From positions 1-26,322 of IMG/VR virus record IMGVR_UViG_3300010149_000139: DNA of 26,322 nucleotides. The stretch is one strand, 5' to 3'. Below are positions 1 to 26,322 of the stretch, piece by piece (positions within the stretch are counted from its first letter, which is position 1; each line of letters opens with the position of its first letter). The position numbers were made by a program, and so were the translations under genes. The notes under the pieces are model-generated. The model did not search any database, had not been told where the DNA came from, and saw only the letters and a list, made by a program, of their open reading frames with translations. This DNA comes from a virus.

Positions 1-1
1 A

Positions 2-3000
2 GACACAATAGCTTCTAAAGTTACTCAATCAAATCAAGCATTAGATTCCGCTAAAGTTCTTCGAGAACAATTAGGTGCTTTAGGACAGAGAATCAATGAT
101 AGAGATGACTATCAAATCTCCCAACAAGAGAAAATTGAAACCATTAAGAAGAAGATCAATTCATTAGACTTTGAAAAAAATGGACTTGTAGGTAAAGCAG
201 CAGAAGAAAAAGAAAGGGAAATAGAAGCACTAGTTGAAGAAGAAATCAGGCTAGAAAAAATATTAGAATCTTCTAACAAAATTTTTGAAAAACAAAAAGC
301 TAAAAGTAATCAACTAGAAGAAGACGCACAAAACTTAGAAACCTTATCTAGTAATTATAAAGATCAAGCAGATTTTTCAACAGAAATACTAAATACTGCA
401 AAAGAATATAAAAAAGAAATTGAAGGAACTGTTGATGCTGCCGGAGAACTCAACAAAAAAGTAGAAGCTGTAAATCAAGCAGGAAATAGCTTACTTAAGT
501 CTTTCTCAGAATTCGGTTCTAAAATAGGGGGTATGATACCTGTGTTTGGTGATTTATTTCAAACAGTATTTGGTGAATTAGGACAGGCACAAGGTTTATT
601 TGAAACTGCTGTAGCACAGGGTACTAGTAAGGCAGGAGCTAGATATAAAGCATTAACCGGGACTATTAAAGCTCTTACTCTCGCAGCAGCAGCTTCTTTT
701 GCATCATTAGCATTTCAAGGCGCAAAAACTGCATCTGAAGCATTTAAAATAGTTAAGCAAGGTATAGGAGGAGGTCTTATAGATGCTTCTAAAGCGATGA
801 GCTCAGCAAGTGCAGCAGCAGGTGAAATGGGAATACCCCTTTCCGAAGCAGCCGGCTATATAGGTCAAATGAATAGTGCGTTAGGTACTTCATTAGGATT
901 TTCCGGCAAGCAAGTAGCTACATTTGGTAAGCTTACTAGGAACATGGGCGTTTCTGGAGAAGCAGCAGCTAAGTTATTTAAGTTCGCTGTTAAGACCGGA
1001 ACATCATACGAAGACATGGCGGCAAACGTTGCAGGAACAACGGAAAAGCTTAACGCTATGAACGGTACAGCAGTTGCACCACAAGCTGTATTCGAAGAGA
1101 TGGGAAGTGCTTCTCAGACGATTTTACGTAACATGAAAGATAACCCAGATGCTTTAATAAAAGCAGCAGCAGGTGCAAGAGCTATGGGTATGGAAATGAA
1201 TAGAATCGCTGATGCAGCAGAATCTACATTAGACTTTGAGAGTTCTATGGCCAAAGAGATGGAAGCTGAGTTAATGCTTGGAAAAGAACTTAATTTAGAT
1301 AAGTTAAGAGCAGCAGCAGCTACCGGTGATCAAGTTACCATGCAAGAAGAAATGAAACGTCTTGTTATGGAAAACAAAGACGCTTTAGAAGGTAACGTAT
1401 TAGCTCAAGGAATGATGGCTGATACTTTAGGTATTAGTAAGGAAGAGCTTAATAAAATGCTTAATACGACAGAAGATCAAGCGAAGATGGCTGAACAAGA
1501 TGCTGCTCGTAAAGAAGCTAATGCTAAAAATGAGAAGAAAACAGCAAGAGAATTAGGTGAACAGCAATTAAAAGTATTTAAATCAATAAATTCTTTATCA
1601 GATAGGATAGCTAAATTTCAAGAAAGTCTTTCGTTAGGTGCATATAAATTCTTCAATCTTATTAGAGATGCTTTTGACCCTAAAGATATTATGGGGTCAT
1701 TAGGTAGAATAAAAGACTTAGTAATAAAGACATTTAAAGATGCGTTTACCGGAGGTGATACAGTATTCAAAAATACGCTAGGTAAAGGAAGTATGTTAGG
1801 TATGTTACTCGGCGCAGCTACAGTAACCGGTGGAGCATTAACAATAGGGTTCAAAGGTCTTTCTGCTATAGGTAGTATTTTTAAGAAAATGAGAGGTACT
1901 CCTATGATGCCAATGTTTGTAAAAAATATAGGGGATAAAACTGCTGGTATGTTCGGCAAACTTACCTCTATGTTTAAAAAGAAAGAAGGTGGAGCTGCCG
2001 CTGCCGGAGGAGGAGGAATATTAAGCAAGCTTACATCAGTATTTAAGAAGAAAGGTTCTGGAGATTTAGTAAAATCTGCATCATCTCCTTCCGGTTTTAG
2101 AGACAAAATGGGTAAATTTGCAAAAGCACCAGGTAAGTCTGCAGCAGCAGGCGCTGCCGGTGGTGGAGGTGGTTTAGCAGGAGTAGGTAAAAGTATTGGA
2201 GGATTCGCAAAAGGAATAGGAAAAGGATTTGAAGGGCTAATGAAAGGTTTAGCTAACGGTATTAAAGCATTTGGTAATCCAGTTATTTTAAAAGGTGCTG
2301 CTATATTAAGTGGTACTATAGCAATAATTGGTGCAGGTATTGCAGGAGCTTCTTGGTTGATGGGTAAAGCGTTACCATCATTGGCTGAAGGAATGGAATC
2401 AATTGCAGAATTAGACGGTTCTGCTCTACTAAAAGCAGGAGCTGGAATGGCAGCAGTCGGTGTTGGACTTACCGCTATGGCAGCAGGAACAGCAGCACAG
2501 GCAGTTGGTGGATTAATGGGAGCTATCGGATCATTCTTTGGCGGCGACGGCATTGATGAAATGCTCAAAAAGGTAGAGAAGTTTGGTAAAGATTACAGCT
2601 TTGATGCCGGTAAAATAGAAAATAATGCCAGAGGAGTAGTAGCTTATGCTTTAGCAATGGGAGCATTAGCAGGAGGTGCAGGAGCTTCTGCTGTAGCAGG
2701 ATTAGCAAGTATTGGGGGTAGTCTAGTTGAAGGGTTAGGTAGCTTTTTAGGAGCCGCTCCTCCAATGGATAAAGTACAGGAATTCGGTAAGTATAACTTA
2801 GATGCTGATAAAATTGAAAATAACGCTCGTGCTGTTGCTGGATATGCATTAGGAATGGCAGCTTTAGCTGGAGGTTCTGCAGGTAGTGCAATAGCTTCTA
2901 TAGCAGGAACTGCTGGTGCTTTAGCAGATGGTATTACAGGACTACTAGGTGGACAGTTACCTTTAGATAAAGTAAGTAATTTTCAAAAATACAATTTTGA

Positions 3001-4348
3001 CCCCAAAAAAGTTGAAAATAATGCCTCAGCAGTAGCAAGTTATGCACTAGGAATGGCTGCTTTAGCAGGTGGTTCTGCAGGAAGCACTTTAGCAAGTTTA
3101 GCAAATGTTGGAGGAGCTTTAGCAGATGGATTAGTAGGGTTGTTCGGCGGACCTCTACCTTTAGATAAAGTAGACAATTTTCAAAAGTATAATTTTGATC
3201 CTAAAAAAGTTAAAAACAATGCTTCAGCAGTAGCAAGTTATGCATTAGGAATGGCAGCTTTAGCTGGTGGTTCTGCAGCAGGTTCAATAGCTTCATTAGC
3301 TAACATAGCAGGCAGTGTAGCGGATGGACTAGTAGGATTTTTTGGAGGAACTCTTCCTTTAGATAAGGTTAAGAATTTTGAAGGATATGATTTTGACCCA
3401 GTAAAGATTAAAAATAATGCAGATGCAGTTTCTGCTTATGCCATAGCAATGGCCAAATTAGGTGGCTCAGAAGCAGGTAGTCTTTTAGGTTCAATTGGTA
3501 ATATAGGCTCTCAGTTAGTTAACGGTATTGCTGGATTTTTCGGTGCAGAAACAGGCATACCGTATGCTAAAATAAAAGAATTAGGTGAAGCAGGTTTAGA
3601 TGCTGAAAAGATATCCAGTAATGCTACAGCATTAGCAGCTTATGCTAAAGCAATGTCTGCATTAAATGATGTACCAGCAGGATTTTTCAAATCTCTCGGT
3701 AAAGCAGGTGCAGCATTAGTTGAGGGAATAGTAGGAATGTTTGGAGGTTCAAGCGGTATACCTTACGAGAAAATAAACGAATTTGCAAATGCTAAATTAG
3801 AAACTGAAAAAATAATTACTAACGCAGAAGCTTTACAAGCATTTGGTAAAGCAATGTCAAGCTTAGAAGATTTTGACGATCATACTGACGATTTTGACGA
3901 CGGTGTAAGCGACTTAAATTCAGGTATAAAAAAATTCAATAAACTTAAAGATATAGATACTACAAAAATTGAATCTTTAAGAACATCAATGCTTGCTATA
4001 AAAGATGCTACTTCCATAGATTTATCAAATGCTGCTAGTGTATTGCAAAATTTAGAAAAATTTGCCGACACGGTAGGTAAAGGAGTAATAAAGGTAGATA
4101 TAGCAGCTAAAACAATATTTAGCGAAGAACTAGAAGGACTAACTACTACTATAAATGAATCCTCTAATAGAGAATTAGCAGAACTTAAAAAAATAAATAA
4201 AGAACAAACTCAAGAGCATAGAAAAGAAATGCAAGAATTAAGAAGACAGACAATGTTACTTGCAGAGCAACTTGATCCTTCAAGAAGAAAAACAGTTATT
4301 AATATGGATGGATTTAGAGTAGGTAAAGCTTTAACATCGAGATACTAA
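2..4348 (+). CDS. Tail tape-measure-like protein, 5' partial (at least 1448 aa)
   Basis: The reading frame is already open at base 2 and has no stop before the first ATG at 533, so at least 177 codons precede that ATG and the true start lies left of the window. The upstream part encodes a charged, Glu/Lys-rich coiled-coil-like stretch (about bases 120-480). Downstream come Ala/Gly-rich helical segments, strongly hydrophobic stretches (for example around bases 1780-1880 and 2270-2380), Gly/Ala/Lys linkers around 1980-2220, seven tandem repeats of about 66 residues (2558-3874) and a second Glu/Lys-rich helix near the C-terminus (about 4120-4270). Great length, alternation of coiled coil and hydrophobic helices, and position directly before baseplate-type genes fit a tape measure, which sets tail length and is ejected with DNA. 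T4 gp29 is far shorter (about 590 aa). The family call is by architecture, not by a diagnostic motif; a membrane-active virion protein is an alternative. Confidence 0.72.
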   Translation, partial: DTIASKVTQSNQALDSAKVLREQLGALGQRINDRDDYQISQQEKIETIKKKINSLDFEKNGLVGKAAEEKEREIEALVEEEIRLEKILESSNKIFEKQKAKSNQLEEDAQNLETLSSNYKDQADFSTEILNTAKEYKKEIEGTVDAAGELNKKVEAVNQAGNSLLKSFSEFGSKIGGMIPVFGDLFQTVFGELGQAQGLFETAVAQGTSKAGARYKALTGTIKALTLAAAASFASLAFQGAKTASEAFKIVKQGIGGGLIDASKAMSSASAAAGEMGIPLSEAAGYIGQMNSALGTSLGFSGKQVATFGKLTRNMGVSGEAAAKLFKFAVKTGTSYEDMAANVAGTTEKLNAMNGTAVAPQAVFEEMGSASQTILRNMKDNPDALIKAAAGARAMGMEMNRIADAAESTLDFESSMAKEMEAELMLGKELNLDKLRAAAATGDQVTMQEEMKRLVMENKDALEGNVLAQGMMADTLGISKEELNKMLNTTEDQAKMAEQDAARKEANAKNEKKTARELGEQQLKVFKSINSLSDRIAKFQESLSLGAYKFFNLIRDAFDPKDIMGSLGRIKDLVIKTFKDAFTGGDTVFKNTLGKGSMLGMLLGAATVTGGALTIGFKGLSAIGSIFKKMRGTPMMPMFVKNIGDKTAGMFGKLTSMFKKKEGGAAAAGGGGILSKLTSVFKKKGSGDLVKSASSPSGFRDKMGKFAKAPGKSAAAGAAGGGGGLAGVGKSIGGFAKGIGKGFEGLMKGLANGIKAFGNPVILKGAAILSGTIAIIGAGIAGASWLMGKALPSLAEGMESIAELDGSALLKAGAGMAAVGVGLTAMAAGTAAQAVGGLMGAIGSFFGGDGIDEMLKKVEKFGKDYSFDAGKIENNARGVVAYALAMGALAGGAGASAVAGLASIGGSLVEGLGSFLGAAPPMDKVQEFGKYNLDADKIENNARAVAGYALGMAALAGGSAGSAIASIAGTAGALADGITGLLGGQLPLDKVSNFQKYNFDPKKVENNASAVASYALGMAALAGGSAGSTLASLANVGGALADGLVGLFGGPLPLDKVDNFQKYNFDPKKVKNNASAVASYALGMAALAGGSAAGSIASLANIAGSVADGLVGFFGGTLPLDKVKNFEGYDFDPVKIKNNADAVSAYAIAMAKLGGSEAGSLLGSIGNIGSQLVNGIAGFFGAETGIPYAKIKELGEAGLDAEKISSNATALAAYAKAMSALNDVPAGFFKSLGKAGAALVEGIVGMFGGSSGIPYEKINEFANAKLETEKIITNAEALQAFGKAMSSLEDFDDHTDDFDDGVSDLNSGIKKFNKLKDIDTTKIESLRTSMLAIKDATSIDLSNAASVLQNLEKFADTVGKGVIKVDIAAKTIFSEELEGLTTTINESSNRELAELKKINKEQTQEHRKEMQELRRQTMLLAEQLDPSRRKTVINMDGFRVGKALTSRY
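2558..3874 (+). repeat. Seven in-frame tandem repeats of about 66 residues inside the tape-measure gene
   Basis: Units begin at 2558, 2759, 2957, 3155, 3353, 3557 and 3758, with spacings of 201, 198, 198, 198, 204 and 201 bases, all multiples of three. Each unit opens with a short motif like LPLDKV or IPYEKI, continues with a charged segment ending in a (K/D)I/V-x-NNA-like step, then a hydrophobic AYALGMAAL-type helix and a Gly/Ala-rich stretch ending in a GxxGFFGG-like turn. Units 3 and 4 are nearly identical. Unit 7 is cut short after its helix. The repeats look like duplication followed by divergence under selection to keep the frame. Confidence 0.9.
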
Positions 4349-4357
4349 ATAACTAGA

Positions 4358-4365
4358 TATTTATA
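4358..4365 (+). promoter_or_regulatory. TATTTATA box ahead of a tail-gene start
   Basis: The octamer TATTTATA lies in the 45-base gap after the tape-measure gene, 28 bases before the next ATG. The same octamer occurs in front of the genes at 18055 and 25428, both structural, and at 10316 before a gene of unknown role. It may be a phage promoter element (-10-like). Its reverse complement is TATAAATA, the T4 late-promoter core, but on this strand it would point the wrong way for the downstream gene. Function is inferred from position only. Confidence 0.3.
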
Positions 4366-4393
4366 ATTATATTAAACAATTAAATTAACAATT

Positions 4394-4582
4394 ATGGCAC
4401 TTATTGATTCATTAAATTCAACAAACCTAGGATTAAACGGTGAAACTCCACCTAACAGAGAAGGAGCATCAGCTGATACTTCTAAAGTACATGTAGATGG
4501 TCAGACTCAAACAGCAGAACATTCTGCATTAGATTTAGACGGAGCAGTACCAACTAAATATATGGATAACCCTCCACAGTAA
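4394..4582 (+). CDS. Small hypothetical protein (62 aa) in the tail module
   Basis: I do not recognise this protein. It is short, acidic and polar (many Asp, Asn, Thr, Pro), without a membrane segment or cysteine, and is probably unstructured for much of its length. It starts MALIDSL, resembling the MALVDLK start of the next gene, which begins one base after this stop codon, so the two are very likely co-transcribed and perhaps translationally coupled. The ATG is preceded by AAATTAACAATT, with no Shine-Dalgarno sequence. Its place between the tape measure and a baseplate-type gene suggests a small virion or tail-assembly component. That is an inference from context. Confidence 0.6.
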   Translation: MALIDSLNSTNLGLNGETPPNREGASADTSKVHVDGQTQTAEHSALDLDGAVPTKYMDNPPQ

Positions 4583-4583
4583 T

Positions 4584-5837
4584 ATGGCTTTAGTAGATCT
4601 AAAAACAGATCTAAAGTCTTTAAAATTTGAGAGCGGGCTAAATAGGAAGCCTTTTGTCGTTAAAGATGTAGATCAACGAGGCGGACGAAACTCCGCTATA
4701 GATGTCATCGGTATACAAGCAGCTAAGAGATTAGATGATGTTGTCCGAATGGCAAAACTCGTTGTAGCTAAACCTGGCTTAACACATGCTGCTAAACAGG
4801 CACTATATACCACTATATCTGCAGCCGAAACAGGTAAGCTATATGATAACGCTGAAAAAGATATTCTTAGAAATGCAGCAGATATACTTGCCACAGCAGT
4901 TACTAATACAGCACAAACAGCGGTTAATGGCTTAGGTATACATACATTCAAAGGGTTACTGCAGACAGATGGTGACGATCGTCAATACACAAATACAGTT
5001 AAAGGACCGGGTTTAAAAAGTCCTGCTCACTCAACTCAAATATCTCAAGGAGTAAAAAAGTCAAAAAAGCTAACTATTAACAAAGCTGATAAGTTACAAT
5101 ATGGGAAGATAGACTACTTAACAAAACCTAATAATTCTGAAGCAGCGGATATGGTTAATGTTAATGAAGGAACACAAATAAAAGATGACACTATTAAGTT
5201 TTATTTTAAAATATTAGGAGAAACTTCGGATAAGGATATTTTACTGCAGTTTAGAGCTTACCTTTCAACACTTAGTGATTCTTTTTCAGGACAATGGAAT
5301 AAAACTCAAATGTTAGGAAGACCTGAAAATTTTAAAAGCTATAATGGTTTTGAAAGGAATATAAATTTAGGATTTAAAATAGCAGCTGAGACAAGAAAAG
5401 ACTTACTACCTTTATATAGAAAACTAAACAGATTAGCTTCAACAACAGCACCAACATTCTCACCAGATGATAATCAATTATTTATGAGAGGTACTTTAGT
5501 TAAAGTTAGAGTAGGAGATTACTTATATAACCAATTATGTAACGTAGAAAACGTAGCATTATCTTGGGCAATGGACTATCCTTGGGAAGTCCAGTTGCAA
5601 GGTAAAGATGAAGATGATGTTCAAGTATTACCTCATGTATTAGATGTTAGTATGACTCTTGGAGCAATACACGAATTTGTACCGACTGCTGGTGATACAC
5701 CATTTTTTGGTAAAAATACATCTGTAAAAGAGGGAGAAGATTTTAAACCTGGACCAGATTCTTTATTTCAAAAAACAAAAGCTAAAAATCCGGACAGAGT
5801 AAAAAATAAAACTGAATTCCAATACCCAGATGAATAG
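4584..5837 (+). CDS. Baseplate / tail-tube-cap-like structural protein (417 aa)
   Basis: The N-terminal 200 residues are helical and Ala/Lys-rich. The C-terminal half (about residues 200-370) has the pattern I associate with T4-like baseplate proteins at the tube end (gp48/gp54 type). A GRPENFKSYNGFERN segment (residues 245-259) is followed by a beta-strand and then RKDLLPLYRKLNRLAS (271-286). Next come a VRVGDYLYN strand (308-316), a SWAMDYPWE turn (327-335) and LPHVLDVSMTLG (349-360). The very C-terminus is Lys/Pro-rich. It starts two bases after the preceding gene's last base and overlaps the next gene by eight bases, as expected in a tail operon. No Shine-Dalgarno is present. The structural role is fairly secure; assignment to one particular T4 subunit is not. 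Confidence 0.6.
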   Translation: MALVDLKTDLKSLKFESGLNRKPFVVKDVDQRGGRNSAIDVIGIQAAKRLDDVVRMAKLVVAKPGLTHAAKQALYTTISAAETGKLYDNAEKDILRNAADILATAVTNTAQTAVNGLGIHTFKGLLQTDGDDRQYTNTVKGPGLKSPAHSTQISQGVKKSKKLTINKADKLQYGKIDYLTKPNNSEAADMVNVNEGTQIKDDTIKFYFKILGETSDKDILLQFRAYLSTLSDSFSGQWNKTQMLGRPENFKSYNGFERNINLGFKIAAETRKDLLPLYRKLNRLASTTAPTFSPDDNQLFMRGTLVKVRVGDYLYNQLCNVENVALSWAMDYPWEVQLQGKDEDDVQVLPHVLDVSMTLGAIHEFVPTAGDTPFFGKNTSVKEGEDFKPGPDSLFQKTKAKNPDRVKNKTEFQYPDE

Positions 5838-6135
5838 ATATACTAACATCAAAAAATCTAAGACAGAAATAGGAAGAAGGTACATATTTAATGCTGTGTA
5901 TCCTGATATTCCTGCTACTGCTAATGATACATACGTTATAACAACAGGAGGGGACAGGTATGATACTTTAGCCCAACAGTTTTACGGAGATAAATCACTA
6001 TGGTGGATTATTTCTACAGCAAACCCAGGAAGCAACACAGACTCATTATCTGCTAAACCTGGAATTCAATTAAGAATACCAGCTAACCCTCAAACTGTAA
6101 TAGATAGATACAATACATTGAACAGAATTAGATAG
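5830..6135 (+). CDS. LysM-like baseplate wedge protein (gp53 / tail protein X type)
   Basis: This 101-residue protein carries one LysM-like fold: YVITTGGDRYDTLAQQFYGD (residues 35-54), then SLWWIISTANPG and, after a short linker, PGIQLRIP. In LysM domains the first segment gives the strand and first helix, the WW/NP segment the second helix, and the PG-x-x-L-x-I-P segment the last strand. Phage gpX and T4 gp53 share this domain and join the central hub to the wedges, so a baseplate role is likely. The gene begins inside the end of the preceding gene (eight-base overlap), which supports translational coupling. The start has no Shine-Dalgarno sequence. Confidence 0.7.
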   Translation: MNRYTNIKKSKTEIGRRYIFNAVYPDIPATANDTYVITTGGDRYDTLAQQFYGDKSLWWIISTANPGSNTDSLSAKPGIQLRIPANPQTVIDRYNTLNRIR

Positions 6136-6137
6136 GT

Positions 6138-8393
6138 ATGGCAAAAGAAGGAGTATTTTTTAAAAGACCTCTACCGTCACTTTCTAGTATTGACCCAGGA
6201 GTTAGAGAACAATTAGAAATTAGAGAAAAGCTTTATAGTAAGGAACTTGGGAATCTAGATCCAAATTTTCTTGCACACTACCTAAATGGTAATAATTCTT
6301 TTGTAAAACTAACTTCTGGCATTGAAGTTGAAGGAATTCCAAATGCTGCGCATAATAATATACTTTTAGGAGGAGTTTTATATAAAGGAGGAACTAAAAG
6401 AGCAGGTATAAGTTCGGATTCTTTTTTAGGGACAGATAAAAACGGTAATAGTGCAGCTTACAATTTTGCACAAGGTGTATCAGGAGATGTTGCGAATAAA
6501 GGAGCAGAAGGCTATGTTCCAATGCCGGGTATAATTTCTTTTGATGTAAAAAATAGAGGTAATAGTGGATTTACTAGAGAAGTTTCTATGCAAGTAAAAT
6601 GCTTTAGTTTAGAACAACTTTCTATTATTGAAAAACTTTATTTAAGACCAGGTTTTAAATGCTTAGTAGAATGGGGGCATGTAGTATATGCAACAGGAAC
6701 AGCAAATGAAATGTCTCCAGTATTTGGACCTCCTGAAACTATATTTTCTGATAAAGTACCCCAAAAAAATCAACTAGCAGAAGAAGCTATAAAAAAGAAA
6801 GCAGGAGGAGATGAGGAAGGGAATAACTTAGGTTTAATAGGAGATTCTGGACACAATTATGATTATATGATTGGACTGATCAAAAATTATAATTGGACTT
6901 ACGAAAGAGATGGGTATATAGTTGATATAGAACTATTAGGTAAGGGTGCTATATCTACTTTTTTAAAAGAAATGCATGGCGGCACAGAACATGATGATAG
7001 CCCTAAAGAAGAGGAAGGCGTTGAATTTATTGCTACGAACGAAAGTGCATTCGGAAATATATTAAAAAGAATATCACAAGCTGATACCAAAGGTAAACAA
7101 GATAATAAAGATAAGGATAGCATTGTAGAAGAATGCGACATGGGGAAGATTAATAAAAGCCTTAAGAACTATAAGAGTCAAATGGACGGAATAACTGAGC
7201 TTTTAAATACAGAAGGGGATAGTTACGAATTTAAAGTGTATAGGGCAGGATTTGCCGACGTTAATAGAGAAGCAGGAAATAAAAATTTTAATTTTATTAG
7301 TATGCGATTCTTATTAGGAATGGTAAATTACTTTTTTTTAGAAAGACCTGATTCATCAGATATAGTACCGGAAGGTAAGTTTAATACAACTCTTAAAGAA
7401 GATTTCTATCTAACTTACCCTGAACACTTCAGTATAGACCCTAATGTATGTTTACTACCTCAGCAGACTGGAAAATATGGACTAAAAACCGCTTCTATAC
7501 CAGGTACTAGAGATAAAGATAAAGGAGATATTATGGATATACAACTCTGTACTTCTTTTTTATATGAAAAATTTAAAGATATAACAGATAAAGGTAAAGG
7601 AACAGCAATTTCTAAGGATAAAAGCATTGGCGAGTATTTAAATACAGTGTTAGATAAGTTAACTGCTAGTTTAGGTAATATAAATGAATTTGTTCTATAT
7701 AATGACTTTTACCTTAAAAAAGAATTAGGACCTAGTAAAATCGTAGATTTACAAATTTTGCCAAGACCTGAAGGACAACCGGAAACATATAAAATGATAA
7801 TTCCGAAAGGTCCAAACTCTTTTGTAACAGAATTTCAATTTAATAGTGAACTTTCAAACTCTATGCTTAACCTTATAGTCAATCAAGCAATAGTTTCAGG
7901 TACGGACGCAGGTACAGCAACTACAACAGGTTTAGCTGCATTTAATACAGGAATAAAATCTAGGTTTACAACAGAACCGGATAATGAAGCAACTCAATAT
8001 GCTCAAAAAAGAGCAAAGAAAGCACAAGAGACCCAAGAGGCATTGGTAGATGAATTTACAAAAATCTTTGCAACTTTTAAATACGATGAAGAAGTAGTTG
8101 AAAAAGCTTATTCTAACGGTAGTGCATTAATAAGAAAAGAACTAAATGAATTTTTAAAAGATACAAAACCAAAAAGAGGGCATATCGGAGCAAAAGTAAC
8201 ACTCACTATGTTAGGTATCAGCGGATTAAAAGCTTTGCAATACTTTACTTTACCTGATGAAATACTACCTGCTTCTTATTCGGAAAATGGTATAAAAGTA
8301 GGATTTAGAATAGATAATGTTTCTCATGAAATAACAAATAACGTCTGGTATTCAACAATTGAAGCTAACGCAATGATATTATCACAAGGTTAA
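6138..8393 (+). CDS. Large baseplate-hub-like structural protein (751 aa)
   Basis: The N-terminal part contains LNGNNSFVKLTSGIEVEG (residues 49-66). It then has YVPMPGIISFDVKNRG (126-141), followed by a strand and SLEQLSIIEKLYLRPGFKCL (157-176) leading into VEWGH. This arrangement recurs in baseplate hub-type virion proteins of environmental T4-like phages. The middle is a long charged insertion with Lys/Asp/Glu stretches. The last 80 residues (LTMLGISGLKAL, then an LPDEILP turn and a V-x-H-x-I-x-NN-x-W strand) resemble the closing domain of hub proteins of the gp27/gpD kind. No lysozyme or metallopeptidase motif is visible, so a tail-lysin activity is not supported. It starts two bases after the LysM-like gene. 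Confidence 0.55.
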   Translation: MAKEGVFFKRPLPSLSSIDPGVREQLEIREKLYSKELGNLDPNFLAHYLNGNNSFVKLTSGIEVEGIPNAAHNNILLGGVLYKGGTKRAGISSDSFLGTDKNGNSAAYNFAQGVSGDVANKGAEGYVPMPGIISFDVKNRGNSGFTREVSMQVKCFSLEQLSIIEKLYLRPGFKCLVEWGHVVYATGTANEMSPVFGPPETIFSDKVPQKNQLAEEAIKKKAGGDEEGNNLGLIGDSGHNYDYMIGLIKNYNWTYERDGYIVDIELLGKGAISTFLKEMHGGTEHDDSPKEEEGVEFIATNESAFGNILKRISQADTKGKQDNKDKDSIVEECDMGKINKSLKNYKSQMDGITELLNTEGDSYEFKVYRAGFADVNREAGNKNFNFISMRFLLGMVNYFFLERPDSSDIVPEGKFNTTLKEDFYLTYPEHFSIDPNVCLLPQQTGKYGLKTASIPGTRDKDKGDIMDIQLCTSFLYEKFKDITDKGKGTAISKDKSIGEYLNTVLDKLTASLGNINEFVLYNDFYLKKELGPSKIVDLQILPRPEGQPETYKMIIPKGPNSFVTEFQFNSELSNSMLNLIVNQAIVSGTDAGTATTTGLAAFNTGIKSRFTTEPDNEATQYAQKRAKKAQETQEALVDEFTKIFATFKYDEEVVEKAYSNGSALIRKELNEFLKDTKPKRGHIGAKVTLTMLGISGLKALQYFTLPDEILPASYSENGIKVGFRIDNVSHEITNNVWYSTIEANAMILSQG

Positions 8394-8402
8394 AAATAAA
8401 AA

Positions 8403-8936
8403 ATGTACTTACCTAAATCAAAATATAAAGGACCTTTTACTGCTGCTTCTGGAGCAAAGAAAGTACTTGTGCTTGATACTAAAGAAGTATACAGCGGTAA
8501 GTATTTTGTTACTTATAAAGATGAATTATATGAAGGCAGGTTTCCTAAAGAAGCAGGACGTCAATTAATTTTTGAAAGTGAGCTTCTAAAAAGGGAAAAA
8601 GATAACCAAAAAGAATTAAAACCAAAACCAAGTTTAGTAGTACCTACTGAGAAAGATTACGAAAATAAAAAATTTAAAAGGTACTTTTCAAGAGATAAAC
8701 GATCCGGCAAAATTATTGAAGTAAACCTTAAGGAATTTAACAACATCAAAAAATACCCTTCGTTTACAGGATTAGAGTTAGATTGGTGGATAGAAGGTCC
8801 TGTTAATGATAAGTTATACAATAACTACTTATACAAAGGAGCCGCTACTCGAAACAAAGAAACTATAAATAAACATAAAAAATCATTCAGAGGTATAGAA
8901 GAATACTTATTTGCTTTAGATGAGTTTGTAGTTTAA
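8403..8936 (+). CDS. Putative virion structural protein (177 aa)
   Basis: The protein opens with YLPKSKYKGPFTAASGAK, followed by an EVYSGKYFVTYKDELYEGRF beta-rich segment. A start of this sort is common in small baseplate-region proteins of T4-like environmental phages, where a YxGxY-x(n)-G module forms a small beta domain. The rest is Lys/Asn-rich with a WWIEGP turn (about residues 128-133) and a C-terminal helix. It follows the hub-like gene by nine bases and is the last gene before the replication block. There is no signal peptide or membrane segment. The precise function is unknown; a tail or baseplate accessory role is inferred from position and from the start motif. Confidence 0.5.
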   Translation: MYLPKSKYKGPFTAASGAKKVLVLDTKEVYSGKYFVTYKDELYEGRFPKEAGRQLIFESELLKREKDNQKELKPKPSLVVPTEKDYENKKFKRYFSRDKRSGKIIEVNLKEFNNIKKYPSFTGLELDWWIEGPVNDKLYNNYLYKGAATRNKETINKHKKSFRGIEEYLFALDEFVV

Positions 8937-8943
8937 AATATTT

Positions 8944-8954
8944 TTCTTATATTA
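8944..8954 (+). promoter_or_regulatory. TTCTTATATTA motif upstream of the DNA polymerase gene
   Basis: This sequence sits in the 43-base gap between the tail module and the polymerase gene, 25 bases before its GTG start. It differs by one base from the motif at 10791 and 23375 (TTCGTATATTA) and resembles those at 10306 and 13774. It is a candidate -10-like promoter element for the replication block. No experimental support is available here. Confidence 0.35.
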
Positions 8955-8979
8955 TATTTAACTAAAAGGTTACAGTTAA

Positions 8980-10305
8980 GTGTTTTATATAATAGAAAAA
9001 AATAATAGCTTAGAAGCTATACAAAAGTTGATTAGGTTAGGATGTTATGTAGATATAATTCCAACTAATTTTAACTACCATCCAAAACTTACTTCAACAG
9101 TAGCAGTATACATAAAATTACTTCATTCAGATAAAGGTTATATAATTCCAATAGACCATAGTGAAGGACTCAACGTAGATAAAGACCGTGTCTATACTAT
9201 ACTATCCTCTGCAGAAAAACTATATACATTAAATAAAAAGGAATTACTATATCACTTTAATCTACAGGGTGCAATAGATCTCTCTCTGTTGTTTGCTATG
9301 AATAATTTCGATAGGCTAGAGTATAATAAACTTAATAAAACTGTTAATCCTTTTTATAGTAGGTATAAAGATACACCTACAGTAAATAAAATAATACCAA
9401 TCAGCAAACTATATGAATCATCAGAGAATATATATGAATCTATAAAAAGTGTGATAGAGTACGAAATACCATCTGGTTTTGACTTTTATAATAAGACTGC
9501 TACTAATGTATTTTTCTTACTAGAACAAACCGGAGTAGGTATAATTTACGATGCATTCAATAAAAACTTTAAACCTAAAAATCCCCTGTATAATACTTTA
9601 GATAATAAGTCATTAACGCAGTACAACCTATATAATGCTACCTCAAGACCTACTAATTCATTCAATAGTGTAAACTTCGCAGCAATTCCACATACTGAAG
9701 AGCATAGAAAATGTTTTAAGCCTGTAAATGATTATTTTGTAGAGTTTGACTTTGACGGATACCATTTAAGATTACTAGCAGAGCAAATTGAATATGAATT
9801 AACATCAGATTCAGCCCACAAGCAGCTAGCAAGACTTTATTTTAACAAAAAAGAAATTACTGATGACGAATACAAAGAAGCAAAGCAAATTAACTTTCAC
9901 GCAATTTATGGAAAAATACCCGACAAGTACTCTTTCCTTGAGATCTTTACAAGAATTGATGATTATATCAAAAAGTTATGGGAACGATACGAAAATGACG
10001 GAAAAATCTTGGCTCCAATTAGTAGAAAGCCTTTCACAACATCTCTCAAGAAAATGAATCCTCAGAAGTTAATGAACTATGTAATGCAATCTTTAGAAAC
10101 TTCGAGAAATGTAGTGATTTTAAAAGAATTACTAAAATACCTAAAAACTAAAAAAACAACTATAAGTCTATACACTTACGATTCTATTATTATGGATTTT
10201 AATAAAGAAGACGGGAAGGAAACACTTGAAAACATTAAATTGATTATGGAAGAAGGTGGCAAATACCCTGTCTCATTTAAGTACAGTAAAGACTTAAGTT
10301 TATGA
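8980..10305 (+). CDS. Family A DNA polymerase, polymerase domain only (441 aa, GTG start)
   Basis: The C-terminal half carries divergent family A motifs. Motif A is DFDGYHLRLLAE at residues 257-268, with catalytic Asp257. Motif B is KQINFHAIYG at 302-311, with Lys302, Phe306 and Tyr310 matching E. coli Pol I K758, F762 and Y766. Motif C is YTYDSI with Asp401. The Glu of the usual DYSQIE motif is replaced by His262, and the residue after the motif C Asp is Ser rather than Glu. The first 230 residues show no 3'-5' exonuclease motifs that I can recognise, so proofreading would have to come from another gene. An in-frame TAA directly precedes the GTG and the next in-frame ATG is about 107 codons downstream, so GTG is the likely start. 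AAAAGG and a GTTACA box lie just upstream. It heads the replication cluster. Confidence 0.8.
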   Translation: MFYIIEKNNSLEAIQKLIRLGCYVDIIPTNFNYHPKLTSTVAVYIKLLHSDKGYIIPIDHSEGLNVDKDRVYTILSSAEKLYTLNKKELLYHFNLQGAIDLSLLFAMNNFDRLEYNKLNKTVNPFYSRYKDTPTVNKIIPISKLYESSENIYESIKSVIEYEIPSGFDFYNKTATNVFFLLEQTGVGIIYDAFNKNFKPKNPLYNTLDNKSLTQYNLYNATSRPTNSFNSVNFAAIPHTEEHRKCFKPVNDYFVEFDFDGYHLRLLAEQIEYELTSDSAHKQLARLYFNKKEITDDEYKEAKQINFHAIYGKIPDKYSFLEIFTRIDDYIKKLWERYENDGKILAPISRKPFTTSLKKMNPQKLMNYVMQSLETSRNVVILKELLKYLKTKKTTISLYTYDSIIMDFNKEDGKETLENIKLIMEEGGKYPVSFKYSKDLSL

Positions 10306-10321
10306 TATTAACTTATATTTA
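10306..10321 (+). promoter_or_regulatory. TATTAACTTATATTTA motif before the 151-aa gene
   Basis: These 16 bases match 15 of 16 bases of the sequence at 13774-13789 upstream of the helicase gene. They begin directly after the polymerase stop codon and end only six bases before the next ATG. A TATTTATA octamer (10316-10323) overlaps the end. If this is a promoter, the transcript for the immediate gene would be leaderless or the target would be further downstream; an A/T-rich translation-start leader is the alternative. Confidence 0.3.
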
Positions 10322-10327
10322 TATAAA

Positions 10328-10783
10328 ATGACAAATGTTATAGAGAAGCGGTTCGATTACGATATAGAACCATTATGGATTAACGAAGATATGAGCAATA
10401 AATTATTTTGCACTTTTACTACAGAAGAAACTTTAGAACCTACATTAGAGGTAATAAAAGAGAAGTACTCTATAATGTACAATAAAATATTTGTACTTTA
10501 TTCAAAGAGTCAAGATGAGTATATATGTACGTACAACGTAGATTTTGCTAATATTTCAAACTTTATTGATAACACAATATTAGTTCATCGAAAGAAAGAA
10601 TCAAATACACTATACACTATCAACGCACTTAACACCCTTATTAAGGAGTTAAACGGCGGAAGATTAGACACCTCGTATAGAATTAACTGGTCAGATTACC
10701 GCAATTGCGTACTACTTACAAAAGGATCTGAACTAAAAAGAATTAATACTAAACTTTTTCGTATAATAGAGTTGGAAAACTAA
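10328..10783 (+). CDS. Hypothetical protein (151 aa) between DNA polymerase and SSB genes
   Basis: I cannot assign a family. The N-terminal 60 residues are mixed charged and aromatic. The C-terminal half has a distinctive run: TILVHRKKESNTLYTINALN, then a short helix with LNGGRLDTSYRI, a W-x-x-YRN step and LKRINTKLFRI near the end. The Arg/Lys/Asn-rich, partly amphipathic character could suit a nucleic-acid- or protein-binding role in replication, but no catalytic motif is visible. It is 22 bases after the polymerase gene and 55 bases before the SSB gene, so it most likely acts in DNA replication or its regulation. A RegA-like translational repressor was considered, but I see no sequence support for it. 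Confidence 0.6.
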   Translation: MTNVIEKRFDYDIEPLWINEDMSNKLFCTFTTEETLEPTLEVIKEKYSIMYNKIFVLYSKSQDEYICTYNVDFANISNFIDNTILVHRKKESNTLYTINALNTLIKELNGGRLDTSYRINWSDYRNCVLLTKGSELKRINTKLFRIIELEN

Positions 10784-10790
10784 ATTATTG

Positions 10791-10801
10791 TTCGTATATT
10801 A
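10791..10801 (+). promoter_or_regulatory. TTCGTATATTA motif upstream of the SSB gene
   Basis: The 11-base motif is repeated exactly at 23375-23385 before the microprotein/thioredoxin pair. It lies 37 bases upstream of the SSB start, a plausible distance for a -10 element with a short leader. A related TTCGTATAATA occurs about 30 bases earlier, inside the end of the preceding gene. The promoter role is inferred from recurrence and position. Confidence 0.4.
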
Positions 10802-10838
10802 GTATTAATAAATGTTTTAAATAATTAAATGTTACATT

Positions 10839-11642
10839 ATGGATATTAACGCAATCAAGGCAAAACTAGATGCCTTAAACTCTTCTGGTCAGGAGAGAGA
10901 GAAAACTGACTACTCCAAGATTTTTTGGAAACCTGAATTAGGAAAACAGACTATACGTTTAGTACCGTCTGCTTTCGATCCTGCTATGCCTTTTAAAGAG
11001 CTAAAGTTTCACTACGGTATTGGAAAATACCCAATGGTAGCTTTATCGAATTTCGGTAAGCAAGATCCAATTGAAGAGTTCGTAAAAGAACTTAAAAAGA
11101 CATCTGACAAAGACAATTGGTCTTTAGCAGGTAAAATTAATCCTAAGACTCGTATTTTTGCTCCTGTAGTTGTAAGAGGAGAAGAAGATAAAGGAGTACG
11201 TATATGGGGATTTGGTGTAACCATCTATAGAGCATTACTTGCCCTTATAGCAGATGAAGACATCGGCGATATTACAGACGTAATTAACGGATGGGATTTA
11301 GTTGTAGAACAAGTACAAGGTAATCCTTACCCTGAAACATCTGTTCGTATTAAGCCAAAACAAACTGCTTTATCAGATAATAACGATTTAGTAGATACAT
11401 GGTTAAAAACTCAACCTAACCCTACAGAGGTTCATACTCAGTACGATTATGAGTTTATTAAGAAACAACTTCAAAATTATCTTAACCCAGGTTCAGCAGA
11501 AGAAACAGCTCCTGCTAAAGCTACAAATGAAGATAAACTGCCAGAAAGCTTAGGTCAACAAAAAACAGACTTTACTTTGGAAACAGCTACGGCTGGCAAC
11601 AAGGACACAGTTAGTAAATTTGATGACTTATTTAATGAATAA
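10839..11642 (+). CDS. gp32-like single-stranded DNA-binding protein (267 aa)
   Basis: The N-terminus (MDINAIKAKLDALNSSG, residues 1-17) resembles the gp32 cooperativity region. An OB-fold-like core follows, with a KIFWKPELGKQTIRLVPS segment (residues 27-44), a HYGIGKYPMVAL strand, and KTRIFAPVVVRGEEDKGVRI (about 103-122). The C-terminus is a flexible Glu/Thr-rich linker ending in the acidic tail KFDDLFNE, which in gp32 recruits other replication proteins. The Cys/His zinc site of T4 gp32 is absent; the protein appears to contain no cysteine. Its stop codon overlaps the next start by one base (TAATG), coupling it to uvsX. A GTTACA box lies two bases before the ATG. It would coat single-stranded DNA at the fork and in recombination. 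Confidence 0.85.
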   Translation: MDINAIKAKLDALNSSGQEREKTDYSKIFWKPELGKQTIRLVPSAFDPAMPFKELKFHYGIGKYPMVALSNFGKQDPIEEFVKELKKTSDKDNWSLAGKINPKTRIFAPVVVRGEEDKGVRIWGFGVTIYRALLALIADEDIGDITDVINGWDLVVEQVQGNPYPETSVRIKPKQTALSDNNDLVDTWLKTQPNPTEVHTQYDYEFIKKQLQNYLNPGSAEETAPAKATNEDKLPESLGQQKTDFTLETATAGNKDTVSKFDDLFNE

Positions 11643-12715
11643 TGGCGAAGAAAAAAGAAGCAATACAAGCAAGAGCGACCGCTGCAGTACGCAAGTCGTT
11701 CAATTTATCTAATTTTAAAAAGAAGAAAGGTTTTTCTAATGCTTCTGTTAAGTTTAAAGAACAGAAATATATACCATTATCTAAAGCTTTTCAAGATATT
11801 ACCTCCTTGCCCGGTATTCCTACCGGTCATATCACTTTATTGCGTGGACATAGTGATACGGGCAAAACTACTGCCCTATTAGAAGCTGCGGTGAATGCTC
11901 AAAAAATGGGCATTCTCCCGGTTTTTATAATCACGGAGATGAAGTGGTCGTGGGAACATGCTAAAGAAATGGGACTTCAATTTGAAGAAGTAACTGACGC
12001 TAACGGTACAGTTACAGATTACGAAGGTCATTTCCTTTATGCTGACAGAGGACAATTAAATACTATCGAAGATGTAGCAGTTTATATTGCTGATCTTATG
12101 GACGAACAGGCTAAAGGTAACTTACCTTTTGATATGTGCTTCTTCTGGGATAGTATTGGCTCAGTACCTTGTGACTTATCAGTACGTTCTAATAAGAACA
12201 ATAATGAATGGAATGCAGGTGCTATGTCTACTCAATTTGGTAATAATCTCAATCAAAAGATTCTTTTATCACGTAAAGAAAACTCTCCGTATACTAATAC
12301 TTTAGTAGCTATCAATAAAGTCTGGACTATGAAACCAGAAAGTCCAATGGGACAGCCAAAGCTACAAAATAAAGGAGGGATGTCTATGTGGTACGATGCT
12401 ACCTTAGTTATTACATTTGGTAATATCACTAATCCTGGTACTTCAAAGATAAAAGCTATTAAAAATGGCATGCAAGTAGAATTTGCTAAACGTACTAACA
12501 TTCAGGTTGAAAAGAATCATATTGGTGGAGTTCAATCTAGAGGTAGAGTAGTTATGACAGCACATGGATTTATACCAGATGATAAGAGGGAGATTGATAA
12601 GTACAAAGATACTCATAAAGAACATTGGCTAAAATTAGTAGGTTCTATTGACTTTGATCTTATAGAAGAAGGAGATTTAGAAGAAACACCTATAACTCCT
12701 AACCTACTTGATTAA
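11642..12715 (+). CDS. uvsX: UvsX/RecA-like recombinase (357 aa)
   Basis: A Walker A motif GHSDTGKTT (residues 69-77) follows the typical LPGIPTGHITLLRG lead-in, and a Walker B-like strand ending in FFWDSIGS (167-174) is present. Further on is a DNA-binding-loop region with NNEWNAGAMS and a GGMSMWYDATLVITFG segment, the order seen in T4 UvsX. The N-terminal 35 residues are Lys-rich. The protein forms filaments on single-stranded DNA and catalyses strand exchange in ATP-dependent recombination, the route T4-like phages use to start replication. Both ends overlap neighbours by one base (TAATG at 11640-11644 and at 12713-12717), so SSB, UvsX and the exonuclease probably form one translationally coupled unit. 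Its length is close to that of T4 UvsX. Confidence 0.9.
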   Translation: MAKKKEAIQARATAAVRKSFNLSNFKKKKGFSNASVKFKEQKYIPLSKAFQDITSLPGIPTGHITLLRGHSDTGKTTALLEAAVNAQKMGILPVFIITEMKWSWEHAKEMGLQFEEVTDANGTVTDYEGHFLYADRGQLNTIEDVAVYIADLMDEQAKGNLPFDMCFFWDSIGSVPCDLSVRSNKNNNEWNAGAMSTQFGNNLNQKILLSRKENSPYTNTLVAINKVWTMKPESPMGQPKLQNKGGMSMWYDATLVITFGNITNPGTSKIKAIKNGMQVEFAKRTNIQVEKNHIGGVQSRGRVVMTAHGFIPDDKREIDKYKDTHKEHWLKLVGSIDFDLIEEGDLEETPITPNLLD

Positions 12716-13746
12716 TGGCGTACGATGACATTCTTAATAATTTAAAACAGACCCCACCCCGATCGCTAAATGATCATATACTGATTGTTGATGCTATGAA
12801 TATGCTCATTAGATCATTTTCATTACTCAAAGCGATGAACCCCGACGGCCACCACATCGGTGGCCTGGTTGGGTTTTTAAGGTCATTGGGGTATGTTACT
12901 AGAATATTTGATCCAACAAGAGTCATAGTAGTATGGGACGGTAAAGGCGGTTCTGCGAATCGTAAAAATATTGATCCTAACTACAAAGCTCAACGTGCTA
13001 CATCGAGAATTACCCATTGGGGGTTATATGATACTAAAGAACAAGAAACCGAAGCTCTTATCGGACAGCTTTATAGAGTCCAAGACTATTTAGAATGCTT
13101 ACCAGTTCATCAGATAGGAATGGAAAAATTAGAAGCTGATGATATTATAGCATATATAGCACAAAAAGCTTCTATATCTTCAGTAAAAAAATGTACTATA
13201 ATTTCTTCAGATAAAGACTTCTTACAATTAGTAGACGATACTATAGAGGTATATGCTCCAGTTAAGAAGAAAACATTTACTCAAGATAATATATTCGAGG
13301 AATTAAAAGTTCTTCCAGAGAATTATAATGTAGTTAAAGCATTACTAGGAGATAATTCAGATAATTTACCAGGAGTGAAAGGCTTAGGAATTAAAACAAT
13401 AATTTCAGAATTCCCTGAACTTCTAACTAACCCTAAGTCTAACTTACAGTATGTATATGATACATGTGCTTCCAAACTGGATGAAAAGAAAGTAAAGAAG
13501 ATATTTCCTAAAATTTTAACAGAGTGGGATAGAGTAGAGACTAATTTTACTTTAATGGATTTAAGTGTTTCTGATTTAGATGATAAAGAAAAAGAAATAG
13601 TTAATGAAACTATAAAAGCACCTATTCCCGATATACAGACTGGTGGATTCTTACATTTGTTAGGGTTAGATAAAATAGAGGGTATTACAAAGAATACTGA
13701 AGGTTGGTTAGAAAACTTTAGAGGTCTTACAACAGTAAAAAAATAG
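12715..13746 (+). CDS. rnh: 5'-3' exonuclease / RNase H of the FEN family (343 aa)
   Basis: The acidic metal-binding residues of the phage RNase H/FEN family are in place. They are Asp26 in ILIVDAMNM, Asp75 in VVWDG, Glu140-Asp142-Asp143 in LEADDI, Asp166 and Asp168 in SSDKDFL, and Asp213/Asp216 in GDNSDNLPGVKGLG, which also forms the helix-hairpin-helix DNA contact. The family removes RNA primers and flaps from lagging-strand fragments, complementing a polymerase that lacks its own 5' nuclease. The start overlaps the uvsX stop by one base. There is no Shine-Dalgarno sequence. A compact GC-rich inverted repeat lies within the first 160 bases (12847-12865). T4 RNase H is about 305 aa, so the length is normal. 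Confidence 0.88.
   Translation: MAYDDILNNLKQTPPRSLNDHILIVDAMNMLIRSFSLLKAMNPDGHHIGGLVGFLRSLGYVTRIFDPTRVIVVWDGKGGSANRKNIDPNYKAQRATSRITHWGLYDTKEQETEALIGQLYRVQDYLECLPVHQIGMEKLEADDIIAYIAQKASISSVKKCTIISSDKDFLQLVDDTIEVYAPVKKKTFTQDNIFEELKVLPENYNVVKALLGDNSDNLPGVKGLGIKTIISEFPELLTNPKSNLQYVYDTCASKLDEKKVKKIFPKILTEWDRVETNFTLMDLSVSDLDDKEKEIVNETIKAPIPDIQTGGFLHLLGLDKIEGITKNTEGWLENFRGLTTVKK
12847..12865 (+). other. GC-rich perfect hairpin inside the exonuclease gene
   Basis: GGCCACC (12847-12853) and GGTGGCC (12859-12865) form a perfect 7-bp stem around a 5-base loop ACATC. It stands out in this AT-rich sequence. It lies about 130 bases into the coding region and encodes Gly/His-rich residues around 45-50. 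No T-run follows, so it is not a terminator. It could slow ribosomes or act on transcript processing, or be accidental. Confidence 0.5.
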
Positions 13747-13773
13747 TAAAAAAAATGTATTCATCTAGTTGGT

Positions 13774-13789
13774 TATTAACTTATAATTA
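13774..13789 (+). promoter_or_regulatory. TATTAACTTATAATTA motif upstream of the helicase gene
   Basis: This matches 15 of 16 bases of the motif at 10306-10321. It contains the first of two ATTAACT copies spaced 11 bases apart (13775 and 13786), about one helical turn. It lies 25 bases before the helicase start, the same distance as the motif ahead of the polymerase. Candidate promoter element. Confidence 0.35.
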
Positions 13790-13814
13790 ACTATATTAAA
13801 TTAAAGGTTACAAT

Positions 13815-15161
13815 ATGACATTAAAATCGCTACAGCAATACGGGAAGGGGTTCCAACTTAAAGTTTTAGGTTCATTACTTACAGACAAAAAATTTCTTCT
13901 AAACGTTAGAGATGTATTAAGTGAAGATTACTTCGACGCTGATACCCACAAATGGATTATTAACCAAATTATGAACTATTTCGATAAGTATCATAATACG
14001 GTTACTATGGATGTACTTAAAGTTGAACTTCAGAAACTAGAAAACGAAGTACTTCAAGTAGCATTAAAAGAAGAACTTAGAAACTCATACGAAGCTTCTC
14101 AGGACGATTTAGATTATGTACAAGAAGAGTTTACTACTTTTTGTAAGAATCAAGAAATGAAACAAGCTATATTGAATTCCGCTGATTTACTTAAACAAGG
14201 CGATTTTGACGGAATAAGAAATATGGTGGAGAAAGCAATGAAAGCTGGTATGGATAAAAATATTGGACATGAATATAATAAAGATGTTGAAACTCGGTAT
14301 AGAGTTGATTACCGTCCTACTATTCCTACTCCTTGGCCTGTACTTAACGATGGAATTCAAGGAGGATTTGGACCTGGCGACCTGGCTATTGTGTTTGGTA
14401 ATCCTGGCGGTGGTAAGAGTTGGACTATGGTTGCTATTGCCGCTCATGCTGTTAAGCTTGGGTATAAGGTCAATTATTATACTCTTGAACTCGGGGAAGA
14501 CTATGTTGGTAAAAGATTTGACTGCTATTTTACAGGGTACTCTATTGATGAGGTTAATAAACACCGTAAAGAGGTTCAAACATATGTTGACGGGTTAAAA
14601 GGTAAGTTGATAGTTAAAGAATATGCACCTAAGAGTGCGACAGTAAATACCATTAAATCACACATTCAGAAATGTGTTGATATGGATCATAAACCTGATA
14701 TGGTAATTATAGATTATGTTGACTATTTAAGAGCTCCTTCAAGAGGTAAGTCTTTCGAAAGAAAAGATGAAATAGATGATGTATTTATTGCCACTAAAGG
14801 ATTAGCAAAAGAAATGAAAATTCCTATTCTTACACCATCGCAGGTAAATAGAATGGGTGCAAAAGATTCAGTTATTGAAGGAGATAAAGCAGCAGGCAGT
14901 TACGATAAAATGATGGTAGCAGATATGTGCTTTTCTCTTTCAAGACAAAAAGAAGATAAAGTACTAGGAACAGGAAGATGGCACGTAATGAAAAATAGGT
15001 ACGGACAAGACGGGATGACTTATAATTTAAAAATGGATACTAATAATGGCCATATAGATTTTGAAGGTAAAGCAGACCCAGAAGACTTAATACCTGAAAG
15101 TGGGGGACCTAACTTTACTTTGTCACGTGAGAGTATGGCACAGATTTTTGATAAAAAGTAG
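13815..15161 (+). CDS. Replicative DNA helicase, gp41/DnaB-like (448 aa)
   Basis: The N-terminal 140 residues form the helical DnaB-type domain (FQLKVLGSLLTDKKFLLNV, residues 13-31, then an acidic helix bundle). The C-terminal RecA-like motor has Walker A GNPGGGKSW (195-203) preceded by GGFGPGDLAIVF, and Walker B as MVIIDYVDYL (296-305). It ends with the arginine-rich region and sensor-like TPSQVNR segment typical of DnaB (about 339-345). It forms a hexameric ring that unwinds DNA at the fork, in T4 together with gp61 primase and the gp59 loader, neither of which is in the window. The ATG is preceded by AAAGG and a GTTACA box. A terminator follows 46 bases after the stop, making this the likely last gene of the replication unit. 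Confidence 0.9.
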   Translation: MTLKSLQQYGKGFQLKVLGSLLTDKKFLLNVRDVLSEDYFDADTHKWIINQIMNYFDKYHNTVTMDVLKVELQKLENEVLQVALKEELRNSYEASQDDLDYVQEEFTTFCKNQEMKQAILNSADLLKQGDFDGIRNMVEKAMKAGMDKNIGHEYNKDVETRYRVDYRPTIPTPWPVLNDGIQGGFGPGDLAIVFGNPGGGKSWTMVAIAAHAVKLGYKVNYYTLELGEDYVGKRFDCYFTGYSIDEVNKHRKEVQTYVDGLKGKLIVKEYAPKSATVNTIKSHIQKCVDMDHKPDMVIIDYVDYLRAPSRGKSFERKDEIDDVFIATKGLAKEMKIPILTPSQVNRMGAKDSVIEGDKAAGSYDKMMVADMCFSLSRQKEDKVLGTGRWHVMKNRYGQDGMTYNLKMDTNNGHIDFEGKADPEDLIPESGGPNFTLSRESMAQIFDKK

Positions 15162-15207
15162 AAATTTTTTAGTGATAAACCAAAATATATATGCTATTTA
15201 TCAAAGC

Positions 15208-15249
15208 GTCCTCGAGGAACTCAATTTAGATCACTCGAGGACTTTTCTG
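15208..15249 (+). terminator. Rho-independent-type terminator after the helicase gene
   Basis: GTCCTCGAG (15208-15216) pairs perfectly with CTCGAGGAC (15234-15242), a 9-bp GC-rich stem with a 17-base loop. TTTTCTGTC follows at once. It separates the helicase gene from nrdB and is the clearest terminator in the window. The T-tract is interrupted, so some read-through into nrdB/nrdA is possible. A GCTATTTAT box (15193-15201) lies just upstream of the stem. Confidence 0.75.
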
Positions 15250-15279
15250 TCTTATTAACAATTAAATATATAAAGATAT

Positions 15280-16263
15280 ATGAGCCTATTAGAAGAACGT
15301 ATTGTATACAAACCTTTTGAATATCCAAAAGCTTTTGACTATTGGATGAAACAACAACAAGCACATTGGTTACACACAGAAGTACCAATGTCACAAGATG
15401 TAAGCGATTGGGCTAGTAATTTAAAACCGCATGAAAAAAACGTAGTAGGTGGAATATTAAAAGGTTTTGCTCAAACGGAAACGATTGTAAATGATTACTG
15501 GTCTACATTAGTAACAAAATGGTTTAGAAAACCTGAAATTATTATGATGGGCACAACATTAGGCTCATCAGAAACTATACATGCAGAGGCTTATTCACTG
15601 TTAAACGAGCAGTTAGGGTTAGATAACTTTGCAGAATTTTTAGAAGATGAAGCTACAATGGCTAAGATAGAAAATCTTATGAATGTAAGAGATGGTCATG
15701 ATGGAACTCCTAACTGGCATGATAGAGCTAAATCTTTAGCAATTTTTTCTGCATTTACAGAAGGAGTAAATCTTTTTAGTTCATTTGCAGTTTTACTTTC
15801 TTTCAAAATGAGAAATCTTCTGAAAGGAGTAGGTCAAATAGTTGAATGGTCTGTAAGAGATGAAAGCTTACATTCAGAGGCAGGATGCTGGTTATTTAAG
15901 ACCTTAATGGAAGAACATCCAGAATTTAAAACACCTGAATTAATCAAAGATATCGAGGAAGCAGCAAAAGGAGCATTACAGTTAGAATTTGATTTTATTG
16001 ATAAAATTTTCGAAATGGGAGATCTAGAAAATTTATCTAAAGATGAACTTAAGAATTTTATTCGTCATAGAGTTAATACTAAGATGGGTGATTTAGGATT
16101 AAGTCCGATAGTACCATCTTCTGAAATAGATAAAGGTGCTTTGAAAACTATGAAATGGTTCGATGCAGTAATAGCAGGTAAACAGCAAACAGACTTTTTC
16201 GCAAACAGAGTTACAAATTATTCAAAAGGTCACATTGATTGGGACCCAGCATCAATGTTTTAA
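15280..16263 (+). CDS. nrdB: Class I ribonucleotide reductase, small (beta) subunit NrdB (327 aa)
   Basis: The protein holds the dimetal site that generates the radical used by NrdA to reduce ribonucleoside diphosphates. By alignment to E. coli NrdB the metal ligands are Glu98 and His101 (SSETIHAEAY), Glu161 (FTEGVNLF), and Glu195 and His198 (RDESLHSE). The radical tyrosine corresponds to Tyr105. The first ligand, Asp84 in E. coli, aligns with Glu67 in AQTETIV. The Tyr is kept, so this is not a classical Tyr-less Ic protein. The C-terminus is short and ends in WDPASMF, the tail that would bind NrdA. It is followed ten bases later by nrdA, the reverse of the usual nrdA-nrdB order. It lies downstream of the terminator, so it probably has its own promoter. 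Confidence 0.92.
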   Translation: MSLLEERIVYKPFEYPKAFDYWMKQQQAHWLHTEVPMSQDVSDWASNLKPHEKNVVGGILKGFAQTETIVNDYWSTLVTKWFRKPEIIMMGTTLGSSETIHAEAYSLLNEQLGLDNFAEFLEDEATMAKIENLMNVRDGHDGTPNWHDRAKSLAIFSAFTEGVNLFSSFAVLLSFKMRNLLKGVGQIVEWSVRDESLHSEAGCWLFKTLMEEHPEFKTPELIKDIEEAAKGALQLEFDFIDKIFEMGDLENLSKDELKNFIRHRVNTKMGDLGLSPIVPSSEIDKGALKTMKWFDAVIAGKQQTDFFANRVTNYSKGHIDWDPASMF

Positions 16264-16273
16264 AATAAAATTT

Positions 16274-17989
16274 ATGAGTACTATAATAGATACTTCCGAA
16301 TGGGAGTTAGGGAAAGATTACCCTGAATGGATGAATGAAGTTTCTTTAGCTACAATATCAAAAGGTTACTTACTACCAGATGAAACCCCTAGAAAAGCAT
16401 ATAGAAGAGTAGCTGAAAGAATAGCTAAAAGATTAGATCGTCCTGATTTAGCGAATAAGTTTTTTCGTTATATGTGGAAAGGATGGTTGAACTTAGCCTC
16501 ACCTGTACTATCTAATACAGGGACCGATAGAGGATTACCAATCTCATGCTTTGGTATTGATACACCTGATTCAATTAGAGGTATTGGGTTAACTAATGCT
16601 GAGCTTATGAGATTGACCTCTTTAGGTGGTGGAGTAGGTATAGGACTTTCGAAAGTAAGAGGAAGAGGTCAAAAGATAGGCAAAGATGATATGGGACAAT
16701 CAGAAGGAATTGTACCTTGGGCTAAGATATATGATTCTACTATAATTGCTACAAACCAAGGAGCAGTAAGAAGAGGTGCAGCCTCTGTAAATCTCGATAT
16801 TAATCATCCTGATATAGAAGAGTATCTACAAATCAGAAGACCTAAAGGAGATCCAAATAGACAATGTCTTAACCTACATCAATGTGTAGTAGTAGATGAT
16901 AAGTTTATGCAAAAACTAGAACATAGAGACCCTTCAGCTATGAAGCTTTGGGTAGAAATATTAAAATCTAGGGTAGAGACTGGTGAACCTTACATTATGT
17001 ATAAAGACAATGTAAATAAATCAAATCCACCAGCATATGTTAAGAATAATTTAGAAGTTTCAATGACAAATATATGTTCTGAAATCACATTATTTACTGA
17101 TGAGGAGCATTCTTTTATATGTTGCTTATCTTCTGTTAATTTATCTAAATGGCATGAATGGAAAAACACCGATTTAGTAGAAACTGCAATATATTTTCTA
17201 GATGGAGTGTTGGAAGAGTTTTTAGCTAAAACTTCTGGAAGAGAATCTTTAGTAAGAGCACATCGTTCTGCTAAAAAAGGAAGAGCTATTGGTTTAGGAG
17301 TGTTAGGATGGCATACTTTATTACAAAACGAAAAAATACCATTTAATTCTATCTCAGCTACTTCTTTAACGCATCAAATTTTTTCTAAAATTAGAAATGA
17401 AGCAGAACAAGCTTCTAGAAAACTAGCAGATGAATACGGAGAACCAGTTTGGTGTAGAGGAACAGGAATGAGGAACAGTCATTTACTAGCAATAGCACCA
17501 ACAGTATCTAATTCTACTATATCTGGCGGAGTTTCTGCAGGAATTGAACCAGTCCCAGCTAATGTTTACACTTTTAACTCTGCAAAGGGTACTTTTATTC
17601 GTAAAAACCCTGCTTTAGTATCTTTTCTTGAAGAAAAAGGTGCAAACACAGAGGAAGTATGGGATCAAATTATGAAAGATAGAGGATCAGTTGCTAATTT
17701 ACCAGAAGATGTAATGTCTTTAGAAGATAAACAAATATTTTTAACATTTTCGGAAATTAATCAATTGCAGTTAGTAGAACAAGCAGCAGTGCGACAGAAA
17801 TACATAGACCAAACTCAATCTTTAAATTTAGCTTTTGATCCTACTGATTCTGCTAGATTTATTAACTTAGTTCACCAGACAGCTTGGAAATTAGGTATAA
17901 AAACATTATATTATTTAAGAACAGACTCAGTAATCAATGGCGACATAGGTTCAAGAACTTCTGAGGACTGTTTAGCTTGTGATGGTTAA
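16274..17989 (+). CDS. nrdA: Compact class I ribonucleotide reductase, large (alpha) subunit NrdA (571 aa)
   Basis: All catalytic positions of the alpha subunit are visible, numbering from the ATG at 16274. Cys92 (LPISCFG) and Cys283/Cys284 (FICCLSS) are the redox pair. Asn266, Cys268 and Glu270 (NICSE) correspond to E. coli N437, C439 and E441. The PTVSNSTISGG loop is at 409-419, and Tyr546-Tyr547 (TLYYLRT) relay the radical. CLACDG at the end holds the C-terminal thiols re-reduced by thioredoxin or glutaredoxin. At 571 aa it is much shorter than E. coli NrdA (about 760) and lacks the N-terminal ATP-cone, so it should not respond to dATP through that site. An in-frame ATG at 16235 lies inside nrdB and encodes non-conserved residues, so 16274 is preferred. 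Confidence 0.9.
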   Translation: MSTIIDTSEWELGKDYPEWMNEVSLATISKGYLLPDETPRKAYRRVAERIAKRLDRPDLANKFFRYMWKGWLNLASPVLSNTGTDRGLPISCFGIDTPDSIRGIGLTNAELMRLTSLGGGVGIGLSKVRGRGQKIGKDDMGQSEGIVPWAKIYDSTIIATNQGAVRRGAASVNLDINHPDIEEYLQIRRPKGDPNRQCLNLHQCVVVDDKFMQKLEHRDPSAMKLWVEILKSRVETGEPYIMYKDNVNKSNPPAYVKNNLEVSMTNICSEITLFTDEEHSFICCLSSVNLSKWHEWKNTDLVETAIYFLDGVLEEFLAKTSGRESLVRAHRSAKKGRAIGLGVLGWHTLLQNEKIPFNSISATSLTHQIFSKIRNEAEQASRKLADEYGEPVWCRGTGMRNSHLLAIAPTVSNSTISGGVSAGIEPVPANVYTFNSAKGTFIRKNPALVSFLEEKGANTEEVWDQIMKDRGSVANLPEDVMSLEDKQIFLTFSEINQLQLVEQAAVRQKYIDQTQSLNLAFDPTDSARFINLVHQTAWKLGIKTLYYLRTDSVINGDIGSRTSEDCLACDG

Positions 17990-18022
17990 ATATAAGTAAA
18001 ACGTTTAAAAGTTATAGATAAC

Positions 18023-18058
18023 TATTTATATTAAATGAGCTCAGTTTATATTAAATGA
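18023..18058 (+). promoter_or_regulatory. TATTTATA box and duplicated start region with a 7-codon leader ORF
   Basis: TTTATATTAAATGA occurs twice, exactly 20 bases apart (18025-18038 and 18045-18058). The second copy carries the ATG of the large surface-protein gene. The first provides an ATG at 18035 that opens a 7-codon ORF (MSSVYIK) whose TGA stop overlaps the real start as ATGA. A TATTTATA box (18023-18030) overlaps the first copy, and a GTTAT-AG-ATAAC inverted repeat (18011-18022) precedes it. This could be a promoter plus translational-coupling leader, or a recent 20-base duplication. Confidence 0.45.
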
Positions 18059-21000
18059 AGACAGTTAAAATAAAAAACCGGTCTATTGCCGCTGATATAA
18101 GTATTCTAAAAGTATATCATACATTTCTTGATAATAGTAACCTACTTACCACGGAAGCATCAGCTAGTGGAGTATTTACAGGTAAAGATTTATTTAATGG
18201 TATAGAGTTTCAAGTAGATGATGATGTAGATCAGTTTGTAATAGAAAATCTAGAACCAGCAGGCTGTGTTGGTGATGAATGTAACGTATGTACAAATATA
18301 GGCTCAGGTAGTATATCCGGAGAGTTTTCTTCTTCTAATTTTAGCTACTTTATACAACCAGGTAGATTCGGTACCGTAGAGTATAACGGTCAATATAATA
18401 GACTAATTTCAAGTTCTGATGATATTAATACTACTTTATTTACTCACAACCATTCAGTTTACGGTTCAGTTGAATTAACAGTAACACCTTCAGGTTCTTT
18501 TGAATTCGAAGGGTGGTACGATAATGTAGATAGAGTAGGAACTGCACTTTCAAATAACAGTACTGTAGTAATAACGCAAGATACAATAGATGGATTAGAT
18601 ATTCATTCAAATAATTGGTATGTAAAATATGAGAATAATGACCCTCTATTTAAATTAAATGCTATAGATGGAGAAAATATTACAACATTCACTACATCTT
18701 TAAATGAAAATAGTACCCCACATGAATTAGCTAAATTTTACTTTTCTGATATAGACGGAGATGCACTAACAGTCTCACTATCTCCAGATGCAGGAGGACA
18801 TTTTTCATTAACAACTAATTCAAATTATATATCACTTCAACAAGTTACATCATCTTTAGATTATGAAACTAAGACAGTATATAATATGTCAGTTAGTGTG
18901 AGTGATTCTGAAACCACTACATTGCTACCTATTACTGTAAATGTAATAGATAACCTACAACCTAATGTTGTTAATCAGACAATGCCTAATTTTGGGGAAA
19001 ATAATCCCGATGGTTTTTCTGCAGGAAATATAGCAACTACAGATCCGGAAGGTGATACCGTTACTTTATATAATATAACTTTACACGCTATTAAACTATC
19101 AGGTAAATCAATATCAGCATCCTTATATTCTGGATCAGGCTTTTCAGATCCAACCCCTGATGCTTTTGATATCTCACCTAGTGGAGCGATAACTAAGAAA
19201 AGCGGCGCTTTCCTTAATCATAGACTTATTAACGAATATGTTTACAAAGTTTTTGCGGATGATGATTATAATGACGGAACAGCATCCGCATTAATTACGA
19301 TACCTGTTATACCAGATGCTCAAACTGTTACCGTAACAGGAGATGGAGATAATGATGTGTATGTAGTAGAAACAGCACTTTCCGGATCTTCTGTATATGA
19401 CGATATTAGCGGAACTTCAGGTTCTATAGCTACATTTACTGCTAATATACCAGTTACATGGTCCGTAGATGTACCTCATAAGGTAAGCATAAATAACTCA
19501 GGAGAATTATCAGTTTCATCAGATATAAATAATAACTATAATGTAGGAGATACCTTTAGCGTATTAGTTACGGGTACAAGTAGTATTGGACGAACACATG
19601 ATATAGTAATTACGGTAAATATAACACAAGATCAAAGTCCGGCTACAATCACAGGTTTAGGAACATCTTCTTTTGCATATGTAATTGAATCAGCAGTAGA
19701 AGATGATTCTGTATATTTGAGTTCTAACGGATATTCAGGTACTGCATTAAAGTTTGAATCAGATCAAACACCTATAACTTGGTCTATTACACCGACTTCT
19801 AAATTAGAAATAGACTCTTCAGGATTTGTAACACTTGGATCAGACCTTTCAGGTTCTGCTTTCTTCCATCCACAAACTATTGCTAGTCAAGTAGTCGCAA
19901 CGAACCAGTTTGACGTTACTTCTTCTTTAGATTTTACATTGCAGATTACAGAAAATACTGCACCGGATATAATATTTAATAATCACGTTTCATCTTTTGA
20001 TACGAATTATGCAATAGCAAATAGAAGACTAGTTACAGCATCATTTAATGATGTGGAAGGAGATAGTATAAATCACGGTTCATTTACATTTACCGATACA
20101 TCAGGGCAATTAGATTATGTAAAAGCGGGAGATGTTTACTATATTTACGCACTAAATCCTCTATCAGCTAGTGCTTATTCTTTTGATATAGGAATTGCAG
20201 ATGAGCATGGATTCAGCCGAAATGAAGAAACACATACTATAAATGTAGGATTTGCACAAAATTATCCACCTACTATCACCTATAACAACCATACAGTAAA
20301 CTTATTTAGTAACTTAGCTGTTTCAGGTGCAACATTAGTAACTGCTTCAATAAGTGATACAGAAGGAGATCCAATAAACTATAGCTCTTTTACATTTATT
20401 GATCCATCAGGTGAATTAAATGCCGTTCAAGATAGTAGATCAGGCTACGAAGATATTTTCTATATACAAGCTAATCAAAATCTTACATCATTAGATTACG
20501 AGTTTACTGCTAGTGTTGCAGATAATCATGCTTTTGGAACATCAGATCATTCATTTACTTTACAAGGTTCCTCTACAGGTACATTGAGAAATAATAGCGT
20601 CTTTATAGTTGAAACAGGACTAACAGGCCTAGGATACGAAGCAACAAAAGGATTTGGATCAGGAGCATCAGCTTCATTAGATGTAATTTATTCTCCTAAC
20701 GTAGGAGGTCAGGTCGTACAAGCCTACACATCTACAAACCCAGCAGTACTTGTCGATAGCTTAGGTAATTTAACTTTAGGAGTAGATATGTCAACTACTA
20801 CATCCGGTTCAGGTGATACATATACTTCGGATATTACTTTTACAGACCAGTACGGTAATGTTGGGACAGGAGTTGTTGATGTAGAAGTTACTTACCCTAA
20901 TTCTGGTTCATACATAAGTTATTATGGTGTGCAGCCATCTAATGGTAAGGCATCAGGATTAGATGAAACCGGCGGTAACGGTACCGGTAGTTTAGAAATA

Positions 21001-23340
21001 AGAACTCAATACATAGAAGATGGTACTAATATAGCATTTGATTTTGCATCTTTAACCTCAGCAGCACTTAACCAGGATTTTACAGCATCAGATACTGAAT
21101 TTACAATAAATAATAACTCAGGTTCTATAACCATACTAGGTATTGGGGATATGCTTACAGAGGGAGCAGAAGTAATAACTGCATATTTAAAAGATTACAC
21201 AGGAGGAGTTGGAAATAATTTATATGATTCAAATGGTAATTTAATAACTAATAAATCAACTCATAACCCTTTTGATGATACAATCTCATTAAATATTTTT
21301 GATACAAGTAAAAGATACATAGGCTTAAGTCCCTCTCAAGGATCTGTAGCAGAAGGGCAATCAGTTACTTTTACATTACTAAGTCAAGGAGTTCCAAATG
21401 GTACAGAAGTTTTATTTAATATTGAATCAGGATCATCTGGTCAAGTTGATGCAAATGATTTTACTTTATCTTCGGATAGATTTGTAATGAACAACAATAC
21501 AGGTTCAGTAGATATTTCTATCAATACAGATGCTCTTGCTGAATCTAATGAGACATTAGGATTGCAGTTAGAACTATATGATTCGGAGAATAAGCTTACA
21601 GGTCAACTTTATAATCTTGTTACAGTACAAAATACAGATACAGATGCACCTACTATTACGATAACAGGCAATAATCCACATACACATGAAGTTAAAGGTA
21701 CCTACACTGATGCAGGAGCTACAGCAAGTGATACAGTTGATGGGAATCTTACTACTTCTATAGTTGTTACAAATAATGTTAATGATCAAGTATCAGGTTC
21801 ATACACAGTTGTCTACGATGTAAGTGATTCTGCAGGTAATACAGCACAAGCAACTCGAACAGTAAACGTAGTTGATACATCACCACCGGTGATAACTCTA
21901 ATAGGTACTTCATCTATTCAAGTATACCAAGGACAGACTTACACCGATGCAGGAGCAACAGCACAAGATGCATATGAAGGAAATATCACTTCAGATATAG
22001 TAACAACAAATCCAGTAAATACATCTAATTTAGGAACTTACCTGGTAAGGTATAATGTTGATGATGCATCTGGTAATTCAGCTACAGAAGTAACTAGAAC
22101 AGTAAACGTAGTTGTTAATAACATACCAATCATAAGTGGAAATCAACAAGACTATACAATAGAAGTTGGGAGCACTTTTGGTAGTGCAGAAGCATTAGAA
22201 GGTGTTTCAGCATCAGATACAGAAGATGGAAATATAACAGCAGACATAGTACTTACTAACCCAGTAAATACAGCAGTAGTTGGTACTTATACAGTTAGGT
22301 ATAATGTTGATGACTCATCAGGAAATTCAGCAGTAGAGAAAACTACTACGGTATATGTTGTGGATACCACTGCACCTGTCATTACTATGGTAGGTTCTTC
22401 ATCTATAGACATAAATGTAGGTGCTACATATACCGATGCAGGAGCAACCGCATTAGATAATTATGACGGTAATATTACTGGAAACATAACCACAACAAAC
22501 AGTGTTAATACATCTATAGCAGGGTCCTACACAGTTAAATATAACGTATCTGACTCAGAAGGTAATGCAGCAACCGAAGTTGTAAGAACAGTAAACGTAA
22601 TTGCCGGACCAAGAGAGTTTAGTTATGGGTTATCTAACTATAGAATAGATTTTGAGTTTATAGCTTCAGAAAATGACGGTAATGACAGATATCATACTGT
22701 AGAAAAAGATTCCATTTCCGGTCAAGGAACATACAGTCCTAACATCGGAGGTGATGAGACTTGGTCTCCAGTTAATCCAGTAGAGAACACTAGACATCAA
22801 GGCCTGCATAACATTAAAAAGGAATCTAATAAAGGTGTATTTGATGGGTATTATACTTGGCATCAACTATCAGGAAGTAAAGGTGGTGAGGAAGGACGTA
22901 ATAACGATTTAACCGGAGGAGCTAGATCAAAAGATTTAGCACACTCTATTACATATAGTTCTGATATAGATAACAACCCAGGTGGTGTATATAGCTTCGA
23001 CTACCAATCTACAACAAAATTAGACATAACAGTGTCTTATGAAGTAGATACAACTGCTAGTTTAGATATAGTATTTGGAGTAGCAATATGGAATGAGAAT
23101 TCATCAGGGTACCCTCCAGAAGAACTAACTAATCAATGGACCATTTATAAAAGTTATGGAAATTATTTAAATGCTCAAGGCGTTGAAACATCAACACCCG
23201 GTAGTTATGCGGTAAGTGGTATTGGAGATGAAGTAGCTGTATTCGGAACTAATAGTCCAAAGATTTGGGTTAAACCTGTAGTAGGATTTTTCGATCCATC
23301 AGGAAGCGCCGGAGGAGAAGGCGGCGGAGATCCAACATAA
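18055..23340 (+). CDS. Giant Ig/cadherin-like repeat surface protein (1761 aa)
   Basis: The protein is nearly all beta-rich and Ser/Thr/Asn/Asp-rich, with very few Cys (a CVGDECNVC cluster near residue 72). There is no signal peptide, fitting a virion protein rather than a secreted host protein. Visible modules in order: a unique N-terminal domain (1-200); cadherin-like repeats with DIDGD and DPEGD acidic motifs (about 200-420); three copies of a module beginning VYVVETAL, AYVIESAV and VFIVETGL, with two EGD-containing repeats between the second and third; two Calx-beta-like domains (about 960-1195); four DUF5011-type Ig domains (1197-1516); and a unique C-terminal domain with a Gly-rich end (SAGGEGGG). 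Such proteins bind cell-surface glycans or decorate capsids and tails, often with calcium. It lies between nrdA and thioredoxin, away from the tail module. Receptor binding or capsid decoration is inferred. Confidence 0.75.
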   Translation: MKTVKIKNRSIAADISILKVYHTFLDNSNLLTTEASASGVFTGKDLFNGIEFQVDDDVDQFVIENLEPAGCVGDECNVCTNIGSGSISGEFSSSNFSYFIQPGRFGTVEYNGQYNRLISSSDDINTTLFTHNHSVYGSVELTVTPSGSFEFEGWYDNVDRVGTALSNNSTVVITQDTIDGLDIHSNNWYVKYENNDPLFKLNAIDGENITTFTTSLNENSTPHELAKFYFSDIDGDALTVSLSPDAGGHFSLTTNSNYISLQQVTSSLDYETKTVYNMSVSVSDSETTTLLPITVNVIDNLQPNVVNQTMPNFGENNPDGFSAGNIATTDPEGDTVTLYNITLHAIKLSGKSISASLYSGSGFSDPTPDAFDISPSGAITKKSGAFLNHRLINEYVYKVFADDDYNDGTASALITIPVIPDAQTVTVTGDGDNDVYVVETALSGSSVYDDISGTSGSIATFTANIPVTWSVDVPHKVSINNSGELSVSSDINNNYNVGDTFSVLVTGTSSIGRTHDIVITVNITQDQSPATITGLGTSSFAYVIESAVEDDSVYLSSNGYSGTALKFESDQTPITWSITPTSKLEIDSSGFVTLGSDLSGSAFFHPQTIASQVVATNQFDVTSSLDFTLQITENTAPDIIFNNHVSSFDTNYAIANRRLVTASFNDVEGDSINHGSFTFTDTSGQLDYVKAGDVYYIYALNPLSASAYSFDIGIADEHGFSRNEETHTINVGFAQNYPPTITYNNHTVNLFSNLAVSGATLVTASISDTEGDPINYSSFTFIDPSGELNAVQDSRSGYEDIFYIQANQNLTSLDYEFTASVADNHAFGTSDHSFTLQGSSTGTLRNNSVFIVETGLTGLGYEATKGFGSGASASLDVIYSPNVGGQVVQAYTSTNPAVLVDSLGNLTLGVDMSTTTSGSGDTYTSDITFTDQYGNVGTGVVDVEVTYPNSGSYISYYGVQPSNGKASGLDETGGNGTGSLEIRTQYIEDGTNIAFDFASLTSAALNQDFTASDTEFTINNNSGSITILGIGDMLTEGAEVITAYLKDYTGGVGNNLYDSNGNLITNKSTHNPFDDTISLNIFDTSKRYIGLSPSQGSVAEGQSVTFTLLSQGVPNGTEVLFNIESGSSGQVDANDFTLSSDRFVMNNNTGSVDISINTDALAESNETLGLQLELYDSENKLTGQLYNLVTVQNTDTDAPTITITGNNPHTHEVKGTYTDAGATASDTVDGNLTTSIVVTNNVNDQVSGSYTVVYDVSDSAGNTAQATRTVNVVDTSPPVITLIGTSSIQVYQGQTYTDAGATAQDAYEGNITSDIVTTNPVNTSNLGTYLVRYNVDDASGNSATEVTRTVNVVVNNIPIISGNQQDYTIEVGSTFGSAEALEGVSASDTEDGNITADIVLTNPVNTAVVGTYTVRYNVDDSSGNSAVEKTTTVYVVDTTAPVITMVGSSSIDINVGATYTDAGATALDNYDGNITGNITTTNSVNTSIAGSYTVKYNVSDSEGNAATEVVRTVNVIAGPREFSYGLSNYRIDFEFIASENDGNDRYHTVEKDSISGQGTYSPNIGGDETWSPVNPVENTRHQGLHNIKKESNKGVFDGYYTWHQLSGSKGGEEGRNNDLTGGARSKDLAHSITYSSDIDNNPGGVYSFDYQSTTKLDITVSYEVDTTASLDIVFGVAIWNENSSGYPPEELTNQWTIYKSYGNYLNAQGVETSTPGSYAVSGIGDEVAVFGTNSPKIWVKPVVGFFDPSGSAGGEGGGDPT
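21643..22602 (+). repeat. Four tandem DUF5011-type Ig-like domains of about 80 residues
   Basis: Units start at residues 1197, 1277, 1358 and 1441 of the surface protein (bases 21643, 21883, 22126 and 22375). Each has the pattern APVIT-like strand, a (Y/F)TDAGATA-type or related acidic segment, D-G-N-(I/L)-T, TNPVNT-like turn, G-(T/S)-Y-x-V-x-Y-x-V and D-x-(S/A)-GN, closing with a TVNVV-like strand. The third unit is the most divergent at its start. This pattern is typical of bacterial Ig-like DUF5011 modules in adhesins. Confidence 0.85.
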
Positions 23341-23374
23341 AATTTTATAAAGTAGTTGGTAATATAATATTTTA

Positions 23375-23385
23375 TTCGTATATTA
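23375..23385 (+). promoter_or_regulatory. TTCGTATATTA motif upstream of the microprotein/thioredoxin pair
   Basis: An exact copy of the 11-base motif at 10791, here 16 bases before the ATG of the 44-residue ORF. The surrounding 61-base gap is almost pure A/T. Candidate promoter for the small accessory genes that follow the giant surface-protein gene. Confidence 0.4.
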
Positions 23386-23401
23386 TAATAAAGAATAAGA
23401 T

Positions 23402-23536
23402 ATGTCTAAAACATCTAACAAAAGCCGTTATCAGCAACTTATGGAATGGCTACCGACTTTAAAAAAAAATACAGCTAAAAAAAGAAGTGCTAAATTTTCT
23501 AAAGCTAATCACTATAAATCTAAAGGAGTAAAATGA
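23402..23536 (+). CDS. Basic 44-aa microprotein coupled to thioredoxin
   Basis: The ORF encodes a Lys/Ser-rich peptide (MSKTSNKSRYQQLMEWLPTL at its start, then a KKNTAKKRSAKFSKA stretch). It is strongly basic, has one short amphipathic segment (QQLMEWL) and no cysteine. Its TGA stop overlaps the thioredoxin ATG as ATGA, the usual layout for translational coupling. The last codons also contain the only strong Shine-Dalgarno sequence I see in the window. I do not recognise a family. A nucleic-acid-binding or leader-peptide role is possible from charge and position. That it is a real gene is supported by the ATGA junction and by the motif upstream, but it could also be an untranslated leader. 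Confidence 0.5.
   Translation: MSKTSNKSRYQQLMEWLPTLKKNTAKKRSAKFSKANHYKSKGVK
23524..23528 (+). promoter_or_regulatory. Strong Shine-Dalgarno AGGAG before thioredoxin
   Basis: AGGAG ends four bases before the thioredoxin ATG. It is notable because almost every other gene in the window starts without such a site. It supports the 23533 start and suggests that thioredoxin either came from a source with conventional ribosome binding or is expressed in a different way from its neighbours. Confidence 0.7.
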
Positions 23537-23790
23537 CAAAAGCAATTAAGTTTTACGCTTCCTGGTGCGGTCCATGCAAGATATATGGAAAAACCTGGAG
23601 TAAGGTATCTGAAGAATTAAATAGTAATGCTGAATTTATTGAAGTCGATATAGATAAAGATACAGAAGGACTTGCTGCAAAATATAGAGTACAATCGATA
23701 CCTACTACTATAATACTAAAAGAAGAGAAGATTATTAAAGAAGTTGGATTAGTAAATGAACCAAAATTAAAAGAACTAATATTAAATTAA
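23533..23790 (+). CDS. Thioredoxin (85 aa)
   Basis: This is a minimal thioredoxin fold with the active site WCGPCK at residues 11-16 (Cys12 and Cys15), the cis-proline in SIPTT (Pro57), and a final strand-helix KIIKEVG. At 85 residues it is shorter than E. coli thioredoxin (about 109), lacking the first strand and helix, like other phage thioredoxins and glutaredoxin-like proteins. A cytoplasmic role is expected because there is no signal sequence. The likely substrate is the C-terminal CLACDG thiol pair of the NrdA encoded nearby, making a phage-encoded nucleotide-reduction set. It is coupled to the upstream 44-residue ORF through an ATGA overlap and is followed four bases later by the next gene. 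Confidence 0.9.
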   Translation: MTKAIKFYASWCGPCKIYGKTWSKVSEELNSNAEFIEVDIDKDTEGLAAKYRVQSIPTTIILKEEKIIKEVGLVNEPKLKELILN

Positions 23791-23794
23791 AGTT

Positions 23795-24091
23795 ATGTTA
23801 AGAAAACCAGATTCAATCCCAAGCTCAGATACGATAATTACAGACCCTGCATTAGAACCGTTTTTTATATCTCGTTCGAATACTGGAGGGTATACATTAT
23901 TTGAAAGAGTAGTAAAAGGTGAAAATGATACAGAGTATATTAAAACTATCTGTTATCCTTCTAATTTTACTAATGCTTTAAAAAAGGCAGCAGAAGAATT
24001 ATTAAATACTAATAGAGAGTTTACATCTATTAAAGAGTATGTCGAAGAGTTTAAAACTATTCAGACAAAGATAACTTCAATAATGGAATAA
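23795..24091 (+). CDS. Hypothetical protein (98 aa)
   Basis: I cannot name a family. The N-terminal half contains TDPALEPFFISRSNTGGYTL followed by an FERVV strand. This ALEPFFI-x(n)-GY-T pattern looks like a small beta-domain seen in short uncharacterised phage proteins. The C-terminal half is a long charged amphipathic helix (NALKKAAEELLNTN, then SIKEYVEEFKTIQ), suitable for protein-protein contact. There is no cysteine apart from one in ICYPS, no membrane segment and no signal peptide. It begins four bases after the thioredoxin stop, so it is co-transcribed with it. The function is unknown. Confidence 0.6.
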   Translation: MLRKPDSIPSSDTIITDPALEPFFISRSNTGGYTLFERVVKGENDTEYIKTICYPSNFTNALKKAAEELLNTNREFTSIKEYVEEFKTIQTKITSIME

Positions 24092-24144
24092 TAAAAGCGT
24101 TAGCCTATACGCAAAATACCTGGCAAAAATTAAATAAGTAAATT

Positions 24145-24990
24145 ATGGCACATTGTGTAGTAAGTTTAAGTGGTGGAATGGATAGTAGCACCCTATTGTT
24201 AAGAGCTATCGAAAAGTATGATTCTGTAACAGCTATATCTTTTGATTATGGTCAAAAACATAGAGTAGAGCTTGAAAGAGCTCAACAATTAGTTGATTAT
24301 ATCAATGAAAATTGCCCAGCAGATGAAAATTGTTTTAATGGATGTACAGTTAATTACCGTCAAATTAAATTAGATGGATTAGTAGATTTACTAGATTCAG
24401 CTTTAGTAGAAGGTGGAGATGATGTACCAGAAGGGCATTATGAGCAAGAGAATATGAAAGAAACTGTTGTACCTAACAGAAATAAAATGTTTGCTTCTAT
24501 TACTCAAGCAGTAGCATTATCTGTAGCAAATAAAACAGAAGATGTTTGTGATATTGCTTTAGGTATTCATGCTGGTGATCATGCCGTTTATCCTGATTGT
24601 AGACAAGAATTTAGAGATGCAGATGATGCAGCTTTTAGAATGGGTAATTGGGATGCTGATAGAGTAGGTTACTTTACTCCTTATTTAGATACTGATAAGT
24701 TTGGTATATTACAAGATGGAGAAAAGTTATGTGAAGTATTAGGTATTGATTTTGATGAAGTTTATAGAAGAACAAATACTTCTTATAAACCAATTAAAGT
24801 TTATAGTAGACCAGAAACTAATGCATGGGAATGGTATAGCGACTATAAATCAGCTTCATCAGTAGAACGTATTGAGGCATTTATTAAGTTAGGAAGACCT
24901 GATCCTGTAGGATATGCAGACGAAACTGGAGTAGTTGGATACGAAATTGCTAGAAAACATGTTGAAAACGTACTTGCTGACTATGTATAG
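24145..24990 (+). CDS. queC: QueC-like 7-cyano-7-deazaguanine synthase lacking the C-terminal zinc cysteines (281 aa)
   Basis: The N-terminal ATP pyrophosphatase P-loop is clear: SLSGGMDSSTLL (residues 7-18), followed by SFDYGQKHRVEL (32-43). VVPNRNKMFASI (108-119) and YPDCRQEF (149-156) are further QueC hallmarks. QueC converts 7-carboxy-7-deazaguanine to preQ0 using ATP and ammonia, and phages use preQ0 derivatives to modify DNA or tRNA. In E. coli QueC four C-terminal cysteines (LTCYN and CGHCAAC) bind zinc. Here the matching segments read TNTSYK (210-215) and YSDYKSASSVERIEAF (231-246), and no cysteine follows Cys196. An unusual insertion at 57-67 holds Cys57, Cys63 and Cys67. The fold is confident; the exact reaction is less so. 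No queD, queE, folE or dpdA is in the window. The start has no Shine-Dalgarno sequence. Confidence 0.82.
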   Translation: MAHCVVSLSGGMDSSTLLLRAIEKYDSVTAISFDYGQKHRVELERAQQLVDYINENCPADENCFNGCTVNYRQIKLDGLVDLLDSALVEGGDDVPEGHYEQENMKETVVPNRNKMFASITQAVALSVANKTEDVCDIALGIHAGDHAVYPDCRQEFRDADDAAFRMGNWDADRVGYFTPYLDTDKFGILQDGEKLCEVLGIDFDEVYRRTNTSYKPIKVYSRPETNAWEWYSDYKSASSVERIEAFIKLGRPDPVGYADETGVVGYEIARKHVENVLADYV

Positions 24991-25016
24991 ATTAATGTTT
25001 AACAAATAAGTCAGTA

Positions 25017-25160
25017 ATGCAATCACAGGATTCAAACAATGGAAACACCCAACTAAACTCTGAAAGAGCAAAAGTAAACCAGAGAGTAAGTAGATACTCT
25101 CTTATGGGTAAATCTAGAAAAGTTTATTGGGACGGAGTAAGAAGAAACCGCACCATTTAA
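25017..25160 (+). CDS. Small basic protein (47 aa) just before the tRNA genes
   Basis: The ORF starts at an ATG 26 bases after the queC-like stop and ends six bases before the first tRNA-like sequence. The N-terminal third is Gln/Asn/Ser-rich. The C-terminal part is Arg/Lys-rich with aromatic residues (SRYSLMGKSRKVYWDGVRRN), suggesting nucleic-acid binding. No family is recognised and no Shine-Dalgarno is present. It fills an otherwise empty interval and has a coherent composition, but at this length a chance ORF cannot be excluded. Confidence 0.4.
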   Translation: MQSQDSNNGNTQLNSERAKVNQRVSRYSLMGKSRKVYWDGVRRNRTI

Positions 25161-25166
25161 ACCAAG

Positions 25167-25277
25167 TGCCGAGTACCTCAGTAGGTAGAGGGTTCTGACT
25201 TAACCTTATGCATAATAATTCGATCGTTAAAAGCTAAAGGGTCAGAAAAGTCGGGGGTTCGAGTCCCCTCTCGGTTA
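25167..25277 (+). tRNA. tRNA-Pro(UGG)-like gene interrupted in the anticodon loop
   Basis: The tRNA parts read as follows. Acceptor TGCCGAG (25167-25173) faces CTCGGTT (25270-25276), with a U1-U72 mismatch and a G-U pair. TA fills positions 8-9. The D-arm is CCTC-AGTAGGTA-GAGG. The anticodon stem is TTCTG (25193-25197) with CAGAA (25243-25247). The variable loop is AAGTC, and the T-arm is GGGGG-TTCGAGT-CCCCT. The discriminator is A at 25277 and CCA is not encoded. The anticodon loop region is 45 bases instead of 7. Joining ACT to GGGT after removing 25201-25238 gives anticodon UGG with G37, as in tRNA-Pro, and the GTCGG-x-GGTTCGA body also resembles tRNA-Pro. Position 33 is then C instead of the near-universal U. 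It may be a spliced tRNA, a tRNA-like RNA or a decayed gene. Confidence 0.6.
25201..25238 (+). other. 38-nt insertion in the tRNA anticodon loop (candidate intron)
   Basis: The insertion would fall directly after U34, a position known for group I introns in other bacterial tRNAs, but at 38 bases it is far too short for a group I or II ribozyme. It is A/T-rich and contains the palindromes TTATGCATAA (25206-25215) and CGATCG (25221-25226). TTAAC (25200-25204) can pair with GTTAA (25226-25230), stacking directly on an extended 7-bp anticodon stem (25193-25199 with 25241-25247). The exact boundaries are ambiguous by one or two bases. Confidence 0.5.
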
Positions 25278-25282
25278 ACTAA

Positions 25283-25356
25283 GGGGAATTAGCTCAGCTG
25301 GCTAGAGCGCCTGCCTTGCACGCAGGAGGTCATCGGTTCGACTCCGATATTCTCCA
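25283..25356 (+). tRNA. tRNA-Ala(UGC)
   Basis: This is a complete cloverleaf. Acceptor GGGGAAT pairs with ATTCTCC with one G-U. The D-arm is GCTC-AGCTGGCTA-GAGC. The anticodon stem CCTGC/GCAGG encloses loop CTTGCAC with anticodon TGC. The variable loop is AGGTC, the T-arm is ATCGG-TTCGACT-CCGAT, and the discriminator is A. The 3' CCA is not encoded (CTA follows). It reads GCN alanine codons, which are abundant in the tape-measure gene. It begins five bases after the preceding tRNA-like gene, so both are probably on one transcript. Confidence 0.95.
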
Positions 25357-25403
25357 CTAAATTTTACTGATTAATAAATCACTACTAAATCAGATTATTT
25401 AGC

Positions 25404-25411
25404 TATTTATA
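25404..25411 (+). promoter_or_regulatory. TATTTATA box ahead of the fibre-like gene
   Basis: GCTATTTATA lies in the 71-base gap after tRNA-Ala and 16 bases before the fibre-like ATG. It is the third TATTTATA ahead of a structural gene. A weak 6-bp inverted repeat (CTGATT at 25367-25372 with AATCAG at 25388-25393) precedes it. Candidate late promoter. Confidence 0.35.
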
Positions 25412-25427
25412 CAATATAAGTGTATAC

Positions 25428-26322
25428 ATGGCAGATTTCACCAGCAATAAGATTAATAAGACTTATCAACGGATCGTCCAAGTTGATAATGCAACATTAC
25501 AAGACGGATACGGAAGAATCTTATCAGGTTCTATGGCCGATCTTACAGTTAATGGCGTTCTTCAAGTAACAGGAAGTTTAAACGTAGATGGACCAGTAAC
25601 AGCTAGAAGATTTATAGCAACACAGGTTACATCCTCTATAATATATGAATCCGGTTCTACTAAGTACGGTGATACTCAAGACGATAACCACACATTTACA
25701 GGTAGTGTTTTAATCTCTGGTAGTGAAAATTTAGTAGGAGATTTAACAATAACAGGAAGTACATTTCAAGTCGGGAACACTACGCAAATAGGTAGCATAA
25801 ACCTTAGCGGGGATATTGATCAAACAGGTAATTACAGTTTAATTGGAAACATTGAACAAACCGGAAGTATAGAACTACTAGGAGATTCGGATCAAAAAGG
25901 AGATTATGATCTTGAAGGTGATTTTACACATACTGGGATTAATTCTCATGTAGGATTATATAAACATACAGGTGATACCGAACAAGTAGGGGCATTAAAA
26001 CAAACCGGAGATACTGAAAAAACAGGACGTACAGACCACACTGGACGGTTCAATAATATAGGTGATTTTGATTTAATAGGTGGCTTAAGACATACAGGAA
26101 ATCAAATACATGTAGGAAAAAGCACACAAGAAGGAGATTCAGCATTAATTGGGAAATCTAATATCACAGGTAGTTTAGTAACTTCAGGTTCTCTAACTTC
26201 CATTGGAGTAACAACATTATCCGGTGAAGTTGCAATTACAGGAAGTACAGACATACATATTTCCGGAAGCATTATTCAGGACGGTACTTTAATAAGAACA
26301 GGTAGTACTTCACAAACTGGTG
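25428..26322 (+). CDS. Fibre-like structural protein with hexapeptide repeats, 3' partial (at least 298 aa)
   Basis: The frame is open from the ATG to the window edge. The N-terminal 90 residues (with SNKINKTYQRIVQVDNA, RILSGSMADL and QVTSSIIYESGSTKYGD) resemble the attachment part of phage fibre or appendage proteins, where a YESGSTKFGD-like step followed by HTFTGSV is common. From residue 93 the protein consists of consecutive six-residue units with invariant Gly at position six (30 units), then a slightly longer unit and further hexapeptides to the edge. This suggests an elongated beta-solenoid or trimeric beta-helix shaft. There is no signal peptide and no cysteine in the visible part. 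It starts 71 bases after the tRNA genes. The likely role is a tail fibre, spike or whisker; the tip lies outside the window. Confidence 0.75.
   Translation, partial: MADFTSNKINKTYQRIVQVDNATLQDGYGRILSGSMADLTVNGVLQVTGSLNVDGPVTARRFIATQVTSSIIYESGSTKYGDTQDDNHTFTGSVLISGSENLVGDLTITGSTFQVGNTTQIGSINLSGDIDQTGNYSLIGNIEQTGSIELLGDSDQKGDYDLEGDFTHTGINSHVGLYKHTGDTEQVGALKQTGDTEKTGRTDHTGRFNNIGDFDLIGGLRHTGNQIHVGKSTQEGDSALIGKSNITGSLVTSGSLTSIGVTTLSGEVAITGSTDIHISGSIIQDGTLIRTGSTSQTG
25704..26243 (+). repeat. Thirty uninterrupted hexapeptide (18-bp) repeats with invariant Gly
   Basis: Thirty successive codon hexads each end in a glycine codon, without a single insertion or deletion. Examples are SVLISG, DLTITG, NIEQTG, DTEQVG, RTDHTG and SNITG-type units. 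Position five is mostly Thr, Ile, Val or Ser, and position one is often Ser, Asp or Asn. At DNA level this appears as an 18-base period with recurrent ACAGG(A/T) steps. After 26243 there is one eight-residue unit (STDIHISG) and then three more hexapeptides before the window ends. Confidence 0.93.

What the first reader, a model, noticed from the sequence alone, without database searches (positions are those of the whole stretch)
25167..25277. tRNA-Pro-like gene split by a 38-nt insertion in its anticodon loop
All arms of a class I tRNA are present, but the anticodon loop is 45 bases. Removing 38 bases (25201-25238) leaves ACT+GGGT, giving UGG with G37 as in tRNA-Pro. Phage tRNA-Pro loops usually read CTTGGGA, so the CT/T and GGG halves look separated by the insertion. 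The insert is too small for a self-splicing intron, bacteria lack the tRNA-splicing endonuclease known from archaea and eukaryotes, and the insert extends the anticodon stem with its own pairing. This could be a new mini-intron, a minimised intron, a tRNA-like regulatory RNA, or a broken gene beside an intact tRNA-Ala.
Basis: partly seen in the sequence, partly recalled or inferred. Interest (0 to 1): 0.72.

Follow-up and report, generated by a model that had tools for sequence, protein, structure and literature searches.

The report
Phage RNA mimicking the start tRNA
This is not a broken or intron-split tRNA gene but one copy of an apparently undescribed family of RNAs in viruses related to flavobacterial phages, built on the body of the host's translation-starting (initiator) tRNA with the decoding loop replaced by a conserved folded domain; what it acts on is unknown.

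Summary
The anatomy is real: window 25167-25277 scores 40.6 bits as a tRNA with a 45-nt anticodon loop. It is not tRNA-Pro and probably not intron-split. IMG/VR searches found 34 distinct full-length copies, one per record examined. Arms and insert covary as one structure: 94% of cells paired, compensatory changes in 22 of 35 pairs. Positions 32:38 and 33:37 are always paired, so no 7-nt loop exists. A UUAA bulge and a conserved apical domain follow, in two classes that replace each other at orthologous sites on the same body. Relatives without it lack the whole unit, never the insert alone. The body matches the host initiator tRNA: best match in 27 of 29 Flavobacteriaceae genomes with a match; eight copies are identical to it over 41 elbow positions. 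Pair 1:72 is never G-C and A11:U24 is kept in 26 of 34 copies, but CAU and the three GC pairs are lost. The window copy itself has lost A11:U24. No copy was found in samples of 397 and 396 host-related genomes, in Rfam or in cultured phages. Best reading: a processed, unspliced, non-decoding RNA using an initiator-tRNA scaffold to present an apical effector, possibly as a kissing-loop dimer. Its target is unknown.

The parts
25167..25277 (+). whole RNA: initiator-tRNA-like scaffold RNA (class 1, short form)
   Evidence: Rfam tRNA 40.6 bits; family model R1 113.1 bits, E 8e-27, though this copy is part of the model's training set
25167..25173 (+). acceptor stem 5' strand; U1.U72 mismatch, G2.U71 wobble, pairs 3-7 paired
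25176..25191 (+). D arm CCUC-AGUAGGUA-GAGG; D loop as in the flavobacterial initiator tRNA, D stem changed (C11:G24)
25193..25199 (+). anticodon stem 5' strand, extended to 7 bp (positions 27-33)
   Evidence: pairs with 25241-25247; covariation
25200..25203 (+). UUAA bulge, shared by both apical classes
25204..25207 (+). apical stem B 5' strand (pairs with 25237-25240)
   Evidence: covarying in relatives
25210..25234 (+). apical domain: GC clamp (25210-25211 with 25233-25234) enclosing the conserved core AAUA (25214-25217) ... CGAUCG ... AAAAGC
   Evidence: invariant columns; same set recovered by a pattern not containing CGATCG
25221..25226 (+). self-complementary hexamer CGAUCG, invariant in class 1; candidate kissing loop
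   Evidence: pairing role is inference
25237..25240 (+). apical stem B 3' strand
25241..25247 (+). anticodon stem 3' strand (positions 37-43)
25248..25252 (+). class I variable loop AAGUC
25253..25269 (+). T arm, GGGGG-UUCGAGU-CCCCU
25270..25277 (+). acceptor stem 3' strand and A73; no encoded CCA
25283..25357 (+). ordinary tRNA-Ala(UGC), neighbour only
   Evidence: ARAGORN; 69.4 bits
24145..24990 (+). queC, upstream neighbour; Que genes lie within 3 kb in about half of pattern-found loci
   Evidence: Pfam QueC 127 bits

Best explanation
The locus encodes a non-decoding structured RNA of a phage-specific family. Shown by sequence: the family's elbow and D arm derive from, or mimic, the host initiator tRNA; the acceptor stem keeps the initiator-type weak 1:72 pair; the anticodon loop is replaced by a 7-bp stem, a UUAA bulge and a conserved apical domain of one of two interchangeable classes. 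Inferred: it is transcribed with its neighbours, cut out by RNase P and RNase Z like a tRNA, and works unspliced. The open 1:72 pair keeps it off EF-Tu and out of elongation, and loss of CAU and the GC triplet keeps it from starting proteins. It acts as a scaffold that presents the apical domain to a partner, perhaps as a dimer through self-complementary loops, and probably competes with or decoys something that handles initiator tRNA. Structure and origin are about 0.88 likely; decoy or competitor action about 0.35.
For: Covariation over the full structure: 94.1% of cells paired, 22 of 35 pairs with double changes, score 0.434 against 0.167 in shuffles and at most 0.159 when slid; class 2 likewise, 97.3% and 0.432 against 0.208. 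One copy in each of 24 element-bearing records. The best match of the model among all tRNAs is initiator tRNA in 27 of 29 Flavobacteriaceae genomes with a match. Eight copies match a host initiator at 41 of 41 positions (8-26, 44-65) and thirteen at 40 or more, while in those eight acceptor and anticodon stems match at only 14-21% and 0-30%. Pair 1:72 is mismatched in 24 of 34, A-U in 9, U.G in 1, never G-C, against 98 of 115 ordinary phage tRNAs with a fully paired acceptor. R11:Y24 in 25 of 33 copies against 11 of 134 other tRNAs. Classes swap at orthologous sites with the body almost unchanged. Whole-unit presence or absence. Initiator determinants as in PMC7949028 and PMC4611024.
Against: No expression, processing, dimerisation or binding data. 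The window copy and seven others have lost A11:U24; the window core matches initiator at 30 of 41 and other tRNAs at 31 of 41, so its initiator descent rests on the family. The segment comparison used only 10 initiator and 10 other host tRNAs. The dimer idea rests on few sequences: the class 1 palindrome never varies, class 2 has one compensated change (AUGCAU to GUGCAC). No partner identified.
Confidence: 0.66

Rival explanations
1. A tRNA gene interrupted by a tiny intron in the anticodon loop, spliced out by an unknown mechanism to give a working tRNA, for example UAA (Leu) in a 6-bp-stem register.
For: In a register with a 6-bp anticodon stem, 30 of 33 copies would give the same loop, CUUAA+GG. 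Two unrelated inserts occupy the same position. ARAGORN reads most copies as intron-bearing tRNA-Leu.
Against: No insert-free allele in any locus; relatives lack the whole unit. In the standard register no excision restores U33 in 25 of 33 copies. Three copies break the UAA reading. The body lacks the long variable arm expected of tRNA-Leu (established knowledge), N73 varies A/G/T and 1:72 is open. Inserts of 36-69 nt are too small for known self-splicing introns (established knowledge), and apical stem B varies in length, unlike the fixed bulge-helix-bulge motif.
Confidence: 0.07
2. A decoy or inhibitor acting on translation initiation itself (formyltransferase, IF2 or the ribosomal P site), shutting down or redirecting host initiation. 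This is one specific form of the best explanation.
For: Elbow, D arm and open 1:72 pair are those of initiator tRNA; formyltransferase reads the open 1:72 pair and A11:U24 (PMC4611024).
Against: The GC triplet and CAU needed for P-site use and MetRS are lost; G2:C71 is absent in all copies; A11:U24 lost in 8 of 34. The long arm is unlikely to fit the P site (inference).
Confidence: 0.2
3. A decoy against a host defence nuclease or toxin that targets initiator tRNA (VapC type). This too is one specific form of the best explanation.
For: Enteric VapC toxins cut initiator tRNA between A38 and C39 (cited in PMC4105405); phage tRNAs are proposed to counter such tRNases (PMC10264068). Alternating apical classes would suit an arms race (inference).
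Against: The part these toxins cut, the anticodon loop, is absent, so binding may be lost. No matching toxin was sought in hosts.
Confidence: 0.15
4. A decaying tRNA pseudogene disrupted by an insertion.
For: [quoted passage not shown] ARAGORN without introns misses the gene.
Against: Compensatory changes throughout arms and insert in 34 copies; the mismatch is a conserved feature almost confined to pairs 1 and 2; the core is invariant.
Confidence: 0.02

Closest known systems
Bacterial initiator tRNA (tRNA-fMet)
   Same: Elbow, D arm, variable loop and T arm, identical at 41 of 41 positions in eight copies; weak or mismatched 1:72; A11:U24 in 26 of 34 copies
   Different: No CAU anticodon or loop; no GGG:CCC anticodon stem; acceptor stem unrelated in sequence; large structured anticodon arm
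Phage T4 species 1 RNA (rnaC)
   Same: Stable phage RNA of about 140 nt next to tRNA genes, with a T arm and acceptor-like 3' end; function unknown (PMC9697503)
   Different: No homology detected: only 13.5 bits with the family model; its 5' half does not form this D arm and extended anticodon arm
tmRNA
   Same: tRNA acceptor and T-arm module continued into a long anticodon-side helix (established knowledge)
   Different: Full D arm here, no recognised tag reading frame, no G3:U70; Rfam tmRNA matches only the T arm
Bacterial Y RNA-like RNAs (YrlA)
   Same: tRNA-mimicking module in a non-decoding RNA (established knowledge)
   Different: Opposite layout: here the tRNA ends are the RNA ends; the weak YrlA match spans the T arm and the neighbouring tRNA-Ala
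Archaeal and eukaryotic tRNA introns (bulge-helix-bulge)
   Same: Insert in the anticodon loop with a bulge next to a short helix
   Different: Stem length not fixed, no insert-free allele, no standard mature loop, bacterial virus

Membership tests
Elongator or decoding tRNA | Cloverleaf with class I D, variable and T arms | tested here: met
   Rfam RF00005 40.6 bits
Elongator or decoding tRNA | 7-nt anticodon loop with U33 | tested here: not met
   32:38 and 33:37 paired in all 34 copies, position 33 is C in 33; 114 of 115 control tRNAs have U33
Elongator or decoding tRNA | Fully paired 7-bp acceptor stem | tested here: not met
   31 of 32 copies have a mismatch at pair 1 or 2; controls 98 of 115 fully paired
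Initiator tRNA | Mismatched or weak 1:72 pair | tested here: met
   never G-C in 34 copies
Initiator tRNA | A11:U24 | tested here: inconclusive
   26 of 34 copies have the GAGC/GCTC D stem; absent in the window copy
Initiator tRNA | Three GC pairs 29-31:39-41 | tested here: not met
   0 of 34
Initiator tRNA | CAU anticodon | tested here: not met
   loop replaced
tRNA with a spliced intron | Insert-free alleles of the same gene exist | tested here: not met
   none in the viral loci held; whole unit absent in relatives
tRNA with a spliced intron | Excision restores a standard loop | tested here: not met
   25 of 33 copies have no excision with U33 in the standard register; a 6-bp-stem register would give CUUAA+GG in 30 of 33
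tRNA with a spliced intron | Spliced RNA in cells | not testable with these tools
   needs infected-cell RNA
T4 species 1 RNA | Sequence or structure homology | tested here: not met
   13.5 bits, T arm and acceptor only
tmRNA | Match to the tmRNA model beyond the T arm | tested here: not met
   positions 346-363 of 374 only

The most novel reading that the evidence does not exclude
A phage-encoded initiator-tRNA mimic whose anticodon arm carries an exchangeable effector domain that forms kissing-loop dimers and acts on the host's translation-initiation machinery or an initiator-tRNA-directed defence: a class of viral RNA effector not known in bacteria.
Probability: 0.3. Interest if true: 0.92.

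Novelty: new variant of a known kind. Interest (0 to 1): 0.77.

Why it matters
Phages are known to carry tRNAs, and T4 makes stable RNAs of unknown function beside its tRNAs, but I found no description of a phage RNA built on the initiator tRNA with its decoding loop replaced. If it acts on initiation or on a tRNA-directed defence, it would be an RNA effector testable with one transcript of 110-145 nt. The exchange of apical domains on a constant body offers a natural experiment, and the elbow-only identity to the host shows which part of initiator tRNA the virus keeps. The family also explains a class of missed or 'intron-containing' tRNA calls in phage annotation.

Tried and rejected
BLAST of the element against cultured phages and plasmids found only tRNA-arm or chance matches. 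Rfam beyond tRNA: nothing credible. Two viral scans were wasted on mis-spaced patterns. A search for the core 14-mer in five Bacteroidota genomes, as a test for a host RNA mimic, gave only scattered matches. Homology to T4 rnaC rejected. tRNA-Leu identity rejected for lack of a long variable arm. L073 7803-7928 and L043 11806-11950, called intron tRNAs by ARAGORN, do not belong to the family. The queC link was considered as a regulatory connection, but half of the copies lie elsewhere. Pairing was checked with shuffles and slides.

Full report
Observation. The stretch 25167-25277 lies between queC and a tRNA-Ala gene in an IMG/VR virus fragment of 26,322 bases. Rfam's tRNA model matches it end to end at 40.6 bits with a 45-nt anticodon loop. 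ARAGORN finds it only when introns are allowed. Folding shows the arm continuing through the supposed loop as a 7-bp stem with a hairpin above. The nearest cultured relative by helicase (76%) and queC is the Flavobacterium phage immuto group.

Relatives. In the closest contigs, L003-L006, the flanks are kept but the whole unit is missing, so it is gained or lost as one piece. Eighty loci around queC relatives gave five more copies beside queC. A pattern from the insert core returned many more, and a 3' pattern that does not contain CGATCG returned the same set plus one unrelated locus, so the core conservation is not a product of the search. A 5' pattern added L299 and four copies with a different apical domain. 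In all there are 34 distinct full-length copies, one in each of 24 element-bearing records examined. None was found with a model of the arm in 397 Flavobacteriaceae genomes or by pattern in 396 genomes of the order; both are samples, and neither search had a positive control genome.

Structure. The alignment of 29 class 1 copies supports acceptor, D, 7-bp anticodon, apical and T helices: 94.1% of cells paired, 22 of 35 pairs with double changes, covariation 0.434 against 0.167 in shuffles; RNAalifold reaches the same core unaided. The class 2 alignment of four copies behaves alike (97.3%, 0.432 against 0.208). Positions 32:38 are G-U 25, A-U 8, C-G 1 and 33:37 are C-G 33, U-G 1, so the 7-nt loop of a decoding tRNA does not exist. 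Both classes share the UUAA bulge. Class 1 has a short form, as in the window, and a long form with an extra hairpin whose loop contains ACGU. Class 2 has two hairpins with the self-complementary loops UAAUUA and AUGCAU; in L291 the latter is GUGCAC, a change that keeps self-complementarity. Class 1 has invariant CGAUCG. A 6-nt palindrome arises by chance in about 5% of 8-nt loops and 22% of 21-nt loops, so dimerisation is a lead, not a finding.

Domain swap. At orthologous sites L295 (class 2) aligns through its flanks with L299, L092, L113 and L142 (class 1), and L290 (class 2) with L030 and L044 (class 1). L295 and L299 have the same body apart from changes in the anticodon stem. The apical domain is therefore exchanged on a constant scaffold.

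Origin of the body. When the full model is searched in Flavobacteriaceae genomes, the best tRNA is the initiator tRNA-Met(CAU) in 27 of 29 genomes with a match; the other two give tRNA-Lys. Host and phage share UAGAGCAGUAGGUAGCUCG at positions 8-26. Eight copies match a host initiator at all 41 positions compared (8-26 and 44-65) and thirteen at 40 or more, while in those eight acceptor and anticodon stems are only 14-21% and 0-30% identical. Pair 1:72 is mismatched in 24 of 34, weak in 10 and never G-C; ordinary tRNAs in the same loci are fully paired in 98 of 115. R11:Y24 is present in 25 of 33 copies against 11 of 134 other tRNAs. These are initiator determinants (PMC7949028, PMC4611024). 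The GC triplet and CAU are gone. The window copy belongs to a branch whose D stem has changed, and taken alone is no closer to initiator than to other tRNAs; its assignment rests on the family. L292 carries a phage initiator tRNA directly upstream of its element.

Intron or not. If pair 32:38 is counted into a 6-bp stem, 30 of 33 copies would give CUUAA+GG, which is the main remaining support for splicing; three copies break it, and the body lacks the Leu variable arm. No insert-free allele was seen. I put splicing at 0.07.

Context. QueC, QueD or QueE lie within 3 kb in 15 of 31 loci, thirty of them found without using queC plus the window itself; the others have different neighbours. The RNA is not tied to one gene.

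Mechanism. Shown: conserved structure, initiator-type scaffold, exchangeable apical domain, one copy per record, found only in virus contigs in the collections searched. Inferred: tRNA-like processing, unspliced action, exclusion from elongation, presentation of the apical domain, dimerisation, competition with an initiator-tRNA partner. Enteric VapC toxins cut initiator tRNA and phage tRNAs are thought to counter such enzymes, but the cut site is absent here, so I rank a general competitor or decoy above VapC in particular.

Known relatives. No description was found in the literature searches of the open-access library; subscription papers and preprints were mostly not searchable. T4 species 1 RNA is an analogue of unknown function, not a detectable homologue.

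Noticed in passing
L292:653-727: Phage-encoded initiator tRNA-Met(CAU) with A1.A72 mismatch, directly upstream of a class 2 element (728-864).
   Followed up: partly
window 24145-24990; L102, L107, L126, L152 and others: Phage QueC, QueD and QueE cluster with a neighbour of unknown function (phrog_19058, weak DUF6610 match) that may belong to a 7-deazaguanine pathway.
   Followed up: partly
window 18055-23340: 1761-aa protein with repeated Ig-like surface domains, a likely adhesin or tail fibre.
   Followed up: no
window 25428-26322: Repetitive tail-fibre-like reading frame running off the window end.
   Followed up: no
L008:6688-6773: Annotated 86-nt tRNA-Cys in Flavobacterium phage immuto that ARAGORN does not report; possibly another unusual tRNA-like RNA.
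   Followed up: no
L073:7803-7928: tRNA-like stretch that ARAGORN reads as tRNA-Cys with a 32-nt intron; unrelated to this family.
   Followed up: partly
L300:1409-1547 (T4 70908-71046): T4 rnaC carries a T arm and an acceptor-like 3' end, and ARAGORN reads its 3' part as an intron-bearing tRNA-Leu.
   Followed up: partly

Follow-up and report, generated by a model that had tools for sequence, protein, structure and literature searches.

The window analysed here comprises 26,322 bases of a marine phage (positions 1-26,322 of virus record IMGVR_UViG_3300010149_000139). Its gene set is that of a large tailed phage and includes a single-strand binding protein, a RecA-like protein, an exonuclease, and a DnaB-type helicase. 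The window's helicase shares 76% identity with its counterpart in Flavobacterium phage immuto. Ribonucleotide reductase, thioredoxin and QueC are also encoded. The last ORF of the window (25428-26321, + strand), 298 codons long and cut by the contig end, encodes a fibre-like protein. This gene is surrounded by metabolic genes and lies outside any tail-gene cluster. A second contig, L002, covers the final 8,895 bases of the window, agrees with them at 8,891, and ends at the identical place.

Several other features were noted in the window. The stretch at 2843-3420, within the gene for a 1448-residue tape-measure-like protein, is a tandem repeat with a 198-base unit in 2.9 copies. A 441-residue Pol A protein is encoded at 8980-10305; because its Pfam DNA_pol_A match covers part of the domain only, and because family A polymerase is encoded by two separate genes in immuto, a split polymerase is suggested. 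The 1761-residue protein encoded at 18055-23340, between the ribonucleotide reductase and thioredoxin genes, has bacterial Ig-like, HYR and cadherin domains and is likely another surface or adhesion protein. Closer to the fibre gene, 25017-25160 holds an ORF for a basic protein of 47 residues, and very similar DNA occurs at the matching place in contig L006. Finally, a tRNA-like element at 25167-25277 scored 40.6 bits against the Rfam tRNA model and was missed by ARAGORN. Its anticodon arm contains an insert of ~45 bases, for which an intron, a decayed gene, and an insertion are candidates; the matching stretch of L006 holds tRNA-Ala only.

The fibre-like protein contains 31 glycines in uninterrupted six-residue phase (residues 92, 98 ... 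272; 25701-26243, + strand). The first-pass annotation had reported thirty consecutive glycine-ended hexapeptides without an indel. Indeed, translation of 25704-26243 yielded exactly 30 six-residue units with Gly last in each and zero indels, the 31st phased glycine lying upstream. In 10,000 shuffles of the 298-residue protein, the longest phase-6 glycine run was 9. The sequence between the glycines varies as strongly as had been described: all 30 units are different, and their five non-Gly positions average 14% identity between units. Tandem Repeats Finder detected no DNA tandem array at 25701-26243. Because the units differ and no DNA tandem repeat was found, recent expansion of the array is excluded, in line with the structural origin that the annotation had favoured over recent duplication. 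Directly after the array is a lone eight-residue unit, GSTDIHIS (26241-26264, + strand). The hexapeptide phase then resumes with Gly 280, 286, 292, and 298 (26265-26321, + strand), where it is cut by the contig end; it continues in L006.

Within the units, Asp, Asn, or Ser directly follows the glycine in 20 of 30 cases, and the residue at +2 after Gly is bulky in 18 and small in 12. Position 4, two residues before the next glycine, is hydrophobic in 12 of the 30 units and His or Gln in 14. Three successive His layers would lie at residues 164-181. Glycine was absent from unit position 3, in agreement with the annotation's exclusion of collagen. A unit-lag test detected no three-unit periodicity (lag 3, p = 0.77 and 0.63); among the 12 lags tried, lag 4 had an identity p of 0.002 in the window and 0.02 in the L006 protein.

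Contig L006 encodes a complete relative of 479 residues (8001-9440), whose gene is identical on four IMG/VR contigs (L003-L006). Over the shared part, the two proteins are 89% identical. All 31 glycines of the array are kept in the relative: none of the 26 amino-acid differences there falls on a glycine, and an even spread would have put about 4 on them. The dN/dS ratio was 0.13 for the 298-residue protein as a whole and 0.23 within the repeats, and residues 182-248 were the most variable (dN/dS 0.37). The phased glycines of the relative form runs at 92-272 (31 glycines), 280-316 (7), 324-360 (7), and 397-415 (4). Between residues 92 and 360, the shaft comprises 44 units, with a spacing of six in 42 and of eight in two (272-279 and 316-323), consistent with the annotation's view that this is not the octapeptide repeat of T4 gp5. 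The annotation had also asked where the repeats end and whether a tip follows. In the relative, the 44 units are followed by a second copy of a 36-residue joint module (~361-396), four phase-6 glycines, and a small tip at the C-terminus, with ~60 residues beyond the last run. No HxH tip was found at this C-terminus, the full-length relative had no match to PF13884 (Peptidase_S74), and tblastn of the C-terminal 64 residues against phages yielded nothing useful. Searching 30 records (28 contigs from 80 helicase loci and two phages) with the 479-residue protein gave matches in six; this search yielded no orthologue in immuto. Downstream in L006 is a second fibre-like gene, encoding 582 residues; the joint module is common to both proteins.

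The N-terminal 55 residues (25428-25592, + strand) constitute a conserved domain in which 24 of 55 columns are invariant in five proteins. A search with these residues returned 13 loci encoding eight distinct proteins, two of which carry a hexapeptide shaft behind the domain and six of which carry another shaft, several of these being rich in ...SSSLDATFATDAQL... repeats. That the same N-terminus is joined to different shafts in six of eight proteins points to a mosaic fibre architecture, in which the N-terminal domain is probably the virion anchor. A tblastn search of the domain against phages returned nothing useful, and its profile matched no bacterial genome. The joint module, ...SxIIYxSGSTKxGDTxDDxHxFTGS (residues 56-91; 25593-25700, + strand), occurs twice in the full-length relative. 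Elsewhere it adjoins hexapeptide, collagen-like, and S74-ended fibre parts. In a search for the module, at least 559 of 599 stretches were confirmed, and the best 80, representing 77 loci, were retained. This best-scoring subset includes 72 module proteins outside this phage, near-identical copies among them; 7 of the 72 have an S74-like motif, and several others have collagen-like arrays. Peptidase_S74 was present in all four module proteins scanned, namely three with the S74-like motif and the L220 protein. Among isolated phages, the module was matched only in Microcystis phage Mel-JY01, in a gene annotated as a structural protein.

Comparison with PHROG families linked the protein to tail fibres. 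The full-length relative matched phrog_1699 (long tail fibre distal subunit) at 6e-7, phrog_28263 (tail fibre) at 1.8e-6, and phrog_4549 at 6e-4, and the window ORF matched phrog_28263 at 9e-5, scores that the repeat-rich sequence may inflate. The 582-residue downstream protein matched tail-fibre PHROGs at 9e-10 and 8e-9 as well as annotated tail-fibre proteins of marine phages. Pfam matched neither the window ORF nor the full-length relative. Two marks of tail-fibre membership were found: a family sequence match and a conserved N-terminus with exchangeable shafts. The description of the protein as fibre-like is therefore upheld by the PHROG families and the mosaic architecture. Since the gene is located outside the tail cluster, the proposed trimeric shaft might instead belong to a head or neck decoration (a whisker) or to a free surface-binding protein. 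The family links argue for the tail, though those families are themselves annotated by similarity, and we regard a position off the tail as unlikely.

Two single-chain AlphaFold2 predictions assigned a strand, roughly four residues long, to almost all hexapeptides, as anticipated by the annotation's proposal of one turn or strand per six residues. Both modelled the repeat as a self-closed β-solenoid at low to middling confidence, with mean pLDDT values of 53.5 and 57.5 and 70-82 in the best blocks. According to VIA-align, the nearest PDB folds were mostly single-chain right-handed β-helices (Z up to 17.8 and 16.4). PDB sequence searches returned zero matches at E ≤ 1 for the window ORF and nothing significant for the full-length relative, the best being a dockerin (E 0.029). 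The TP901-1 chimera 3da0 was near the top of the PDB lists, at E 0.19 with the family profile and 0.1 with the full-length protein, values non-significant alone; the aligned stretch reads GDETIA/GKKTFT/GNVEVN/GSLTLP. A repeat-only profile matched nothing in the PDB significantly, the 'Putative tail fiber protein' 9cuy/9mjn (E 5.6) having scattered similar units. Of the kinds of check that the annotation had proposed, structure prediction on a single chain yielded a low-confidence solenoid, and profile searches yielded no significant PDB match.

These models raise the question of a single-chain right-handed β-solenoid with three hexapeptides per 18-residue coil, like the two-partner-secretion adhesins, present as a monomer or as three chains side by side on the virion. 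It is in keeping with the one four-residue strand per unit of both solenoidal models and with the Z values of 13-18 obtained in VIA-align for HMW1, EtpA, and the β-helices of phage tailspikes. However, pLDDT was low over much of the chain, and at E ≤ 0.001 Foldseek matched nothing in the PDB or among viral entries, although such an absence excludes nothing. A three-sided coil of one chain should tend to three-unit periodicity and is disfavoured because none was found at lag 3: units three apart are dissimilar. Moreover, the 30 units run without a loop or indel, and AlphaFold, when given one chain of a trimeric helix, tends to fold it into a closed solenoid. Overall, we judge a single-chain coil quite unlikely.

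A left-handed hexapeptide helix of the acyltransferase or YdcK type, possibly in an enzyme or cargo protein, is very improbable. The annotation had set the acyltransferase repeat aside on its glycine pattern. That argument is weaker than stated because the glycine register equals that of YdcK-type left-handed helices, with V-x-G-[ND]-A-x repeats. Further, one weak tblastn match (H19) is to a phage repeat protein that is annotated as a putative acyltransferase and that we take to be YdcK-like. Nevertheless, the conclusion stood on other grounds: neither the window ORF nor the full-length relative had a Pfam hexapeptide match, the +2 residue is bulky in most units and small in 12 of 30, as compared to all 30 units of the YdcK-like protein, and His or Gln occupies 14 of 30 units at the position where that protein has hydrophobic residues only. 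Weak tblastn matches were obtained in Streptococcus, Curvibacter, and Bacteroides phages. The Curvibacter and Streptococcus phiST1 matches were set aside as both translations are YdcK-like, and the Bacteroides phage match was set aside as it is antisense to annotated genes.

A census of viral contigs was made with two patterns. The 20-glycine pattern matched at least 120 stretches. Among the matches listed, 81 loci were collagen-like or Gly-rich and 34 were non-collagen; rows rather than loci were classed, so one locus may fall in both classes. Of the 43 non-collagen rows listed, the share of distinct units reached 85% in only four: L198 (from the same phage), L147 and L178, which are candidate coding frames, and L133. 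The [HQ]-x-G pattern matched at least 119 stretches, and the best 60 of 114 rows were examined. Viral contigs L281, L289, L322, and L324 encode proteins with near-uniform GAETHTG/GVETHTG hexapeptide arrays; the L281 protein weakly matched phage tail-protein PHROGs.

The pattern search also found gpV-type proteins, which share the [HQ]-T-G unit with the window protein, as would befit a baseplate central spike of the gpV/gp5 kind instead of a fibre. In the five scanned, G-[DN]-x-x-[HQ]-T units occurred in diverse arrays of 6-12 glycines. Four of the five have Phage_base_V, Apex, or related N-terminal domains, and the fifth matched a baseplate-assembly PHROG. Both of the two proteins tested against solved spikes matched significantly, one to 3qr8 (1e-9) and the other to 9zd7 (2e-5) and 3pqi (1e-4). 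The His/Gln fraction of this set, 0.72, is biased because the search pattern already demands His or Gln at position 4. At positions 1-3 alone, the fit of the window protein to the gpV profile did not exceed background (-0.28 bits per unit); likewise, once the selected positions 4 and 5 are set aside, the window protein and the gpV set agree in their column statistics no better than background. The register control for this profile shows only that glycine phase matters. The comparison shows that this type of hexapeptide unit also belongs to trimeric phage spikes, which does not make the window protein a spike. The OB domain PF04717 and Apex PF18946 were absent from the window ORF (E ≤ 1) and the relative (E ≤ 0.1), the relative's C-terminus has no HxH tip, and the PHROG matches are to tail fibres. 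A central spike is accordingly the least probable of the alternatives.

We conclude that the protein is probably of tail-fibre type, with a shaft that would be a trimeric, triple-stranded β-helix. Counting against this reading are the AlphaFold2 solenoid, the lack of a significant PDB match or of a Pfam match, the His and Gln at the presumed inward positions, and the placement of the gene among metabolic genes. In the proposed arrangement, the N-terminal domain of ~55 residues would attach the protein to the particle and be followed by the short joint module and then a long, rigid shaft. Each hexapeptide would form one short β-strand, turning at a Gly-[Asp/Ser/Asn] corner. Three chains would intertwine such that each unit contributes one layer of a triangular triple-stranded β-helix, with position 4 of each unit pointing its side chain inward. 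The shaft of the relative would then have 44 layers, 42 of six residues and two of eight, and a length of ~21 nm at the strand spacing of 4.8 Å per layer. Beyond it would lie the second joint module, the four phase-6 glycines, and the small C-terminal tip. The shaft may determine reach and stiffness, and the tip or the neighbouring second fibre protein may contact the host surface.

With 31 glycines in perfect phase, a natural shaft of this kind would make the sequence rule of the fold plain and could act as a trimeric rod of adjustable length. For phage biology, the gene is a further example of shafts being exchanged on a conserved, probable anchor. Literature searches on hexapeptide repeat with tail fiber, on six-residue repeat, and on 9CUY found nothing. 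The annotation had placed the pattern outside described fibre motifs; this did not hold, as the consulted part of one paper describes a regular six-residue repeat forming an interlaced trimeric β-prism in the neck of the TP901-1 receptor-binding protein, residues 40-63 (PMC3893620), and gpV-type spikes have similar units. Because other phage fibres and spikes already follow its building principle, the architecture is an extreme case within a known kind rather than a new kind. What is new is mainly the length and regularity of the shaft and the His/Gln-rich, presumed core positions in the middle of the run.

The regular glycine hexapeptide that characterizes the TP901-1 neck, a short regular six-residue case (PMC3893620), is present in the window protein. 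The receptor-binding protein (BppL/ORF49; 3ejc, 3d8m, 3da0, 4v96) likewise has Gly first, Asp, Lys, Asn, or Ser second, and a strand per unit. However, the neck has four units as compared to 31 glycines in a row in the window and 44 units in the relative, its position 4 is hydrophobic in all four units as compared to 12 of 30, and overall similarity between the proteins is non-significant. The gpV-type spikes (P2 gpV 3qr8, phi92 gp138 3pqi, gp86 9zd7) are built with similar units, G-[DN]-x-x-[HQ]-T, and carry an OB-type or comparable domain at the N-terminus and, in many cases, an Apex motif, both of which are absent from the window protein. In the papers on gp5, gp12, and gp34, as far as the consulted parts go, triple β-helices are either octapeptide-regular or six-residue and irregular (PMC3004832, PMC5537660). 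The gp12 helix has about six residues per turn and no clear repeat (PMC3004832), and gp34 has Gly, Ser, and Asn in its turns (PMC5537660). According to these partial sources, both resemble the window protein in these respects but have a hydrophobic core and no clear sequence repeat, whereas the window protein is regular and His/Gln-rich, about half of its presumed inward positions (14 of 30) being His or Gln as compared to the hydrophobic cores of TP901-1 and gp34. The T4 gp5 spike, with its VxGxxxxx octapeptide, shares a long regular repeat in which Gly (position a) is followed by Asn or Asp (b) and the inward residue, Val at g, lies two before Gly, as described in the consulted part of PMC3004832. 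It has eight residues per unit, whereas the window family has six and only two eight-residue units. The Gly-[Asp/Asn/Ser] corner and the putative inward residue look like those of a gp5 repeat from which two residues have been removed. As measured against these partly consulted sources, we tentatively suggest that the shaft may be the longest uninterrupted and most regular six-residue triple-stranded β-helix known (44 layers, ~21 nm), with, in its middle section, a polar core of stacked His/Gln triplets, including the three His layers at 164-181, in which ions or water might be bound on the threefold axis, and a length tunable by the number of units.
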